Shown here piece by piece: positions 1-64,000 of a DNA stretch of 64,000 nt. The stretch comes from Bacteroidales bacterium (lineage in GTDB: Bacteria > Bacteroidota > Bacteroidia > Bacteroidales > F082): assembly GCA_017549805.1 (NCBI GenBank), contig JAFYNJ010000004.1, positions 1 to 64,000 of the forward strand, in the 5' to 3' direction. Position 1 is the first letter of the stretch, and every line of letters starts with the position of its first letter. Under the pieces are notes generated by a model. It worked only from the letters and a program-made list of their open reading frames with translations, ran no database searches and was not told where the DNA came from. A program made the position numbers and the translations under genes.

Positions 1-2
1 AG

Positions 3-1433
3 GATTGGTGCATCAGCCGTCAGCTGTGGTGGGGCTATCAGATTCCAGCCTACTACCTGCCCGAAGGCGGTTTCGTGGTCGCCGAGACACCTGAAGAAGC
101 CTTGAGACTTGCCATTGAGAAGACGGGCAACAAGAATTTGACCCTCAACGACTTGCGTCAGGACGACGATGCTTTGGACACCTGGTTCAGCTCATGGCTG
201 TGGCCTTTGTCGCTCTTCAACGGCATCCTCGATCCCGATAACAAAGAGTTCAAATACTACTACCCCACCAACGACCTCATCACTGCCCCCGACATCATCT
301 TCTTCTGGGTGGCCCGCATGATCATGGCCGGTGAGGAATACCAAGGCGAAGTGCCGTTCAAGAATGTGTATTTCACGGGTATTGTTCGCGATAAGTTGGG
401 CCGCAAGATGTCGAAATCCCTCGGCAACTCCCCTGACCCCATCGAGCTCATCGACAAGTTCGGTGCCGACGGCGTACGTATGGGCATGATGCTCAGCGCC
501 CCTGCAGGCAACGACATCCTCTTCGACGAGGCCCTCTGCGAGCAAGGCCGCAACTTCTGCAACAAGATCTGGAACGCCCTCCGTCTGGTGAAAGGCTGGA
601 GTGTCGATGAAAACGCCGCCCAGCCCGAGGCTGCCAAGATGGCCGTGAAGTGGTTTGAGGCCCGCTTCAACCAAGTGCTGACCGAAACCAACGACAACAT
701 CGACAAGTACCGCCTGAGCGACGCTTTGATGGGCATCTACAAGCTCACTTGGGACGACTTCTGCTCATGGTACCTCGAGATGGTGAAGGCCCCGCAAGGT
801 CAAGGCGTGGACCGCGTGACCTACGATGCCACCATCAAGTTCTTCGAGAACCTGATGCTGTTGCTGCACCCCTTCATGCCGTTCATCACCGAGGAAATCT
901 GGCACGCCATCGCCGAGCGCAAAGAGGGTGACGACATCATTGTTGCACAACAACCCAAGCTGCAAGCCGTTGACGAACAGATTCTCAAACAATTCGAATT
1001 CACCCAGGAGGTGATCAACAACGTCCGCAAGGTCCGTTCTGACAAGAACATCGCCTTCCGTGATGCCATCCAACTTGTGGTGAAGGGGACCGCCAACAAA
1101 GACTTCGACTGCGTCATCGCCAAGCTCTGCAACGTGAGCGAAGTCAACTATGTGGCTGAGGCTCCTGCCGGTGCCTTCGGTTTCATTGTAGGTAGCACCG
1201 AGTTCTTCGTGCCACTCACTGGCAGCGTCGACGTGGAAGCTGAGATCAAGAAACTGGAAGAGGAGCTGAAATACGCCCAAGGCTTCCTGAAGAGCGTTGA
1301 GGCCAAGCTCTCCAACGAACGCTTCGTTAGCGGTGCTCCCGCCGCCGTGGTCGACAAGGAACGCAAGAAGAAAGCCGACGCCGAAGCCAAGATCGCTGTC
1401 ATCGAGCAGCAGCTGGCTGGGCTGAGGAAATAA
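3..1433 (+). CDS. valS: Valine--tRNA ligase, C-terminal part (5' truncated by window edge)
   Basis: Class I aminoacyl-tRNA synthetase that charges tRNA-Val in the cytoplasm. The frame is open from base 3 (DWCISRQLWWG onward), so the N-terminus with the HIGH motif lies outside the window. Visible parts are the end of the Rossmann catalytic domain, the KMSKS loop (GRKMSKSLGNSPDP, about bases 400-440), the alpha-helical anticodon-binding domain (WDDFCSWYLEMVK and HPFMPFITEEIWH), and a C-terminal coiled-coil arm rich in Lys/Glu that is typical of ValRS. An apparent ATG at 75 is internal. A strong hairpin terminator follows the stop, so this gene ends its transcript. The following genes are on the other strand. 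Confidence 0.97.
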   Translation, partial: DWCISRQLWWGYQIPAYYLPEGGFVVAETPEEALRLAIEKTGNKNLTLNDLRQDDDALDTWFSSWLWPLSLFNGILDPDNKEFKYYYPTNDLITAPDIIFFWVARMIMAGEEYQGEVPFKNVYFTGIVRDKLGRKMSKSLGNSPDPIELIDKFGADGVRMGMMLSAPAGNDILFDEALCEQGRNFCNKIWNALRLVKGWSVDENAAQPEAAKMAVKWFEARFNQVLTETNDNIDKYRLSDALMGIYKLTWDDFCSWYLEMVKAPQGQGVDRVTYDATIKFFENLMLLLHPFMPFITEEIWHAIAERKEGDDIIVAQQPKLQAVDEQILKQFEFTQEVINNVRKVRSDKNIAFRDAIQLVVKGTANKDFDCVIAKLCNVSEVNYVAEAPAGAFGFIVGSTEFFVPLTGSVDVEAEIKKLEEELKYAQGFLKSVEAKLSNERFVSGAPAAVVDKERKKKADAEAKIAVIEQQLAGLRK

Positions 1434-1452
1434 AAAACTCTTCTAATATAAG

Positions 1453-1490
1453 AAACCGTCTCTCACACATTAAGGGAGACGGTTTTTTAT
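1453..1490 (+). terminator. Rho-independent terminator of valS
   Basis: Nine-base stem (AACCGTCTC at 1454-1462 pairing with GAGACGGTT at 1476-1484) followed by a T run. It lies 20 bases after the valS stop and also separates valS from the opposing restriction gene. Confidence 0.9.
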
Positions 1491-1494
1491 TTAA

Positions 1495-2349
1495 TTACAC
1501 CGACAAATCCAGTGGCAAATCTGAAATGTCCTTCAGTCGCTTTCCATTAATTAAGATATTCAACATTTCGTTAGACGACTCGTCTCCCACTGTTTTTACA
1601 GCCTCTATCAATTCGTAAAGTGCAAAATGATAAACACAGTCTATATCGCCTGTGCCAAGAGCAAGTGAAGCCAGTCTTGATGGCAAAGGCTCTCCTGTAA
1701 CGACAACAATATGTGGCAAATGTCCTTTTCTATTCCTTATTAAATTCAAAGCCTCGGTACGGCTGTTTTGTGCACGATCGCTACGGATAGTCCATTTAGC
1801 TGAAATACTGGCGTGAAGTATCGGTTTCCCACCATTTTTCTTTCGAATATCCGCACCTTTACAAACATTATCATTTATCACCTCCAAATCTTTGTTTATT
1901 TCTTCATCCTCGCATAGTTCACGATAAATGATAACGTCAGGCGCCACCATATAGTCGTTTCCAAGAGACGCCGCCAATTCTGAATTATTTCTAGTGAGTT
2001 CAGAAAGATATGCGAGATGTTCATATTGACAAAAGTCAGAAGTTTTTAAACGATTATTATTCCCCAACTTCAAGATTCTCCAGTCCCCAGGTCTAATACT
2101 TTGCATTTTCGGGAAAGTTGCCTCAAGAAAGGCCATATTAATCTCCTCAAACTTTGCACCGCTCGTCTGACCCAAAACTTTGGTTTTGGTATCTGCCATC
2201 AATTTATCAGTAATACCTTTAGCAATCGCAACAGACATCTTGCTTGATTTGTCTGCATTTGAAGCAACACCATTCCCATCAACGGTAAGGATGCTTTCAA
2301 GCAAAGCTTTGTGATAATTCTTCCTTTCTAATGCTATCAACGATTTCAT
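1495..2349 (-). CDS. Type II restriction endonuclease, NgoMIV family
   Basis: Predicted restriction nuclease of 284 aa. From memory it resembles Neisseria NgoMIV (cuts GCCGGC) along nearly its whole length. Shared stretches include VSNAD-type N-terminal sequence, GQTSG, IRPGDW, SISAKWTIRSDRAQN, LIRNRKGHLPHIVVVT and NGKRLKDISDLPLDL at the C-terminus. The PD-(D/E)xK-type catalytic residues are visible as APD and the SxK of SISAKW. I chose the ATG at 2349 (MKSLIALERK) because it matches the NgoMIV N-terminus; an upstream ATG at 2409 only adds residues from the overlapping methylase frame. The gene overlaps the methyltransferase 3' end by 53 bases, implying translational coupling. The exact recognition site is inference. 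Bases here are visibly AT-richer than in neighbouring genes. Confidence 0.9.
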   Translation of the reverse strand: MKSLIALERKNYHKALLESILTVDGNGVASNADKSSKMSVAIAKGITDKLMADTKTKVLGQTSGAKFEEINMAFLEATFPKMQSIRPGDWRILKLGNNNRLKTSDFCQYEHLAYLSELTRNNSELAASLGNDYMVAPDVIIYRELCEDEEINKDLEVINDNVCKGADIRKKNGGKPILHASISAKWTIRSDRAQNSRTEALNLIRNRKGHLPHIVVVTGEPLPSRLASLALGTGDIDCVYHFALYELIEAVKTVGDESSNEMLNILINGKRLKDISDLPLDLSV

Positions 2350-3304
2350 TCTCCAAAAAAATTCTAATTGTTTCACCAATCGCTTTTGCCGCAGGAGGCG
2401 GAAAAGCATTCCCTATTTGCCTATATTTCAATGTTTTTCCTCCAAAAAAAGACCAATCATCTGGAAATCCTTGAAGCCGTGCTGCCATTCTGTATGTCAA
2501 CCTTGGTATACCCATAAAATTGCTGCTTGGCGCCTCATCAGCAATACCTTTTCCATCAATCCCCATCTCCAGCCATGCTTTCCTTGCCCTCGTTGGTCCC
2601 AAATCAGGACCTCCGTGTTTCTTGCTACCACCAACCAAAGTAGGAGCGATCTTAGATGCCAATCTTTTCCAATCATCAACTTGTTTCCAACCATTGGCTT
2701 TCATCAAGTCATAAATGGCTTCTCCTACCGTTTGAGGAATATGTTTAGAAGGATTAAACACAAAATTCCCAAGTTCATATTTCGTGGCAATCATCACTGT
2801 TCGAGGGCGCAATTGAGGCACACCGAAATCCGCTGAATTAATCAAATGCCATTGAACAGCATATCCCATCTCTTCAAATGATTCTATGATAATCTGCCGA
2901 TAAGATTCAAATTTTGGGTCAAACAATCCCCTCACATTTTCTAGCATAACCACCTTGGGGTCTATTTCTTTTGTGAGCCGAATCGCTTCAGGGAATAAAT
3001 CTCTTTCATCCTCATTCCCAAGTTGTTTCCCTGCAACAGAAAAAGGAGGGCACGGCACTCCTCCAGCCAACAAATCCACTTCTCCATAGTAAGTGGTTCC
3101 GTCGAAGTCTCGCAAATCCGACCAAACCACATTCCAATCTGGCCTATTCAACAACAGTGTCTTACAATAGTCCTTTTCGATTTCCACAAGAGCAATATGT
3201 TTAAAACCAGCTTGTTCCAATCCAAGAGCCTGACCACCCGCACCTGCACATATTTCCAAGGTAGTTAATTGGGATAATCTCGGTATTTCTGAAAATCGAG
3301 TCAT
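2297..3304 (-). CDS. C5-cytosine DNA methyltransferase, partner of the NgoMIV-like nuclease
   Basis: Protects host DNA by methylating cytosine at C5 in the cognate site. Motifs occur in the usual order: motif I (LEICAGAGGQALGLEQAGF), motif IV with the catalytic Cys (GGVPCPPFSVAGKQ), motif VI (MLENVRG), motif VIII (QLRPRTVMIA), a variable target-recognition region, motif IX (RMAARLQGFPDDW) and motif X (RQIGNAFPPPAAKAIG). PCPP rather than PCQ is a known variant. Possible starts are ATGs at 3346, 3322 and 3304. The TATTTTTG promoter box at 3335-3342 would put the transcript start near 3328, which favours 3304. It is followed by the overlapping nuclease gene. No controller (C) protein gene is present. 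Confidence 0.93.
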   Translation of the reverse strand: MTRFSEIPRLSQLTTLEICAGAGGQALGLEQAGFKHIALVEIEKDYCKTLLLNRPDWNVVWSDLRDFDGTTYYGEVDLLAGGVPCPPFSVAGKQLGNEDERDLFPEAIRLTKEIDPKVVMLENVRGLFDPKFESYRQIIIESFEEMGYAVQWHLINSADFGVPQLRPRTVMIATKYELGNFVFNPSKHIPQTVGEAIYDLMKANGWKQVDDWKRLASKIAPTLVGGSKKHGGPDLGPTRARKAWLEMGIDGKGIADEAPSSNFMGIPRLTYRMAARLQGFPDDWSFFGGKTLKYRQIGNAFPPPAAKAIGETIRIFLENEIVDSIRKEELSQSFA

Positions 3305-3334
3305 GGATTTATCACATTGCATAAAATTACAATG

Positions 3335-3342
3335 CAAAAATA
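3335..3342 (-). promoter_or_regulatory. Promoter -7 box for the restriction-modification operon
   Basis: TATTTTTG on the minus strand fits the Bacteroidota consensus TAnnTTTG. It lies 31 bases upstream of the preferred methylase start. Confidence 0.7.
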
Positions 3343-3417
3343 GCAAAAAAGAAACACAAAAAGGTAATTAGCAAAAAAAGTTTGTACTTGACAGAATTGA
3401 AGTGTCGTAGCGACAAT

Positions 3418-3927
3418 TCAATGACACCCTGAGCATCCCTCGCAGCTGCCACCGCAACTGCCGCCGAAGTCTTCATCGGTAGATTCACGGACATCGAGGA
3501 TCTCGCCACTGAAGCAGAGATGTACGCCGGCTAAGTCGTGATTGAAGTCCATTTTCACATGTTTGTCTCCAATCTCGCGGACGATACCCATGATGGGGCG
3601 ACCGTCGGCGGTCTGCATCATCAGCTGGGCGCCTTCCTTCACCATCTCATGCATAACATCGTTTTCCATGAACATCGACTTGTCGAGGTCCATCACATAG
3701 CGCTCGTCTCGCTCACCGTAGCCTTCTTCAGGGGTCAGGTAGAAGCAATAATGATCGCCCGGCTCCTTGCCCATGAGATTCTCCTCGAACTTGGGCAGCA
3801 CTTGCTGCATGCCGCAAATAAAGGTAAAGGGTTGTTCTTTGGTGGCCTCTTGGATGATGCGGCCGTTTTCATCTTTTTCGCGTAACACATAGGTCATTGT
3901 CACGACAGTCTGATCTTGAATTTTCAT
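3418..3927 (-). CDS. slyD: FKBP-type peptidyl-prolyl isomerase, SlyD-like
   Basis: Prolyl isomerase and chaperone of 169 aa. The FKBP fold is split by an insert-in-flap domain as in SlyD: FKBP part about 1-65 (FICGMQQVLPKFEENLMGKEPGD), flap insert about 66-125, and FKBP end about 125-150 (DFNHDLAG, matching the family NHPLAG motif). The tail is short and Cys/His-rich (four Cys and a final His within GGSCGGSCEGCSGCH), like the nickel-binding tail of E. coli SlyD. It probably acts in the cytoplasm in folding and metal delivery. It lies downstream of the vWA gene on the same strand, separated by a 7-bp repeat tract. Confidence 0.9.
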   Translation of the reverse strand: MKIQDQTVVTMTYVLREKDENGRIIQEATKEQPFTFICGMQQVLPKFEENLMGKEPGDHYCFYLTPEEGYGERDERYVMDLDKSMFMENDVMHEMVKEGAQLMMQTADGRPIMGIVREIGDKHVKMDFNHDLAGVHLCFSGEILDVRESTDEDFGGSCGGSCEGCSGCH

Positions 3928-3952
3928 GATTTAAAAGTTTAATATTTATTAT

Positions 3953-3980
3953 TTTTCCGTTTTCCGTTCTCCGTTTTCCG
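3953..3980. repeat. 7-bp tandem repeat (TTTTCCG x4)
   Basis: Four units (TTTTCCG, TTTTCCG, TTCTCCG, TTTTCCG) fill the junction between the vWA gene stop and slyD. Read on the gene strand the unit is CGGAAAA. It belongs to the heptad-repeat family described in the findings. Confidence 0.85.
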
Positions 3981-3981
3981 T

Positions 3982-6030
3982 TTAATAACTTCCAAACATT
4001 TTTCTCAATATCCATTCAATAGCGGCCAAGCCGATCAAGACGAAGAAGATCCACTTTGAATGGATCAAATCCTCGAAGCGGTTCTCATGATGCTCCACGG
4101 AGGTGATACGCGCATCTTGGCGAAGATCTTCCAACAATTGAGACAGTTGATCTACCGTGTAGCACTTGCCGTTGGTAGCCGCCGAAAGTCCTCTCAGGCG
4201 ATCGATGTCGGCGGTCAGCTGCTGGGCTTCGATGCCCATGGAAACCACGGCAAATGAACCCGATACCGACACGGGCTGGCCCGCCATGGAGGTTTGGGCA
4301 CGATAGGTATAGATGCCTTCAGGCAAGATGCCGGCATTCAGCTCATAGTCGTGGTCGCGTTTCGAGAACAGGTATTCGTAAGTCTCTCCCGTCTTCTTGT
4401 TGACGATGGTAATGTTCAAGTCGGGCTCGGTCACCAGCTCGTTGCTCGGGTTGCGCAGCTCCGCCGTCATAACGACCGGCTCGTTACTATAATATTCTTC
4501 CTTGCAGAACACCGCTGAACCGTCGTCACGGCTCAAAAGCAGGTAGTTCAAGGTCTTGGAAAACAACTCGTCGAAGACCAGGCTGTTTTTATCTTGATAG
4601 TAATTGTAGAGCCGCCAGCGCCATACATTGGTGCCGAACAAGAAAGCCATCTTGCGGTCCTGCTTGACAAAGGTCAGCAAGGGCAATCCCGACTTGATAC
4701 CCAGCACATCCTGCATCAGCAAATCGTCGTGAGCCAGCAGCATGTCCAATTCCAGATGTGGCAAGGCCAAAGGTGGATATTTGCCCACCTGTTCACGCAG
4801 CTTTTCACTTACCGAGAACGTCCCAAACGAAGTGTTCACAAAGCCTTTCACATCGAGTAAGGAATTCGTCACCCCACGATGGATTTCGACAATTTTCTGC
4901 AATTTTGCCAAGGCTTCCACATCGGTAGCATTACCCACCACAATCAGCAACGGAATCTTCTTGTTTTTCTCCAATTGCTGATACAAGGTGGTCATGTCGG
5001 TATGCTTCGAAGGCGTTTGGTGCAGGATCAAAAGCTGGTATTTCGACAGGTCGGGAATCTCGTCACGGCCCAACACAAAATCCATTTCACAATCGTCGTT
5101 CAACACACTTTTCAGCGCGCCCAAATCGGGATGCGGCGCGTCGGCGAGGCATAAGATCTTGTATTGTTGGTCCAGCACTTCAACGAAAACGCGTTTCATA
5201 TTGTTGAGACGCTGCGCCTCTTCATCCAGTCCACGGATCTCAATGTCAATCTGCCGCACGCCTTTCCGGTCGGCCTCCAGCATGAAGTCCACCTCCTTGG
5301 AATAACGGTTGGAACTCACCTCGATGTCCTGTTGCGCCACGATGCGACCATCCTCTGTCAGCGTCAGCTTGGCCTTCCTTCCGGCACAATCCACCGCACC
5401 TACCACCACCCTAATGGGGAAGGTGGAACTCAACGATACCTTCTTATTATAATGCACATCCTTCACGAACAGGTCGGGATAGGACAAAGTGTCGCCCAAA
5501 GCCACCGTATAGATGGGAAACGGGTATTTCTCCACCAGCAGCGAAGGCTCGAAACCCCGGTTATACACGCCGTCGGAAAAGAGCAGTATCGCGCCTATGT
5601 TCCTTTTATAATAACGGCGATCCACCGACTGCAACAAGGCTGAGATGTCGGTCAACTGGTCCGTGAAATCAAGCTGGGAGAAATCCCTGACATCCTGGCC
5701 GAAGAGGTATTCATCCACTTGGAAGTCTTGGCCCAGCTCCTTACGGAAATCCGCAAATTGAACCAAGTAGTCCGTCTTGAAAAACGACGAATCCTTCGAC
5801 AGCACGATGGAGGCCGAGTTGTCGTGCGCCAGCACCACCATGGGCTGCTCCACCACGCTGACCTTTTGCCGAATATACGGGTTGAAAAGCAACATCGTCA
5901 CAATGCCGCCAATCAAGGTACGGAGCGCAAAGAGCACGATGGTCAGCAGCCTGCCGTAATGCTGTTTCCGATTTCGGAAATACAGCACCATGGCAAAGGC
6001 GACACCCACCGCGGCAGCCACCAGAAACAT
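3982..6030 (-). CDS. Membrane-anchored vWA-domain protein
   Basis: Large envelope protein of unknown precise role. Two N-terminal membrane segments (about residues 1-18 and 30-50) are followed by a von Willebrand A-like domain with a MIDAS-type DxSxS (HDNSAS, about D70) and a later SDG (LLFSDGVYNRG). Beta-rich extracytoplasmic domains come next, and a final membrane segment (WIFFVLIGLAAIEWIL) sits just before the C-terminus. The BatA/BatB-like layout suggests a scaffold or stress role, but no partner genes are adjacent. The longest reading starts at 6093, upstream of the predicted transcript start. ATG 6030 or TTG 6054 is more likely; I list 6030. It is transcribed toward slyD. Confidence 0.8.
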   Translation of the reverse strand: MFLVAAAVGVAFAMVLYFRNRKQHYGRLLTIVLFALRTLIGGIVTMLLFNPYIRQKVSVVEQPMVVLAHDNSASIVLSKDSSFFKTDYLVQFADFRKELGQDFQVDEYLFGQDVRDFSQLDFTDQLTDISALLQSVDRRYYKRNIGAILLFSDGVYNRGFEPSLLVEKYPFPIYTVALGDTLSYPDLFVKDVHYNKKVSLSSTFPIRVVVGAVDCAGRKAKLTLTEDGRIVAQQDIEVSSNRYSKEVDFMLEADRKGVRQIDIEIRGLDEEAQRLNNMKRVFVEVLDQQYKILCLADAPHPDLGALKSVLNDDCEMDFVLGRDEIPDLSKYQLLILHQTPSKHTDMTTLYQQLEKNKKIPLLIVVGNATDVEALAKLQKIVEIHRGVTNSLLDVKGFVNTSFGTFSVSEKLREQVGKYPPLALPHLELDMLLAHDDLLMQDVLGIKSGLPLLTFVKQDRKMAFLFGTNVWRWRLYNYYQDKNSLVFDELFSKTLNYLLLSRDDGSAVFCKEEYYSNEPVVMTAELRNPSNELVTEPDLNITIVNKKTGETYEYLFSKRDHDYELNAGILPEGIYTYRAQTSMAGQPVSVSGSFAVVSMGIEAQQLTADIDRLRGLSAATNGKCYTVDQLSQLLEDLRQDARITSVEHHENRFEDLIHSKWIFFVLIGLAAIEWILRKMFGSY

Positions 6031-6082
6031 CCAAACAGGGATTCCAATTTTCAAACCGAAACGATTCTTTTGTTCAAAGCAG

Positions 6083-6090
6083 CAAAAGTA
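6083..6090 (-). promoter_or_regulatory. Promoter -7 box for the vWA/slyD transcript
   Basis: TACTTTTG on the minus strand. It lies back-to-back with the plus-strand box at 6102-6109 in a compact divergent promoter. Confidence 0.7.
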
Positions 6091-6101
6091 CAAAAAAATA
6101 G

Positions 6102-6109
6102 TAACTTTG
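6102..6109 (+). promoter_or_regulatory. Promoter -7 box for the glycosyltransferase operon
   Basis: TAACTTTG, 17 bases before the ATG at 6126, giving a very short leader. Confidence 0.7.
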
Positions 6110-6125
6110 CGCCAAAATTCAAGTC

Positions 6126-6887
6126 ATGAACACCTTGTCAGTAGTCATCATCTGTTTCAACGAAGCGAAAAAAATCGCCCGTTGCCTTGATTCTGTCAAG
6201 GACATCGCCGATGAAATCATCGTCGTTGACTCCCAATCGACGGATGACACCGAGGCCATCTGCCGCAGCTATGACTTGACTTTTGTGACCCAGCCTTGGT
6301 TGGGCTATGCCGAACAAAAGAACTTCGCCGATGGCTTGGCCAAAGGCCACTTGATCTTTTCGATTGACGCCGATGAAGCCTTGTCGGAACGGCTCAAAGC
6401 ATCCATCAAACAGCTTAAGGAAGCCGAAATCGCCGACAATCAGGTGTTCAGCATGAACCGCCTCAACAACTATTGCGGGAAATGGATCAAGCGGTGCGGT
6501 TTCTATCCCGACAACAAGATCCGTATCTGGAAACGGGGCTTCGCCCGATGGGAAGGACGAATCCACGAATGGCTTGAATTCAAGTCGGATGCCCAAACCA
6601 GCCTTTTGGAAGGGGACTTGCTGCACTATTCCTACGACACGCCGGAAGCCTACCGCCAACAGCTATTCCATTTCGCCGAATTAGGTGCGCAATCCTATTA
6701 CGAAAGGCAAAAAAAGACCGGTTGCATCCATTGGCTGTTCAATCCCGCCATCACTTTCATCCGGACCTATTTCATCAAAGAAGGCTTCCTTGAAGGAAAG
6801 GACGGTTTTTATATCTGCCGCACAGCGATGCAGGCCAATAGGCACAAATTTAATCTGTTACGAGCAAAGATAAGAGATAAGAGATAA
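6126..6887 (+). CDS. Family 2 glycosyltransferase (WaaE/KdtX-like)
   Basis: GT-A fold glycosyltransferase of 253 aa, probably acting in lipopolysaccharide core or surface glycan assembly at the inner membrane. The nucleotide-sugar site is visible as SVVIICFNEAKKIARCL, VVDSQSTDDT and the DxD-like SIDADE. The later RIWKRGFARWEGRIHEWLEF resembles the WaaE/KdtX group of LPS beta-glucosyltransferases. The last residues (KIRDKR) are encoded by a 7-bp repeat tract that continues to the next gene. It is first gene of an operon with tsaC and the CtpA-type protease. Donor and acceptor sugars cannot be read from sequence. Confidence 0.88.
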   Translation: MNTLSVVIICFNEAKKIARCLDSVKDIADEIIVVDSQSTDDTEAICRSYDLTFVTQPWLGYAEQKNFADGLAKGHLIFSIDADEALSERLKASIKQLKEAEIADNQVFSMNRLNNYCGKWIKRCGFYPDNKIRIWKRGFARWEGRIHEWLEFKSDAQTSLLEGDLLHYSYDTPEAYRQQLFHFAELGAQSYYERQKKTGCIHWLFNPAITFIRTYFIKEGFLEGKDGFYICRTAMQANRHKFNLLRAKIRDKR

Positions 6888-6902
6888 GAAATAAAAGATA
6901 AA
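6868..6902. repeat. 7-bp tandem repeat (AGATAAG x5)
   Basis: Five units: AGATAAG three times, then AAATAAA and AGATAAA. The array contains the stop codon of the glycosyltransferase and ends 10 bases before the tsaC start. Confidence 0.88.
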
Positions 6903-6912
6903 AAGTATTATA

Positions 6913-7485
6913 ATGAACCAATCGTTTGAAGAAGAAGTTGAACGCACTGTATCCTTCCTGAAGGCAGGAAAGACCATCCTCTACCCCACCGACACGATAT
7001 GGGGTGTAGGTTGCGATGCCACCAACAGCAAGGCTTGCGACAGGGTTTATGCCGCCAAGAAACGACCTAAGGACAAGAGTCTCATCGTCCTGGTCGATTC
7101 GATGGAACGGCTCAACGATTATGTCGTCAATGTGCCCGCCATCGCCTACGACTTGATCAAGGCTGCCAAGAAGCCCTTGAGCATCGTCTATGCCGAAGGC
7201 AAGAACCTGGCCAGGAACGTCTCTGCCGACAAGTCGGTTTGCATCCGGGTGGTGGAACACGACTTCTGCAAGGAGGTCATCCGCCGACTTGGAAAGCCCA
7301 TCACCTCCACCTCGGCCAACCTCTCGGGACAGCCTTCCGCCTTGACTTACAACGACATCACCGAGGAGATGAAACAGAGCGTGGATTACACCGTGCAACT
7401 TTATCACGACGTGTTGGCTCGACCGAAGAGTTCCACCATCATCCGCCTCCACGAAGACAATACCTTTGAAATCATCCGACAATAA
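6913..7485 (+). CDS. tsaC: Threonylcarbamoyl-AMP synthase (TsaC/YwlC/Sua5 family)
   Basis: Makes threonylcarbamoyl-AMP from threonine, bicarbonate and ATP, the first step of t6A modification at position 37 of ANN-decoding tRNAs, in the cytoplasm. The 190 aa protein is a single YrdC domain without the extra Sua5 C-terminal domain. Family hallmarks are visible: LYPTDTIWGVGCDA near the N-terminus, KKRPKDKSLIVLV, and PITSTSANLSGQPS. It is the middle gene of the operon. Its stop is 9 bases before the protease gene, so co-transcription is likely. Confidence 0.95.
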   Translation: MNQSFEEEVERTVSFLKAGKTILYPTDTIWGVGCDATNSKACDRVYAAKKRPKDKSLIVLVDSMERLNDYVVNVPAIAYDLIKAAKKPLSIVYAEGKNLARNVSADKSVCIRVVEHDFCKEVIRRLGKPITSTSANLSGQPSALTYNDITEEMKQSVDYTVQLYHDVLARPKSSTIIRLHEDNTFEIIRQ

Positions 7486-7494
7486 TACAAAACT

Positions 7495-9087
7495 ATGAAT
7501 ATCAAGCTATTATTATCTAACATATTGTTGCTTGCGACATTGGTCGCCAGCGCCCAGCAACCCCAATCAAAAGCTCAACTCAATGCCCAGAAATTTGCCA
7601 CTACGCTCTATTTGATCGACAATTTCTATGTGGATACGGTAAATTCAGAAAAAGTGGTGGAAGACGCCATCGTGGCCGCTTTGAGGGAATTGGATCCCCA
7701 CTCCGCCTACATCTCCAAGAAAGACGTGGAGAAAGCCAACGAGCCTCTAGTAGGCAGCTTCGAGGGTATCGGCGTGACTTTCCAACTCATCCGCGACACC
7801 ATCACCGTCATCGGCCCCACTCCTGGCGGTCCCTCCGAGAAAGTCGGCATCATGGCGGGCGACCAATTCATCAAGATTGACGGAGAAAATGCTTTCGGAA
7901 AGAAAATCGATAATGAATATGTGCAGAAACACCTGCGCGGCAAGAAAGGCACCAAGGTGACCGTCAGTGTCAAACGCGGCAGAGACAAGGAACTGATGGA
8001 TTTCGAGATCATCCGCGACAAGATCCCGTTGAACAGCATCAACGCTGCATTCATGATGGAAAAGCATGTGGGTTACATCAAGTTGGACCGTTTTGCACAG
8101 GATTCCGACAAAGAATTCAAGAACGCCATGGAAAAGCTGCAAGCCCAAGGAATGAAGTCGTTGATCTTGGATCTGCGTAGCAACTCAGGTGGTTATCTCA
8201 ACACCGCCATCGAGATGGTGGACGAGTTCCTCGACGCCAACCAGTTGATCGTCTATACCGAAGGCTTGAACTCAAAACGCCAGGAATGGCGCAGTTCCGA
8301 AAAGGGCGCATACACCGATGGCAAACTTGTTGTGCTCATTGACGAGGGATCGGCTTCGGCCAGCGAAATTCTTTCGGGAGCGGTACAAGATCACGACCGT
8401 GGCGTGTTGATTGGACGCCGTTCTTTCGGCAAGGGATTGGTGCAACGCCCCTTCAACCTGCCCGACGGCGCCGTCATCCGACTCACCACCGCCCGTTACC
8501 ACACCCCCACGGGACGGTGCATCCAGCGGCCTTACGAAGGTGGAGCGGAGGACTATTATAAGGAAATGACCAAACGACTGGAACACGGCGAGTATTACCA
8601 TGCCGACAGCATCCATTTCCCCGACTCCTTGAAATATAAGACCGACAAGGGACGCATCGTGTACGGTGGTGGCGGCATCATGCCCGACATTTTCATGCCT
8701 GTGGACACCAGCTACAACAGCAAACTTTACACGAACCTTGTGAGAAAGGGCGTCTTCAACAAATACACCGTTGACTATGCCATGGCCCACCGCGACCAGG
8801 TCAAGGCCGAATACAAAGAATTCAGCCAGTTCAACAAGAAATTCCAAGTGACCGAGGCCATGGTTGGCGAAATCAAGAAACTGGCCGAAACGGAAAAAGT
8901 CAAATGGAACGAAGAGGAATACCGCCGTTCGGAGAAATACATCAAGTTGCAGGTCAAAGCCTTAATCGCTAGAAATATTTGGGAAACGCAGCAATATTAT
9001 GAAGTTACCCTGAAAGAAGACCCCACCATCAAGAAGGCCCTTGAGGTGATTGGCAACGACAGGGAATATCATAAATTGCTTAACTAA
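7495..9087 (+). CDS. ctpA: C-terminal processing protease, S41A (CtpA-like)
   Basis: Periplasmic serine protease of 530 aa. A signal peptide (about 1-20, ends ASAQQ) is followed by an N-terminal helical region, a PDZ domain (about 90-170, GIGVTF through VKRGR) and the S41 catalytic core. The Ser/Lys dyad is in place: Ser in DEGSASASEILSGA and Lys in GRRSFGKGLVQ. A C-terminal extension of about 150 residues follows. Bacteroidota encode several such Ctp proteins that trim envelope proteins; the substrate here is unknown. It ends the operon and is followed by a terminator. Confidence 0.93.
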   Translation: MNIKLLLSNILLLATLVASAQQPQSKAQLNAQKFATTLYLIDNFYVDTVNSEKVVEDAIVAALRELDPHSAYISKKDVEKANEPLVGSFEGIGVTFQLIRDTITVIGPTPGGPSEKVGIMAGDQFIKIDGENAFGKKIDNEYVQKHLRGKKGTKVTVSVKRGRDKELMDFEIIRDKIPLNSINAAFMMEKHVGYIKLDRFAQDSDKEFKNAMEKLQAQGMKSLILDLRSNSGGYLNTAIEMVDEFLDANQLIVYTEGLNSKRQEWRSSEKGAYTDGKLVVLIDEGSASASEILSGAVQDHDRGVLIGRRSFGKGLVQRPFNLPDGAVIRLTTARYHTPTGRCIQRPYEGGAEDYYKEMTKRLEHGEYYHADSIHFPDSLKYKTDKGRIVYGGGGIMPDIFMPVDTSYNSKLYTNLVRKGVFNKYTVDYAMAHRDQVKAEYKEFSQFNKKFQVTEAMVGEIKKLAETEKVKWNEEEYRRSEKYIKLQVKALIARNIWETQQYYEVTLKEDPTIKKALEVIGNDREYHKLLN

Positions 9088-9115
9088 TTTTCAGAACATT
9101 AATTATTTTTAATTT

Positions 9116-9144
9116 AAAAAGTAGGGATTATTCCTTACTTTTTT
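9116..9144 (+). terminator. Rho-independent terminator after ctpA
   Basis: AAAAAGTAGGGA (9116-9127) pairs with TTCCTTACTTTTT (9131-9143) with one G-T wobble and a T-rich 3' arm. It insulates the gingipain genes from the upstream operon. Confidence 0.8.
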
Positions 9145-9157
9145 CGGTTTTATTTTG

Positions 9158-9165
9158 TACCTTTG
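9158..9165 (+). promoter_or_regulatory. Promoter -7 box for the gingipain K/R operon
   Basis: TACCTTTG, predicting a leader of about 70 bases before the ATG at 9244. An in-frame GTG/ATG reading from 9163 would start inside the promoter, so it was not used. Confidence 0.75.
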
Positions 9166-9243
9166 TGGGCTCGTTTTGAGATTTCAATATTCATTTTTAT
9201 AAAACAATCAAATATAATTATAAATCTAACATCAACAACAAAA

Positions 9244-12200
9244 ATGAAAAGAGCAAGTTTACTTTTCTCTGCATTCCTTCTGATTGGAATGCTGTTCAGC
9301 GCTCAAGTGATGGCTCAAGGCCGCATCAACTTGAATGCCGCTAAAACAACTCAAGAATGCAGAAACGCCACCCTTGGCAGCCTTTCCGCATCATTCTCCT
9401 ACGATGCTATTGAAAGCACGGAGGTTACCACCGAAAAAGGAGTGTTCTCCATCATCACCATGGGCAACTCACTGGCCGCCGGTAATATCGGCGAACCCCA
9501 AGTGCCTGTTACCCGCGAACTCATCGCTGTTCCTTTCGGTGCAACCCCAGTGGTGACCGTCAAGAACTACACGGTGGAAGAATACAATCTTGCCGACTTC
9601 GGCATCAACAGGCTCTATCCCCAACAGCCTTCCGTCAGAAAGGACGAAAAAGACGTGAAGTTCGCCTACAATGAAGCCGCTTACGCAACCAAAGGCTACG
9701 ACGAGAGTCGCCCCATCGCTGAAGTGACCGTCATGGGTACCATGCGTGGCATCCAGATCGGAGCCTTGCAGCTCAACACCCTGAGATATGACGCTTCAGC
9801 CAACAAGGTTCTCGTTTATAACAATGTTGAAGTGGAAGTCGAATTCAAGAATGCCGACCTCGCTCTCACCGAAAAGACCTTGGTCAACACCTACAGCCCT
9901 TACTTCAGGACGGTGTACGCCTCCTTGTTCAACGACAGGGCCATCAACGACGTTTACGACGATCACCCGGACCTTTGGGCCGTTCCAGTAAAGGTTTTGG
10001 TTATTGCCAATCGTATGTTTGAGGATGCCATGCAGCCTTGGATCACTTGGAAGACCGAAAGAGGCTTCTACATGGATGTCAACTACACTGACCAGATCGG
10101 CACCAGCGCCAACGCCATCAAGACCTTCATCACTGACAAGTACAACGAAGGCGTAGCCAATGGCCAAACTCCCTCATTCCTCATCATTGTCGGTGACAAT
10201 GCTCAAGTTCCCGCTTCACAAACCGGTTCCGCTTCACACTGCGTGACTGACCTTTACTACTACGCTGTGGCTGGTGGTTCCAGCGATTATTTCGCCGACA
10301 TGTTCCACAGCCGCTTCACTTGCGAGTCCGTCGATGAATTCATTACCGTCCGCGACAAAGGCTTGATGTATGAGCAATACACCATGCCCGATCCTTCCTA
10401 TCTGAGCAACGTTCTGTTGATTGCCGGTTGGGACTCCTCATGGAATCCGAGAATTGGCAAGCCCACCATCCAATACGCTACCAACTACTATTACAACGCT
10501 GATCACGGATTCGCCAATGTTTACGAATTCTTACAGACTCCTTACAACCAGCCATACGCAAGCCTGAGCACTGGCGTCGGCTACGTCAACTACACCGCCC
10601 ACGGCAGCAACACCAGCTGGGCCGACCCGAGCTTCACCAACAGCAACGTCAACGGCTTGACCAACCAGGACAAGTATTTCTGGGCTATGGGCAACTGCTG
10701 CCAAGCTGCCGACTGGGGTATCTCCGGCAAGTGCTTGGGTGAAACCTTCATCACTGCTCCTAACAAAGGTGCCTTTGCCTACATCGGTTCCTGCCCCAGC
10801 TCCTACTGGTATGAAGACTACTACTTTGGCGTAGGTGCAACACATACACAGAATCAAATGCCTTTGTTTGAAAGCTCCACCATGGGTGTTTACGACGCCA
10901 CTTTCCAGGATGACTTCAACAGCTTGTCAGCTGTGACCTTCGTCGGCAACCTTGCTGTCGCTTATGCTCATGCCAATGGTTACGAAGGCAGTGTCTCCGA
11001 CCAATACTACTGGGAATCCTATCACGTCCTCGGCGACGGTTCCATCTGCCCCTACCATGTGAATCCTATTGAGAACACCGTTTCACACATGCCCACCCTG
11101 CCCATCGGCATGGACTTCTATACCGTGGAAGCTGACCCAGGTTCCTACGTTGGCATCTCCAAGGACGGCGTGCTCTATGGCGCTGGCGAAATCGGCGAGA
11201 CTGGTACTGCCGACATCCCGATCGAACCCATCACCTCAGGTGGCAACGTGAAGATCGTGGTGACCCATCCTCAACGTCAACCTTATATTGCTGAAGTTCC
11301 CGCTGCAGCCCTGACAGGTGCTTACGTGGCAGTTGACAACTTTGCCATGAACGTGGATCAAGCCAACTATGGTGAGACCATCGACCTCAACATTACCGTG
11401 AAGAATGTCGGAACCCAAGCCGCTGGCAACCTCGTGGCTACCCTTACAACGGAATGCGAATATGTTGAGATCTTGGCAAACGAAGCTACCGTTACCAGCT
11501 TGGATCCCGACCAGACCTTCACCATGGAAGGCTTCCAATTCAGCGTTGCTGAGAACGTTCCCGACAAGACCAAGGCTCAGTTCTTCGTCACCGTAACCGA
11601 CGGAACCGACACCTGGGAAAGCAAGATCAACATTGAGCTCCACGCTCCCGTCCTCGCCTTCGAATCCATCGAAAAAGACGACACCAACCTTTCCCTTACC
11701 TTCAAGAATACGGGTACCGCTCCTTTCTACGGCGGCACACTGAACATCTTCAGCAGCTCCACCAACTTGACCTTCGAGGAAACCTCCATTGTTTTCGAGG
11801 ATGTCGTTGAAGGCGGCGCCACCGTCACCCTGAACGTTCCTTATACCGTTGATGAAACTGTCGAACCCGGAACCACCTTCGAAGTTGCCTACTACTTGGC
11901 CACTGGTATCTTGTCACTCTCCGGCGAGTATGTATTCTCATACGGTGCCATCATGGAAGACTTTGAGTCGGGATCATTCAGCTCCGACTGGACCTTCAGC
12001 CAAACCAACGCTTGGACAATCGTCGATGGCGGCGTCAAAGGCACAAAATGTGCAAAATCAATGAACGAAGGCATTCACTCTTCAGACTATTCAATGACAT
12101 TGACCGTCGAAGTCCTGGCAGCAGGCGAATTGACCTTCAAGTACACTGTCTCATCCGAGAACAATTACGACAAGCTCTTCTTCTACATGGACAACCAACA

Positions 12201-12858
12201 GAAGGGCAATTGGTCAGGTTTTGTTGATTGGACGGAATTCTCGCAACCCGTGACCGTGGGCACCCACACCTTCAAGTGGGAATACCACAAGGACAGCTCC
12301 GTGAGCAGCGGCGACGACTGCGCCAAGGTTGACGACATCAAGTTCCCGCCTGTCAATGTCGTTTCCTTCCTGAATCCTGTGAGAGAACTTTCCGCCGAGG
12401 TTGACGACGCCACTGTCACCCTTACTTGGTTGGACAACAGTGATGCTTCAAGCTATGTGGTCATGCGTGACGGCGAAGAAATCGCTACGGTTTCCGAATC
12501 CACCTTCAGCGAGGTTGTTGACTACGGCAGCTACGAATACTGCGTCATCTGCAAAAATGATGCAGGAGCCCTTTCATCACCTGCATTCGTCTCCGTTTTG
12601 GTTGAAGATTTCACCGGTGTGGAAGAAAACGCTTTGTCCATCGAAGTCTATCCCAACCCTGTCAACGACATGCTGTACCTCAACAGCAATGCTGAATACA
12701 CCTACGCCTTGTATAACAGCATGGGTCAGGAAATGGCCAAGGGCAACGCCCATGGTTCACATCGGATCAGCGTCAATGGTTTGACCAATGGCATCTACAT
12801 CCTGCGTATTACCAATGGCAACCAGACCAAGGTCCAAAAGATCATCGTTGAAAAATAA
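9244..12858 (+). CDS. Gingipain K-like C25 cysteine protease, T9SS cargo
   Basis: Secreted cysteine endopeptidase of 1204 aa, predicted Lys-specific. Layout: signal peptide about 1-25; prodomain about 26-232; catalytic domain about 236-600; Ig-like domain about 620-690 (GSYVGISKDGVLYG, as in Kgp); CARDB-like domains to about 880; cleaved-adhesin-like domain about 903-1035 (DFESGSFSSDW); Fn3 about 1045-1115; T9SS sorting domain about 1130-1204 (YPNPVND to the end). Residues that align with Kgp D388/H444/C477 are D397, H453 (TAHGS) and C486 (GNCC), with identical spacing. D525 (YWYEDYYF) aligns with the Kgp S1 residue D516, and K133 with prodomain K129. The only basic residue close to the pro/mature junction is R232. 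It is first gene of an operon with the Arg-gingipain-like gene 14 bases downstream. Confidence 0.95.
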   Translation: MKRASLLFSAFLLIGMLFSAQVMAQGRINLNAAKTTQECRNATLGSLSASFSYDAIESTEVTTEKGVFSIITMGNSLAAGNIGEPQVPVTRELIAVPFGATPVVTVKNYTVEEYNLADFGINRLYPQQPSVRKDEKDVKFAYNEAAYATKGYDESRPIAEVTVMGTMRGIQIGALQLNTLRYDASANKVLVYNNVEVEVEFKNADLALTEKTLVNTYSPYFRTVYASLFNDRAINDVYDDHPDLWAVPVKVLVIANRMFEDAMQPWITWKTERGFYMDVNYTDQIGTSANAIKTFITDKYNEGVANGQTPSFLIIVGDNAQVPASQTGSASHCVTDLYYYAVAGGSSDYFADMFHSRFTCESVDEFITVRDKGLMYEQYTMPDPSYLSNVLLIAGWDSSWNPRIGKPTIQYATNYYYNADHGFANVYEFLQTPYNQPYASLSTGVGYVNYTAHGSNTSWADPSFTNSNVNGLTNQDKYFWAMGNCCQAADWGISGKCLGETFITAPNKGAFAYIGSCPSSYWYEDYYFGVGATHTQNQMPLFESSTMGVYDATFQDDFNSLSAVTFVGNLAVAYAHANGYEGSVSDQYYWESYHVLGDGSICPYHVNPIENTVSHMPTLPIGMDFYTVEADPGSYVGISKDGVLYGAGEIGETGTADIPIEPITSGGNVKIVVTHPQRQPYIAEVPAAALTGAYVAVDNFAMNVDQANYGETIDLNITVKNVGTQAAGNLVATLTTECEYVEILANEATVTSLDPDQTFTMEGFQFSVAENVPDKTKAQFFVTVTDGTDTWESKINIELHAPVLAFESIEKDDTNLSLTFKNTGTAPFYGGTLNIFSSSTNLTFEETSIVFEDVVEGGATVTLNVPYTVDETVEPGTTFEVAYYLATGILSLSGEYVFSYGAIMEDFESGSFSSDWTFSQTNAWTIVDGGVKGTKCAKSMNEGIHSSDYSMTLTVEVLAAGELTFKYTVSSENNYDKLFFYMDNQQKGNWSGFVDWTEFSQPVTVGTHTFKWEYHKDSSVSSGDDCAKVDDIKFPPVNVVSFLNPVRELSAEVDDATVTLTWLDNSDASSYVVMRDGEEIATVSESTFSEVVDYGSYEYCVICKNDAGALSSPAFVSVLVEDFTGVEENALSIEVYPNPVNDMLYLNSNAEYTYALYNSMGQEMAKGNAHGSHRISVNGLTNGIYILRITNGNQTKVQKIIVEK

Positions 12859-12872
12859 CAATTGATTTCTCA

Positions 12873-15800
12873 ATGAAAAAAACCGTTTTATTACTGTTAT
12901 CGATATTGCTCATCGGTGGAGCCTTTGCACAAAAGGCTCCCTCGACGAAGCTGATCTCCAGCTCCGAAGAGCGTATCGTGGTCAACTTCCAGCTCAACGG
13001 CTTCAACACCGTGCGTGTGCAAACCCCTCAAGGCGACCAGTTCACCGTGAGCGTCCCCAAGATGGCTGCCATGCTTGAGGCTGGATCTCCCGACCTGCCA
13101 TCCTTCCCTATCCCGACCATCATCGGCGATAGAGCGGAAATGACCGTCAACGTCATCGATGCACAATACAGGGATTACTCCAACATGGCAATTGCTCCTT
13201 CCAAAGGTAGCATTAGCCGTCAGGTCAACCCCAACGACGTGCCTTACACTTACGGCGACATGTATCAACAGAACGCCTTCTGGCCTGCCACTCAGGCACA
13301 TCTCGAAAAACCCTACATTTTGAGAGATTTCCGCGGCCAGAACATCATGGTCCAGCCTTTTGCCTACAACCCTGTCACCAAGACGCTGCGCGTGTATGAA
13401 AGCCTGACCATCGAGATGACCAAGGTGAGCGACAACGGCGCCAACCAGAAAAACGCACGCAAGAGCAATACCATCAAGATCGATCCCGAAAACAAGGCTC
13501 AGTATGGACGTCGTTTCATCAATTTCGGTGAGACAGGTGCCAAGTACATCTTTGACGAGGACTTCGGTGAAATGCTCATCATCTGCACAGATGCCTATAT
13601 GGACAATCTGCAGCCATTAGTGGACTGGAAGAACCAATCGGGTCGCCCAACCACAATGGTAAGCCTTTCCACAGTCGGTGGGAATAACATCGAAAGCATC
13701 AAGAGTTACGTCAGCAACCTTTATAACGACCCCACCCACAACCTTGAGTACGTGCTTCTCGTTGGTGAATACAACGATATCACACCTAAAAACTTAGGAT
13801 ATGGTTCCGGTGGTACCGTGTTTTCCGACAATTACATTGGAAAACTGGAAGGCAATGACGACTATCTGGAGGTCTTGGTCGGCCGTCTCTCGGTGGCAAA
13901 TGCTGCCGATGCAGATGTGCAAGTCAACAAGATCATCTATTTTGAGCGCGATGTCCAAGAAGGTGCTACTTGGTGTGAAAAGGGTTTGGGTATTGGCGCT
14001 ATCGGTGCGGGTAGCGGTCACTATGGCGAGGACGACTATCAGCACATCGACTTGATTCGCGACACCCTCTTGCACTACACCTACACGACAGTCACAGACC
14101 TTCACCAGGGTGGCGGTGCAAGCGTTTCCTCCATCAGCAACACCATCAACCAAGGCGTCAGCATCATCAACTACTGCAACCACGGTTCAGAGACCACTTG
14201 GGGTGTTGCCAACTACAGCACGAGCGACATTGCCGCTTTGACTAATGACGAAATGTTGCCTATTGTTTGGTCAGTGGCTTGCTTGAATGGCAAGTTCGAC
14301 GTGGGCACATGCTTCGCTGAAGCATGGCTTCGTGCTACGAACAACGCAACAAACGCTCCTACGGGTGCCGTAGGTGGCATGTTCTCATTTGTTTCACAGC
14401 CTTGGCAACCGCCCATGTACGGTCAGGACGAAATGGTTGACATCTTGACGGAATGGCACAGCGCCGACCAATTCAACCACACTTTCGGCGGTGCTTCGTT
14501 GAACGGAAGCATGTATGTCCTTGACATGGCTCCAAATGATTCATATCAAACATTCAATGCATGGATTCTTTTCGGTGACCCATCGATGATGTTGAGAACT
14601 GCCAACCCAACCAACATGAATGTCACTATGAATCCCTCCGTGCTGATGATTGGCATGAACACCCTTGAAGTGTCAGCTGACAACACCGCTTATGGTATCG
14701 CCACTTTGTCGAATGCCGAAGGCATTATCGCAACAGCTAAGATCATCGACGGATCGGCCACGCTGGCATTCCCTGCTTTGAGCAACGTCGAGACCCTCAC
14801 CCTCACCGTGATGGGTTTCAACAAGGTTACCGAGATTGTTTCAATGGATGTTCTGCCTGCTGAAGGCGCTTTCGTTTCCGTTGATTCCTTTACCCCAGGC
14901 AACGTCCCCGTCAACGAGGAACAGCTGATGTCCATCACCTTCAAGAATGTTGGTGTTGACCCGACTTCAGGCACAACGAATGTTGTCCTTTCAAGCACCG
15001 ACAACAACATCACTTTCTCTGACAACGAAGGCTCATTCGGTGTTCTCGCCGCTGACGAAATGATTACCTTGACAGATGAATTTGCATTTACCGTTGCAGC
15101 CGGTGTTCCCGATGGCACCAAGATCCAAATCGATGTTACCTCAACTTGTGGATCCGAGGTTTGGACTGGAAAGGCCAAGATCACCGTGGGTGCTCCTATC
15201 GTTGAGTTCGACAGCTTCGAAGCAATGGGCGGCTATACCCCGGGCGAATCGCAAAACATTGTCGCAAACTTCAAGAACATCGGCCACTACATGGCTACCA
15301 ATGCCGTTGTGAACATTTCATCCTCCAGCGAATACATTAGCTTCGCTTACGAGTCGGTTGCACTTGGAACCATCGACCCCGAAAGCACCGTATCCGCAGT
15401 GTTCAATGTAACCATTTCCGAATCATGCCCTGAAACGGAAGTGATCAGGGTAGCCTTCGAGCTGGTTGCCGACAATGAAGTTGTGGCATTAGGAACCGGC
15501 GTTCTGAAGAACACCTGCAATGTGGTATTCGAGCTCACGGATTCCTGGGGCGACGGATGGAACGGCAACCAATTGGTAGTTAGCTTCGACGACGGCACAC
15601 CGACGCAAAACCTCACCATCCAAGAAGGCAACTCAGCGACCTACACACTTGAAATCGGCATCGGCGTCCATGTGACATTGGGATGGCAAAACGGAAACTA
15701 CACCACCGAGTGTTCCTTCACAGTGTCGTACCAGGATGGCGACCAAATCACCTCTGCCTCTGGCAGCAACTTGGGACCGGCCTATAATTTTGAGTTTGAT

Positions 15801-16328
15801 GTGAACTGCGCTGGTGATCCTGTCATCACGACGAACGACCCCGTCACCGAGTTGGCCTACACGATTGATAGTGTCAACATGACCGTCACCTTGACTTGGG
15901 AAGCTCCTGCCAACAAGGATGCCATCAACTATCTCGTCACCCGCAACGGTGAAGAGTTGGCACAAGTCAAGACAAATGAGTTTACCGACACGGATCCCAC
16001 GGATTATGCAGCCTACTGCGTTATCGCACAGTATCTCTCCGGTAACTCCGAGCCGACATGCCTTGACCCGATCGAGGATCTCCTCGGCGTTGAGGAAAGC
16101 GAAAACAATATCCACATCTATCCCAACCCGGTCAACAGCACCCTGTACATTACAGATGGCAATGCCGAGTTCAGCTATGTCATGTTCAACGGCATGGGCC
16201 AGCAGGTGGCCAAAGGCACTGCCCAAGGCACTGCGACCGTCAATGTCAGCGGCATGAGCAAGGGTGTTTATTTCTTGCGCCTCACTTCAGGATCGCAAGT
16301 AAGCATCCAAAAAGTAGTTGTGGAATAA
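12873..16328 (+). CDS. Gingipain R-like C25 cysteine protease 1, T9SS cargo
   Basis: Secreted cysteine endopeptidase of 1151 aa, predicted Arg-specific. Layout: signal peptide 1-20; Rgp-type prodomain to about 224 (IAPSKGSISR, ILRDFRGQ, YNPVTKTLR); catalytic domain about 225-560; IgSF-like domain about 575-665; two CARDB-like domains; a DSWGDGWNGN domain about 885-985; Fn3-like domain; T9SS sorting domain about 1075-1151. Catalytic H437 (NHGSE) and C470 (VACLNG) keep the Rgp 33-residue spacing. D388 (GEDDYQH) aligns with RgpB S1 Asp163 and prodomain R116 with the inhibitory Arg126. The loop that carries Glu152 in RgpB is one residue shorter and has no Glu. The pro/mature junction reads GAK|Y, with Lys224 where RgpB has Arg. 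It is second gene of the operon. Confidence 0.95.
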   Translation: MKKTVLLLLSILLIGGAFAQKAPSTKLISSSEERIVVNFQLNGFNTVRVQTPQGDQFTVSVPKMAAMLEAGSPDLPSFPIPTIIGDRAEMTVNVIDAQYRDYSNMAIAPSKGSISRQVNPNDVPYTYGDMYQQNAFWPATQAHLEKPYILRDFRGQNIMVQPFAYNPVTKTLRVYESLTIEMTKVSDNGANQKNARKSNTIKIDPENKAQYGRRFINFGETGAKYIFDEDFGEMLIICTDAYMDNLQPLVDWKNQSGRPTTMVSLSTVGGNNIESIKSYVSNLYNDPTHNLEYVLLVGEYNDITPKNLGYGSGGTVFSDNYIGKLEGNDDYLEVLVGRLSVANAADADVQVNKIIYFERDVQEGATWCEKGLGIGAIGAGSGHYGEDDYQHIDLIRDTLLHYTYTTVTDLHQGGGASVSSISNTINQGVSIINYCNHGSETTWGVANYSTSDIAALTNDEMLPIVWSVACLNGKFDVGTCFAEAWLRATNNATNAPTGAVGGMFSFVSQPWQPPMYGQDEMVDILTEWHSADQFNHTFGGASLNGSMYVLDMAPNDSYQTFNAWILFGDPSMMLRTANPTNMNVTMNPSVLMIGMNTLEVSADNTAYGIATLSNAEGIIATAKIIDGSATLAFPALSNVETLTLTVMGFNKVTEIVSMDVLPAEGAFVSVDSFTPGNVPVNEEQLMSITFKNVGVDPTSGTTNVVLSSTDNNITFSDNEGSFGVLAADEMITLTDEFAFTVAAGVPDGTKIQIDVTSTCGSEVWTGKAKITVGAPIVEFDSFEAMGGYTPGESQNIVANFKNIGHYMATNAVVNISSSSEYISFAYESVALGTIDPESTVSAVFNVTISESCPETEVIRVAFELVADNEVVALGTGVLKNTCNVVFELTDSWGDGWNGNQLVVSFDDGTPTQNLTIQEGNSATYTLEIGIGVHVTLGWQNGNYTTECSFTVSYQDGDQITSASGSNLGPAYNFEFDVNCAGDPVITTNDPVTELAYTIDSVNMTVTLTWEAPANKDAINYLVTRNGEELAQVKTNEFTDTDPTDYAAYCVIAQYLSGNSEPTCLDPIEDLLGVEESENNIHIYPNPVNSTLYITDGNAEFSYVMFNGMGQQVAKGTAQGTATVNVSGMSKGVYFLRLTSGSQVSIQKVVVE

Positions 16329-16352
16329 CTTTCAGGTATTTCATTCAATTAC

Positions 16353-16386
16353 AAAAAAATCCCGTCATTACTGACGGGATTTTTTT
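16353..16386 (+). terminator. Strong terminator ending the gingipain K/R operon
   Basis: Perfect stem AAAAAATCCCGTCA / TGACGGGATTTTTT with a 4-base loop. Its last T is the first base of the next promoter box (16386), so termination and re-initiation are abutted. Confidence 0.95.
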
Positions 16387-16393
16387 ATCTTTG
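16386..16393 (+). promoter_or_regulatory. Promoter -7 box for gingipain R-like gene 2
   Basis: TATCTTTG, 18 bases before the ATG at 16411. It gives this gene transcription independent of the first two gingipain genes. Confidence 0.75.
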
Positions 16394-16410
16394 CGACACC
16401 TAATTAAATA

Positions 16411-19400
16411 ATGCTAAAAATGAAAGCTAAAACTCTCACCATTCTCTTGGCACTTTTGTCACTCGTTTCGTTCGGTCAACAATGGACCGGCATTTCACAG
16501 AACACACCCGATGGCATCCAAACCACTTTGCTGTCATCATCAGAATCCAACATCACGGTCAGCATACAAGTCCCCGGGTTCTACACCTCCAAGGTGACCA
16601 CGCCCCGTGGCGAGGCCGACATCGTTTCGATTCCCAACGCTGTCAACGTCGCAGCAGCGGGTGAGCCAAACCTTCCGATGATTCCCATCCCAGCCATCAT
16701 CGGCGACAAAGCGCTGATGCAAGTTAGGGTCGTCAAGTCCGAATTTGTTGACTTTGAGAATGTGGAAATCGCTCCTTCGAAAGGCGACTTCCCGCGTTCC
16801 ATCCATCCCGACGACGTGCCCTATACCTACGGCGAAATGTATCAGCAAAACGCCTTCTTCCCATCACAATTGGCCAAGTTGGATGAACCTTACATCCATC
16901 GCGATGTGAGAGGACAGAACATGATGGTCACTCCTATTGCATATAACCCGGCTACCAAGGTTCTCAGGGTTTACAAGCACATCATATTGAGCATGGTCCG
17001 GATTGGCGAGGATGATAGAAACATCATTTCCAACCGTTCAAAAACGATGGTCCTGGATCCCGAATTCAAGGCGATCTATCAAAGCCGATATATCAACTAC
17101 GAAGCATCAATGGCCAAATACACCCCCATCGAGGAAAACGGCGAGCTTCTCATCATCTGCCATGATGCCTTCATGAATGCCATGGAACCCTTTGTGGCAT
17201 GGAAAAAGCAGATCGGCCGCCCCACAACCATGGTTGGAACCAGTGTGACGGGCAATTCTGCAACTACCATCAAGTCGTACATCGACACTTATTATGCTTC
17301 CCATCCCAATTTGACCTCGATTCTTCTTGTTGGCGATGTTGCCCAAATTCCCGGTACTTACGTGAATGCAGGCTCAGGATACACTGGCTATTCAGGTTAC
17401 GGTGACCTTCCATACGGCCAAACCGTTGGCACCGACAGCTACAACGAAGTGATCATCGGTCGATTCTGCTGTGACAACGAAGCCCAAGTGACCAACCATG
17501 TCAACAAAGTCTTGAACTACGAGAGAGACCTTGACGAAACTGCCACTTGGCTCACCATAGGACAAGGTGTGAGCAAGAACGAAGGAGCCGGACAAGGTCA
17601 CTATGGAGAAGCCGACTACCAACATATCGACAATATCAGGAATGATCTACTGGATTACAACTACACTGAAGTTCACCGCGACTACCAGAGTGTCACAGGT
17701 GTGACGGCCAGTGCAGCCACCATCAGCCAACACATCAACGAAGGTGTGAGCATCATCAACTATTGCAATCACGGCTCGGAGACCAGCTGGGGCGTTTTCA
17801 GCTACAGCAACTCAAATGTCAATTCCTTGACCAACGATTACAAGTTGCCATACATTATTTCCGTGGCCTGCTTGAACGGAAAATACGACCATGGTGGAAA
17901 CGGTTGCTTCGCAGAGGCTTGGATGCGTGCTACCAATAACAGCACAGGCAATCCAACCGGCGCTATCGGCGGCATGTTCTCCTATATCTCCCAACCTTGG
18001 ACACCCCCTCAATATGGCCAGGACGAAATGGTAGATATCCTTGTGGAATCCATCAGCAGTACCATCAGGCGCACCATGGGCGGTGTGTCGATCAACGGCA
18101 ACTTACGCGTTCTCGACCTGGGTGCCACACAAAACCAGAACAAGGGAACCTACAACTGCTGGATCCTCTTTGGCGACCCCACCCTCACCTTGCGCAATGC
18201 CATTCCTGCCACCATGACCGTCACAGCCCCCACCCAAATTGGGTCGGACGACAGCAGTTACACCTTGACGGCCACCAACGGCAATGGTGCCTTGGCTACA
18301 CTGACGCGTGACGGTGAAATCATGGGATCCGCCACCATTGAAAACGGCATCGCAACCATCACCTTTGCAGCCCCGGAGACCACCGGAATGGCCACCTTGA
18401 CCGTTTTCGGCTACAACAAAAAAACCTATACGACCACCATTGAAATCGCCTCCGGCAATACCATCAACGTAAATGCCACGGCTGTGACGCCAACCATCCC
18501 CTTGGGCGGCAGCACGCAACTCACCGCCACCGTCTTCGGCCTCGACAGCACTTTCACCTATCAATGGACCCCCATTGAATCGCTGGACGATCCCACCCTA
18601 CAATCCCCTACTGCCACACCTGAAACCACCACGGTTTATACCTGCACCGTGACCTGCGGCGACTTGACGGGAACCTCAGCATGCACCGTCTCCGTGGTTT
18701 GTCCTCCCACCAACTTAACCGCTGTAGTGCAAGATGATGTCAACGTATTGCTCAACTGGGAGGCCGCTCCAATGGCAAGATCCTACATTGTTTACCGAAA
18801 CGACATCATGGTGGCTGAAAACGTCATAACAACCAGCTGGACCGATATCGGTTTGGAGCCCGGAACCTACAGCTATCAAGTTGCCACCAACTATTCCGGA
18901 GTGCTTTCTCCCATGTCAGAGACAGCTGCCGTCACCATTGACGGAACAACAACCTGTCCTGCGCCTGAGAACTTCACCGGGGAATACTACTGGGAAGGTC
19001 CTGAATTCGGTGCAAAACTGGCTTGGGACAGAGCTGAATACGGGGTTACCCTCGACAGGTTCGAAGTATACAGAAGCGATGACAACGAAAGCTTCAAGTT
19101 GGTCAACCGCATTGTCAATACACCTTCCATAACGCATTATGAATGCAGGGATGTGTTGGAGGAAGCTGGCGAGTACACCTATCGCATCATCGCCTTCTAC
19201 CTGAACGGCTGCGAATCGGATCCCATCGACATTGAGCTCACAATCACTTCCATCAACGGGGCTTACACAAACAACTTCTCAGTGTACCCCAACCCCACCG
19301 AAGGAAAGGTCACGGTAACAGCGGATAACCTAAAGCAAATCCGTATTGTCAACCATCTTGGACAAACCGTAAGCCAAATCGCCACCGACAGCAATAGCGT

Positions 19401-19494
19401 CACTATTGATCTCGCCCCGTTTGGCAAAGGCATTTATGTGATACTGATCGATTCAGACGAAGGCGTTTCCTCCAAGAAAATCATCGTTCAATAA
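16411..19494 (+). CDS. Gingipain R-like C25 cysteine protease 2, T9SS cargo
   Basis: Secreted cysteine endopeptidase of 1027 aa, predicted Arg-specific. Layout: signal peptide about 1-23; Rgp-type prodomain to 236; catalytic domain to about 590; IgSF-like domain about 605-685; a PKD/Ig-like domain with YQWTP about 690-768; two Fn3 domains about 770-945; T9SS sorting domain about 950-1027. It has the full RgpB set: E391 (Glu152), D402 (Asp163, GEADYQH), H454 (NHGSE), C487 (VACLNG) and prodomain R129 (Arg126). The junction SMAK|YTPIEE closely matches RgpB EATR|YTPVEE but with Lys236 replacing Arg. Start is 16411, or 16420 (MKAKTL). It heads a long plus-strand run through the nuclease, hisS and hutH with no visible terminator. 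Confidence 0.95.
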   Translation: MLKMKAKTLTILLALLSLVSFGQQWTGISQNTPDGIQTTLLSSSESNITVSIQVPGFYTSKVTTPRGEADIVSIPNAVNVAAAGEPNLPMIPIPAIIGDKALMQVRVVKSEFVDFENVEIAPSKGDFPRSIHPDDVPYTYGEMYQQNAFFPSQLAKLDEPYIHRDVRGQNMMVTPIAYNPATKVLRVYKHIILSMVRIGEDDRNIISNRSKTMVLDPEFKAIYQSRYINYEASMAKYTPIEENGELLIICHDAFMNAMEPFVAWKKQIGRPTTMVGTSVTGNSATTIKSYIDTYYASHPNLTSILLVGDVAQIPGTYVNAGSGYTGYSGYGDLPYGQTVGTDSYNEVIIGRFCCDNEAQVTNHVNKVLNYERDLDETATWLTIGQGVSKNEGAGQGHYGEADYQHIDNIRNDLLDYNYTEVHRDYQSVTGVTASAATISQHINEGVSIINYCNHGSETSWGVFSYSNSNVNSLTNDYKLPYIISVACLNGKYDHGGNGCFAEAWMRATNNSTGNPTGAIGGMFSYISQPWTPPQYGQDEMVDILVESISSTIRRTMGGVSINGNLRVLDLGATQNQNKGTYNCWILFGDPTLTLRNAIPATMTVTAPTQIGSDDSSYTLTATNGNGALATLTRDGEIMGSATIENGIATITFAAPETTGMATLTVFGYNKKTYTTTIEIASGNTINVNATAVTPTIPLGGSTQLTATVFGLDSTFTYQWTPIESLDDPTLQSPTATPETTTVYTCTVTCGDLTGTSACTVSVVCPPTNLTAVVQDDVNVLLNWEAAPMARSYIVYRNDIMVAENVITTSWTDIGLEPGTYSYQVATNYSGVLSPMSETAAVTIDGTTTCPAPENFTGEYYWEGPEFGAKLAWDRAEYGVTLDRFEVYRSDDNESFKLVNRIVNTPSITHYECRDVLEEAGEYTYRIIAFYLNGCESDPIDIELTITSINGAYTNNFSVYPNPTEGKVTVTADNLKQIRIVNHLGQTVSQIATDSNSVTIDLAPFGKGIYVILIDSDEGVSSKKIIVQ

Positions 19495-19509
19495 CAAAAT
19501 TCCTTCTCC

Positions 19510-20922
19510 ATGAAAATCAAGTTTATCGGTGCTGCCAAGGAAGTAACGGGAAGCAAGCATCTCATCACCACGGACCACGGGAAGAAAATCCTGCTCGATT
19601 GTGGCATGTTCCAAGGCAAAGGCCTGGAAACCGATGCTGCCAACCGAAACACCATGGTGGATCCCAAAGAGGTGGATTATATCGTCCTGACCCACGCCCA
19701 TATCGACCATTGCGGCTTGATCCCCTATTTCTACAAAAATGGATTCAGGGGCCAGGTGGTCTGCACCGATGCCACACACGACCTATGCAACATCATGTTG
19801 CCTGATAGCGGCTTCATTCAAGAGAACGATATGGAGTGGTTCAACAAGAAACGCCGCAAACAAGGTTTGCCGGCATTGGATCCCATCTATACGGAGAAAG
19901 ACGCCCGAGCTTGTATGGATCTCTTTGTCAGCGTAGCCTACAACCGCTATCTGTATCTCGACAACAACATCAAGGTCAAGTTCAACAACACAGGTCATTT
20001 ATTGGGTAGCGGATGCGCCATCCTTGAAATCGACGAGGGCGGCGCCATGACGCGCATTGCCTACACGGGCGACATCGGACGCGAATACAACTATCTGCTC
20101 CGTTCCCCGGAACCCTTTCCTCACTGCGACTATCTCATCACCGAAGCCACTTACGGCAACCGGCTCCATAGCGATCGAAGCAATGCGGAACAGCAGCTGT
20201 TGGATATCATCTACCATACCTGCGTGGAGAAACGCGGCAAGCTGATCATTCCTTCGTTTGCCGTCAGCCGCACCCAAGAAATCGTCTATCTACTGAACAA
20301 TTTCTACAATGAAGGCAAGCTTCCCGAAAAGATCCCCGTATTTGTTGACAGTCCTTTGGCCGTCAACGCCACCGAGATCTTCCGCATGCATGTCAATCTG
20401 TTCAACGATGAGGTGAAAAACGTCATCGAGTACGATCCCGACCCCTTCGGTTTCAACAGCCTTACCTTCATCCGCGACATTAACGAATCCAAGGCGTTGA
20501 ACTCCCGCAAAGAGCCCTGCATCATCATCTCGGCCTCAGGCATGATGGAGGCTGGGCGTATCAAGCACCATCTGGCCAACAGCATCACGAACCCGCGCAA
20601 TTCCATCTTGGCGATCGGTTACTGCTCACCAGAGACCTTGGGGGCCAAACTGTTGGCAGATCCCAAGCCTCGCACCGTGTCCATCTTCGGCAACGAATAC
20701 ACGGTAGCTGCGGAGATCTTTTCCATTGATGCCTTCAGCGGCCATGGCGACTACAACGAACTCGTCGACTACCTGAGATGCCAAGATCCAAGCAAAATCA
20801 AGAAGACCTTCCTCGTCCATGGTGAACCCGATGCCTTGCAATACTACAAGCGCGTCTTGCGGAAAGAAGGCTGGGAAAACATCGTCATTCCCGAACCCGG
20901 AGAAACATTCGAACTGAAATAA
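19510..20922 (+). CDS. Beta-CASP metallo-beta-lactamase-fold nuclease
   Basis: Predicted zinc-dependent RNase of 470 aa in the CPSF73/RNase J superfamily, probably acting on RNA in the cytoplasm. Motifs seen: HAHIDHCG (motif 2), NTGHLLGSG, AYTGDIGRE, then the beta-CASP region with EATYGNR, SPLAVNATEIF, ISASGMMEAGRIKHHL, DAFSGHGDYNEL and a late VHGE. Length and domain order match the bacterial YhiA/CPSF-like group rather than RNase J, which is longer and has a C-terminal domain. It lies 15 bases after the gingipain gene and 9 before hisS. Confidence 0.92.
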   Translation: MKIKFIGAAKEVTGSKHLITTDHGKKILLDCGMFQGKGLETDAANRNTMVDPKEVDYIVLTHAHIDHCGLIPYFYKNGFRGQVVCTDATHDLCNIMLPDSGFIQENDMEWFNKKRRKQGLPALDPIYTEKDARACMDLFVSVAYNRYLYLDNNIKVKFNNTGHLLGSGCAILEIDEGGAMTRIAYTGDIGREYNYLLRSPEPFPHCDYLITEATYGNRLHSDRSNAEQQLLDIIYHTCVEKRGKLIIPSFAVSRTQEIVYLLNNFYNEGKLPEKIPVFVDSPLAVNATEIFRMHVNLFNDEVKNVIEYDPDPFGFNSLTFIRDINESKALNSRKEPCIIISASGMMEAGRIKHHLANSITNPRNSILAIGYCSPETLGAKLLADPKPRTVSIFGNEYTVAAEIFSIDAFSGHGDYNELVDYLRCQDPSKIKKTFLVHGEPDALQYYKRVLRKEGWENIVIPEPGETFELK

Positions 20923-20931
20923 CCCAATAAC

Positions 20932-22290
20932 ATGGCACAAAAACCCTCGATACCCAAAGGCACACGCGACTTCCTTCCGGAAGTCATGGTGCGCCGCAAC
21001 TATATTTTCGACACCATCAAATCCGTCTTCAAGCGCTATGGCTTCCTGCCCATCGAGACCCCCTCGATGGAAAACCTCAGCACCTTGTTGGGCAAATACG
21101 GTGAAGAGGGCGACAAGCTCCTTTTCCGCATCCTCAACTCCGGCGACTTCATGTCGGGTGTGGAACAAAACGGCGAGCCGCTGGAGTCGCTGAAACTGGC
21201 TGGCAAGATCACAGAGAAAGGACTTCGCTACGATCTCACCGTGCCTTTTGCACGTTTTGTCACCATGTACCGCGACCAGATCGCCTTCCCGTTCAAGCGC
21301 TACCAAATTCAACCCGTGTGGCGCGCCGACCGACCCCAGAAGGGCCGTTACCGCGAGTTCTACCAGTGCGATGTGGACATCATCGGCAGCAACTCCATCC
21401 TCAATGAAGCCGAGTTGGTCAACATCGTGAACGATGTTTTCAACGACTTGAAAATCAAGGTGATATTAAAGATCAACAACCGTAAGGTGTTGGCCGGCAT
21501 CGCCGAATATATCGGCAAATCAGATGCCTTGATTGATATCACCGTGGCCATCGACAAGCTCGACAAGATCGGCATCGAGGCCGTCAATGCCGAATTGGCC
21601 GAGAAGGGCTTGGAGCCCGAAGCCATTGAGAAACTGCAGCCCATCCTGTTCATGCAAGGCAACACCCGCGAGAAACTCGCCCAGCTGAAACCTTTGCTCA
21701 ACAACGAAGTCGGCCAAAAAGGCATCGAAGAGTTGGAGACCCTGTTCGACTACATCGACAACATGGAGTTGAACATTGACACAGAACTCGATCTCACTTT
21801 GGCCCGCGGTTTGAATTACTATACCGGTGCCATCTTTGAGGTGAAAGCCAAGGACTTCCCTATGGGCAGCATCTCAGGCGGCGGTCGCTACGACAACCTT
21901 ACCGGCATCTTTGGTCTTCCCAACGTCTCAGGTGTGGGCATCAGCTTCGGTGCCGACCGTATCTATGATGTGTTGGAAGGCTTGAAACTCTTCCCCGAGA
22001 CGATGTCGGAAAGCACCCGGGTGATCTTCCTCAACTTCGGCACGAACGAGGAGAAATATTGCCTGAAATACCTAAACCAAGTGCGTAAACACGGCATCAA
22101 CGCAGAAATCTATCCCGATGCCGCCAAGATCCAAAAACAGATGAAATACGCCGACCAGCGCAACATCCCCATCGTGGTCATCGCAGGCGAGACTGAAGTC
22201 GCCGAGCATCAATTCACCGTGAAATGGATGAAGGAAGGTCGCCAGGAAACCGTCAACGCAGAACAATTAGTAGCAACAATCCAGATATGA
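20932..22290 (+). CDS. hisS: Histidine--tRNA ligase
   Basis: Class II synthetase charging tRNA-His in the cytoplasm; 452 aa. Motif 1 is around [10 protein letters not shown] and [13 protein letters not shown], and motif 2 around [30 protein letters not shown]. HisRS signature [17 protein letters not shown] and motif 3 [27 protein letters not shown] follow. The C-terminal anticodon-binding domain runs from about 350. The stop codon overlaps the hutH start (ATGA), so the two are translationally coupled. Confidence 0.97.
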
Positions 22291-23798
22291 AAACGCATTA
22301 CATCAGTTCAAAAGAGCTTACTTTCAAACAAGTCAACGAAATACTCACCCAGGGCTACCAACTCGCCCTCTCCGATGAGGCCATCAAACGCATTCAGCAT
22401 TGTCGCGACTATCTCGACAAAAAGATGGAGAACCCAGAGAAGCCCATCTATGGCGTGACCACCGGCTTTGGCTCCCTCTGTGACCACAGCATCTCCAAGA
22501 AGGATTTAAGCACCTTGCAGAAGAACCTCGTCATGTCGCATGCCTGCGGCACAGGCGAGATGGTTCCCGAAGAGATCATCCGTCTCATGCTGCTCCTCAA
22601 GGTACAGAGCCTCAGCTACGGCAATAGCGGCGTTCAGGTCATCACCGTCCAACGTTTGATCGACTTCTTTAACAACGATGTGCTTCCCGTGGTTTACAAC
22701 CAAGGCTCTCTCGGCGCTTCGGGCGACTTGGCTCCATTGGCCAACCTGATGCTGCCTTTACTCGGCTTGGGTGAGGTCCACTTCCAAGGCAAGATCGTTC
22801 CCGCCAAACAAGTGCTCAAGAAGTTCGGTTGGAAACCCATCACGCTCCAGTCGAAAGAAGGTTTGGCCCTGCTCAACGGCACCCAGTTCATGAGCAGCTA
22901 CGGCACCTATGTGTTGCTCAAGGCCTTCCGCCTGAGCTACCTCGCCGACTTGATCGGTTGCGTTTCGTTGGAGGCTTTCGACGGCCGCATTGAGCCTTTC
23001 TATGACCAAGTGCACCAGATTCGCCATCACAACGGCCAAATCGTCACAGCCAAGCGCGTGCGCAACTTCTTGAAGGGCAGCCAGCTGATTTCACGCGAAA
23101 AGAAACATGTGCAGGATCCCTATTCGTTCCGCTGCATGCCACAGGTGCATGGTGCATCGAAGGATGCCATCGACTATGTGGCCTCCGTGTTCAGTGAGGA
23201 GATCAATGCCGTCACCGACAACCCGACCATCTTCCCCGATGAGGACCTGGTCATCAGCGCCGGCAACTTCCACGGCCAGCCTCTGGCCATCACCTTGGAC
23301 TTCCTTGCCATCGCCATGGCTGAACTCGGCAACATCAGCGAACGCCGTGTGTATCAACTCATCAGCGGCAAGCGCGAACTGCCTTCGTTCCTCGTTGCGG
23401 AGCCTGGCCTCAACAGCGGTTTCATGATCCCGCAATATGCCGCTGCCGCCATCGTCAGCCAAAGCAAACAGCTCTGCTCCCCCGCTTCGGTCGATAGCAT
23501 CGAGTCGTCGCAAGGCCAGGAGGACCACGTAAGCATGGGCGCCAACGCAGCCACCAAGGCTTTGCGCGTAGCCGAGAACCTGGAACGCGTCCTCGCCATC
23601 GAACTGCTCAACGCCGCCCAAGCTCTGGAATTCCGCCGTCCACTGAAATCCTCGAAGACCATCGAGAAATTCGTTGCCGAATACCGCAAAGTCGTGGAGT
23701 TTGTCCGCGTTGACAAAGTGATGTACACTGAGATTGCCAAGAGCGTTGACTTTGTGAAGAACTATCCGCTCGATTTCGACACCTTAAAGAACAAATGA
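22287..23798 (+). CDS. hutH: Histidine ammonia-lyase
   Basis: Deaminates L-histidine to urocanate and ammonia in the cytoplasm; 503 aa. The electrophilic MIO cofactor forms from Ala-Ser-Gly in [12 protein letters not shown] (A144-S145-G146). [10 protein letters not shown], the His-selective [11 protein letters not shown] loop, SSYGTY, and late NPTI / [12 protein letters not shown] sequences are all typical of HAL rather than PAL/TAL. I placed the start at ATG 22287, overlapping the hisS stop; an upstream ATG at 22224 lies inside hisS. No hutU, hutI or formiminotransferase gene is nearby, so the rest of the pathway is elsewhere or absent. Confidence 0.95.
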
Positions 23799-24319
23799 TA
23801 GAAGAACCCGTCAAACGGCCCGTTGGGATGACCATCCTGCTGGTATTGTCATTGATCAATGCCATCTACCAGCTTTTCAGCTCCCTTTTCACCTATTTCT
23901 TTGGACCAATGATGAAAGAGATGCTTGAAAACGGGCAGTTTGAGGACTCTTTCCGCGCGTTCATGCCCAACACCGACGAGGCCACCTTTGAAGCCATGAT
24001 GGACAACATCGCAACGCAGTTGAGTGTCAATCCCACCTATTACCTCATCCTGTTCGTCTTGTTCCTCGGATCGTTGATCGGCGTCATCAAAATGTTCAAA
24101 CTACAGCGCATTGGATTCCATATCTATAGCATCTCACAGTTCTTGATCTTGATTGCGGGAGTCGCATTTATCCATTCCAAGCAGGCCCAAGGCGGATTCT
24201 TCAGCGAATTCATCACCACCTTGCTGTTCATCCTAATCTATCATTTGTATTTCAAGCGCATTGAGTTCGAGGAGCAACAATTAAACCAAGACAAGCATGG
24301 ACCAGCCGAAGGAGAGTAA
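23795..24319 (+). CDS. Small integral membrane protein, function unknown
   Basis: I do not recognise a family. The 174 aa protein has about four hydrophobic segments: near 10-35 (ILLVLSLINAIYQLF), about 82-100, about 105-128 and about 137-155, and a polar Glu/Gln-rich tail. A polar loop with acidic residues (about 42-75) separates the first two. Its ATG overlaps the hutH stop (ATGA), and its own 3' end overlaps the next membrane-protein gene by 23 bases, so the three are translated as a unit. A role beside histidine degradation is not evident. Confidence 0.75.
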   Translation: MIEEPVKRPVGMTILLVLSLINAIYQLFSSLFTYFFGPMMKEMLENGQFEDSFRAFMPNTDEATFEAMMDNIATQLSVNPTYYLILFVLFLGSLIGVIKMFKLQRIGFHIYSISQFLILIAGVAFIHSKQAQGGFFSEFITTLLFILIYHLYFKRIEFEEQQLNQDKHGPAEGE

Positions 24320-24755
24320 GATATTCGACCTTAAGCCCGAGTTGACTTTGGCGATGAAGTTGGCGGCGACCTTTGCCATTACCTATTATGGCATGTTGTT
24401 CCTCTATGAGGTATTTACCCTGGTGATGTACCACTACTCGATCGATTCCTATTATTTTGGCAATGCCGAAAGCCTTGAGAACCAATACTGGGACTTCGGT
24501 TATCTCGTCATTGAATTCTTGCTATCGGGACTTCTGGTGTTCAGTCTGATACAGATTTTCCGCAAAAAGGCACATGGAAAAGCCATTTTCGTCGGCGCTT
24601 CCATCCTACTCATCGCTTTCCAGCTGATCACCTCGGGCATTCATCCGTGGGTGAAATACGCAATGGAGGTATTGATGGTGCTGATCATTGCACCTATCAA
24701 GATCAAGAAGAAAGGGAGTCAACCTCAGGCTCAGGAGCCCCAGGATCCTTCCTGA
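24297..24755 (+). CDS. Small integral membrane protein, function unknown
   Basis: Unrecognised 152 aa protein with about four membrane segments (around 20-45, 67-88, 97-113 and 120-135) and a basic, then Gln/Pro-rich C-terminal tail (KIKKKG, PQAQEPQ). It overlaps the preceding membrane-protein gene and ends only 4 bases before the convergent iorB gene. No separate terminator fits between them, so transcripts from both sides probably read into each other. The pair of small membrane proteins may form one complex; this is inference from their coupling only. Confidence 0.7.
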   Translation: MDQPKESKIFDLKPELTLAMKLAATFAITYYGMLFLYEVFTLVMYHYSIDSYYFGNAESLENQYWDFGYLVIEFLLSGLLVFSLIQIFRKKAHGKAIFVGASILLIAFQLITSGIHPWVKYAMEVLMVLIIAPIKIKKKGSQPQAQEPQDPS

Positions 24756-24759
24756 AGTG

Positions 24760-25329
24760 TCATTTCTTAGCCTGTTCGTAGCCAGCATGCAGTGCCTGCA
24801 TGTTCACCTCTACGACTTCGGCACCTTTGTTTCCGAAGATATGGGTGATGGCCTCTTCGACCTTACCCAGCTCAATATCCAGATAAGGCACGGTAGCGCC
24901 CAGCAACACCATGTTCGAACGCGCTTTGATGGTCTTGGCGATCTCTGAAGCGTTGAAGCTGACCAGATTCTTGATCTTGCCCAGCTCGGCGTTCACCTTT
25001 TCCATGTCGGGATAGTTCTTGATGTTGACGAAAGGCTCGTTGTTGGTGATGATCCAGCCGTCTTTGGCCAACCAGGGCAGATAGCGCAAGGCTTCCATCG
25101 GCTCACTGGAGAGGATGATGTCGGCATGGCCTTCGGGAATGACGTCGGCAAAGATCTCTTCACTGGAAAGTCTCAAGTGGGAGAACACCGATCCGCCGCG
25201 TTGCGACATGCCATGGATTTCGGACTGTTTGAGGTTGAGGCCCATATTCAATGCGGCATCCGAGATGATCTTGGCAACGGAAACAATGCCATCGCCGCCA
25301 ACACCGCATAATACGATATCTTTTTTCAT
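24760..25329 (-). CDS. iorB: Indolepyruvate:ferredoxin oxidoreductase, beta (gamma-domain) subunit
   Basis: Partner subunit of IorA; 189 aa. It is a single pyruvate-ferredoxin-oxidoreductase gamma domain, with the N-terminal GVGGDGIVSVAKIISDAA, SEIHGMSQRGGSVFSHLR and a later NMVLLGA. The complex oxidises aryl 2-oxo acids derived from aromatic amino acids to aryl-acetyl-CoA, reducing ferredoxin, under anaerobic conditions in the cytoplasm. It may also run in reverse for amino-acid synthesis. It starts 4 bases after iorA. Confidence 0.93.
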   Translation of the reverse strand: MKKDIVLCGVGGDGIVSVAKIISDAALNMGLNLKQSEIHGMSQRGGSVFSHLRLSSEEIFADVIPEGHADIILSSEPMEALRYLPWLAKDGWIITNNEPFVNIKNYPDMEKVNAELGKIKNLVSFNASEIAKTIKARSNMVLLGATVPYLDIELGKVEEAITHIFGNKGAEVVEVNMQALHAGYEQAKK

Positions 25330-25333
25330 AGGT

Positions 25334-26914
25334 TTACTTTTTTAAATGTTTTTTTAATTCAACAAGACAGGTACGGTGTGGAATAATGACAGAAACACCG
25401 TCATAATTCACTTCTTCCTCGATGATTTTTACGTTCTCATCATGGTTCTTCGGCAACGGGACGATGTCGCGGATGTGTTCGGGAGCCACGCCGAGGCCTT
25501 CGCAGATCTGGCGGATCTTGTTGTTGGCCGAGGAAGGCTGGCCACCTGTCATGGCGGTAATGTCGTTGTCGAGGATGAAGATCACCACATTGGCTTTCTC
25601 GTTGACGCAGTCGAGCAGACCTGTCATGCCACTGTGACCGAAGGTGCCGTCGCCGATGACCGCCACCGATGGGAAGATGCCCACTTCAGAGGCGCCTTTG
25701 GCCATGGTGATGGAGGCGCCCATGCACACGGTGGTTTGGATGGCACCCATGTTGAAGCCCAAGGTGTAGCAGCCGATGTCACCGAACACTTTGCCGCCTT
25801 TATGGTTAGCCATTACCGCGTTGAGGGCGTTGTAGCTGTCAACGTGGGGGCAGCCTTGGCAGAGCGCTGGAGGACGGTTAGTAACCACCTCGGGCACGGC
25901 AAACGACGTCTCGGTCTTCATGCCCAATGCCTTGGCCACCTTCTCGGCATTCAGTTCGCCGTCGCGACGGATGGTCTCATCCAAACGGCCCATGACTTTC
26001 TTACCTTTGCCGAGGAAACCCTTGATCAGCTCTTCCACAAACGGCTGGCCATCTTCAAGCACGAGGATCTCGTCCACTTCGTCGTACAGCTTGTTGATCA
26101 TGTTGTAAGGCAGCGGATATTGCGTGATCTTGACCACCGGATAGGGGCATTTGCCATTGGGATAGTTCTCCATCAGGTAGTTGTAGGCGATGCCCGTGGT
26201 GATGATGCCGAGTTTCTTGTTCTCGCCATCGATATACTTGTTATAGCCCGATTCCTCGGATGCCTTGTTGAAGGCGGGCTGTTTGTCAATCAAATCCCTA
26301 TAGAGACGCTTGGCGTTGGCTGGAAGCAGCACGAACGACTTGGCGTCGGCGGGTTCCGTCAGATCATTCTGTTTGCGAACCGGCTTGCGCACCACGCCAG
26401 CGCGGCTGTGGGCCAAACGGGTCGGGATGCGGTAGAGGACCGGAGTCCCGAGCTTCTCGCTCAGGTCGAAACCAAAATGCACCATATCGTAGGCTTCCTG
26501 CTGGTTCGAGGGCTCCAGCATCGGGATCATGGCCCAATGACCGTAGAAGCGGCTGTCCTGCTCATCTTGCGACGAGAACATGCTCGGGTCGTCGGCAACC
26601 ACCACCAGCACACCCTTCGTGCCGATGATGGCGGCGTTCATAAAGGGGTCGCCGCACACATTCAGGCCCACATGCTTCATGCAGGTCATGGCACGCTTGC
26701 CGGCGTAAGCCACACCGATGGAGGCCTCCAAGGCAGTCTTCTCGTTGGCGCACCAGTTGGCACGGACGCCGAGTTCCTTGGCCTGCTTTGATTTCATCAC
26801 ATATTCCGTAATCTGAGTCGATGGCGTGCCGGGATAACTATTGATGGCACTGCCTCCCGCATCGATAAAGCCTTGAGCTATGGCTTCATCTCCGAGTAAT
26901 AATATCTTCTCCAT
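25334..26914 (-). CDS. iorA: Indolepyruvate:ferredoxin oxidoreductase, alpha subunit
   Basis: Thiamine-pyrophosphate enzyme of 526 aa. Pyrimidine-binding part near the N-terminus (INSYPGTPSTQI, NEKTALEASIGVAYAGKRAMTCMKHVGLN); TPP-binding part near 350-470 (CQGCPHVDSYNAL, then GDGTFGHSGMTGL with IFILDNDITAMTGGQPS). The protein stops after VSVIIPHRTCLVELKKHLKK. The C-terminal two [4Fe-4S] ferredoxin domain of archaeal IorA is missing, with no CxxCxxC cluster in the sequence. Clusters must come from elsewhere, or electrons pass another way. First gene of iorAB. Confidence 0.93.
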   Translation of the reverse strand: MEKILLLGDEAIAQGFIDAGGSAINSYPGTPSTQITEYVMKSKQAKELGVRANWCANEKTALEASIGVAYAGKRAMTCMKHVGLNVCGDPFMNAAIIGTKGVLVVVADDPSMFSSQDEQDSRFYGHWAMIPMLEPSNQQEAYDMVHFGFDLSEKLGTPVLYRIPTRLAHSRAGVVRKPVRKQNDLTEPADAKSFVLLPANAKRLYRDLIDKQPAFNKASEESGYNKYIDGENKKLGIITTGIAYNYLMENYPNGKCPYPVVKITQYPLPYNMINKLYDEVDEILVLEDGQPFVEELIKGFLGKGKKVMGRLDETIRRDGELNAEKVAKALGMKTETSFAVPEVVTNRPPALCQGCPHVDSYNALNAVMANHKGGKVFGDIGCYTLGFNMGAIQTTVCMGASITMAKGASEVGIFPSVAVIGDGTFGHSGMTGLLDCVNEKANVVIFILDNDITAMTGGQPSSANNKIRQICEGLGVAPEHIRDIVPLPKNHDENVKIIEEEVNYDGVSVIIPHRTCLVELKKHLKK

Positions 26915-26956
26915 GCTGTTTTTGTATGATAATTTAAACTCTAATTGCTAAACGTA

Positions 26957-26964
26957 CAAAGATA
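26957..26964 (-). promoter_or_regulatory. Promoter -7 box for iorAB
   Basis: TATCTTTG on the minus strand, 43 bases upstream of the iorA start. Confidence 0.7.
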
Positions 26965-26991
26965 AGAATAATTGGCGCACGCACAAATATT

Positions 26992-28626
26992 TTATCGAAT
27001 TATTCTTTTGACCACGGTTCTTCCGTCACGAACCCTGGTATAACGGACAATATAAACGCCAGGCGTTTGTTGTTCTGCTACTGCCCTACCCAAGACATCG
27101 AATACCTCAACTTCCCAATCCTCTTGGTCGAGGTCGAGGATTTCATCTATTTCGTTGTAATGGACGGCCGTCCAATGCGCTGTCCAGCCTGCTGCCGTAG
27201 TGGCACAATCCGAGCGGAACTCAACACAGAATGCGTTGCCCGAGGAGACCACCGTCCCTGGGCTTTGCGTATTCCATCGGCCAATCTTGGGTGCAAATAC
27301 GTTGTCGCCGTCGTAGATCCACAGGAAGTCATAGTCCGTTTCCAACTCAAAATCATGAAACTCCAAGGAAATCCTTGCATTCTGATCACATTCAATCACC
27401 CAAATCCAGCGTTCGTCGTCGCCATAGTTCTGATGGTTGAGATCCCCTTCTGTTACGCCGGCGCCGCCAAGATGAAACACCGGCGTTCTTTCATTGATCA
27501 GCTTGTAATAATAGTTCCAGTTCCAATACGGTCCCGGGTCGGTATGCGACTGGTCGGGATAATGTTGATGCCCTCTGATCTTCACGCAGGCGTTTTCCCC
27601 ACCAAGGTCGTGCAGACCCGTATTGAGCGCCATGCCATTGTCGAGGGTGTCGCGATAGAAGGTACGGAGACCGTTGATCGTCTCATAGCGGGCGCAAATG
27701 CTTCGCATCAGGTCCGCCGAAGAGACATACATCGCCTCAGTAAAAAAGCTGATAATGTCGCCGTAGGCCTCGTGTTCCACACCGATGGTATAGCCGTTGG
27801 CCGAACGCGCATGCCATGCCTTGTCTTTCTCGCGAACCATCTGGGTCACCTGTCCGTCGCTCGAGCGGATGACATAATGCGCCGACACGCTGGATTCGCA
27901 GTTCTGAAACCAGCTGATGCAGCCTGCATAGGAACCTTCCGTGTAATGGATCACCACTGCACTGACCTCCTTGGTCCTTTCCTCGAAATTGCATTCCGGA
28001 GCGGGAACCCAGATGGCATTGGGATAATCCGTATCCTTCGAAACGGACACATTGGCACCCGATAGCACCTCATAGTCCTCTCCGAACAGGACTGGAAGGT
28101 CTGCCCCCAGATAGTCATAAACCGAATAGAGCATCATTTTCATGGGCAGCTCATCTTTTTTTTCTTTCAGGGGCAACTCCGACAGCGCCTCAATGACAGG
28201 CATGTAGGCCTCAACGGCCTTGGATTGGATACCCATCTGCAAAGCCGTCTTCTCAAAAGCTTTGGCGTAGGCCAAAACATTGATGGCAGGATCTTCCAAG
28301 ATCGCTTTCTCTGCATATCCAGAAAGTGTCGCCACCGTCTTCAGGTTCTCCCTGAAACAGCCTTTACCGTCCTTCACCAATCCCATCATCCCGTAGGCAC
28401 GGGGCATAGCGGTAGGGTCGTCGGCTGGGACCGTGTAATTGGCATCCGTCAGATGATGGCAATGCGTATTGGTGAAGGATATCGCCTTCAGCAGACCATG
28501 TGGCAGTGAAGGACATTGTTGTTCTGCACTTTCAAAAACATCCGTTTCCTGGGCATGGAGACCCAAGCCCATCAACAGCAACAAGGCTGACAACACGACA
28601 TCCAGTATGCAGCTTTTCTTCAACAT
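26992..28626 (-). CDS. T9SS-exported N-acetylmuramoyl-L-alanine amidase with CUB-like domain
   Basis: Predicted peptidoglycan hydrolase of 544 aa. Signal peptide about 1-25 (ends LHAQ). Residues about 35-165 include PSLPHGLLKAISFTNTHC, which looks like a lysozyme/transglycosylase-like helical domain. An Amidase_2 (zinc) domain covers about 200-370, with AVVIHYTEGS, SAHYVI, WHARSANGYTIGVEHE and the late H..DPGPYWNW. A CUB-like domain follows at about 385-490 (YDFLWIYDGDN). The last 40 residues (VEVFDVLGRAV, TPGVYIVRY, KRIIR) fit a short T9SS type A sorting signal. It could attack competitor cell walls or remodel its own. Start ATG 28626 follows a promoter box closely. Confidence 0.85.
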   Translation of the reverse strand: MLKKSCILDVVLSALLLLMGLGLHAQETDVFESAEQQCPSLPHGLLKAISFTNTHCHHLTDANYTVPADDPTAMPRAYGMMGLVKDGKGCFRENLKTVATLSGYAEKAILEDPAINVLAYAKAFEKTALQMGIQSKAVEAYMPVIEALSELPLKEKKDELPMKMMLYSVYDYLGADLPVLFGEDYEVLSGANVSVSKDTDYPNAIWVPAPECNFEERTKEVSAVVIHYTEGSYAGCISWFQNCESSVSAHYVIRSSDGQVTQMVREKDKAWHARSANGYTIGVEHEAYGDIISFFTEAMYVSSADLMRSICARYETINGLRTFYRDTLDNGMALNTGLHDLGGENACVKIRGHQHYPDQSHTDPGPYWNWNYYYKLINERTPVFHLGGAGVTEGDLNHQNYGDDERWIWVIECDQNARISLEFHDFELETDYDFLWIYDGDNVFAPKIGRWNTQSPGTVVSSGNAFCVEFRSDCATTAAGWTAHWTAVHYNEIDEILDLDQEDWEVEVFDVLGRAVAEQQTPGVYIVRYTRVRDGRTVVKRIIR

Positions 28627-28649
28627 GACAATTATTTTCGTTTGGTACG

Positions 28650-28657
28650 CAAAAATA
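28650..28657 (-). promoter_or_regulatory. Promoter -7 box for the amidase gene
   Basis: TATTTTTG on the minus strand, 24 bases upstream of the start codon. Confidence 0.65.
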
Positions 28658-28752
28658 CATTTTTTGGAACAAATTTTGCCGACTTTTCAATTCTTGTAAC
28701 TTTTTTGGGTTTCATTCGTATTACAACAGTTAACAGACAAAAACAAACTGAA

Positions 28753-29166
28753 ATGAGCAACAACAAACGACTTGAAAGAGACCTCCAGAACAAGGTTCTC
28801 GGCGGTGTCTGCTCCGGATTGGGGAACTATTTTGAAACGGATCCCACCTTTTGGCGGGTTCTCCTCTTCATCCTCTTCCTGTTTGGCTGTTCGGGCCTTC
28901 TCATTTACATTATCCTTTGGATTGCCATGCCTGCGGCTCACTATGACCCGAATGCCCCAAAGGACAACTTAAGGGAAGTTACGCCGGAAAGCGAAAGGAA
29001 GAAAAGGAACAGCAACATGGCTGCGGGTTTGACCTTGATCGGCATTGGTGCCATTTGCCTTTTGGCCAGGTACGTCCCACAGATCAACTGGCGCACAGCG
29101 TGGCCCATCATTCTGATTATACTTGGTATTATTCTCATCATCCCCTTTAATAGCAAAAAATCATGA
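28753..29166 (+). CDS. PspC-domain membrane protein
   Basis: Envelope-stress type protein of 137 aa. The N-terminal PspC domain has the usual helix and membrane hairpin (LERDLQNKVLGGVCSGLG, FWRVLLFILFLFG, YIILWIAMP). After a polar linker, a second pair of hydrophobic segments (about 92-110 and 113-130) resembles the LiaI/LiaF membrane region. Start ATG 28753 (MSNNKRL) is chosen because the upstream ATG at 28642 would place 37 unrelated residues before the domain. Its stop overlaps the next start (ATGA). Confidence 0.88.
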   Translation: MSNNKRLERDLQNKVLGGVCSGLGNYFETDPTFWRVLLFILFLFGCSGLLIYIILWIAMPAAHYDPNAPKDNLREVTPESERKKRNSNMAAGLTLIGIGAICLLARYVPQINWRTAWPIILIILGIILIIPFNSKKS

Positions 29167-30137
29167 AAAGCAGAAATATGTTCGCAGGCATTCTCATCCT
29201 GTTTACCGGTGTAGTTGCCTTATTGTCAGTCCTCGGAGTATTTGAATTCCATTGGTCCATCCTTTGGCGGCTCTGGCCCATGTTCCTGATCATCATCGGC
29301 ATCTCTCTCCTGCCTTTGAACGATTATGTCAAGGGTGCCATTCTGCTGGCCGCCCTCGGCGTCGGCTGTCTGTTGTACCATTCCGAATACAAGCATTATG
29401 AGGGGAATGCCGTCACCCGCTTTTTCAACCGCCATTTCACCGTCTGGGATTGGGACAATGACGACGATGACGACGCCGATGATGCTGACATGAATCGCGA
29501 CCAAGACGACGACTATCCCATTGACCAGCATTTCTCGGAGCCTTACGCCGATGTGGACAAGGCTTCCATGGACATCGACTTCGGAGCGGGCGACATCGTT
29601 TTGAAGGCTCCCTGTGCCGAATTGGCCAAGGTTGATGCCAGTAGCAACTTCGTGAAATACAGTTTTAGGGCCGAACGGAACACGGGCGAGACCGCCGTTT
29701 ACCTGAGCGGAAAGGGGCACACGAAGAAGGTCAACAAGAAAAACAGCAACGACGTTGACATCGCTTTGTGCGCCCAACCTGTATGGGATTTCAAGCTTGA
29801 CATGGGTGCTGCCGATGCCGAGCTCGACTTCTCCCCCTACAAAATGGAAAACATCACCATCAACGGCGGTGCTTGCGACCTCGACCTCAAATTGGGCGAT
29901 CATGGTTGCAATACCAACATTGAGATCAGCACTGGTGCCTCTGACATCGACATCAAAGTACCTGCCAGCATGGATTGCCAGATCAACCTCAAATCGGCCA
30001 TCACGGGAAAGACTTTCGAAGGCTTTGAGAAAACGGAGCGTGGCGTATGGCAGACCCCCAACTTCGGACAAGGTGTCAACCAAATTATCATTGAGATGAA
30101 CTGTGCCGTGTCCGACATTTCAGTGGAACGCTACTGA
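29163..30137 (+). CDS. LiaF-like membrane protein
   Basis: 324 aa. N-terminal membrane part (about 1-75: three segments including ILILFTGVVALLSVLGVF and WPMFLIIIGISLL) matches the LiaI-LiaF-like region. A very acidic linker follows (about 98-118, runs of Asp). The C-terminal part is a repetitive beta domain (MDIDFGAGDIVL, LDMGAADAELDFS, INGGACDLDLKLGD, STGASDIDIKV) like the toast-rack DUF2154 domain of LiaF. In Firmicutes such proteins tune cell-envelope stress signalling. Here it is coupled to a PspC gene but no two-component genes are adjacent. Confidence 0.85.
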   Translation: MKSRNMFAGILILFTGVVALLSVLGVFEFHWSILWRLWPMFLIIIGISLLPLNDYVKGAILLAALGVGCLLYHSEYKHYEGNAVTRFFNRHFTVWDWDNDDDDDADDADMNRDQDDDYPIDQHFSEPYADVDKASMDIDFGAGDIVLKAPCAELAKVDASSNFVKYSFRAERNTGETAVYLSGKGHTKKVNKKNSNDVDIALCAQPVWDFKLDMGAADAELDFSPYKMENITINGGACDLDLKLGDHGCNTNIEISTGASDIDIKVPASMDCQINLKSAITGKTFEGFEKTERGVWQTPNFGQGVNQIIIEMNCAVSDISVERY

Positions 30138-30166
30138 TTTTTTGTTCAGGTTATTCCATTTTTTTA

Positions 30167-30174
30167 TATCTTTG
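30167..30174 (+). promoter_or_regulatory. Promoter -7 box for the TonB receptor gene
   Basis: TATCTTTG, 30 bases before the ATG at 30205, with a TTTG about 22 bases further upstream that could serve as the -33 element. Confidence 0.7.
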
Positions 30175-30204
30175 CATGTTTTATCAACCTTTAGTTTTTA
30201 GGTC

Positions 30205-32550
30205 ATGCAAAGATATTTTTTTATTCGGCTATTTCTCATTTGTGCCATCGCACTCTCTTCCATAACTGCTTTTGCCCAAGACAACGACATCAAAGGATTC
30301 GTTTATGAAGAGTCGACCGGCGAACCCGTGATGTTCTCCAATGTTTTCCTCAAAGGCACCACCCTGGGTTGCTCCACCAACGAAAACGGCTATTTCAACA
30401 TCACTCGTATCCCTGACGGCAGCTATACCCTTTGCATCACTTGCGTTGGATATGACACGCTGACAGATCGGATCAGTTTGGCGCATGGACAGACCATCAA
30501 TAGGAAATACACGCTGAAAGAAACCAGCATGACTTTGGAAACGGTGAGCATCACCGCCGAAAAAGTGGAGGTCAGGACTGAAACCAAGACTTCCATGATC
30601 ACCGTGACGCCCAAGACCATCAACAAGATCCCGAGCGTAGGCGGCCAAGCCGACTTGGCACAATACCTTCAAGTAGTTCCTGGTGTCATCTTCACCGGTG
30701 ACCAAGGCGGCCAGCTGTACATCCGCGGCGGATCGCCCATACAGAACAAGGTGCTACTTGACGGCATGGTGATTTACAATCCTTTCCACTCTATCGGTCT
30801 CTTCTCGGTCTTCGACACGGATATTATCCGTAACGCTGAAGTCTTCACTGGAGGTTTCGGTGCAGAATATGGTGGACGCATCTCCTCCGTAATGGACATC
30901 ACCACCCGCGACGGCAACAAAAAGCGCCTGTCAGGAAAACTGGGTGCCAGCTGCTTCGGCGCCAAGCTGACTTTGGAAGGCCCACTCAAGAAAGCCAAGA
31001 CACCCGATGAGGCTTCGGTGGCTTTTGTGTTCTCGGCCAAGAACTCCTACCTTGAACAATCCAGCCCCATCCTCTACAAATACGCTTCAGAGGACGGACT
31101 TCCCTTCAATTACTCCGACATTTACGGCAAGGTTTCCATCAATGCTCCGAACGGTTCCAAAGTGAATGTCTTTGGCTTCTCGTTCAACGACAAGGTGAAC
31201 AACTACAAGTCACTCTCCAACTTCGGATGGAACTCATGGGGTGCAGGAACCAACTTCCTCGTCATTCCTGGGAAGGCTCCTGTGATGATTGAAGGTAACA
31301 TCGCCTATTCGAGCTATCTTTCCCGCATGGAAGAGATAAACAATCCCGATCGATACAGCAAGATTGACGGATTCAACATGGGCTTCAATTTCAACTACTT
31401 CTTGGGCAAGAACACGTTGAAATACGGCATTGAGCTTTCGGGCTACTCAACCGACTTCGTCACCTACAGCAACTACGGCCACTACCGCATCCAGGCCACC
31501 AACTATTCAACCGAATTGGGTGCGTTCATAAAATACAAGGCCACCCTGGGAAAATTCCTGTTGGAACCCAGCTTCCGTTTGCAATACTATGCCTCTTCTT
31601 TCACCAATCTCTCTCCGGAACCCCGTCTCGCATTCAAATATAATGTCAACGACAAGCTTCGCTTCAAAGGTGCTGCCGGACGCTACACCCAAGACTTCGT
31701 CGCCGCCACCAACGACCGCGATGTGGTCAACCTTTTCTACGGATTCCTTTCCGGCGTGACCGAGGTTCCCGGTACCTTCAATGGGAAAAAGATCAAATCC
31801 GGCCTTCAGGAAGCCTATCATGTTGTGTTGGGAACGGAATACGACCTCACCAACAACCTTACCCTGAACCTTGAAAGCTATTGGAAACGCTTCTCCCAAT
31901 TGACCAACATCAACCGCAACAAGATCTACCAAGACAACGAAACCAACGCCTTAGTCAGCGACATCCTCAAGACCGACTTCATGGTGGAAACCGGCGATGC
32001 ATACGGATTCGATCTCTCCATGAAATACGAAGACAGACATTGGTACTTGTGGGCCGTTTATGCCTTGGGATTTGTCAACAGGAATTACGAGAAATACCAG
32101 AACGGCCAGATCGATCTGGTCACCTACCAGCCTCACTTTGACCGTCGTCACAATGTCAACCTCATCCTAACCTATACGATGGGTGACAAGCGCGAGTGGG
32201 AGTTTAGTGGCCGTTGGAACTTCGGAACGGGATTCCCCTTCACCAAGGTGCAAGGCTATTATGAATTCCTGAGCTTCCAAGACGGCATCTACTTTGATTA
32301 CACGACCACCAACGGCGACATAGGCATCATCTTCGGAGAGCTCAACCAAGGACGTCTGCCCACCTATCACCGCTTTGACATCGACGCCAAGCGCAAGTTC
32401 TATTTCAGCGAACATACCACCTTGGAGGTCGACCTGGGCGTTACCAACGTCTATAACAGGGCCAATGTGTTTTATGTGGATATCTTGACCAGCGATGTGG
32501 TTCGCCAATTGCCTGTGCTTCCCACCTTAGGTTTGACCCTGTCCTTCTAA
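30205..32550 (+). CDS. TonB-dependent outer-membrane receptor
   Basis: 781 aa outer-membrane transporter. Signal peptide about 1-25; carboxypeptidase-like regulatory domain about 27-110 (IKGFVYEESTGEPVMFSNVFLKGT); plug about 125-230 (GQADLAQYLQVVPGV, LYIRGGSPIQNKVLLDGMVIYNPFH, GFGAEYGGRISSVMDI); then a beta-barrel ending in the typical aromatic residue (LTLSF). There is no neighbouring SusD-like gene, so this is not a SusCD glycan locus; the substrate is unknown. The CpeT-like gene follows 10 bases later and is probably in the same transcript. Confidence 0.92.
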   Translation: MQRYFFIRLFLICAIALSSITAFAQDNDIKGFVYEESTGEPVMFSNVFLKGTTLGCSTNENGYFNITRIPDGSYTLCITCVGYDTLTDRISLAHGQTINRKYTLKETSMTLETVSITAEKVEVRTETKTSMITVTPKTINKIPSVGGQADLAQYLQVVPGVIFTGDQGGQLYIRGGSPIQNKVLLDGMVIYNPFHSIGLFSVFDTDIIRNAEVFTGGFGAEYGGRISSVMDITTRDGNKKRLSGKLGASCFGAKLTLEGPLKKAKTPDEASVAFVFSAKNSYLEQSSPILYKYASEDGLPFNYSDIYGKVSINAPNGSKVNVFGFSFNDKVNNYKSLSNFGWNSWGAGTNFLVIPGKAPVMIEGNIAYSSYLSRMEEINNPDRYSKIDGFNMGFNFNYFLGKNTLKYGIELSGYSTDFVTYSNYGHYRIQATNYSTELGAFIKYKATLGKFLLEPSFRLQYYASSFTNLSPEPRLAFKYNVNDKLRFKGAAGRYTQDFVAATNDRDVVNLFYGFLSGVTEVPGTFNGKKIKSGLQEAYHVVLGTEYDLTNNLTLNLESYWKRFSQLTNINRNKIYQDNETNALVSDILKTDFMVETGDAYGFDLSMKYEDRHWYLWAVYALGFVNRNYEKYQNGQIDLVTYQPHFDRRHNVNLILTYTMGDKREWEFSGRWNFGTGFPFTKVQGYYEFLSFQDGIYFDYTTTNGDIGIIFGELNQGRLPTYHRFDIDAKRKFYFSEHTTLEVDLGVTNVYNRANVFYVDILTSDVVRQLPVLPTLGLTLSF

Positions 32551-32560
32551 TTTTAATGCC

Positions 32561-33154
32561 ATGAAACGAATTCTCATTCTATTGTCCGTTTTCCTGTTGG
32601 CTCTCAATGGAATTGCCCAGGACAAAGCCAAGTACAGTGAAAACGATGTCAAGCAGTTTTACAGAACCATCCAAGGCGATTACACTGGACAAATCAGCGA
32701 CTCCACTATGCTCAGCATCCATTTCACACCGATTTGGGAAAGCGAGCAAGATCCCTTTCGTTGGTTCTATTTAGAAGCGACTGAACAAAAAACGAATAGG
32801 GTTGTCACACAGAAAGTATTGGAGATCATACCTTTGACTGACATCTCCTTCCAAATTGTCGTGCACAACCTCAAGTCACCACAAGCTTTTGTAGGAAAAT
32901 GGAGCAACCGCAATTTCTTTGACGGTTATAACACCGGCATCCTAAAAGGAAAGAAGAAATTCACCTTCCTCAAGACCAAGGATTTCGAATACCAAACCAG
33001 TTGGTACAAACGGAAATCATTCGATTGCTTCCCCTCGGGAGACAGGATCCATTTTAAGTTTTCGCAAGAGGATGAACGCTTGTACATCAAGCGCGTCCCG
33101 TCAAAATCCTCACATATCATCGGCTACACCTTCTTCAAAGCCCTGACTGACTGA
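32561..33154 (+). CDS. Secreted CpcT/CpeT-like protein
   Basis: 197 aa with signal peptide about 1-20 (ends NGIAQ). The body resembles the CpcT/CpeT fold known from phycobiliprotein lyases: FYRTIQGDYTG, IHFTPIWESEQDPFRWFYLEA, then VTQKVLEI and a late FDCFPSGDRIHFKFS. Non-photosynthetic bacteria also carry such proteins with unknown ligands. Chromophore attachment is very unlikely here, and binding of a small hydrophobic ligand is a guess. It follows the TonB receptor closely, which suggests a shared job at the outer membrane. Its 3' end overlaps the convergent fucosidase gene by 20 bases. Confidence 0.55.
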   Translation: MKRILILLSVFLLALNGIAQDKAKYSENDVKQFYRTIQGDYTGQISDSTMLSIHFTPIWESEQDPFRWFYLEATEQKTNRVVTQKVLEIIPLTDISFQIVVHNLKSPQAFVGKWSNRNFFDGYNTGILKGKKKFTFLKTKDFEYQTSWYKRKSFDCFPSGDRIHFKFSQEDERLYIKRVPSKSSHIIGYTFFKALTD

Positions 33155-34868
33155 GTTTGAACACCCAAGCAGCAGTGCTGCGAAGGTCACCATAACGAAG
33201 GCTGCCCGTTTCGATAACGAGGCGGCCTTCTTCGTAATGCCAAGGTAAGGTTTTGGCGGTGCCGAGCAGTGTGACTTTCATGTCGTCTGACGGCTTGTCA
33301 AGATTCAATATGAGTTGCTCTTCCGGATAGTCCAAGGCGATGGCATACAACGCCCCGTTCTTTTGGGTATAGCAAACCGAAGGCTGTTCACAGGAATAAG
33401 TGGCCTTCAGGCCCTGGGTGGGAAGCATGGGACCCATTTGGAAGTCCGTCATCACCTGCTTGGGCATCCTATCGGAATACCAGAACAGGGAAATGGTCGC
33501 TTCCAGTTCGTCCTCCTCATAAAACACCTCTATCTTGTGTTGACCCAGGGACAGTTTCATTGTGCCAATGGACGATTTCCTGGTATCTTCAATAACGGTT
33601 TCACCATCAATGAGCAGTCGGGCATAATCGTCCGTTTGTATTTCAAAAGTATAGGTGTCCTCCATACTTGTGAACACACCTTGCCAATGTGCCTGGAAAT
33701 GGTCGCAGCTGATAGCTGGATCGGGGGAATTACGTTTCCAGTCGAAGTTGATTTGCTGGTCAGTATGGGTAACTTTTACCGGCTTCATCTCATAGAACTT
33801 CTTGTAAGGCCGAGTGCCATAGATGGCTTCTCCATTGAATTTTAGCCATTTACCCAAATCCAACAGGCGCTCCTGCTGCAAGAGCGGAATCTTGCCATCA
33901 GCCGCGGGACCCACATTGAGCGTCATGCCTCCTCCAGCCGCCACCAGCACGCAGAAATGCCGAATGAGCTCGTCGGAAGTCATGTAGTTTTCCAACGGTT
34001 CGTTGCGGTTGAGGCCAAAGGAACGACCCAGTCCTCGGCACTCCGACCATGGACGGTCGGTGAGCTTGATCCCTGCACTGTATTCAGGGGTACGGAAACC
34101 ATGTTGCTGGCCATTGCCCCAACGGTCGTTGACGATGGCCTCGTCGCCCACCGTATTATAATACCATGAAATCAGCTCCGTGGCGTGCCATTGTTCCGCG
34201 CTATTGCGCCATTCTCCGTCAGTGAATAGGACTGTTGGCTTATAACGCGCAATCAGTTCCTTGAGTTGAGGAATCATGTGCATATCGACATATTCAGCAA
34301 TTTCATCATCAGGATCCACATACCAGCGATGGATTGTGCTAGTCCATTCGGGCAGAGAATAATAGAAGCCCATTTTTAGGCCATGGTTGCGCACTGCCTC
34401 GGTCAGTTCACCGCAGATGTCGCGATGCGGACCCGTCTCCACGCTGTTCCAACCAGGCGCATACTGACTTGGCCAAAGGCAATAGCCGTCGTGGTGTTTC
34501 GACACTAAGAGCACGTATTTCGCTCCCGACTTTTGGAACAGTTCCGCCCATTCATTAGGATCCCAGAGCTCGCCTTTGAACATCGGCACGAAGTCCTCAT
34601 ACTGGAAGTCCTTGCCATAGATCCGTTCCTGAAACGCCTTGCGGTCATCATTGGTCATAAGGCCTCTGTAGTACCATTCCGCATAACCCTCCTTGCTGGC
34701 GAAGGCAGGCACCGAATACACGCCCCAATGAATGAAGATACCTAATTTGGCATCGGAGAACCACTGCGGATAGCCCCGTTGGTTGATGGATTCCCAGGTA
34801 GGAAGGACTTGTGATGACGCTGACAAACCGACAAAGGCCAGTGTAAGGAAAAGGAAAATGCGTTTCAT
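33135..34868 (-). CDS. GH29 alpha-L-fucosidase with PA14-like domain
   Basis: Exported glycosidase of 577 aa removing alpha-linked fucose from glycans. Signal peptide about 1-20 (ends SASSQ). The GH29 barrel shows WFSDAKLGIFIHWG, the Trp/His-rich SKHHDGYCLW, the nucleophile Asp in VLFTDGEW (D217), and GGGMTLNVGPAADG. A PA14-like beta domain about 390-495 (YTFEIQTDDYARLLIDGETV) and a C-terminal beta sandwich follow. Start is ATG 34868; the longer reading from 34931 runs through a terminator and promoter. Host mucin is a plausible source of fucose. Confidence 0.92.
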   Translation of the reverse strand: MKRIFLFLTLAFVGLSASSQVLPTWESINQRGYPQWFSDAKLGIFIHWGVYSVPAFASKEGYAEWYYRGLMTNDDRKAFQERIYGKDFQYEDFVPMFKGELWDPNEWAELFQKSGAKYVLLVSKHHDGYCLWPSQYAPGWNSVETGPHRDICGELTEAVRNHGLKMGFYYSLPEWTSTIHRWYVDPDDEIAEYVDMHMIPQLKELIARYKPTVLFTDGEWRNSAEQWHATELISWYYNTVGDEAIVNDRWGNGQQHGFRTPEYSAGIKLTDRPWSECRGLGRSFGLNRNEPLENYMTSDELIRHFCVLVAAGGGMTLNVGPAADGKIPLLQQERLLDLGKWLKFNGEAIYGTRPYKKFYEMKPVKVTHTDQQINFDWKRNSPDPAISCDHFQAHWQGVFTSMEDTYTFEIQTDDYARLLIDGETVIEDTRKSSIGTMKLSLGQHKIEVFYEEDELEATISLFWYSDRMPKQVMTDFQMGPMLPTQGLKATYSCEQPSVCYTQKNGALYAIALDYPEEQLILNLDKPSDDMKVTLLGTAKTLPWHYEEGRLVIETGSLRYGDLRSTAAWVFKLSQSGL

Positions 34869-34886
34869 GGGACAATGGATTTGGTA

Positions 34887-34894
34887 CAAAAATA
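34887..34894 (-). promoter_or_regulatory. Promoter -7 box for the fucosidase gene
   Basis: TATTTTTG on the minus strand, 19 bases before the start. Its first base is part of the T run of the preceding terminator. Confidence 0.7.
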
Positions 34895-34928
34895 AAAAAA
34901 ACAGGGATGCACCTGAGGCACATCCCTG
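34894..34928 (-). terminator. Terminator of the small beta-barrel gene
   Basis: On the minus strand CAGGGATG pairs with CATCCCTG around an 11-base loop and is followed by eight T. It ends directly in the fucosidase promoter. Confidence 0.85.
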
Positions 34929-34949
34929 CAAATTATTGCACTAAAGCAA

Positions 34950-35468
34950 TTAGAAGTTGTAATAGATTCTGATTTCAGGAGCAACCAGAGCGCCTTGCAT
35001 CAAGAAACCGTCGGTACCATAAATACCATGGTCGTATCCGATCTTAGCAAAGCGGAAAGCTGCTGTAAATTGATCCGTAGCCTGCCAAGCAATACCAGGT
35101 TGGAGGGTCACGGCATAGGCATTCCCTGCATCGAGCAAAGCGATGTCACCGCAAAGATCAACGAACAGAGAGAACTTGTGTCCAATGGTACCACCCACAT
35201 AACGAACGTATGGCTGGAGGAAGAGCAGGTTGGTCGTATTCGTGACGGTGGCTCCAAGAGCTTCCGCTTTGTACTGGTTGAAACGGTAATCCACGCCAAG
35301 AGCCAATTGCCATTGGTCGTTGATTGCGTAACCAATTTCGGGAGCAACGTTAAAAGCCATGTGGTTCTTTTCCACTTGAGCACCTAAACCTCCGCCAATC
35401 CAAACTTGGGCGTTGGCTGTCATCATTCCTGCAAAAACGATTGCAAGTACTAAAACTAACTTTTTCAT
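34950..35468 (-). CDS. Small outer-membrane beta-barrel protein
   Basis: 172 aa. Signal peptide about 1-20 (ends TANAQ), then alternating beta strands (WIGGGLGAQV, MAFNVAPEIGYAI, WQLALGVDYRF, FLQPYVRYVG, FSLFVDLCGD, TLQPGIAWQA, TAAFRFAKIGYD) and a terminal EIRIYYNF with the closing aromatic residue. This fits an eight-stranded OmpA/OmpX-like barrel without a periplasmic domain. Transport or structural role is unknown. It lies 38 bases after the carboxyltransferase gene and is probably on its transcript. Confidence 0.85.
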   Translation of the reverse strand: MKKLVLVLAIVFAGMMTANAQVWIGGGLGAQVEKNHMAFNVAPEIGYAINDQWQLALGVDYRFNQYKAEALGATVTNTTNLLFLQPYVRYVGGTIGHKFSLFVDLCGDIALLDAGNAYAVTLQPGIAWQATDQFTAAFRFAKIGYDHGIYGTDGFLMQGALVAPEIRIYYNF

Positions 35469-35506
35469 GTTGATTTGATTTTAGTGAAACATTTATTGAA
35501 TTAGGT

Positions 35507-37273
35507 TTATTTTTCGATGAATGCGATGGTGTCGCCCTTGGCAACGCGTTTGCCTTGTTCCGCAGTGGCTTCAACAATCTTGCCTGGCCAGAGGGCATAA
35601 ACGGGCTCCATGCCATGCTCGCTGTTGATGGCGCAGAGCAGGTCGCCTTCCTTATAGACAGTGCCAGGAGCAGGAGCGATCGATTTGTCTTCGAAATCGA
35701 CTTCCCACATCACGATGCCGCTCACAGGGGCGATGACAGGCTCGGCGTTGGGATGGCGCAACGCACGCAGATCCGGGATCTTGGCAGTGCCGCCAGCCTT
35801 CTCGAACTTGTCCTTCATCTTGGCTTCCAACTCCTGGTTGAAGCGGCGCTTGGCCTCGCCCGACTTGTACTCGCGGTATTGCTTCTCATGCATGGCGAAC
35901 TCAAAGAGTTCCTCATCGTCCTGACCGCGGTCCCAGCCGTTCTTTTCCATCTCCTCAATGAAATGCGGCAGTGCGTCGGGATAGTTGTCCTGCGGATTAC
36001 CCGTGAAGAACTCGAGCCCTTTCTTCTTGGCCAGCTCCACGATTTCGGGAGCCAAAGTGCCTGGAAGCTTTCCTGCCTTGCCGAGGATCATGTCCCAAGC
36101 GGCGGGGTCAATGGAGGTCTCGTAACGAGGTTCGCCCTTGCTCAAAGCGAAGAGGTTCATCAAGGCAATGTTCTTGGTATATTGGCTGAACGGCGTCACC
36201 AAAGGAGGATTGCCGAGTTTCGGCCAGATATCCTGAACCTCCTGGAACATCTCGACGAGCATCTCGTCTTCGGTAAGCTCCGGAAGGCCGTCTTTCTTGC
36301 GGTTCATGTTAATGGCAGCATGCACCGGCTTGAGGTCGGCCATGAGCGAGCCCATCATGCCGCCCGGCAAACCACAGCCTAACAGCAATGAGTTGATGTA
36401 ACGGTTGCGCGGGTCGATCCAGTAGCCGAGGAAGTCGTCGATGAAGCTCTGCGTCATGCTACGGGCAGCCATATAAGTCTTCATGTCGATGTCCTTGACG
36501 AGGAAACCGGCGTCTTTCAGCATGGCTTGCACGCTGATGACATCGGGATGGACGGTGCCCCATGAAAGCGGCTCCATGGCCACATCGACGTAGTCGCAGC
36601 CTGCCTTGCACACCTCGAGAACCGATGCCATCGAGAGGCCCGGGGTGGTATGACCATGGTACTGCACCTTGATATCGGGATGTTGCGTCTTGATATGGTT
36701 CACGATCTTACCCAGCGAGGCGGGACGGCCCACACCGGCCATATCCTTCAAAGCGATTTCCTTAGCACCAGCCTCAATGAGTTTTTCCGCCATGGCAATG
36801 TAATACTCGGCAGTATGCACCTGTGAATAGGTGATGCTCATGGCTGCTTGGGAAATCATACCGGCTTCATTGGCCCATTGGATGGAAGGAATGATGTTGC
36901 GCACATCATTGAGACCGCAGAAGATACGAGTGATATCCACGCCTTGGGCTTTTTTCACCTTATACATCAGTTGTCGAACATCGGCGGGGACTGGGTTCAT
37001 ACGCAAAGCGTTGAGAGCACGGTCGAGCATGTGGCATTCAATGCCGCCTTTATGCAAAGCTGCCGTAAAAGCACGGACAGAGGGGTTGGGGTTCTCGCCA
37101 TAGAGCAAGTTGACCTGTTCAGCAGCGCCGCCGTTAGTCTCCACGCGGTCGAAGCATCCCATGTCGATGATCAAGGGAGCAATCTTCTCGAGCTGGTCCT
37201 TGCGTGGCACATACTTACCGGACGACTGCCACATATCGCGATACACCAAACTGAATTTGACTTCTTTCTTCAT
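35507..37273 (-). CDS. Carboxyltransferase (oxaloacetate decarboxylase / pyruvate carboxylase B type) with lysine-less biotinyl-like domain
   Basis: 588 aa. The N-terminal HMGL-like barrel has YRDMWQSSGKYVPR, VETNGGA, LNDVRN, the metal-site ALKDMAGVGRP and YHGHTTPG, then the conserved LLLGCGLPGGMMGSL, PPLVTPFSQYTKN and GNPQDNYPDA. The C-terminal 75 residues form a biotinyl/lipoyl-like domain (VIAPVSGIVMWEV and GKIVEATAEQGKRVAKGD). Where AMKM with the biotin-accepting Lys should be, the sequence reads SEHGMEPVY, with no Lys. The enzyme core looks intact, so carboxyl transfer would need a separate biotin carrier or another role. Related Bacteroides proteins keep a normal biotin site. Confidence 0.88.
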   Translation of the reverse strand: MKKEVKFSLVYRDMWQSSGKYVPRKDQLEKIAPLIIDMGCFDRVETNGGAAEQVNLLYGENPNPSVRAFTAALHKGGIECHMLDRALNALRMNPVPADVRQLMYKVKKAQGVDITRIFCGLNDVRNIIPSIQWANEAGMISQAAMSITYSQVHTAEYYIAMAEKLIEAGAKEIALKDMAGVGRPASLGKIVNHIKTQHPDIKVQYHGHTTPGLSMASVLEVCKAGCDYVDVAMEPLSWGTVHPDVISVQAMLKDAGFLVKDIDMKTYMAARSMTQSFIDDFLGYWIDPRNRYINSLLLGCGLPGGMMGSLMADLKPVHAAINMNRKKDGLPELTEDEMLVEMFQEVQDIWPKLGNPPLVTPFSQYTKNIALMNLFALSKGEPRYETSIDPAAWDMILGKAGKLPGTLAPEIVELAKKKGLEFFTGNPQDNYPDALPHFIEEMEKNGWDRGQDDEELFEFAMHEKQYREYKSGEAKRRFNQELEAKMKDKFEKAGGTAKIPDLRALRHPNAEPVIAPVSGIVMWEVDFEDKSIAPAPGTVYKEGDLLCAINSEHGMEPVYALWPGKIVEATAEQGKRVAKGDTIAFIEK

Positions 37274-37290
37274 ACGCTTATCATTAGATA

Positions 37291-37309
37291 GTTTGCAAAG
37301 ATAGCAAAC
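37291..37309. promoter_or_regulatory. -7 box inside an inverted repeat, carboxyltransferase promoter
   Basis: GTTTGCAAAGATAGCAAAC: six-base inverted arms (GTTTGC/GCAAAC) enclose the minus-strand TATCTTTG box (37296-37303). A repressor bound here would cover the polymerase site. Gene start is 37273. Confidence 0.6.
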
Positions 37310-37342
37310 TCTTTTCTTAAGTTAAAAAATACTTTTCAACAA

Positions 37343-38341
37343 TTAACGCTTTTCAGCATGTTTTCTCGTTCTATGCCGATCCTTTGCCCACAGGCCATAC
37401 ACCTCACTTACGTTACCGGCGGTAGTGAAAGCCTTGATTTCATTCTTGTCAAGGAAAGCCATCAAGGCGGAAAACTCGTCTTTGGTCAGCAAAGCTTCCA
37501 ACTCAATGGACTTCTCATTCGTATAGCCACCGATCACCTCATAGAGGGTGCAACCGCGGTCAAGGTCATCGATGATGAAACGCCGCACCCGTTCATAGTC
37601 TTTGGAGACAACGCAGACACGTTTGCGGTTGTTGAGGCTCGCCGTAAAATAATCCACCACCAAGCCGTTGATCCAGGTTCCAATGAGGCCGATGACCACC
37701 ATCTGGAAAGGATTGATGAAGAAAGCCGTGAGACAGATGATGGCACCAGCCACCGTTACTGACTTGCCAATGTCGAAATGCAAATACTTGTTGACGATCT
37801 TGGCAAGGATGTCGAGTCCGCCCGTAGAGGCATTGATGGAGAACATCAGTGTTTGTGCTGCGCTAAGGATGAGCACGCAGCAGAGCAAGTCGAACCAAGG
37901 GTTGCCCATGACGGAATAGGCCATCGTGTTGGGGTCGGCGCCAGGCATCTTCATCAGATACTCGTTGGCTGTTGCAAGGTTTTCCCAAGGATACACCCAT
38001 TCACAGACCTTGGTAAGGGGACCGAGAATCATGGCGCAATACACTGTTTTCAGACCGAATTCCTTGCCGATAAGGATATAGGCGAGAATCAGCAGGATGG
38101 CGTTGATGATGGAAATCATCATGGACAGGCTAATATTGACGCCCATGCTTCCAAATATGTTGGTTAACACGATGGAAAGGCCCGAAATGGAACCCACGAT
38201 CAATTTGCTGGGAACCAGAAAATAATAAACACAGATGGCGGTCATCACCATACCCAGCGTCATGATGAACAGTTCAATCCAAAACTTCTTGCTGACCAAG
38301 GCTTGGCCGATTACTTTCAAAATGTCATTTACTTTGCTCAT
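37343..38341 (-). CDS. YitT family membrane protein
   Basis: 332 aa. Five to six membrane segments in the first 225 residues (IELFIMTLGMVMTAICVYYFLVP, GGLDILAKIV, MVVIGLIGTWINGLVVDYF) form the YitT_membrane (DUF161) region. The soluble C-terminal DUF2179 domain (about 235-315) has VCVVSKDYERVRRFIIDDLDRGCTLYEVIGGYTNE and GLWAKDRHR. The family is widespread and its transported substrate is not established. It stands alone, 70 bases downstream of the carboxyltransferase start. I see no TAnnTTTG box immediately upstream. Confidence 0.9.
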   Translation of the reverse strand: MSKVNDILKVIGQALVSKKFWIELFIMTLGMVMTAICVYYFLVPSKLIVGSISGLSIVLTNIFGSMGVNISLSMMISIINAILLILAYILIGKEFGLKTVYCAMILGPLTKVCEWVYPWENLATANEYLMKMPGADPNTMAYSVMGNPWFDLLCCVLILSAAQTLMFSINASTGGLDILAKIVNKYLHFDIGKSVTVAGAIICLTAFFINPFQMVVIGLIGTWINGLVVDYFTASLNNRKRVCVVSKDYERVRRFIIDDLDRGCTLYEVIGGYTNEKSIELEALLTKDEFSALMAFLDKNEIKAFTTAGNVSEVYGLWAKDRHRTRKHAEKR

Positions 38342-38463
38342 AAATGATTGATTTATAGAATTTTAATTAATAAAATAATGCTCATTTTTGCGGCGGCAAA
38401 TGTCGGAATCTTTTTTGAGATAAAAAAGGGAAATCGGCAAATAGTTTTTCAATAAAAGATGCG

Positions 38464-38471
38464 TACCTTTG
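38464..38471 (+). promoter_or_regulatory. Promoter -7 box for the ADH-ALDH-YgiQ operon
   Basis: TACCTTTG, 20 bases before the ATG at 38491. Confidence 0.7.
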
Positions 38472-38490
38472 CCGTACAAAGAGGAAGACC

Positions 38491-39708
38491 ATGGACACCT
38501 ACTTTTTCAGAAAACAAATCCATCGTTTGCCAGGCAAGGTCATTCACAAAGTGCCCTTTCCCCAGCCGCAAGTGGTTGAAGGCCATCAATCACGCAGGCA
38601 GATCGGCGAGATTTGCAGACAATGCGGCTACAAGCATGTATTGCTGGTGACCGACCAAACGCTATACAGGCTCGGTTACGAGCAAGCCATCGTGCAGTCG
38701 CTGCAAGATGCAGGCGTGAAATTCACGCTTTACACCGACATCAACTCTGAACCGAACATCGCACTTATTGATGCGGGACGAGTCATCGCCCTGGAGTGCC
38801 AAGCGGAATGCGTGATTGCCCTTGGCGGAGGATCGGTGCTCGACACCTGCAAGATGATTGCAGCGGGTGTGCGGATGCCCAATATTAGGACCAAAGCCTT
38901 GCTGCTCAAGTTCTTGGTGGTTCCAGGGAAGACGCTGCCGATGATCTCTGTGCCCTCCACCGCTGGTACGGGTGCCGAGGTGACGGTAGGTGCCGTTGTG
39001 ACCAATACACGCGGCAAAAAGGGCTCCACCGTGATTGTAGGATTAGACGTGACCCATGTGATCCTCGACAGCGAGCTCACCATCAACGCGCCGCAAAAGG
39101 TGACTGCCGCCTGTGGCATAGACGCACTCAGCCATGTGGTGGAGGGTACCGTGAGCGACGTGGCGGTCGATGTTGAGGATGCCTACCTTTCCTTGGAAGG
39201 GGTACGGCTGATCCTACAGCATCTCCCCTTGGTAATGCGCGAGCCGAAGAACATCGAGTCACGGCTGGCGATGTGCCGGGCAGCCATGTATGGAGGAAAT
39301 GCCATCAACACTCAGCTGGCCGGCTATGTACATGCTTTTGCCCATAGCATTGGAGCCATGTACCATATCCCTCACGGACAAGCCATTTCATTGATGATGC
39401 TACCCGTACTACGATACCAAATGGAAGCCTGTCAGCGGAAATATGCCGTCATGGCCCGCTACTGCGGACTGGCCACAGAAAAAACCGACAATCAGGAGGC
39501 GGCTGAACGGTTTCTGAAGGCCATCGAAGACCTGATGATCACCTGCGGATTGAACGAACTGGAATCGCCCGTAAAAGTTTCCGATTACGAGGAACTGACA
39601 CGCATGATTGCCGCCGACTCCATCAACTATTCCGCCCCCATCACCATGAGCAATGAAGATATCGAGCAGATTCTGCGAAGCATCACCCTTAACAAACCCG
39701 CATCATGA
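38491..39708 (+). CDS. Iron-containing alcohol dehydrogenase
   Basis: Cytoplasmic NAD(P)-dependent dehydrogenase of 405 aa in the Fe-ADH/BDH family. NAD-binding GGGSVLDTCK, then STAGTGAEVT, and the iron ligands in CGIDALSHVVE, HAFAHSIGAMYHIPHG (Asp and three His) are present. Substrate is not readable; butanol- or lactaldehyde-type aldehydes are possible. The stop overlaps the next start (ATGA), and the adjacent aldehyde dehydrogenase suggests a two-step alcohol-aldehyde-acid conversion. Confidence 0.92.
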   Translation: MDTYFFRKQIHRLPGKVIHKVPFPQPQVVEGHQSRRQIGEICRQCGYKHVLLVTDQTLYRLGYEQAIVQSLQDAGVKFTLYTDINSEPNIALIDAGRVIALECQAECVIALGGGSVLDTCKMIAAGVRMPNIRTKALLLKFLVVPGKTLPMISVPSTAGTGAEVTVGAVVTNTRGKKGSTVIVGLDVTHVILDSELTINAPQKVTAACGIDALSHVVEGTVSDVAVDVEDAYLSLEGVRLILQHLPLVMREPKNIESRLAMCRAAMYGGNAINTQLAGYVHAFAHSIGAMYHIPHGQAISLMMLPVLRYQMEACQRKYAVMARYCGLATEKTDNQEAAERFLKAIEDLMITCGLNELESPVKVSDYEELTRMIAADSINYSAPITMSNEDIEQILRSITLNKPAS

Positions 39709-41123
39709 GCTATACCGAAACAGAAATCCGAGACATCGTGGCGGCCCAACGGAAGTTCTTCCGTACTGGCACCACGCTTCCTGTAAAATGGAGAATCCAG
39801 CAACTCAAGAAGCTGAAAAAAGCCGTCATTGAACACGAAGTTGAGTTTGAGGAAGCCTTGGCTGAAGACCTCGGTCGGAGTCCCGTTGAAGCTTATCTCT
39901 GCGACATCGGCCCCATCATCACTGAGGTTAACGAGATGATCGTTGGATTGCGCCGTTGGGCCCGTCCCGAACGTCATTTCAGCGGATGGATGTGTTTCCC
40001 GAGCATGGTCACCAAGGTGTATAAGATGCCCTACGGTGTTTCATTGGTGATCAGCCCGTTCAACTTCCCCATCCTGCTTACCATCGGCGTGGTGGCGGCA
40101 GCCATGGCAGGTGGCAACACGGTGGTCGTCAAGTCCAGTTCCAAGTCGGCTGCCTGCACCGCTTCACTCAAGAAGTTCTTTGCCGAAGTGTTTCCTCCAG
40201 AATACGTCACCTTGATCGACGGGGGACATGACATCGCCGACCTTTGCTTGGCGCAGCGGTTTGACAAGATCTTCTACACAGGATCGCCTTCGGTAGGAAA
40301 GCATGTGTTGGCCGAGGCCGCCAAGAACCTCACTCCGGTAGCCTTGGAGCTCGGCGGTGAGACGGGCAACTGGTGCGTGGTGCGCAAAGACGCCGACTTG
40401 AAGGATGCCGCCCGCAAAATCGCCTTTTTCAAACTCTGCAATGCCGGACAGATCTGCATCAACATCAACCAAATTGCCGTGGCAGAAGAGATTGCCGAGT
40501 CCTTCCTTAAGGAACTTAAGCAAGCCTTTGTGACACAGATAGGCGATCATCCCGAGAGCAACCCCGAATACCCGAAGCTCATCACCGAAGGGGCTTACGA
40601 CAAATGCACCAAACTGGCCGACGAATACCGCGACCGCATCGTGTTTGGCGGCATTGGCGACAAGGAAACGCGACGCTATGCCCCCACGATGATCTATCCC
40701 GTTGATATCAACGAGCACATCGTGCAACACGAGCTGTTCTGTCCTCTGTTGCCCATAGTACCTTATAAAGACGATGAAATCGACAGCTTGATGGACACCA
40801 TTGCCGAACGCGAGCATCCTCTGGCCATGTACCTGTTCACCAAAGACATGAAATGGGCCAACCGCACCATGCAAACCCAGCAATTCGGTGGTGGTTGCAT
40901 CAACGAGGTGTGCATCCATATCATGGTGAAAGGCGTGCCGTTCAACGGCACCGGTCATTCCGGCATGGGTGCCTACCACGGCGTTTGGGGCTTCAGGGAG
41001 TTTACCCATCCCCAGACGGTGCTCAAGGGCAAGACGAAATTCAATCTTCCGTTGAGGGAGCATCCCTACGGCGGTGAAAAGGGAATCAAGAAGCTGAAGA
41101 TCTTAAGGTTTTTTGAGCGATGA
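39705..41123 (+). CDS. Aldehyde dehydrogenase, class 3-like
   Basis: 472 aa NAD(P)-dependent aldehyde dehydrogenase. Rossmann-type SPFNFPILLTIGVVAAAMAGGNTVVVKSSSKS, FYTGSPSVGKHV, catalytic Glu215 in LELGG and catalytic Cys251 in NAGQICIN are present. FNGTGHSGMGAYHG near the C-terminus and the length match class 3 fatty-aldehyde enzymes. One oddity: the strongly conserved LELGGKSP is LELGGETGN here, so the usual Lys after GG is Glu. It is coupled to the ADH before it and to ygiQ after it by ATGA overlaps. Confidence 0.9.
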   Translation: MSYTETEIRDIVAAQRKFFRTGTTLPVKWRIQQLKKLKKAVIEHEVEFEEALAEDLGRSPVEAYLCDIGPIITEVNEMIVGLRRWARPERHFSGWMCFPSMVTKVYKMPYGVSLVISPFNFPILLTIGVVAAAMAGGNTVVVKSSSKSAACTASLKKFFAEVFPPEYVTLIDGGHDIADLCLAQRFDKIFYTGSPSVGKHVLAEAAKNLTPVALELGGETGNWCVVRKDADLKDAARKIAFFKLCNAGQICININQIAVAEEIAESFLKELKQAFVTQIGDHPESNPEYPKLITEGAYDKCTKLADEYRDRIVFGGIGDKETRRYAPTMIYPVDINEHIVQHELFCPLLPIVPYKDDEIDSLMDTIAEREHPLAMYLFTKDMKWANRTMQTQQFGGGCINEVCIHIMVKGVPFNGTGHSGMGAYHGVWGFREFTHPQTVLKGKTKFNLPLREHPYGGEKGIKKLKILRFFER

Positions 41124-42937
41124 CACTCCTCGACTGGCTACCGATCACCAAGAAAGAAACCGACCTGCGCGGGTGGGACGAGGTGGATATCGTGTTCGTC
41201 ACGGGCGACGCCTACGTCGATCATCCTGCGTTTGGGGCGGCTGTCATCGGAAGGGTGTTGGAACATGCCGGTTTTCGAGTGGCCTTGATCCCCCAGCCCA
41301 ACTGGAGGGACGATTTGAGGGACTTCAAGAAGTTCGGCAAACCGAGGATCTATTTCGGAGTCTCGGCCGGCTGCATGGACTCGATGGTGAACCACTACAC
41401 CGCCAACAAGAGGTTGAGAAGCAACGACGCCTACACCCCGGGCGGCGAGGCCGGTTTCCGTCCCGATAGGGCCAGCGTGGTCTATAGCAACATCTTGAAA
41501 AAACTCTATCCCGACGTGCCCGTGGTAATCGGAGGCATTGAAGCTTCCCTGCGAAGGGTGACCCAATACGACTACTGGGACGACTGCCTGAAGCCTTCGA
41601 TTTTAGTGGATTCGAAGGCCGACATCGGCGTTTACGGCATGGGCGAATACACCATGCTGGAGATTGCCCAAGCCATCCAGCAAGGCCGTAAAGTCAGCGA
41701 GTTGACCAACATCCAGCAGACCTTCTTCCTCCAGGACAAAAGCCAACCTTTGCCTGCTTTCGACGGCGAGACCATCGAGCTCGTATCGCATGAAGTCTGT
41801 TTGAAAGACAAGAAGAAATACGCTTCCAACTTCAAGCATATTGAAGAGGAATCCAACAAAAAACACGCTGCCCGACTGGTGCAGGATGTCGGTAAGCAAC
41901 GGGTGATTATCAATCCTCCTTTACCCACTTTTACTACGGAACAAATCGATGCTTCGTTTGACCTTCCCTATACCAGACTGCCTCATCCGAAATATGCCAA
42001 GCGCGGCGCCATTCCCGCCTACGAAATGATCAAGCACTCGATCAACCTACATCGGGGCTGTTTTGGAGGATGTGCCTTCTGCACTATCTCGGCGCATCAA
42101 GGCAAGTTCGTTGCCTCACGCAGCAAGGAATCCATCATGCGAGAGGTGGAAAAGGTGACCCAAATGGAGGATTTCAAGGGCTATATCAGCGACTTGGGCG
42201 GTCCCTCGGCCAACATGTACCGCATGAAGGGCAAGGACGAAAAACTATGCGAGAAATGCGTACGCCCCACCTGCCTGCAACCCTCTGTGTGCAAGAACCT
42301 CAACACCGATCACCATCCATTGATTGAAATCTACAAGTTGGTGGATCAGCACCCCAAGGTCAAGAAAGCCACCGTCGGCTCAGGCATCCGCTACGACTTG
42401 TTCCTGCACGACTGCACTCCTGAGGAAAGCAAGGCCATGGGGTACGACGAATACTTCGAGCAGCTGGTGAAAAGGCATGTCAGCGGTCGGTTGAAAGTGG
42501 CACCCGAGCACACCAGCGACGCCGTGCTGAAGCTCATGCGCAAGCCCAAATTCGACCTATTCGTCAAACTGAAAAAGAAGTTCGACGCCATCAATGAAAA
42601 GGAACATCTCAACCAGCAGCTCATCCCCTACTTCATCTCCTCGCATCCCGACTGTTATCTGGAGGACATGGCGGATTTGGCGGTGAAAACCAAAGCGTTG
42701 GGCTATCATCTGGAACAAGTGCAGGACTTCACCCCCACCCCTATGACCTTGGCCACGGAGATCTATTATTCAGGCTACAATCCCTACACCCTGGAACCCG
42801 TATTTTGTGCCAAAACCAAAGAGGAGAAACTCGCCCAACAACGATTCTTTTTCTGGTACAAGCCCGAGAACCGCGAATGGGCGAAATCGATGTTGAAAAA
42901 GCTGGGACGGCCTGAGTGGATCAAAAAATTGTTTTAA
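41120..42937 (+). CDS. ygiQ: YgiQ family radical SAM protein
   Basis: 605 aa radical S-adenosylmethionine enzyme of unresolved function. N-terminal cobalamin-binding-like region (DIVFVTGDAYVDHPAFG, FGVSAGCMDSMVNHYT, VVIGGIEASLRR). The radical SAM core begins with the CxxxCxxC cluster motif in HRGCFGGCAFCTI (about 315). A second Cys group (LCEKCVRPTC and SVC) follows at about 375-395, and the YgiQ C-terminal region has QVQDFTPTPMTLATEIYYSGYNP. The stop codon TAA is also the first part of the next gene's promoter box. Confidence 0.93.
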   Translation: MTLLDWLPITKKETDLRGWDEVDIVFVTGDAYVDHPAFGAAVIGRVLEHAGFRVALIPQPNWRDDLRDFKKFGKPRIYFGVSAGCMDSMVNHYTANKRLRSNDAYTPGGEAGFRPDRASVVYSNILKKLYPDVPVVIGGIEASLRRVTQYDYWDDCLKPSILVDSKADIGVYGMGEYTMLEIAQAIQQGRKVSELTNIQQTFFLQDKSQPLPAFDGETIELVSHEVCLKDKKKYASNFKHIEEESNKKHAARLVQDVGKQRVIINPPLPTFTTEQIDASFDLPYTRLPHPKYAKRGAIPAYEMIKHSINLHRGCFGGCAFCTISAHQGKFVASRSKESIMREVEKVTQMEDFKGYISDLGGPSANMYRMKGKDEKLCEKCVRPTCLQPSVCKNLNTDHHPLIEIYKLVDQHPKVKKATVGSGIRYDLFLHDCTPEESKAMGYDEYFEQLVKRHVSGRLKVAPEHTSDAVLKLMRKPKFDLFVKLKKKFDAINEKEHLNQQLIPYFISSHPDCYLEDMADLAVKTKALGYHLEQVQDFTPTPMTLATEIYYSGYNPYTLEPVFCAKTKEEKLAQQRFFFWYKPENREWAKSMLKKLGRPEWIKKLF

Positions 42938-42942
42938 CTTTG
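42935..42942 (+). promoter_or_regulatory. Promoter -7 box overlapping the ygiQ stop codon
   Basis: TAACTTTG; its TAA is the ygiQ stop (42935-42937). Serves the nicotinamidase gene at 42972. Confidence 0.7.
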
Positions 42943-42971
42943 CGGCAAATTTCAAAAAGACAAATAAAACC

Positions 42972-43685
42972 ATGAAAAAAGTATTTATCGGAGCCTTGTC
43001 GCTCATCGCAGCCCTGGTCATTACCGGTTGCAAAAACAACAATGATCAGTCCAAGAAAATTGTCAAAGAACAACAAACCGAAGAAGTCGTGAAAGAAAAC
43101 CGCATGCTCATCATAGTCGATCCACAGGTCGATTTCACCACGGGCAGCCTTGCCACCGCCAAGGGTCCCGAGGCCATGGACCGTCTTGCCAAAGCCATCG
43201 AAAACGACGTTTTGGATAAATACAACTGGGTCATCGTCACCCAAGACGCCCATCCTAGGAATCACTGCTCCTTCGTGGAGAATGGCGGTGTGTTTCCACC
43301 CCACTGTGTTGAAGGCACCGAGGGCATGGAAGTGTATCCTGCCCTTCAAAAAGCTTTGGATGCAAAGATGGACAAGTTGTCAGGAGGTGTCCACTACATG
43401 ACCAAAGGCGACCTCGCCGACAAGGAAGAGTTCAGTATCTTCCAAAACGAACACAGCGGCGAGAAGCTGACCAAGACCATCACGGAGTTCGAGAAATTCG
43501 ACGGCATCGACATCTGCGGCATCGCCACCGACTACTGCGTGTATGAGACCGTCAAGGACCTGACGGCCATCTATCCCGCCAAGCAAATCCGCATCGTCAC
43601 CAACTGCATCGCCGCCGTTGACGACAACGACACCAAGTTGGCCGACTTGATGAAGGAAAACGGAATCGAGGGAATCACTTTTTAA
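42972..43685 (+). CDS. Nicotinamidase-like lipoprotein
   Basis: Predicted to hydrolyse nicotinamide to nicotinate and ammonia; 237 aa, isochorismatase fold. The PncA triad is complete: D50 (IIVDPQVDF), K145 (YMTKGD) and C189 (GIATDYCV). Metal ligands fit D92/H94/H98 (TQDAHPRNH) and H111 (PPHC). The unusual part is the N-terminus: a lipoprotein signal with lipobox ITGC (Cys20) and a Lys/Glu-rich spacer to about residue 43. This places the enzyme on the periplasmic or outer-membrane face rather than in the cytoplasm. Its stop is followed directly by an AGAAGNN repeat tract. Confidence 0.88.
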   Translation: MKKVFIGALSLIAALVITGCKNNNDQSKKIVKEQQTEEVVKENRMLIIVDPQVDFTTGSLATAKGPEAMDRLAKAIENDVLDKYNWVIVTQDAHPRNHCSFVENGGVFPPHCVEGTEGMEVYPALQKALDAKMDKLSGGVHYMTKGDLADKEEFSIFQNEHSGEKLTKTITEFEKFDGIDICGIATDYCVYETVKDLTAIYPAKQIRIVTNCIAAVDDNDTKLADLMKENGIEGITF

Positions 43686-43712
43686 GAAGTCAGAAGACAG
43701 AAGTAAGAAGAT
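43685..43712. repeat. 7-bp tandem repeat (AGAAGNN x4)
   Basis: AGAAGTC, AGAAGAC, AGAAGTA, AGAAGAT in perfect register, starting at the last base of the nicotinamidase stop and ending 3 bases before the ATG of the PTS IIC-like gene. Confidence 0.9.
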
Positions 43713-43715
43713 AGA

Positions 43716-44735
43716 ATGGGGCGATTCAAGGAGTTTTGTGAGCGGAAGAAGGTGGACTCCACCTGGCGTGCCTATTTCGTGGATGCGTTGGGGGCGATGG
43801 CCTTGGGCTTGTTTGCCTCCTTGCTCATCGGCACGATTTTCCAGACCTTGGGAGACAAGACGGGATGGGATGCCTTTGTGACCATTGCAAAATACGCCAA
43901 AGCCGCCACAGGAGCAGCCATCGCGGTCGCCATCGCCTACAAGCTTCGCTGCGAGGGTCTGGTGCTGTTTAGCGCCATCGCCGTGGGTATCGCCGGCAAC
44001 GAGTTGGGTGGTCCCATGGGGGCATACGTAGCCGTGTTGGTTGCCATCGAACTGGGCAAGATGGTTTATAAGGAGACACAGGTGGACATCCTAGTCACCC
44101 CTGCCGTCGTCATCATCAGCGGCGTGCTGGTGGCCTTCGCCATCGGGCCTGCCATCGGCAGGCTGATGACCGCCCTCGGGGCGTTCATCGAGCACGCCAC
44201 CCTGATGCAGCCCTTCCTGATGGGCATCATCGTATCGGTGGTCATCGGCGCCGTACTCACCCTCCCCATCAGCTCCGCCGCCATCTGCCTGGCCATCGGC
44301 CTCGGCGGCATCGCCGGCGGCGCAGCGACCGCAGGTTGCTGCGCGCAGATGATCGGCTTCGCGGTGCTCAGCTTCAGGGAGAACCGTTGGGGCGGGCTCT
44401 TGGCACAAGGTTTGGGCACCTCCATGCTCCAAATGGGCAACATCGTGAAGAACCCACGCATCTGGATTCCTCCAACTTTGGCTGCCGCCATCACGGGGCC
44501 TCTCGCCACTTGCGTGTTCCATCTTGAAAACATCCCCATCGGCTCCGGCATGGGCACCTGTGGACTGGTAGGCCCTATCGGCATCTATACCGCCATGCCC
44601 GACGGTGGTGCCAACATGTGGATCGGCATGTTGCTGATTTGTTTTGTGCTGCCCGCTGTCCTATCATGGCTCTTCGGCATGGTCCTTCGCAAAATCGGCT
44701 GGATCAAAGACGGCGACCTTAAAATCGAATGCTGA
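43716..44735 (+). CDS. PTS IIC-like membrane permease (PfoR/EIIC_2 family)
   Basis: 339 aa, very hydrophobic, with about nine to ten membrane segments. Conserved features are AMALGLFASLLIGTIFQTLG, GNELGGPMGAYVAV, LTLPISSAAICLAIGLGG and the late GSGMGTCGLVGPIGIYTAM. These fit the PTS_EIIC_2 (PfoR) family. No IIA, IIB, HPr or EI gene is nearby, and many family members seem to work outside sugar phosphorylation, so the substrate is open. The start lies 3 bases after a heptad repeat array. It overlaps recX at its stop (TGATG). Confidence 0.85.
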   Translation: MGRFKEFCERKKVDSTWRAYFVDALGAMALGLFASLLIGTIFQTLGDKTGWDAFVTIAKYAKAATGAAIAVAIAYKLRCEGLVLFSAIAVGIAGNELGGPMGAYVAVLVAIELGKMVYKETQVDILVTPAVVIISGVLVAFAIGPAIGRLMTALGAFIEHATLMQPFLMGIIVSVVIGAVLTLPISSAAICLAIGLGGIAGGAATAGCCAQMIGFAVLSFRENRWGGLLAQGLGTSMLQMGNIVKNPRIWIPPTLAAAITGPLATCVFHLENIPIGSGMGTCGLVGPIGIYTAMPDGGANMWIGMLLICFVLPAVLSWLFGMVLRKIGWIKDGDLKIEC

Positions 44736-45205
44736 TGGCCAAGCCTTTATCGCCCGACCAAATCTTGGACAAGATGGCCAAGTACTGCGCCTATCAGGAG
44801 CGTTGTGTCAAGGATGTTGTCGATAAGCTAAAAACCTTCGACCTTTCCGAAAAAGATCGCCAAGAGATTCTCAACTATCTGATTGAAAACCGTTTCGTCA
44901 ATGATGAGCGTTTTGCCAAGTGTTTTGTAAAAGGCAAGATCAACCAAAGCGGTTGGGGCGTCAACAAAATCCGTTTCCACTTGATTCAAAAGGGCATCGC
45001 CAAGGAGCTCATCGACGAGGCCTTGCGATCCTTCGACCAAGAGACTTATCGCCAACGACTCGTTGAGGTTTTGGAAACCAAGGCGAAGACCGTCAAAGCC
45101 GCCAACGAGTTCGAAAAGAAGCGGAAACTGGCCGCCTACGCCATGCAGAAAGGCTTTGAAGCCAATTTAGTTTGGGAAGTAATCAAAGATGACTTTTCCG
45201 ATTGA
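44735..45205 (+). CDS. recX: RecX family regulator of RecA
   Basis: 156 aa helical repeat protein that binds RecA filaments and limits their extension. Three-helix RecX repeats are visible: MAKYCAYQERCVKDVVDKL, then ILNYLIENRFVNDERFAKCFVKGKINQSGWG, then IRFHLIQKGIAKELIDEAL, and a divergent C-terminal copy. Start is ATG 44735, overlapping the previous stop as TGATG; ATG 44729 would add two residues. recA is not in the window. Confidence 0.9.
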   Translation: MAKPLSPDQILDKMAKYCAYQERCVKDVVDKLKTFDLSEKDRQEILNYLIENRFVNDERFAKCFVKGKINQSGWGVNKIRFHLIQKGIAKELIDEALRSFDQETYRQRLVEVLETKAKTVKAANEFEKKRKLAAYAMQKGFEANLVWEVIKDDFSD

Positions 45206-45215
45206 TCTTTTTTTC

Positions 45216-45223
45216 TATTTTTG
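45216..45223 (+). promoter_or_regulatory. Promoter -7 box for the LytTR gene
   Basis: TATTTTTG, 28 bases before the ATG at 45251 and 11 bases after the recX stop. Confidence 0.68.
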
Positions 45224-45250
45224 CACCCCGAATAAGGATACCGCATCGTC

Positions 45251-46129
45251 ATGAAACTCCGCAAAAACCTGATTACACAAACCCCGGAATGTCTGACTGA
45301 CCCTATCAACCAGGCGCAACATGTCATCATTGCCGTTTTGTTCGCTTTGGTGTTTCTGACCGCCTACACGCCTTTTTCCGACACTTCCTGGTTCCAGCTG
45401 GGCACCAACAGCCGTTTTGTCGGTACGGTGGGCTTTGTGGGAATCGGCACCTTCTTCTTGGCATGCAGTCGCTCTTTGATGACGTACAGTGTCAAGAAAC
45501 TCAGGCATTTCGCTTTCTGGGCTTATCTCCTCTGGTTGTTCCTTGAAATCGTTCTGATTGCAGCTTTCCACACCTACCTATCCTATTTCGTCGTCAAAGC
45601 GACTTCCTATTCCTTAGGTTTCATCTTTGGGAAGAGCTTCCTGATTACCTTCATTGCCTTGGCTGTACCATATACCATCGTCGATTTGATGTTTTTGCTA
45701 AAGGACTCCCGCCGCAAGCTGATGCTCACCAAGAGCGACACGGTGGAGTCGGATGACGAAGTGATGCCCGAGCACACCGAGATCATCAACCTCATGGACA
45801 ACAATGGCAATCTAAAGCTCTCCGTGAAGCTGGACAACCTCTATTACATCAAGGCGGAGGACAACTACATCAACGTGTATTACCAACGCAATGGTGCCGT
45901 CGCCTCTTACATGCTACGCTGTAAGATGAAGACCATCGAGGACAACTGCGTGGATTCCAGCTCCTTGATGCGTTGCCACCGTTCCTATATCGTCAACATC
46001 AACAAGGTGAGCGTCTTGCATAACGAAACCGACGGGTTCATCATTGAATTTGAACGCGAGGGCTTGGATTCGATTCCTGTTTCGAAGACCTATTCCAAGC
46101 GGGTGTTGGAGGCGTTTAATAAGAGGTGA
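45251..46129 (+). CDS. Membrane-bound LytTR-family transcription regulator
   Basis: 292 aa. Four membrane segments (about 22-42, 56-72, 85-110 and 122-147) are followed by an acidic linker and a LytTR DNA-binding domain about 185-290 (LSVKLDNLYYIKAEDNYINVYY, MRCHRSYIVNINKVSV, IPVSKTYSKRVLEAF). There is no receiver domain and no histidine kinase neighbour, so it probably senses a membrane signal directly. Targets are unknown; LytTR sites are typically pairs of 9-bp repeats. Its stop begins a heptad repeat tract. Confidence 0.9.
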   Translation: MKLRKNLITQTPECLTDPINQAQHVIIAVLFALVFLTAYTPFSDTSWFQLGTNSRFVGTVGFVGIGTFFLACSRSLMTYSVKKLRHFAFWAYLLWLFLEIVLIAAFHTYLSYFVVKATSYSLGFIFGKSFLITFIALAVPYTIVDLMFLLKDSRRKLMLTKSDTVESDDEVMPEHTEIINLMDNNGNLKLSVKLDNLYYIKAEDNYINVYYQRNGAVASYMLRCKMKTIEDNCVDSSSLMRCHRSYIVNINKVSVLHNETDGFIIEFEREGLDSIPVSKTYSKRVLEAFNKR

Positions 46130-46156
46130 GAAGACAGAAGTCAGAAGCAAGAAGCA
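46129..46156. repeat. 7-bp tandem repeat (AGAAGNN x4)
   Basis: AGAAGAC, AGAAGTC, AGAAGCA, AGAAGCA immediately after the LytTR stop codon. This copy lies between convergent genes rather than before a start codon. Confidence 0.88.
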
Positions 46157-46162
46157 AAATAC

Positions 46163-46187
46163 AAAAAAAGCACCCCTTCCGAGGTGC
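46163..46187 (-). terminator. Terminator of the fab operon
   Basis: On the minus strand GCACCTC pairs with GGGGTGC (one T-G wobble) and is followed by seven T. It lies 37 bases past the fabG stop. Confidence 0.85.
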
Positions 46188-46223
46188 CTTTCCAAAAATA
46201 AAACTATGCTCGTTTTGTAATCC

Positions 46224-46970
46224 TTAGCAATTCATGCCGCCACAGCAGTGGATGACCTGACCCGTGACATACGAGGAGAGGTCGGAGGCGAGGAAGAGCG
46301 CCACATTGGCAACGTCCTCGGGGGTGCCACCGCGACGCAATGGAATCAGGCTTTCCCAAGCCTTGCGGACCTCGTCCGGCAAAGCATTGGTCATGGCCGT
46401 GATGATGAATCCCGGCGCAATGGCATTGTGACGGATATTACGAACGCCCATCTCCTTGGCCGCACTCTTGGTGAAGCCGATGATACCCGCCTTGGAGGCG
46501 GAGTAGTTGCACTGGTTGGCGTTGCCTGAGACACCCACCACGGAGCTCATGTTGATGACACTGCCGCCGTTCTGACGCCACATGATGGGTTGCACGGCCT
46601 TGGTAAAGTTGAACACCGACTTGAGGTTCACGTTGATGACGGCATCCCACTGTTCCTCGGTCATGCGCTTCAGCGCGGTATCCTTAGTGATACCGGCATT
46701 GTTGACCAACACATCGATATGGCCGAAGTCCTTGACAATCTCGTCAACAACTTGCTGCGTCTCCGTGAAGTTAGCAGCATTGGAGGCGTAAGCCTTGGCT
46801 TGGATGCCCATGGCTTGCAGTTCCTTCTCGGTTTCCAATACGAAATCGCTCAAGGCGATGTCGGTGAAGGCGATGTTGCAGCCCTCCTGGGCAAAGCGAA
46901 TGGCAATGGCCTTGCCGATGCCACGTCCAGCACCCGTGATAAGGGCAACCTTGTTTTCTAATAATTTCAT
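46224..46970 (-). CDS. fabG: 3-oxoacyl-[acyl-carrier-protein] reductase
   Basis: NADPH-dependent reductase of the fatty-acid elongation cycle; 248 aa short-chain dehydrogenase. Cofactor motif TGAGRGIGKAIA, NNAGITKD, catalytic Ser in NMSSVVG and YxxxK in CNYSASKAG are all present. It ends in a Cys-rich VIHCCGGMNC where typical FabG has VDGGM. Last gene of the fab cluster, with an internal promoter upstream (46998-47005), so it can be expressed separately from fabH-F-Z-acpP. Confidence 0.95.
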   Translation of the reverse strand: MKLLENKVALITGAGRGIGKAIAIRFAQEGCNIAFTDIALSDFVLETEKELQAMGIQAKAYASNAANFTETQQVVDEIVKDFGHIDVLVNNAGITKDTALKRMTEEQWDAVINVNLKSVFNFTKAVQPIMWRQNGGSVINMSSVVGVSGNANQCNYSASKAGIIGFTKSAAKEMGVRNIRHNAIAPGFIITAMTNALPDEVRKAWESLIPLRRGGTPEDVANVALFLASDLSSYVTGQVIHCCGGMNC

Positions 46971-46997
46971 AATTTCAATTTTTCAGAATTCAGGCTT

Positions 46998-47005
46998 CAA
47001 AGATA
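46998..47005 (-). promoter_or_regulatory. Internal promoter -7 box before fabG
   Basis: TATCTTTG on the minus strand, 28 bases before the fabG start, between it and a heptad repeat array. Confidence 0.6.
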
Positions 47006-47010
47006 TGAAA

Positions 47011-47045
47011 TTCTTCTTACTCCTAACTTCTTACTCCTGACTTCT
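47011..47045. repeat. 7-bp tandem repeat between acpP and fabG
   Basis: Five units, on the gene strand AGAAGTC, AGGAGTA, AGAAGTT, AGGAGTA, AGAAGAA. It abuts the acpP stop codon. Confidence 0.85.
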
Positions 47046-47285
47046 TTACTTCGATACGTATTCTTCAATGAGTTTGTAAAGGTCTTCCACGGTCTGGATC
47101 TTTTCCGTGTCGGCATCTTCAAACTTCAGATTGAACTCACGTTCTAGGTCCATGGAGAGCTCGACGACGTCCAACGAGTCGGCACCCAAGTCATTGGAAA
47201 GATTCTTTTCAGGGGTGATTTCGCTTTCATCGAGACCCAATTTGGATGCGATGATGCTTCTGATCTTGTCTTGTAATGTTGCCAT
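47046..47285 (-). CDS. acpP: Acyl carrier protein
   Basis: 79 aa acidic helical carrier of growing acyl chains. The phosphopantetheine Ser is in GADSLDVVEL. Start ATG 47285 (MATLQDKIRS) is the normal ACP start; the 35 residues upstream in the same frame come from the overlapping fabZ end and a repeat tract. It sits between fabZ and fabG. Confidence 0.97.
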   Translation of the reverse strand: MATLQDKIRSIIASKLGLDESEITPEKNLSNDLGADSLDVVELSMDLEREFNLKFEDADTEKIQTVEDLYKLIEEYVSK

Positions 47286-47302
47286 TGTTATCAGTTTTAA
47301 GT

Positions 47303-47330
47303 TATTCAGTTTTCCGTTTTCAGTTCTCCG
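47303..47330. repeat. 7-bp tandem repeat between fabZ and acpP
   Basis: Four units on the plus strand: TATTCAG, TTTTCCG, TTTTCAG, TTCTCCG. It contains the fabZ stop and encodes the last residues (TEN) of FabZ. Confidence 0.82.
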
Positions 47331-47754
47331 TTTTTCTTGTGTCGGGAAGGAGGGCAAAGGAGAGCTCGCCTCTGACACACATCTTACCATCGACGCTCAG
47401 CTTGGCAGAGCAGATGTAGATGTTGGCGCGATGCACATCGAGGGTGGCTTCCACTTCAACGGTGTCGCCGGGACGCACGCTATTCTTGAAGCGCACTTTG
47501 TCGATGCCGGTGTAAAAGGTCAGCTTGCCAATGAGGTCGTCCTTCATCAAGAGGGCACAGCTTTGAGCCATGATCTCGCAGAGGATGACACCCGGAACAA
47601 CGGGTTCTCCGGGGAAATGGCCTTTCAGGAAAAATTCCTCGCCCGTCACATGATACTTGGAATGGGCCACATGGTTTTCGTCAAGGGTCATCTCATCCAC
47701 CAGGAGCATGGGCTCGCGGTGCGGGAGATACTGTTTGATTTCGTCTCTATTCAT
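47320..47754 (-). CDS. fabZ: 3-hydroxyacyl-[acyl-carrier-protein] dehydratase
   Basis: Hot-dog fold dehydratase of 144 aa in the elongation cycle. The N-terminal LPHREPMLLVDEM and the catalytic His of KGHFPGEPVVPGVI are present, with Glu in CEIMAQ. It is a stand-alone FabZ, not the LpxC-FabZ fusion common in Bacteroidota, so a second copy probably exists elsewhere. The C-terminal KTEN is encoded by a heptad repeat array; an octad array precedes the start. Confidence 0.95.
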   Translation of the reverse strand: MNRDEIKQYLPHREPMLLVDEMTLDENHVAHSKYHVTGEEFFLKGHFPGEPVVPGVILCEIMAQSCALLMKDDLIGKLTFYTGIDKVRFKNSVRPGDTVEVEATLDVHRANIYICSAKLSVDGKMCVRGELSFALLPDTRKTEN

Positions 47755-47757
47755 TAT

Positions 47758-47797
47758 GTTGAGTTGTTGATTTGTTTACTTGTTGAGTTGTTTTTTA
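47758..47797. repeat. 8-bp tandem repeat before fabZ
   Basis: Five units on the plus strand: GTTGAGTT, GTTGATTT, GTTTACTT, GTTGAGTT, GTTTTTTA. It sits between the fabF stop and the fabZ start. Period 8 rather than 7. Confidence 0.82.
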
Positions 47798-47812
47798 GTG
47801 ACAAGGCACCTC

Positions 47813-49060
47813 TCATCTTTCATCTTTCACCTTCCTCACCGCCACGCAAGCATTGTGACCACCAAAGCCCAACGAGTTGGAGATGGCGATATCCAAATCC
47901 ACCTTGACGGCTTTGTTCGGCGTGTAGTCGAGATCGCATTCGGGATCGGGTTCGTCCAGGCCGATAGTTGGAGGGATGATGCCTGTATTGAGGGCCATCA
48001 CGGTGGCTACCAATTCAATGCCACCGGCAGCACCAAGGGCGTGACCCATCTCCGATTTGGTGGAACTGATATGGGCCCTGCGTGCTTCTTCCTCACCCAT
48101 TGCAATCTTGATGGCTTTGGTCTCGCCGCTGTCGTTCATCGGGGTACCCGTTCCATGGGCGTTGATATACAAGGATTCACCAGCCTTGTAGCCAGCCTCG
48201 TCAAGGGCTTGTTTAATCGCCAAGCTCTGGGTAGTGCCGTCGGGACGCGGAGCGGTGCTGTGGTAAGCATCGCAGCTGTTGCCGTAGCCGCAGACCTCGG
48301 CATAGATCTTTGCACCGCGCTGTTTGGCATGTTCGTATTCCTCCAGAAGAACGATGCCGGCACCTTCAGCAATGACAAAACCGCCACGGTTCTTGTTGAA
48401 CGGCAAGGAAGCCCTCAGTGGATCCTCGGCCTTGGTCAAGGCCTTGCAATTGGCGAAGCCCGCAATGCTGATCCTATTGATGCCGGCCTCAGCACCACCT
48501 GTGATGATGGCATCGGCATAGCCGTGCTTGATGGCGCGATAGGCTTCACCAATGGAATGAGTACCCGTGGCACAAGCTGTCACGATGGGTACGCAGGGAC
48601 CTTGGGCGTTGTAGCGGATGGCCACGCTACCCGAAGCCATGTTGCCGATCATGGTGGGGATCATCAGCGGAGAGACCCAGCGGGGACCTTCCGCGTTCAT
48701 CTTGGTAATCTCACGCAAAATGGTATCGAAACCGCCGATACCCGAACCGATATAGACGCCCAAACGGCTGGGATCCATCTGCATGTCCTCGTTGTCCTTC
48801 ATCGCCTGAGTAGCGGCTGCCATGGCATAGATGGCAAAACGGTCGTTGCGCTTGGCAAAGGCCTTGTCCACGCCAGCGGCGATGGGGTCGAAGTCCTTCA
48901 GCTCCGCAGCAATCTTCACAGGAAGATCGGAGGTGTCGAAAGAGGCGATCGGGGCAATGCCGCAAACGCCATTGATCAAATTATTCCAAGTGGTTTCAAG
49001 GTCGTTGCCTACCGGCGAGACAACACCCATACCTGTAATCACTACTCTTCTCGTTTCCAT
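47813..49060 (-). CDS. fabF: 3-oxoacyl-[acyl-carrier-protein] synthase II
   Basis: Chain-elongating condensing enzyme of 415 aa. Catalytic Cys163 in VTACATGTHSIGEAYR and the two His in NAHGTGTPMND and KSEMGHALGAAGG are present. GFGGHNACVAVRK closes the protein as usual. A heptad repeat precedes its start, and it follows fabH by 39 bases. Confidence 0.97.
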   Translation of the reverse strand: METRRVVITGMGVVSPVGNDLETTWNNLINGVCGIAPIASFDTSDLPVKIAAELKDFDPIAAGVDKAFAKRNDRFAIYAMAAATQAMKDNEDMQMDPSRLGVYIGSGIGGFDTILREITKMNAEGPRWVSPLMIPTMIGNMASGSVAIRYNAQGPCVPIVTACATGTHSIGEAYRAIKHGYADAIITGGAEAGINRISIAGFANCKALTKAEDPLRASLPFNKNRGGFVIAEGAGIVLLEEYEHAKQRGAKIYAEVCGYGNSCDAYHSTAPRPDGTTQSLAIKQALDEAGYKAGESLYINAHGTGTPMNDSGETKAIKIAMGEEEARRAHISSTKSEMGHALGAAGGIELVATVMALNTGIIPPTIGLDEPDPECDLDYTPNKAVKVDLDIAISNSLGFGGHNACVAVRKVKDER

Positions 49061-49064
49061 AAAA

Positions 49065-49092
49065 GATTCTTACTTCTTCCTTCTGTCTTCTC
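49065..49092. repeat. 7-bp tandem repeat between fabH and fabF
   Basis: Four units, on the gene strand GAGAAGA, CAGAAGG, AAGAAGT, AAGAATC. It ends 4 bases before the fabF ATG. Confidence 0.83.
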
Positions 49093-49099
49093 AAAAAAA

Positions 49100-50050
49100 T
49101 CATTCCCATTCCCACAAGCACGCGGCCGACACGAAACCGGCACCGAATGCACTCATGACAATCTTATCTCCTTTTTTAATCTTGTTCTCTGCAATCATCT
49201 CGTCCAGTAAAATCGGAATACTTGCCGAAGAGGTGTTGCCGTATTTCTCAATATTGGTGGGGAATTTCTCCTCCGGCTCGCCCAAGATGGAGCGGATGCC
49301 TTCAATAATTCGTTTGTTGGCCTGATGCAGAAGATAGAAATCCACATCCGATGGCTTGACGTCTTCATCCTTCAGTACGCGCTGGATGTCCTTGGCCGAT
49401 TCCGAAACGGCGGTGCGGAACAGGTCCTTACCTTTCATCACCAACGGCTGACCGGCAACCCTATCCTGTTCAAAAGGCGTTTGCTCCATGTGACGTTCAT
49501 AATACAATACGTCGCGGTCGGATATCATGGTGAGACGCACATCCTTAAAGGCTTCGCCAGGGCCCAACACCACAGCGCCGGCACCATCGCCAAAGAGGAT
49601 GCTGGTGTCGCGTTCCTTCCAGTTGCAGTATTTCGTCGGCTCCTCGGCACAAACGATCAATACATATTTGGCACGTCCGGCTTTCATCATGTCGTCGGCC
49701 AGCATCAAGGCGTTGACGAAGCCCGCACAAGCCACATTGATATCGAGACCTGGACAGGTGACACCGATTCTTTTTTGAATGATACAACTTAAACCTGGAG
49801 TAATATGTTCGTTGGCCACGTTGGAGACCAAAAGAAAATCAATCTGGTCGGGCGTCAAGCCAGAGGCGCTGATGGCCTTGTTGGCAGCTTCCACAGCCAA
49901 ATCGTACAAAGTTTCATGTGACAATAAATGACGGGTTTTGATGCCCGTGCGAGTGGAGATCCACGCATCGCTGGTATCCAAGAAGGTTGCCAGATCGTCG
50001 TTGCTCACCGTAAGTGACGGTAATGCGCTTCCTGTTCCTATTACTTTCAT
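49100..50050 (-). CDS. fabH: 3-oxoacyl-[acyl-carrier-protein] synthase III
   Basis: Starts fatty-acid synthesis by condensing acyl-CoA with malonyl-ACP; 316 aa. Triad: Cys108 (DINVACAGF), His in LLHQANKRI, Asn in YGNTSSASIP. Start ATG 50050 (MKVIGTGSALP) matches the family; ATG 50095 lies upstream of the promoter box. First gene of the fab cluster fabH-fabF-fabZ-acpP-fabG. Confidence 0.95.
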   Translation of the reverse strand: MKVIGTGSALPSLTVSNDDLATFLDTSDAWISTRTGIKTRHLLSHETLYDLAVEAANKAISASGLTPDQIDFLLVSNVANEHITPGLSCIIQKRIGVTCPGLDINVACAGFVNALMLADDMMKAGRAKYVLIVCAEEPTKYCNWKERDTSILFGDGAGAVVLGPGEAFKDVRLTMISDRDVLYYERHMEQTPFEQDRVAGQPLVMKGKDLFRTAVSESAKDIQRVLKDEDVKPSDVDFYLLHQANKRIIEGIRSILGEPEEKFPTNIEKYGNTSSASIPILLDEMIAENKIKKGDKIVMSAFGAGFVSAACLWEWE

Positions 50051-50076
50051 GATGTAACAAATAAAAAATTTCGCTG

Positions 50077-50084
50077 CAAAAGTA
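50077..50084 (-). promoter_or_regulatory. Promoter -7 box for the fab operon
   Basis: TACTTTTG on the minus strand, 27 bases before the fabH start. Confidence 0.7.
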
Positions 50085-50114
50085 GGATGGTTCAACCACT
50101 CGAAAAGAAAAAGG

Positions 50115-50129
50115 TGGTCACTGTGACCA
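50115..50129. promoter_or_regulatory. Palindromic candidate operator upstream of the fab promoter
   Basis: TGGTCACTGTGACCA: perfect 7-base inverted repeat around one base, 31 bases upstream of the fab -7 box. Position suits an activator or repressor of fatty-acid synthesis; the protein is not identified. Confidence 0.5.
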
Positions 50130-50182
50130 AAATGTGGCGAAAAATGGCGTTTTGGGACGAAATACCCCGTTTTTAGGGACGA

Positions 50183-50216
50183 AAAACGGGCGATTTGTGA
50201 AAAAACCGCCCGTTTT
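50183..50216 (-). terminator. Terminator of the TonB receptor gene
   Basis: Ten-base stem AAAACGGGCG / CGCCCGTTTT with a 14-base loop. It is nearly symmetrical, so it may stop transcripts from both directions. It lies 31 bases after the receptor stop. Confidence 0.75.
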
Positions 50217-50247
50217 AGGGATGAATTGGGGACGAAATATCCTCGAA

Positions 50248-52713
50248 TTACATTCCCATACCCCCACCTTGAGGCGCTCCTTGGGAGTCGTCGGCACCTT
50301 GTTTTGCCATCTGTTCGAGTTCCATCTTGCCGAAGCGGAAGGTCACACCGACCGAAACACTGCGGCTGTTGAACTTCGAACTGGAGGTGGATTCAACGTA
50401 TGGACTGTAATTGCTCTCACCCCAACTATTCCAGTTGAAGATGTCGTTGGCGTTGACAAAGACCGACATCTTGCGGTCGAAGAAGTCGGCCTTCAACCCT
50501 GCATTGATGCCATAGCGTGAATGCCAATTGCTGAAAAGCGACTGTGTAGGTGAACTGTAATAGCCCGAAGCTGTCATTTCCACCCTATTCCAGAGTTTGG
50601 CCCATAGGTTCATGTTAAAGCTATACGACCAAGTATCATACGTATAGTCCTGACCGGCAAATACCGTCTCAATGTGCGAATTGTAGAGGTTGGCGTAGAA
50701 GCGCAGATTGAAGAAACCGCTCGGACGGTACATCATGTTGTAGGAGAAGCCCAACTGATGGCTCTTGCCTACATTGACAGGATAGCTATAAGGCACCACA
50801 CGGCCATAGAGCCAGTGGTATTGCGACATTTGTATCTCGTTGACTTCGTTTGACTTGCCGCGATAGTAGGCCGAAAGACCCACAGAACCGAAATTGTTGA
50901 AATATTTAGTCCAACCAGCTTCAACGGCGTTGGTAAAAACTCGATCCAAATCGGGATTGCCAGTGCTGTACTCATCCTCGTCATATAAGGGGAACCTACT
51001 CAGCTCATGCGCATCAGGAGCGGCAATGCGACGGGTGTAACTCAAGTTGAAGTTGTGCATCGACTTGGTGCGGTATGATAAGTGCAACGAGGGTCTGACA
51101 CTGAAGAAAGGCTTGCTGAAATTGTATTGAATGGAGTCAACATAGCGACCACCCATCAACTCATGGCAGAAACGGATACCCGGTTTCACAGTGAATCCAC
51201 CGAATTTGTGCTGCAAAGTGATGAAAGCTTCATTGGTCAAGGTGGTAAAAGTAGCCTCATAAGAACGGAATGCATCGTTCACCCAAGTCTCGCCCACCAA
51301 GGTATCGCTCGCACTATACACCTTTTCTGGGCTGTATCCCGTGTTCCAGCCCACCGATATCTCGCCGTTCTCGGAATAGGGACGGTTATATACAACCTCC
51401 ACCTCGCCACCAAAGCTTTTGCGCGATTGGGTGGAATTGATCGCCCTCAGGTGATCGACTGGCAACACAAAATGACGATCCACCCGGCCACTGCCTTCGT
51501 AGCCCCAACTCATGGCATCGGCACTAATGGAAAGATTATGTCCCTGATTGTCGAATTTATGTTGGTAATACACACCGCCGTTCATGAAGAAACTCATGTT
51601 TCTGGAATTGGAATTTGTGCGATAGTCCACCAGCGAAGGCGTCACAAACGGGAGTCCGTTTTCATCGAGAAACTCCTCTCTAAAAGAGCTTGCATCGCTA
51701 TTGTTTTTGCCCCAATTCGGCCAGCCACTCACCCAGAAATTCAAGCTGTTGGCCGTGTCGATCTCATAATCGAGGCTGAAATAACCACCTGAATTGATAC
51801 TCTTGCTCCGATAGGCGCTGGAATCGATTTCATGGTTGGCAAGGAGGTGATCATCAGTAAAAAGGGACTGATCCGTATTTCCGTTGCCTTTCCAAATGGA
51901 ATAACCACCATTAATATAAGCATTAATCGTGAGCTTTTCATTTGACCAAACGTATGACATCCAAGGCGTTACCGAAGGTCTCGTAGAGCCGTTCACGCCA
52001 AAGCTGAAGAACTCGTTTTTCTGTACCTTGGCATTGGTCACAATGTTGATGATGCCATCAGCCTTGGAGCCATAGCGTGCCGAGGGGTTGGTGATAACCT
52101 CCACATGGTCGATGCTGTTGGCCGGAAGCTGCTGGATGTAGGTCTTGAGGTTCTCGTCGCTCATATGTGAAGGCTTGTCGTTGATCCAGACCTCCACACT
52201 CGAAGTGCCGCGTAGCGTGATGTTGCCTTCCACATCGACTTGAACGCCCGGGGCGTTCTGCAAGGCATCCGACAGCGTACCCGTTTGGATACTCGGATCC
52301 TCGGCCACATTATACATGGTCTTCTCCCCTTCCACAGCAAACAACGGGCGTTTCTCAGCAATCACCACCTCGTCGAGGCGCATGGTACCTGCCTTGAGTT
52401 TCAAGGTGCCCAAGTCCTGGTCGCCTTTTACCGTCACCGGCATAGAGAACGACTCATAGCCGATGGCAGAGATTTTTAGAGTCATCTCTCCTTTCGGCAC
52501 AGCCTGCAAAGTGAAGGCACCTTTGTCATCAGAGGCCGCTCCGCTCACAAAAGCCGAGTCGGCCACACGGAACAGACCCACATTCACAAAGGGCAATGCT
52601 TGATTGTTCGATTCATCAACGATTTTTCCAGAAATGTTGCTTTGGGATTTCGCTGTGATGGAAATACCTATTAAAAAGAAAGCCAGAAGAATTGAAACAT
52701 ACTGTTTTTTCAT
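50248..52713 (-). CDS. TonB-dependent receptor-like outer-membrane beta-barrel protein
   Basis: 821 aa. Signal peptide about 1-22; CarboxypepD_reg-like domain about 26-105 (ISGKIVDESNNQALPFVNVGLF); plug-like domain about 125-225 (LSDALQNAPGVQVDVEGNITLRGTSSVEVWINDKPSHM, VITNPSARYGSKADGIINIVT); then a barrel of the outer-membrane beta-barrel family 2 type. The protein ends with GGGMGM rather than an aromatic residue, after a FRFGKMELEQMAKQGADD tail that extends past the last strand. Substrate unknown; no SusD partner. It is downstream of the ECF sigma pair and has its own promoter. Confidence 0.9.
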   Translation of the reverse strand: MKKQYVSILLAFFLIGISITAKSQSNISGKIVDESNNQALPFVNVGLFRVADSAFVSGAASDDKGAFTLQAVPKGEMTLKISAIGYESFSMPVTVKGDQDLGTLKLKAGTMRLDEVVIAEKRPLFAVEGEKTMYNVAEDPSIQTGTLSDALQNAPGVQVDVEGNITLRGTSSVEVWINDKPSHMSDENLKTYIQQLPANSIDHVEVITNPSARYGSKADGIINIVTNAKVQKNEFFSFGVNGSTRPSVTPWMSYVWSNEKLTINAYINGGYSIWKGNGNTDQSLFTDDHLLANHEIDSSAYRSKSINSGGYFSLDYEIDTANSLNFWVSGWPNWGKNNSDASSFREEFLDENGLPFVTPSLVDYRTNSNSRNMSFFMNGGVYYQHKFDNQGHNLSISADAMSWGYEGSGRVDRHFVLPVDHLRAINSTQSRKSFGGEVEVVYNRPYSENGEISVGWNTGYSPEKVYSASDTLVGETWVNDAFRSYEATFTTLTNEAFITLQHKFGGFTVKPGIRFCHELMGGRYVDSIQYNFSKPFFSVRPSLHLSYRTKSMHNFNLSYTRRIAAPDAHELSRFPLYDEDEYSTGNPDLDRVFTNAVEAGWTKYFNNFGSVGLSAYYRGKSNEVNEIQMSQYHWLYGRVVPYSYPVNVGKSHQLGFSYNMMYRPSGFFNLRFYANLYNSHIETVFAGQDYTYDTWSYSFNMNLWAKLWNRVEMTASGYYSSPTQSLFSNWHSRYGINAGLKADFFDRKMSVFVNANDIFNWNSWGESNYSPYVESTSSSKFNSRSVSVGVTFRFGKMELEQMAKQGADDSQGAPQGGGMGM

Positions 52714-52793
52714 GATACAGCTAATTGTTATTGATATAACTTTGGATTGATTAAAAATCGTATTTCTTTAACAAAAAAAACTTGTATGGTGTA

Positions 52794-52820
52794 TTAGTAA
52801 ACTAAGACACTGCAAAAGTA
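52794..52820 (-). promoter_or_regulatory. Receptor promoter with start-site inverted repeat
   Basis: The -7 box TACTTTTG is at 52813-52820 (minus). An inverted repeat TTAGT-N2-ACTAA (52794-52805) lies across or just after the expected start site, about 80 bases before the ATG, leaving a leader near 93 bases. Confidence 0.5.
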
Positions 52821-52875
52821 CAGCTTTTTTGATTGCTGTCAAGAAAAAATGAAAAAATTTTGAAAAAATTTGTAA

Positions 52876-53958
52876 TTACTGCTTAATCAGACAATTACAA
52901 AAATCTTTCAATTCACCCTTTGAGGAATAGGTCCTCATAATGAAACACGTGCCATTTTCGATGCCACACATCACCTGCCAATCTTGGATCACGACACCGT
53001 CCATGACCAGTGCTGCTTTATGGCCAGCCACTTCGGTGGTAAATTGATACCATAATTGGCTCGCCTCGGGCGTCAGGTTGACAATAATAGGCGTTTCTTC
53101 ATTTTCCCGATATTTATTGCAAACCACTTTTTTTACCATGGGCTTGCCCTGTAAAGCCGAGGCATTGATAATGGGGTACTGTGCGAGCGTATCCGCATCC
53201 AAAACCCGAATCTCCAGTTTTCCTTCGGTGGTCAAATCGTTATCAGGACGGGAATATGTGACGGGTTTCATCACATAATAGGTCAAGAAGACACCTGCGG
53301 CAAGCAGCAGTACCAACCCGCCCAGAAAGTACCAGAAGGTCAGGTTTTTCTTTGTTGTAGGTCTTCCCTCAACAGCATCGATTTGCCGGATGATGTTGTT
53401 GCAATGCCCCACAAAGGTGCGATAAGCTACGATGCCAAATACCACTAACAGCACAGCCACAAAGCCCATCAACCAAATCAAATTCATAAACCTTGCCCCA
53501 TTAAGGCCTTGGGTGTCCACAAATTTGAATGTAAAGACGGCACCAAATGCGAAGCAAACCAACAGCCAGACGACAACATAGATAGCGTAACCGGTCTTTA
53601 ACTGCTGCATGTTCTTGGAAAGCGTAAGCAGATCGGAGTTTTCCACCACTTGTTGCCGGGTGTTGCGGGTAAGCCAAAGCTCAACAAACGTGCATACTGC
53701 CAATAAAAGTGCCATAATAAGTCCGAAAACCCGGAAGCCCAGACCGTCAAAGTAAATGTATAACAGCACCGCCATGATGGGATAGAGGATCATGGCCGTC
53801 TTCCTGTTTCTTGTGAAGAAGTCGACATTGGTTTGAATGGCGGATTTCATCAGCCTGTCGTTGACGATTTCCTGTTGGTCGAGTTGCTCTTTCAGCGTTT
53901 CGTATTGGGCCTTCAGCTGGTCCAACTCGGAGAGATTATTGTTTTCAGTGTTTTCCAT
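52876..53958 (-). CDS. Membrane protein with SecD-head-like domain, partner of ECF sigma factor
   Basis: 360 aa, family not recognised with certainty. Coiled coil about 8-45; four membrane segments (about 55-72, 78-95, 122-147 and 158-180), then a fifth at about 208-230 (FLGGLVLLLAAGVFLTYYVM). The soluble C-terminal part contains NLTPEASQLWYQFTTEVAG, AALVMDGVVIQDWQV and GIENGTCFI. This resembles the P1 head subdomain of SecD, in which a similar T..vG..hAiVlDg pattern occurs. It begins 12 bases after the sigma factor gene, the usual place of an anti-sigma factor, but lacks a typical N-terminal anti-sigma domain. Confidence 0.7.
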   Translation of the reverse strand: MENTENNNLSELDQLKAQYETLKEQLDQQEIVNDRLMKSAIQTNVDFFTRNRKTAMILYPIMAVLLYIYFDGLGFRVFGLIMALLLAVCTFVELWLTRNTRQQVVENSDLLTLSKNMQQLKTGYAIYVVVWLLVCFAFGAVFTFKFVDTQGLNGARFMNLIWLMGFVAVLLVVFGIVAYRTFVGHCNNIIRQIDAVEGRPTTKKNLTFWYFLGGLVLLLAAGVFLTYYVMKPVTYSRPDNDLTTEGKLEIRVLDADTLAQYPIINASALQGKPMVKKVVCNKYRENEETPIIVNLTPEASQLWYQFTTEVAGHKAALVMDGVVIQDWQVMCGIENGTCFIMRTYSSKGELKDFCNCLIKQ

Positions 53959-53970
53959 GATGATTCCCTT

Positions 53971-54459
53971 TCATTGTTTTTTCGACATTTCAACCAGTTT
54001 TTCCTTGATGCGCGCCAGGCGTACTCCCACATTGTTGGGCGTGATACCGATGATGGCCCCGATCTCATCGTAGGGGATGCCTTCGAGCCAAAGCAGCACG
54101 AGGCTGCGGTCGATCAGCTCCAATTGCGAGATGAGGTCGTGGAGTTTGCGCACCTGCTGGGTCTTGGGGTCATCGGCCTCGAAGGGGTCGATATCGACCG
54201 TCAGCGGCACGGTCTCAATACGGCGGCGTTCTTTCTTGTCCTGGTTAATGGCGGTGTTAAGTGCCACGCGATAGACCCAAGTACGGGCGCTGCTTCGGCC
54301 TTCGTAATGGTCGAAGCCATTCCAAAGTCGAATCAAGATCTCCTGAAACAGGTCGTCGATCTCGGCCTTGTCGTGCGAGAACATATAGCACACCGTATAG
54401 ATAGTCCGCTTGTGCTCCCGCACCAAAAGTTCAAACTGATGTTCTTTGTCGTTGTTCAT
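53971..54459 (-). CDS. ECF-type RNA polymerase sigma factor
   Basis: 162 aa group 4 sigma factor. Region 2 about 10-75 (DDLFQEILIRLWNGFDHYEGRSSARTWVYRVALN) and region 4 about 110-155 (LELIDRSLVLLWLEGIPYDEIGAIIGITPNNVGVRLARIKEKL) are complete. It probably directs a small regulon and is held in check by the membrane protein encoded next. A perfect 10-bp palindrome lies just upstream. Confidence 0.92.
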   Translation of the reverse strand: MNNDKEHQFELLVREHKRTIYTVCYMFSHDKAEIDDLFQEILIRLWNGFDHYEGRSSARTWVYRVALNTAINQDKKERRRIETVPLTVDIDPFEADDPKTQQVRKLHDLISQLELIDRSLVLLWLEGIPYDEIGAIIGITPNNVGVRLARIKEKLVEMSKKQ

Positions 54460-54470
54460 AATGCGTATTT

Positions 54471-54480
54471 CGTTGCAACG
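54471..54480. promoter_or_regulatory. Palindrome upstream of the ECF sigma gene
   Basis: CGTTGCAACG, perfect 10-base palindrome 12 bases before the start codon, itself within a larger TTCGTTG ... CAACGAA arrangement (to about 54502). It could be an operator or a leader hairpin. Confidence 0.4.
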
Positions 54481-54513
54481 TTCATCATGTTAGACAACGA
54501 AGGACGGAAAATA

Positions 54514-56151
54514 TTACATCACAGTGATGGTTTTTGTCAAAATTTCTTTTGCAGTTGCAATCTGGATGACATACAAGCCCTTCTCCATTCCACCAAGATC
54601 TATTTCGAAAGCATCGCCACCAGCAACGCTTTCAAACACTTTTTCGCCAATCAGATTGTAAACGCTGACATAATTGATTTGCTCTGCCTCAATCGTGATA
54701 CGTCCTTGGGTGGGATTGGGATAAAGCTTGGCCAAGTGGTATTGATTCTCCGAAACCACTTCGCAGTCTTGGTAAATAGCGGTAAATTGCTCATTCCAAG
54801 AAGAGCTTTCATAAACGGGGACGCATCCACAAGGGACGATAAGGGTGGTGCTGCCGAAACCACCGAAAGGATAATCGCCAAGAGCTGGTGGCGTTTCCGA
54901 TAAAATGATGACATCTTTAAAGCCCGAACAACTGGCGAAAGCGAAATTACCCACAGAGGCCAGTCTTTCAGGAAGGGTCAGCGAGCCATCGAAGCCACGA
55001 CAGTCCTCGAAGGCGCTGGAGCCAATGGTCCTAACGGAATTGGGAATGACCAGAGAGCCAGTAAAACCCTGGCATCCCTCAAAGGTCCAGTTTTGTATGT
55101 TTGGCAACGACTCGCTAAGGGTCAAAGTCCCATCAAAACCCGTACAATTGGCAAAAGCCGACTCACCGAGCTGATTCACCGAGTTCGGGATAACCAAGGA
55201 GCCCGTCAATCCAGTACAGCCTTCGAACGCATATTCCCCAATGGAGGTGATTTGTTCTGGAATCACCAATTCGCCAGAAAGTGTGCTGCAAAAATAAAAG
55301 GCATTGTCGCCGATGCGAGTCACATCGTTAGGAATGACCGTGTTTTGGCATCCTGTGATGATCTCGTTCCAGTCCGTTTTAATGATTGCATTGCAACAGT
55401 TTCGGGAATCATACACCGGATTGCCGCTTTCAACCACGATTTCAGTCAATGCGGCACAGCCACCAAATGGATTCACGCCGATGAGGCCTACCGAACTCGG
55501 GATAGTAATGGATGTCAAACCAGTGAACCAAAACGAATAGCCACCGATGAAAGTGACAGAGCTCGGGATCGTAATGGAGGTCAAGTCAGTACAATGGTTG
55601 AAAGCATCTTCAGCGATGGAAGTCACCGTATTCGGGATGGTGGAATTCTTGCAACCCATGATCAGTTGATTATCATACTTCTGGATGATAGCATTGCAGT
55701 TGTCGCGCGAGTCATAATCCTCGTTATTGGGGTCCACCACAAAGCCTTCGATGCCGTTACAGTTGTAGAACGGCGTATAGCCAATCCATTCCACTGAAGC
55801 GGGAATAGTGACAACACCCGTGAATCCGCAGTGACTGAAAGCATCGTCACCAATCTCCTCAATGGTATTGGGAATCACCAACGTTCCCGTAAGTCCTCTG
55901 CAGTAATTGAAAGCATAATCGTCGATCATGGTAACGGTATAGCCATTGCCATTGTAATAGGCCACTGTCGGGATGTTGAGTGTCCCCGAAGCATCGTATC
56001 CATCCACGTGACCTGTAACTGTAACTGTAACGTCATCATAATTCACTGAGTATTCCAAATCACCGTAGGTGAAGTCTTGGGCGTTCAACATGGTTACGCC
56101 AAAGGCAAACACCATCAGCATCAAAGAGGCTTTTAGTAAAATAGTTTTCAT
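54514..56151 (-). CDS. BspA-type leucine-rich repeat protein, T9SS cargo
   Basis: 545 aa surface protein. Signal peptide about 1-24 (ends LNAQ). From about 70 to 430 there are about a dozen LRR_5/BspA-type repeats with the pattern LTGSLVIPNSVxxIGxxAFxxC. Two repeats are interrupted by a NPxYDSRxxCNAII insertion. The last 75 residues (LAKLYPNPTQGRITIEAEQ through KTITVM) are a T9SS type A sorting domain. BspA proteins in Tannerella and Treponema bind host matrix and other bacteria. The start overlaps the stop of the S41 peptidase gene (ATGA). Confidence 0.93.
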   Translation of the reverse strand: MKTILLKASLMLMVFAFGVTMLNAQDFTYGDLEYSVNYDDVTVTVTGHVDGYDASGTLNIPTVAYYNGNGYTVTMIDDYAFNYCRGLTGTLVIPNTIEEIGDDAFSHCGFTGVVTIPASVEWIGYTPFYNCNGIEGFVVDPNNEDYDSRDNCNAIIQKYDNQLIMGCKNSTIPNTVTSIAEDAFNHCTDLTSITIPSSVTFIGGYSFWFTGLTSITIPSSVGLIGVNPFGGCAALTEIVVESGNPVYDSRNCCNAIIKTDWNEIITGCQNTVIPNDVTRIGDNAFYFCSTLSGELVIPEQITSIGEYAFEGCTGLTGSLVIPNSVNQLGESAFANCTGFDGTLTLSESLPNIQNWTFEGCQGFTGSLVIPNSVRTIGSSAFEDCRGFDGSLTLPERLASVGNFAFASCSGFKDVIILSETPPALGDYPFGGFGSTTLIVPCGCVPVYESSSWNEQFTAIYQDCEVVSENQYHLAKLYPNPTQGRITIEAEQINYVSVYNLIGEKVFESVAGGDAFEIDLGGMEKGLYVIQIATAKEILTKTITVM

Positions 56152-58313
56152 TGTTGGTCTTCCTTATCTTTTCGTAGGGACAAAGATAAGGATTTTTTCC
56201 CAACTAGAACGATTATCCCTGCCAAAGCCGCCACGCCTAGCGTGACCCACCACCAACGAAAGGGACGCGCATCCTCCTCGACGCTTGATGTTTCTTGCTC
56301 AGGCTCGACATAATAGATGTATTTGCCGTCGCGGATAAGTTGCAAGGTGTAGTTCAAAATGGAATCGCCATGGGCATAGGATAGTTCCTCGGGCGTGAAG
56401 TTGACGGGATAGTCGGGCAGCACCCCGCGACCATAGGGGAAACGTTCGTTGACAATGGTGTCGAACACATCTTTGACCAAGGGTATTTGGATGGTGATGC
56501 TAGAGTTGGGCAACTGGTATTGTGTGAAGTTCCTGGCTTTCATCTGATGATAGGCCGAACCCGTCTCGCGCCCGACGATGACGCCTCGGTTCTGCTTCTT
56601 CACCCAACCTGCAAAACAAGTGGAGGCCGAGAACGAACTCTCATTGGTGAGCAAATACAACCGCCCTTTGTAGTTGACCAACGAGTCGGGATCCCTCCAT
56701 TCCGGTTCGTCCAACACGAAACCCTCGCCATTGGGAAGCGGCTTATAGTCAGCGTATGGGCTATCCTCATCATCGTCCACGGGACAACTGACGAAGCAGG
56801 CGTAACCGTTTTTCTTGTTCACGATTTTGCGCAGGCTGGTGCAGAACGGCTTCTGGGCCAGAGACGCATAAACGCCTTCCACCGAGGCTGCCGGACCACC
56901 AGGATTGAAACGGAGGTCGAGAATCAAGTTGGAGACGCTGTCGGCAACGAGGTGGGCGAAAAACTCCATCAGTTGCTTCTGTTCCAAATCGTCCAGTTCG
57001 AAAGTGTGAAGGGCGAGATAAGCCACTGATTCAGAAAGATTTTCAAATTCGAAATGTTTCTCCTCATTTCCCTCTTCATCCACATGATAATGGCGGTATT
57101 GGTATTCCATCCATTGTGGTTGGCGGTTAGGGTCTTTGCGCGTCATCTGTTCAAAACGCTTCGTTTCGCCGTCGGCAAAAGCAACCAGAAGGTTGGCATT
57201 ATTCCCAATTTGGCGGCAATAGTAGGTGTCCACTCCATACAGAAGCACATAATCCCCATAGCTCTTCACATAGCCATCGGAAAAGGCTGCATACTCTAAC
57301 AACATGTTTTTCAACGAATCAGCAGGAATGCCGTTTACCGAAACCACTGGTTTACCGAGATAGTCTTTGTATCTGGGTACGGTGCGCCATACCTGTAGCG
57401 TGTCGTTGAACCAACCCAAACACACCGAGCAAGGCAGTCCACTCCCTCCCGTCACTTTCGACGCTGAGATGATGGCCGTATGGCTGTCGTGGATTTTCCC
57501 AAGCAACTTGAAAACCAATACCTCAAAATCACTTCTGGAAATGGTTTTGTCTATCGCAGCCATTTTGTTTTTGATATAGGTGTCGAACTCCTCTTTTGGC
57601 GTATAGTCGTACAGCCCGGGAAAAGCATCTTCCAAAGCTGCCATCATGCCGTCGATGTCGGATTGCGCCTCGTCGTACGTCAGTTGGGTTTTGTTGTTCG
57701 CCTTGGGCGGGATGAAAGTGGTCTTCAGGCCGAAAGGCGTCATAGGGTCTTCAGCTTGCGAGTTTTTCGAAATACTGATGCTTATGCACGGCTGCTTGAT
57801 CTTTTTATAGAGGTAACCCACGGTACCCAAGGTGTCGCCTCGGTGTATTATCTCGCCAGTCTTGAACAGTCGAATAGGTCGGATGCCATCAATATAAAGG
57901 GTTCTTCCGTCGGACATCTGTATGCCAACCGACAAACTCGTGTTGTGAATCTTTTCCTGCGTCATATTGTCCCATTCGAGGAAAAGCAAGGAATCTTGCT
58001 CGTAGTTGCCGGTTTGTTGGGCGAAACAAATTAATGAGCAACTCCAACTGTTGCGGTATCCCAGCAAAGCATGATTGATTTTTCCATCCACGGGGCAAAG
58101 CACAGGCGTTCCCAAAGGCGCACCGATGATGATATCGCCGAAATTCAACTCAGGTTGGTTCTGCGCATCCCCTACGCCGATGTAGTCTTGCGGACGGCAA
58201 AGGATGTCGTCACCTACCTGCTTTCCTGGAATTGGCCAAAGGTAGGTGTCTTGGGCGAAAGTCATGCTGGCCAGCAACAAAAATAGTGCGGTAATGAGGT
58301 TGCGTGTTTTCAT
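56148..58313 (-). CDS. S41 family peptidase with M23-like N-terminal domain
   Basis: 721 aa. Signal peptide 1-20. Residues about 25-205 resemble an M23/LytM-type domain (IIIGAPLGTPVLCPVDGKI, HRGDTLGTVGYLYKK) but without the usual metal His set, so probably inactive. Residues about 215-660 are an S41 peptidase of the tricorn/IRBP-like type rather than CtpA. The catalytic His fits GKIHDSHT, and the Ser fits NESSFSASTCFAGW; GRETGS replaces the Lys motif of CtpA. A C-terminal membrane segment (WWWVTLGVAALAGIIVLV) and basic tail anchor it, probably with the enzyme on the periplasmic side. Translationally coupled to the BspA-type gene. Confidence 0.85.
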   Translation of the reverse strand: MKTRNLITALFLLLASMTFAQDTYLWPIPGKQVGDDILCRPQDYIGVGDAQNQPELNFGDIIIGAPLGTPVLCPVDGKINHALLGYRNSWSCSLICFAQQTGNYEQDSLLFLEWDNMTQEKIHNTSLSVGIQMSDGRTLYIDGIRPIRLFKTGEIIHRGDTLGTVGYLYKKIKQPCISISISKNSQAEDPMTPFGLKTTFIPPKANNKTQLTYDEAQSDIDGMMAALEDAFPGLYDYTPKEEFDTYIKNKMAAIDKTISRSDFEVLVFKLLGKIHDSHTAIISASKVTGGSGLPCSVCLGWFNDTLQVWRTVPRYKDYLGKPVVSVNGIPADSLKNMLLEYAAFSDGYVKSYGDYVLLYGVDTYYCRQIGNNANLLVAFADGETKRFEQMTRKDPNRQPQWMEYQYRHYHVDEEGNEEKHFEFENLSESVAYLALHTFELDDLEQKQLMEFFAHLVADSVSNLILDLRFNPGGPAASVEGVYASLAQKPFCTSLRKIVNKKNGYACFVSCPVDDDEDSPYADYKPLPNGEGFVLDEPEWRDPDSLVNYKGRLYLLTNESSFSASTCFAGWVKKQNRGVIVGRETGSAYHQMKARNFTQYQLPNSSITIQIPLVKDVFDTIVNERFPYGRGVLPDYPVNFTPEELSYAHGDSILNYTLQLIRDGKYIYYVEPEQETSSVEEDARPFRWWWVTLGVAALAGIIVLVGKKSLSLSLRKDKEDQQ

Positions 58314-58341
58314 GATTTGAGCTGTTTTTGAACTTTGAAAA

Positions 58342-58349
58342 CAAAAATA
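58342..58349 (-). promoter_or_regulatory. Promoter -7 box for the S41/BspA operon
   Basis: TATTTTTG on the minus strand, preceded five bases upstream by CTTGACAAA, as at 62410-62431. Confidence 0.7.
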
Positions 58350-58354
58350 TTTTG

Positions 58355-58483
58355 TTTGTCAAGAGGTCGGGAGTCTGTTCCAAACTTTTTTTGATTTGGA
58401 AAATCGCAAATCACTAATAATAAGTAGATTAACCAGAGACCTATTCCGAACTTTTTTAGGAAAAAGTCCAAAGAATTTAAGGA
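58355..58483 (-). promoter_or_regulatory. Shared composite upstream block, copy 1
   Basis: Contains TTTGTCAAG (58355), an inverted repeat TTCCAAA-N10-TTTGGAA (58378-58401), a second TTCC-N11-GGAA (58444-58462) and AAAGTCCAAAGA (from 58463). The same order recurs at 62423-62550. Confidence 0.65.
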
Positions 58484-58524
58484 ATTTCACGTGCTTAATG
58501 GCAAAAATAACACCTTCCATAAAA

Positions 58525-58616
58525 CGCCAACTGCCACATCAAAAACTCGCCAACTGCCACATCAAAAACTCGCTAACTGTCACATTAAAAACTCGCCAAC
58601 TGCCACATTGAAACAA
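58525..58616. repeat. Four tandem copies of a 23-bp repeat
   Basis: Units at 58525, 58548, 58571 and 58594, each beginning CGCCAACTGCCACAT (third copy CGCTAACTGTCACAT) and ending in AAAAACT except the last. Copies 1 and 2 are identical; copy 3 has three changes and copy 4 diverges at its end. There are no spacers between copies. Confidence 0.92.
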
Positions 58617-58684
58617 CTTTATTTATTGATTTTCAATAATATAAATAATTTTCAAAATATTTTAGTTTTTCAATAAAAAATCAG

Positions 58685-58692
58685 TATTTTTG
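58685..58692 (+). promoter_or_regulatory. Promoter -7 box for the AAA/DUF4143 gene
   Basis: TATTTTTG, 25 bases before the ATG at 58717. It overlaps the TTG at 58690, ruling out that earlier start. Confidence 0.7.
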
Positions 58693-58716
58693 CATTCGAA
58701 AAACATTGAAATTCTC

Positions 58717-60009
58717 ATGAAAGAATACAAAAACAGAATTGCCGACCAAATCCTAACCGACAAGTTGGAAGCGATGGGTGCCGTCCTCATTGAGGGACCA
58801 AAATATTGCGGGAAAACTTCGCTTGCCGCGCAACAAGCCAAAAGCATCCTTTACATGTCAGACCCAGAAACGAGAAACCAAAACTTGACTTTGGCCAAGA
58901 CCAACATCAGGAAGCTCTTGGAAGGCGACACACCACGACTCATTGACGAATGGCAATTGGCGCCGCAATTTTGGGATGCCGTGCGGAACGAGGTGGACAG
59001 AAGAGACGAAGACGGACAGTTCATGCTGACCGGTTCGGCCGTTCCGCCCAAACCCAAGGACGAAGACGAACAAATCTTCCATTCAGGCACGGGACGCATC
59101 GCTTACCTTAAACTCCGCACGATGAGCCTTTGGGAATCGGAAGACTCGACGGGCGAAGTCAGTTTGGAAAGACTTTTTGAATCAAGCGAGCAAGTTGAAG
59201 GGACGAGCCATATCGACCTTGACCATTTGGCCTATCTCACCTGCCGAGGCGGCTGGCCGAAGGCCGTGTTGAAGAAAAGTGAGAAAGCCGCATTGGCACA
59301 AGCCATTGAGTATTATGAAGCCGTAGTGCGGTCCGACATCTCACGAGTGGATGAAGTGGAGCGAGACCCCGAGTTGACCATGCGACTGATGCGCTCTTAC
59401 GCCCGACACCAAGGCGCACAGGCCACGGCGGGCACTATTTTGGAAGACATCAGAACGAATGAGGCCGACATCTTAAGCGAGAACACCATCTACAACTATA
59501 TCAAGGCGTTAAAAAAGATTTTTGTCATTGAGGATTCCGCAGCCTGGAACCCAAATTTGAGAAGCAAGACCGCCATTAGAACCTCCGACACGAGGTATTT
59601 CTCCGACCCCTCCATCGCCACAGCCGCTTTGGGCCTTGGCCCGAAAGATCTCATCAACGACCTGAAAACCTTCGGGCTGATTTTCGAAACGCTTTGTGTG
59701 AGAGACCTCCGCATTTATGCCGATGCCATCGGCGGGACGGTGTACCACTACCGCGACAAGAGTAATCTGGAATGCGATGCGGTGGTTCACCTGCGCGATG
59801 GTTCCTACGGCCTCGTTGAAATCAAGTTGGGCGGAAAAGACCTCATCGAGGAAGGCGCAAAAACGCTGAAAGCATTGGCTGAGAAAATCGACGCCACCAA
59901 GATGAAGCAGCCGTCATTCATGATGGTGCTGACGGGCATCGGCGACTATGCCTACAAACGACCCAAGGACGGCGTTTTAGTGGTTCCTGTAGGATGCTTG
60001 AAGAATTAA
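58717..60009 (+). CDS. AAA ATPase with DUF4143 nuclease-like domain
   Basis: 430 aa. N-terminal AAA_14 ATPase: Walker A GPKYCGKTS (about 27-35), Walker B-like PRLIDEWQLAPQFW, and sensor FMLTGSA. The C-terminal DUF4143 region ends in a PD-(D/E)xK-like core, with LECDAVVHLRDG and LVEIKLG supplying Asp, Glu and Lys. Such proteins occur in many copies in bacteria and archaea, and their role is not settled; DNA handling or toxin/defence roles have been suggested. It stands alone between two minus-strand genes, preceded by four 23-bp repeats. Confidence 0.9.
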   Translation: MKEYKNRIADQILTDKLEAMGAVLIEGPKYCGKTSLAAQQAKSILYMSDPETRNQNLTLAKTNIRKLLEGDTPRLIDEWQLAPQFWDAVRNEVDRRDEDGQFMLTGSAVPPKPKDEDEQIFHSGTGRIAYLKLRTMSLWESEDSTGEVSLERLFESSEQVEGTSHIDLDHLAYLTCRGGWPKAVLKKSEKAALAQAIEYYEAVVRSDISRVDEVERDPELTMRLMRSYARHQGAQATAGTILEDIRTNEADILSENTIYNYIKALKKIFVIEDSAAWNPNLRSKTAIRTSDTRYFSDPSIATAALGLGPKDLINDLKTFGLIFETLCVRDLRIYADAIGGTVYHYRDKSNLECDAVVHLRDGSYGLVEIKLGGKDLIEEGAKTLKALAEKIDATKMKQPSFMMVLTGIGDYAYKRPKDGVLVVPVGCLKN

Positions 60010-60016
60010 TCCACCA

Positions 60017-62383
60017 TCACTTCCTCTGCTCGACATCCTTCTCGCTCTCCATCAGCGACTCGCGCTCCTCGATTTGCGCCATTTTGCGTTCGCCGCCCTT
60101 GAAAACGTAACGCACGAAAAGGCTCACCGAAGACATTCGCTGCTCCGCCCGATTCAGGCTGTAATAGCTTGGAACATCGACCATTTCCTCCGTCTTCTCG
60201 CTAAGGAAAAAGCCTTGCATATCAAGTTCCAAAGTGAGTTTGTTATTCAGGAAACCTCGGCTCAAAGCAATAGTCTCAATGAGCGGACTGCAGCGAGAAT
60301 AGCCATTGTAGAGGTGTTTTGTGCCGTCGTAAAGAAACTCTGCCTCCAAAGTCAAATCCATCGGGAGTTCCATCTCCAAAGCAGCTACGAAGCTCATTTC
60401 CAAGCCGTTGTATCTTGGCTGACCATAATCCACATAACCCAAGTCAAACTCTACCATTGGCATGAGGAAGCCGCCCACCAAAGTAGTTGCCGAAATACGG
60501 CCACCATATTCCCACGAATTGGCCATGTTATCATAAATGGTGTTCGTCACTGCGCCATCAACCATGTATCGCTCTCCGATAATTCCTTGACGATAAGCCA
60601 CATACGGCTCAACAATTAGGTTAGTGTATTGCTTGTGGTAAGTATAACCCACACTGACACGCTGGGTCTTTTCGGGCAACAGATAGGGATTGCCAGCTGA
60701 AAACACCAAGGCATCGTTTTGGGTGTAAACGAACGGCGAAAGGAAATGGTAGGAAGGATATTGCAACAGCGATTTATAGTTGATTTTCAGCGTGTTAATT
60801 TCATTGATTTTGTACATCAGTACGACGGAAGGTAGTCCATGCCATTGGCTTTGGCTGATGGTGTCGTAGATGTTGAAATGAAGGTTTTCGCCACGCAAAC
60901 CCGCCGAAACTGAAAAACGGTCGCTAAACTGACAGGCCACTTGCGCAAACAAAGCCAATCTATTATCATGATAATCAAAGTATTGACCACCATTACCAGC
61001 GCTGTAAACATAGCCAATCCAGCGCGAATAGTTCTGCAAGCCCGCAGTCAGTTTCAGTTTCTCAGTCAGCGGGAGGTCGTATTTCAGTTTGACGTTCCAC
61101 ACCGATTGCCTGTTGTCGGTCTGGCGATCCAAGACCTTCATGACACTGTCGGCATCAGGATAATGGAATAGCGAGTTGGAGCGATATTCCCGTGCGCCTT
61201 TCATCGTGTAATAGTTTGAGTTTAAAGTGATTTCATGGCCTTTCTTGGCGAAGCGGTGGCGATAATACAAGGTGTAGTTCTGCTCCCTCGCCCGACCTTG
61301 GCTTTCCACGTCGTTCCATTCCTCGAAATCGAGAATACCATTTTCGTTGTAAAACGAGTATAAGCGGCTGTTCACCTTGTCGCTGTCCAACTCGAAATTG
61401 CCACTCAGCGAAAGCAGGTCGTTCTTGCTGATGCGCCAATCAAAGCCCAATCCGGCCTTGTGATTGATGGAAGGCGGCGAGGACAGAATGTTGGTAGTTG
61501 TCAGTTCATCGTATCGGTTGCCCTCGTTGTCGGTAACCGTGCAATAAGTGCTGTCATACACAAAACCCTCTGGACGAGGCCGATAGTAGGAGGCCGTGTA
61601 ATTGCCGAAGACCCGAAACTTGGAGAACTCATAATCCACGTTGAGACGACCGTAAAAGCTTTGAAATGGAACTTCGCCACGGCCCATTGCCACCACACGG
61701 ATGCCCTGTTTGCGTTCCTCTTTCAGGATGATATTCAACACATTAGCCACTTCCGAATCGTATTCCACACTCGGATTGGTGATAACCTCCACCGACTCCA
61801 CATCCTCTGGATTGATGGTCGTGAGGCTCCGTGAAGAAAACATCCCGTCCACCAAGATAAGCACGTTTTTGCTGCCATTAACGCGGATGCTTTCGTCGGC
61901 GGTCTTCACCGTCACGCCAGGTATGCTTTTCATCGCCTCCAACACCGTGGGTGAGTTGCGCAACACAAAATCATCGAGGCGATAGACGGTTTTATCGACC
62001 TCTTCCTTCATCAGCACCTTTTCACCAACTATGCTCACTTCCTGCAACTGCTTGTTTTCCACCACAATACCAATACTTATCCATTGCTCCTTTTCTCTGA
62101 TTTCCTTCGAAACCTTTTTGGTACGGTAGCCCACAAACGAAACGATGAAAGTGTGTTCGCCAAACGGCACATCCTTCATCGTGAACCTCCCGCCAGCATC
62201 GGTGATCGCACCATTGATAAGCATCCCCTCCGCTTTTTGGAGTTGAACGGTGGCGTAAGGAATGGGTTCACGCGACACGGAATCCGTCACATAGCCGTGA
62301 ACGATGGTCAAATTTTGCGCTTGCAAACCAAATGACACGACAGCAAGCAACAGCAAAAGAACCAAATGTAGGTATCTAGACAT
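60017..62383 (-). CDS. TonB-dependent receptor-like outer-membrane beta-barrel protein
   Basis: 788 aa. Signal peptide about 1-22; CarboxypepD_reg-like domain about 25-110 (VHGYVTDSVSREPIPYATVQLQK); plug-like domain about 115-220 (VYRLDDFVLRNSPTVLEAMKSIPGVTV, ILVDGMFSSRS, VEVITNPSVEYDSEVANVLNIILKEE); then a beta-barrel of the outer-membrane beta-barrel family 2 type ending SLFVRYVFKGG. A charged cytoplasm-like tail of about 27 residues (MAQIEERESLMESEKDVEQRK) follows the last strand, which is unusual for a barrel. The TPR-HTH regulator gene lies upstream on the same strand. Confidence 0.9.
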   Translation of the reverse strand: MSRYLHLVLLLLLAVVSFGLQAQNLTIVHGYVTDSVSREPIPYATVQLQKAEGMLINGAITDAGGRFTMKDVPFGEHTFIVSFVGYRTKKVSKEIREKEQWISIGIVVENKQLQEVSIVGEKVLMKEEVDKTVYRLDDFVLRNSPTVLEAMKSIPGVTVKTADESIRVNGSKNVLILVDGMFSSRSLTTINPEDVESVEVITNPSVEYDSEVANVLNIILKEERKQGIRVVAMGRGEVPFQSFYGRLNVDYEFSKFRVFGNYTASYYRPRPEGFVYDSTYCTVTDNEGNRYDELTTTNILSSPPSINHKAGLGFDWRISKNDLLSLSGNFELDSDKVNSRLYSFYNENGILDFEEWNDVESQGRAREQNYTLYYRHRFAKKGHEITLNSNYYTMKGAREYRSNSLFHYPDADSVMKVLDRQTDNRQSVWNVKLKYDLPLTEKLKLTAGLQNYSRWIGYVYSAGNGGQYFDYHDNRLALFAQVACQFSDRFSVSAGLRGENLHFNIYDTISQSQWHGLPSVVLMYKINEINTLKINYKSLLQYPSYHFLSPFVYTQNDALVFSAGNPYLLPEKTQRVSVGYTYHKQYTNLIVEPYVAYRQGIIGERYMVDGAVTNTIYDNMANSWEYGGRISATTLVGGFLMPMVEFDLGYVDYGQPRYNGLEMSFVAALEMELPMDLTLEAEFLYDGTKHLYNGYSRCSPLIETIALSRGFLNNKLTLELDMQGFFLSEKTEEMVDVPSYYSLNRAEQRMSSVSLFVRYVFKGGERKMAQIEERESLMESEKDVEQRK

Positions 62384-62409
62384 TGTTTTGTGATTCGTTT
62401 TAGAAATAA

Positions 62410-62417
62410 CAAAACTA
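62410..62417 (-). promoter_or_regulatory. Promoter -7 box for the right-end receptor gene
   Basis: TAGTTTTG on the minus strand. CTTGACAAA sits five bases upstream, the same spacing as in the S41 promoter. Confidence 0.65.
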
Positions 62418-62422
62418 CCGTC

Positions 62423-62550
62423 TTTGTCAAGCGGTTAAAAGGGCAGTCCAAACTTTTCCAAACTGGAAAAATTGTAATGTTTTGGGAATGAATTTGTTAA
62501 ATAACTATCCATTCCAAACTTTTTGTTGGGAAAGTCCAAAGATATTAAGA
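62423..62550 (-). promoter_or_regulatory. Shared composite upstream block, copy 2
   Basis: TTTGTCAAG (62423), GTCCAAACTTTTCCAAACTGG (from 62446, containing TTTTCC-N5-GGAAAA), TTCC-N13-GGAA (62512-62532) and AAAGTCCAAAGA (from 62531), in the same order as 58355-58483. It reaches the stop codon of the TPR gene. Confidence 0.65.
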
Positions 62551-63972
62551 ATTCTCTCCCATTTTTTTTCGCACCCTACCCCTGATTTTATCGACCATGT
62601 TAACGGTCGTTCCGAGATAATCTGCTTCCTCTTGGCGTGAAACTTTGAAATACGAAAGAATGAAAGACTTTTTCTCATCCTCGGTTAAGTCGGGGTACTT
62701 TTGTCCGAGGGTTTCCCAGAGGCCGGGGTATTTCTCCTCCACCACGGCGAGCATGGCCTTCCAATGGTCCTTGTCGCCGAAAACAGATTGCTCCAAGTCG
62801 TTGAGAAGATTCGTTCGCCTGTTATTCAGATAATTTTCCAACAATAGCATGATCCGCTGTTCCTTGTCCAAAGCATCGGAAAGGCGGTCAGCGTAATCTT
62901 GTTGGATTTGTTCATGTTCGGCATCCTTTTGCGCCAAGGCTTGGTTTTGCTGCCTGAAGTGGAATAGTTGGGCGTTGATGTCGGCTTCACGTTTTCGCCG
63001 CTTTGCCAATCGGACTTGTGAAATCAAGAAAGCCAACAAAACCAAGGCTGCAATTGCGCTGATCACAATAATCCACCGTTGGCGAGCGATGATTTTCCGG
63101 TTCAACTCGTTCTGCATCACGGCAGTATCGTATTTCTGGCTAACGAGCGCAAGGTTGTTCTTGTGATCCTCCAAATATTTATGCACATCGCCTACATCAT
63201 ACCAATATCTATAATCACAAGCCTTTTCAAAATCGCCTCGCATCTCGGCAAAATCGGCAAGCGTGCCATAATAAAACCATTTCCCTTTTTGTATCTCTGA
63301 ACAATCTGGTTCTGAACGAGTTACCAGCTCTTCCAATTGCTCGTAACAATACGCCATCGAATCCATATCACCCAACTTATAAAAGATGTTCCCCATGTCG
63401 TGGTAATAGTACATCCATAGGCTGTCGTTCATATTAGAAGGGTAGCACTGTATGAATTGGTTGAGGTATTCTTTGGACTTTTCATAGGCGCCGGCATTGA
63501 AATACATGGCATGGAAAGCCGACAAGACCCATTGTTTCGCCTCCAATGAACCACTTTGTTCGGCATAGTCCATCGCCTGGTTCAAATAAACCTCCGCACT
63601 GTCGAATTGCCTGTGGAATTGGTAATAATCTCCCAAAAACGAAACCACTTTGGCACGCTCGTCGTAATGGTCGCCAAAGCCCTCGTCAGCAGCCTTCAAC
63701 AGGGATAGGATCTCTTCTTTATCGGCATAGAGGCCCAAACAGCATGCAATCTGATACCGGGCATGGGCCACAGTGAGCGAATCGTCGGCCAAGAGTCCGT
63801 AATGCTCCGCCTCCTTGAACAGGCGCATGGCCTCCATCTTGTTGCCTGAATCCCTTTGAATGCAGGCGTTTTCCAAGGCATCACGGGCGGCTTGCCTTGC
63901 GTCTTGCGGCACTGGATGGCATGCTACCAACACCGAAATCAAGAACAGCAATATCAGATGACGTAGTTTCAT
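62545..63972 (-). CDS. TPR-containing membrane regulator with C-terminal HTH
   Basis: 475 aa. N-terminal lipoprotein-like signal (SVLVAC, Cys18); TPR repeats about 25-260 (AMRLFKEAEHYGLL, FDSAEVYLNQAMDYAEQSG, YEKSKEYLNQFIQCY, FYKLGDMDSMAYCYEQLEEL); a membrane segment about 297-318; a coiled coil about 325-375; and a C-terminal helix-turn-helix about 430-470 (LTEDEKKSFILSYFKVSRQEEADYLGTTVNMVDKIRGRVRKKM). The family architecture suggests an external sensor with a cytoplasmic DNA-binding end. If the first segment is a signal anchor, the TPR part would be periplasmic. It is the obvious candidate regulator of the receptor downstream. Confidence 0.85.
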   Translation of the reverse strand: MKLRHLILLFLISVLVACHPVPQDARQAARDALENACIQRDSGNKMEAMRLFKEAEHYGLLADDSLTVAHARYQIACCLGLYADKEEILSLLKAADEGFGDHYDERAKVVSFLGDYYQFHRQFDSAEVYLNQAMDYAEQSGSLEAKQWVLSAFHAMYFNAGAYEKSKEYLNQFIQCYPSNMNDSLWMYYYHDMGNIFYKLGDMDSMAYCYEQLEELVTRSEPDCSEIQKGKWFYYGTLADFAEMRGDFEKACDYRYWYDVGDVHKYLEDHKNNLALVSQKYDTAVMQNELNRKIIARQRWIIVISAIAALVLLAFLISQVRLAKRRKREADINAQLFHFRQQNQALAQKDAEHEQIQQDYADRLSDALDKEQRIMLLLENYLNNRRTNLLNDLEQSVFGDKDHWKAMLAVVEEKYPGLWETLGQKYPDLTEDEKKSFILSYFKVSRQEEADYLGTTVNMVDKIRGRVRKKMGENS

Positions 63973-63977
63973 AGGGA

Positions 63978-63985
63978 CAAAATTA
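63978..63985 (-). promoter_or_regulatory. Possible promoter -7 box for the TPR-HTH gene
   Basis: TAATTTTG on the minus strand, only 6 bases before the start codon, so the mRNA would be leaderless or nearly so. The window ends 15 bases further on. Confidence 0.4.
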
Positions 63986-64000
63986 GTGTTTTTAACGCAA

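Follow-up and report, generated by a model that had tools for sequence, protein, structure and literature searches.

The window, i.e. the whole stretch of 64,000 nucleotides that was analysed, comes from a gut Bacteroidales and carries three gingipain zymogen frames in tandem, one K-type followed by two RgpB-like R-types (R1 and R2), with translation starting at ATG 9244, 12873 and 16411. The features below all lie on the + strand, and the means by which each was located is given in brackets.

9158..9165, +, Bacteroidota -7-like box TACCTTTG, 5' of the K-type gene (pattern match only)
9244..12858, +, K-type zymogen P0001, 1204 aa (Pfam and phmmer)
9640..9642, +, K-type Lys133 in the inhibitory loop (alignment to the Kgp loop)
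9937..9939, +, Arg232 (FNDR), the one basic residue in the linker between K-type prodomain and catalytic domain (translation)
9949..9951, +, Asp236 of the K-type, at the place of residue 1 (Asp) of mature Kgp (phmmer)
10594..10818, +, K-type active-site and S1 residues T451, H453, C486, W522, D525 (Kgp alignment)
12873..16328, +, R1 zymogen P0002, 1151 aa, RgpB-like (Pfam and phmmer)
13218..13220, +, inhibitory-loop Arg116 of R1, ISR (aligned with the RgpB loop ISR)
13509..13514, +, Arg213-Arg214 of R1, alternative Arg sites upstream of the junction (translation, alignment)
13542..13547, +, R1 junction Lys224/Tyr225, GAK/Y, with Lys at 13542-13544 (translation, alignment)
16386..16393, +, -7-like box TATCTTTG, immediately 5' of R2 (pattern match only)
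16411..19494, +, R2 zymogen P0003, 1027 aa, RgpB-like (Pfam and phmmer)
16795..16797, +, inhibitory-loop Arg129 of R2, FPR (RgpB alignment)
17086..17088, +, Arg226 of R2, alternative Arg site upstream of the junction (translation, alignment)
17116..17121, +, R2 junction Lys236/Tyr237, SMAK/YTPIEE, with Lys at 17116-17118 (translation, phmmer)

The K-type protein consists of a C25 prodomain, a C25 catalytic domain, an Ig-like domain and a T9SS type A tail (Pfam). Its only further named Pfam domain is a CARDB match between the Ig-like domain and the tail, in which it differs from Kgp of Porphyromonas gingivalis. It matches Lys-gingipain 4rbm (phmmer E 4.9e-138) and the prodomain of the latter, 5mun (E 7.2e-51). 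Residues T451, H453, C486, W522 and D525 are the counterparts of Kgp T442, H444, C477, W513 and D516, where H444 and C477 are what we take to be the numbers of the Kgp His and Cys. Prodomain and catalytic domain align with Kgp along their length, and P0001 has both the loop Lys (K133) and the S1 residues (T451, W522, D525) of a gingipain K type, the Kgp residues T442, W513 and D516 being those given in PMC6426963.

R1 and R2 match 1cvr (phmmer E 3.1e-82 and 2.5e-82, respectively) and the 4ief prodomain (E 1.6e-30 and 1.1e-37), and their Pfam C25 catalytic/propeptide scores are 188.8/119.5 and 190.3/117.5 bits (cut-offs 23/22). The gingipain R type S1 Asp163 and the catalytic His and Cys are present in both (D388/H437/C470 in P0002, D402/H454/C487 in P0003). 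With RgpB and RgpA of P. gingivalis they share the C25 prodomain and catalytic domain, the Ig-like domain, the loop Arg, the D163/H/C/W284 equivalents and Tyr as first mature residue, whereas at the junction both have Lys instead of Arg (pArg229, the autoprocessing site of RgpB) and their genes stand in tandem with a K-type. The equivalent of RgpB M288 is Gln in R2, where the RgpB pocket numbers beyond D163/W284 are presumed.

All three proteins end in a Por_Secre_tail (T9SS type A sorting domain), and PorU and PorV score above cut-off in the same genome, as for T9SS cargo. PorU, the T9SS sortase, belongs to the same C25 family and is encoded by two genes elsewhere in the genome; the window proteins stay far below its cut-off of 420 bits (R1 55.7, R2 44.7, K-type 21.4).

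Junction residues in the window

The preliminary description had reported Lys at the R-type junctions and Arg at the K-type junction, and had proposed from this that the K enzyme activates the R enzymes and vice versa. The reciprocal pattern is real, as the residues were confirmed by translation. In R2 the first residue of mature RgpB (Tyr) falls on Y237 in phmmer, behind K236. In R1, where the own phmmer match begins at residue 228, Y225 behind K224 was assigned to RgpB Tyr1 by alignment with other R-types. Arg232 is indeed the only basic residue of the K-type linker, the nearest others being K211, R222 and the downstream Lys of VPVK. However, the Kgp-aligned P1 position is Asn235, so Arg232 lies three residues upstream of it, which is a further difference to Kgp.

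As background to the earlier claim, the Kgp junction of P. gingivalis is cut after Arg. That this species cuts all its junctions after Arg agrees for RgpB and RgpA with PMC4357240 and PMC10319874.

Arg213/214 of R1 and Arg226 of R2, about 10 residues before the junction Lys, had been overlooked. None of the three junctions in the window has the own-class residue, but self-cleavage could still take place at these upstream Arg sites or at the Arg of the loop, which speaks against the earlier statement that neither class can mature itself. AlphaFold models of the proforms were too poor for use (mean pLDDT 56.2 for R1 with 17 rows, 36.5 for the K-type with 10 rows); therefore no reading of junction exposure was taken from either.

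Inhibitory loop and junction across relatives

Comparison of 357 distinct zymogens with a readable loop splits the two positions. The loop residue is Lys in 147/147 K-types (83/83 genus, 64/64 further) and Arg in 210/210 R-types (124/124 genus, with 83/83 R1 and 41/41 R2 rows, and 86/86 further). The S1 pocket is kept likewise: the D163 equivalent is Asp in 122/124 genus R-types (2 Glu) and 87/87 others, the Kgp T442 equivalent is present in 84/84 genus K-types and 62/65 others (3 Ser), and the D516 and W513 equivalents occur in all 149 K-types. Pocket and loop thus fit the predicted K and R specificities, as the preliminary description had assigned them.

For these counts, L112 (partial) and L317 (no prodomain) gave no K-type loop and L195 neither R-type junction nor loop. 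The distinct-row counts exclude copies of the window proteins (L045, L075, L003, L004, L008) and identical cores (L189, L226, L227, L252), while repeated copies remain in some R1/R2 alignment, tree, composition, S1 and exchange-rate counts. Among the rows that lie outside the genus alignments are paralogues from the window's genome, three R-type and three K-type, together with a small number of same-genus rows (L251-L253, L226, L227).

At the R-type junction 188 of the 210 distinct readable rows have a basic residue immediately before the aligned Tyr, 123 of them Lys and 65 Arg, and 22 have another residue; an additional row, outside the 210, is unreadable here. The Tyr itself is present in every readable row. 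Judged from these alignments, a basic residue at this position is far from chance, whereas the choice between Lys and Arg is much less constrained. As Lys is found in 123 of the rows, junction Arg does not define the gingipain R type.

Exchange is evident for R2, where the 41 orthologues divide into 20 with Lys and 21 with Arg. The tree has ten Lys/Arg changes, and the closest pairs that differ are at 0.90 identity. Of 20 basic columns two are near 50:50, the junction being one of them, and its Lys count follows composition (18.7 expected, 20 seen). For R2 the comparison with homologous loci, which the preliminary description had suggested, comes close to the random junction residues in close homologues that it regarded as refuting its model. 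Since these ten changes match the minimum over 200 shuffles, the exchange is not wholly free of ancestry.

One alternative is that R1 and R2 mature themselves at another Arg (the loop Arg, Arg213/214 or Arg226) and that the Lys junction either stays unused or is trimmed at a later step. R1 Arg214 aligns with R2 Arg226, and Arg is found at this position, some ten residues before the junction, in 120/124 genus R-types. However, in the readable R-types outside the genus alignments the equivalent is His or Gln in 70 of 86, mostly His, and Arg226 is part of the conserved motif R-[FY]-[IL]-N-[FY] and fixed like other invariant residues. Moreover, retention of a basic residue before Tyr in 188/210 rows would be odd for an unused site, and RgpB itself uses its junction Arg229 (PMC4357240). 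We regard self-maturation elsewhere as improbable.

Pairing of K-type and R-type junctions

The reciprocal pattern (a K-type linker with Arg, an R1 junction with Lys) was found in 64 of the 76 fetched genus loci with both genes, and Arg/Arg junctions in 9/76; the pattern of the window recurs in 14/34 three-gene genus loci. The K-type linker contains Arg in 80/83 distinct readable genus rows although the K-type proteins are Lys-richer (0.613), and R1 has Lys in 74/83 rows (in 13 of these it precedes P1 by one residue), where composition predicts 41.6. Both findings suggest that exchange in the K-R1 pair is not simply free. Exchange rates for R1 (0.17-1.06) are below those of R2 (2.37-60) and overlap the order-wide rates (0.66-2.22). 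Outright selection for Lys in R1 was rejected, since the bias is marginal against the order-wide rate (P 0.02-0.03, uncorrected).

We also considered operon coupling of K and R1 as source of the reciprocity. Using the -7-like consensus of Bacteroidota, 46 boxes were found across the window (29.1 expected). In the genus such a box is present in 23/26 R1-R2 gaps of up to 300 bases. Operon coupling was dropped because the K-R1 gap is 60 bases or shorter in only 13/76 loci and because in 51/76 a -7-like box lies no more than 120 bases from the first ATG in frame with R1.

The bias towards K-R1 reciprocity is real and speaks for the preliminary model in its strictest form, an obligate two-key lock in which K would depend wholly on R enzymes for maturation, and R1 and R2 wholly on K, with neither class able to mature itself. 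The class-A K-type linkers point the same way, as Arg235 tends to replace an absent Arg232 (9/12 without Arg232, 8/30 with it, Fisher p 0.006), but on independent pairs this swap is not significant (a mean of 3.5/7 pairs opposite and no pair concordant, median p 0.125). The even split at R2 and the Arg/Arg loci argue against the lock, which would also leak, because RgpB mutated at both sites keeps about 1/80 of the mature activity (PMC4357240).

Outside the genus the picture is different. In 32 of 36 scored K-R pairs both junctions carry the same residue (Fisher p 4e-6). These come from 40 loci (L278-L317) chosen for close K and R, from which an adjacency rate is therefore not derivable; L285 and L291, the R-type of which has Asp, L315 (K-type linker without basic residue) and L317 were left unscored, and of the two pairs in L300 only the Lys/Lys pair was counted, as the R-type of the second has Gln. 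Matched pairs might indicate one shared maturase per genome. However, Lys/Lys loci have a higher Lys usage than Arg/Arg loci (0.71 vs 0.54, Mann-Whitney p 1.4e-6, by R-type state) and a lower G+C content (0.369 vs 0.452), so that composition would be the simpler cause and the shared maturase was set aside.

In the own genome the R-type junctions are Lys, Lys, Arg, Lys and Lys, and three K-type linkers contain Arg and one only Lys. The Arg-junction R-type and the Lys-junction K-type are possible starters judging from these residues, and mutual dependence is therefore not closed at the genome level: an obligate lock implies that no zymogen of the genome is matured by its own class, which is not what the residue identities give. 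Given these starters and the matched pairs outside the genus, we consider an obligate lock quite unlikely.

A K-type is not always at hand. At E 1e-40, 16 genomes have an R-type but no K-type match. Five of these, chosen by an R-type match below 1e-100, were examined, and in two of them the R-types have Lys junctions with no convincing K-type match, so that another Lys-cutting protease is needed there. This fits a third party for which any basic P1 suffices, for instance a surface protease (trypsin-like or not), host gut trypsin or a PorU-linked step. It would cut both junctions, leaving the choice of Lys or Arg without wiring information. The exchange at R2 and the tracking of composition outside the genus would follow. 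PorU has a role in gingipain prodomain removal according to a review (PMC10202324), and for P. gingivalis PMC10319874 describes that recombinant RgpA is processed and released without need of RgpB or Kgp and proposes PepK as a further Lys-cutting enzyme. However, residue-blind cutting predicts no split between the genes, whereas K-type linkers in the genus keep Arg and R1 mostly Lys. A third party as the general explanation is unlikely in our view, if somewhat less so than the lock.

A proposed two-gate network of zymogens

We propose instead that tandem gingipain zymogens each have two gates. The first would be the inhibitory loop of the prodomain, the tip of which would copy the P1 preference of its own enzyme; by this match the tip would block S1 and the loop could be cleaved by the same or a like enzyme. 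The second would be the junction between prodomain and catalytic domain, at which the residue stays basic but Lys and Arg are interchangeable, as either could be cleaved in trans because the genus encodes predicted Lys- and Arg-cutting gingipains together. Such an order of events would match P. gingivalis, where Lys110 of the Kgp loop is the most susceptible cleavage site (PMC3677877) and junction cleavage in RgpB requires prior loop cleavage (PMC4357240).

If the three enzymes are co-secreted, an R-type would cut the Arg junction of the K-type, and the K-type or another Lys-cutting protease the Lys junctions of R1 and R2. The reciprocity of K and R1 would then be the commonest local wiring in a trans-activation network, not a closed two-member loop, and the Arg-junction R-type and Lys-junction K-type of the own genome could start this network. 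On the comparative evidence, such a network accounts for the residues better than obligate activation in a mutual loop does, and we give it about an even chance of being correct.

The gingipain activation studies cited here concern one oral species, P. gingivalis. A loop that always encodes the predicted specificity of its own enzyme, next to a junction that is basic but exchangeable, directly predicts, lineage by lineage, the enzyme by which each precursor is matured. Lineages with Lys/Lys, Arg/Arg and mixed pairs make final prodomain removal a testable question. A more specific and rather doubtful version is that K and R1 of the genus are a selected two-key pair, in which each enzyme would open its own loop, the other specificity would cut the junction and full surface activity would arise only if both are exported, while R2 and the paralogues drift. 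If true, this would be a bacterial protease pair with AND-gate activation encoded in its specificities.

Junction residues and predicted specificities in the window

The window carries three tandem C25 zymogen genes, whose products share the same domains (C25 propeptide, C25 catalytic domain, Ig-like domain and T9SS sorting tail):

9244-12858, + strand: K-type, Kgp-like C25 zymogen (phmmer: Lys-gingipain 4rbm, E 4.9e-138; prodomain 5mun, 7.2e-51)
12873-16328, + strand: R1, RgpB-like C25 zymogen (phmmer: gingipain R 1cvr, E 3.1e-82)
16411-19494, + strand: R2, RgpB-like C25 zymogen (phmmer: gingipain R 1cvr, E 2.5e-82)

Directly 5' of the cluster and on the same strand, an S41 C-terminal processing peptidase with a possible processing role is encoded at 7495-9087. 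Across the whole window TAnnTTTG, the Bacteroidota -7 consensus, occurs 46 times against 29.1 expected, which is consistent with a -7 element of this type.

The residues that the preliminary description had named at the pro/catalytic junctions, R232 in the K-type, K224 in R1 and K236 in R2, were all confirmed at these positions. Residue 1 of mature RgpB aligns with R2 Y237 and residue 1 of mature Kgp with K-type D236 (phmmer), so that Kgp P1 corresponds exactly to Asn235 of the K-type, with Arg232 three residues upstream of it. Both R1 and R2 also carry an Arg some ten residues N-terminal to the junction Lys. This Arg (R1 Arg214, 13512-13514; R2 Arg226, 17086-17088) is present in 120 of 124 genus R-types, and its position is taken by His or Gln in 70 of the 86 other readable R-type rows.

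The P1-binding residues, described as Asp516, Thr442 and Trp513 in Kgp (PMC6426963) and as Asp163 and Trp284 in RgpB (PMC4357240), are kept within their respective classes. Among distinct K-types the Thr442 equivalent is Thr in 84/84 genus rows and in 62/65 outside the genus alignments (three Ser), and those of Trp513 and Asp516 are Trp and Asp in 149/149. In distinct R-types the Asp163 equivalent is Asp in 122/124 genus rows (two Glu) and the Trp284 equivalent Trp in 122/124 (two gaps); both are invariant in the 87 rows outside. The prodomain loop residue that would block S1 is reported as Arg126 in RgpB (PMC4357240; R129 in the numbering of PMC13366090) and as Lys110 in Kgp (mature-propeptide numbering; PMC3677877). 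In all readable distinct rows it follows the class, being Lys in K-types (83/83 genus, 64/64 outside) and Arg in R-types (124/124 and 86/86).

Junctions within the genus

A K-type search of 99 genomes of the window's genus gave a match in 98 (weakest best match E 1.2e-214). Stretches round a strong K-type match were fetched from 80 of these genomes, the window not among them; 76 hold K and R1, and 34 hold K, R1 and R2. The ten named relatives found were Bacteroidales or Bacteroidia assemblies. A ruminant (yak, water buffalo, goat, red deer) stands in the record title of four, and another four bear the RUG label used for rumen genomes.

Of the 83 distinct K-type linkers that could be read in the genus, 80 contain an Arg (FNWRD-type 42/42, other type 39/42, one repeated core still included). 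In non-FNWRD linkers Arg235 occurs in 9/12 without Arg232 versus 8/30 with it (Fisher p 0.006); this swap had no significance on independent tree pairs. Two genus K-types (L187:404-3934, L188:13029-16559) have a linker without a basic residue (NTNAIN).

For R-types altogether (211 distinct rows, 210 readable) the junction is Lys in 123, Arg in 65 and another residue in 22. R1 has 61 Lys, 9 Arg and 13 other, each of the latter with Lys one residue earlier. Compared across homologous loci, the reciprocal pattern claimed for the window, K-type linker Arg with R-type junction Lys, prevails for K and R1: counting shifted Lys as Lys, it is found in 64 of 76 loci, the remainder being Arg/Arg (9), Lys/Lys (1) and none/Lys (2). 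However, it did not extend consistently to R2, where 20 Lys stand against 21 Arg among 41 distinct rows, 30 of them picked for closeness to the window's R2. The closest R2 pairs differing in Lys/Arg are at 0.90 identity, and the tree requires ten changes versus 14.0 across 200 shuffles (lowest 10). The 34 three-gene loci read, in the order K-R1-R2, Arg-Lys-Lys (14; also the window's own combination), Arg-Lys-Arg (12), Arg-Arg-Arg (5), none-Lys-Lys (2) and Arg-Arg-Lys (1).

A logistic model that predicts the junction residue from each protein's Lys/(Lys+Arg), fitted to 78 R-type rows from outside the genus alignments, expects 41.6/83 Lys junctions in R1, where 74 are seen (shifted Lys counted), and 18.7/41 in R2, where 20 are seen. 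The junction exchange rate is 0.51 (0.17-1.06) for R1, 6.97 (2.37-60, 60 being the top of the grid) for R2 and 1.21 (0.66-2.22) for R-types outside the genus alignments. When evolution along the R1 tree was simulated with Lys at the root, the observed Lys count was reached in 0/400 runs with the lower-bound rate of R2 and in 3% with the rate found outside. The R1 junction is thus held more than that of R2, and only marginally more than in the order at large; shared ancestry and the choice of R2 rows among close relatives set limits to this comparison.

Junctions outside the genus

The order search covered 393 Bacteroidales genomes, five of them of the window's genus, and 60 stretches were fetched outside that genus. 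The propeptide family was found in at least 226 genomes (E 0.001); at E 1e-40 at least 195 had a K-type and at least 162 an R-type match. Forty non-genus loci (L278-L317) were chosen for nearby K and R genes on one strand; K lies upstream of R in all except L293 and L314, and about 4 kb separate the genes in L294. The 36 scored loci were Lys/Lys (17), Arg/Arg (15), K-Arg/R-Lys (3) and K-Lys/R-Arg (1; Fisher p 4e-6), and this matching tracks Lys usage and G+C. In seven R-types (L207, L208, L264, L266, L272, L291, L334) Asp immediately precedes the conserved Tyr, with no adjoining basic residue.

Among the matches listed at E 1e-40, 16 order genomes had one for the R-type but none for the K-type. 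The five whose R-type matches were strongest show junctions Arg+Arg, Lys, Arg, Arg and Lys, read in one Lys genome from the stronger of two R-types. In one of the Arg-junction genomes a truncated C25 fragment fits the K-type marginally better (122 against 103), which leaves four clean cases. A Lys junction therefore seems able to persist without a K-type, within the limits of draft genomes.

Proposed activation scheme and possible starters

In RgpB the Arg126 loop is reported to be cut first and the Arg229 junction second, and mutation of both leaves about 1/80 of mature activity (PMC4357240); Kgp is described as full and half pro-forms (PMC3677877). Judged from sequence, the loop gate would carry the own-class residue and the junction gate whichever basic residue the lineage has. 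The window K-type, with its Arg junction, would then depend on an R enzyme. Kgp maturation likewise depends on an R enzyme. R1 and R2 would need an enzyme that cuts after Lys, for which a K-type is the simplest candidate.

Alternatively, a third party and not the K and R enzymes may process the zymogens. For this speak the processing and release of recombinant RgpA without need for RgpB or Kgp (PMC10319874) and the stated part of PorU in prodomain removal (PMC10202324). Titles and abstracts among the matches listed for gingipain zymogens, processing, cross-activation and rumen/Bacteroidales mention neither reciprocal gingipain activation nor a Lys/Arg junction comparison of this kind.

With regard to cutting by K and R enzymes, mutual activation without self-maturation at the junction had been proposed. 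The window cluster indeed looks closed, but the genome does not. Its five R-type junctions are Lys, Lys, Arg, Lys and Lys, and its four K-type linkers have Arg in three and Lys only in one. If specificities are strict, an R enzyme can cut the R-type at G000:C9:135933-137015 (Arg junction), and a K enzyme can cut the K-type at G000:C11:45350-46540 (Lys junction).

Further K/R gingipain clusters of this genome lie at G000:C9:129587-156526 and C11:38867-46540, with open frames mostly of ~1400-1860 aa and junction combinations Arg/Arg, Arg/Lys and Lys/Lys. In total the genome has 15 C25 matches, among them two PorU, four K-type-scoring and five R-type-scoring. The PorU sortase genes stand in tandem (G000:C5:11298-14561 and 14664-17885; 1168.7 and 963.3 bits, both above the family cut-off) and are followed by PorV at 18051-19193.
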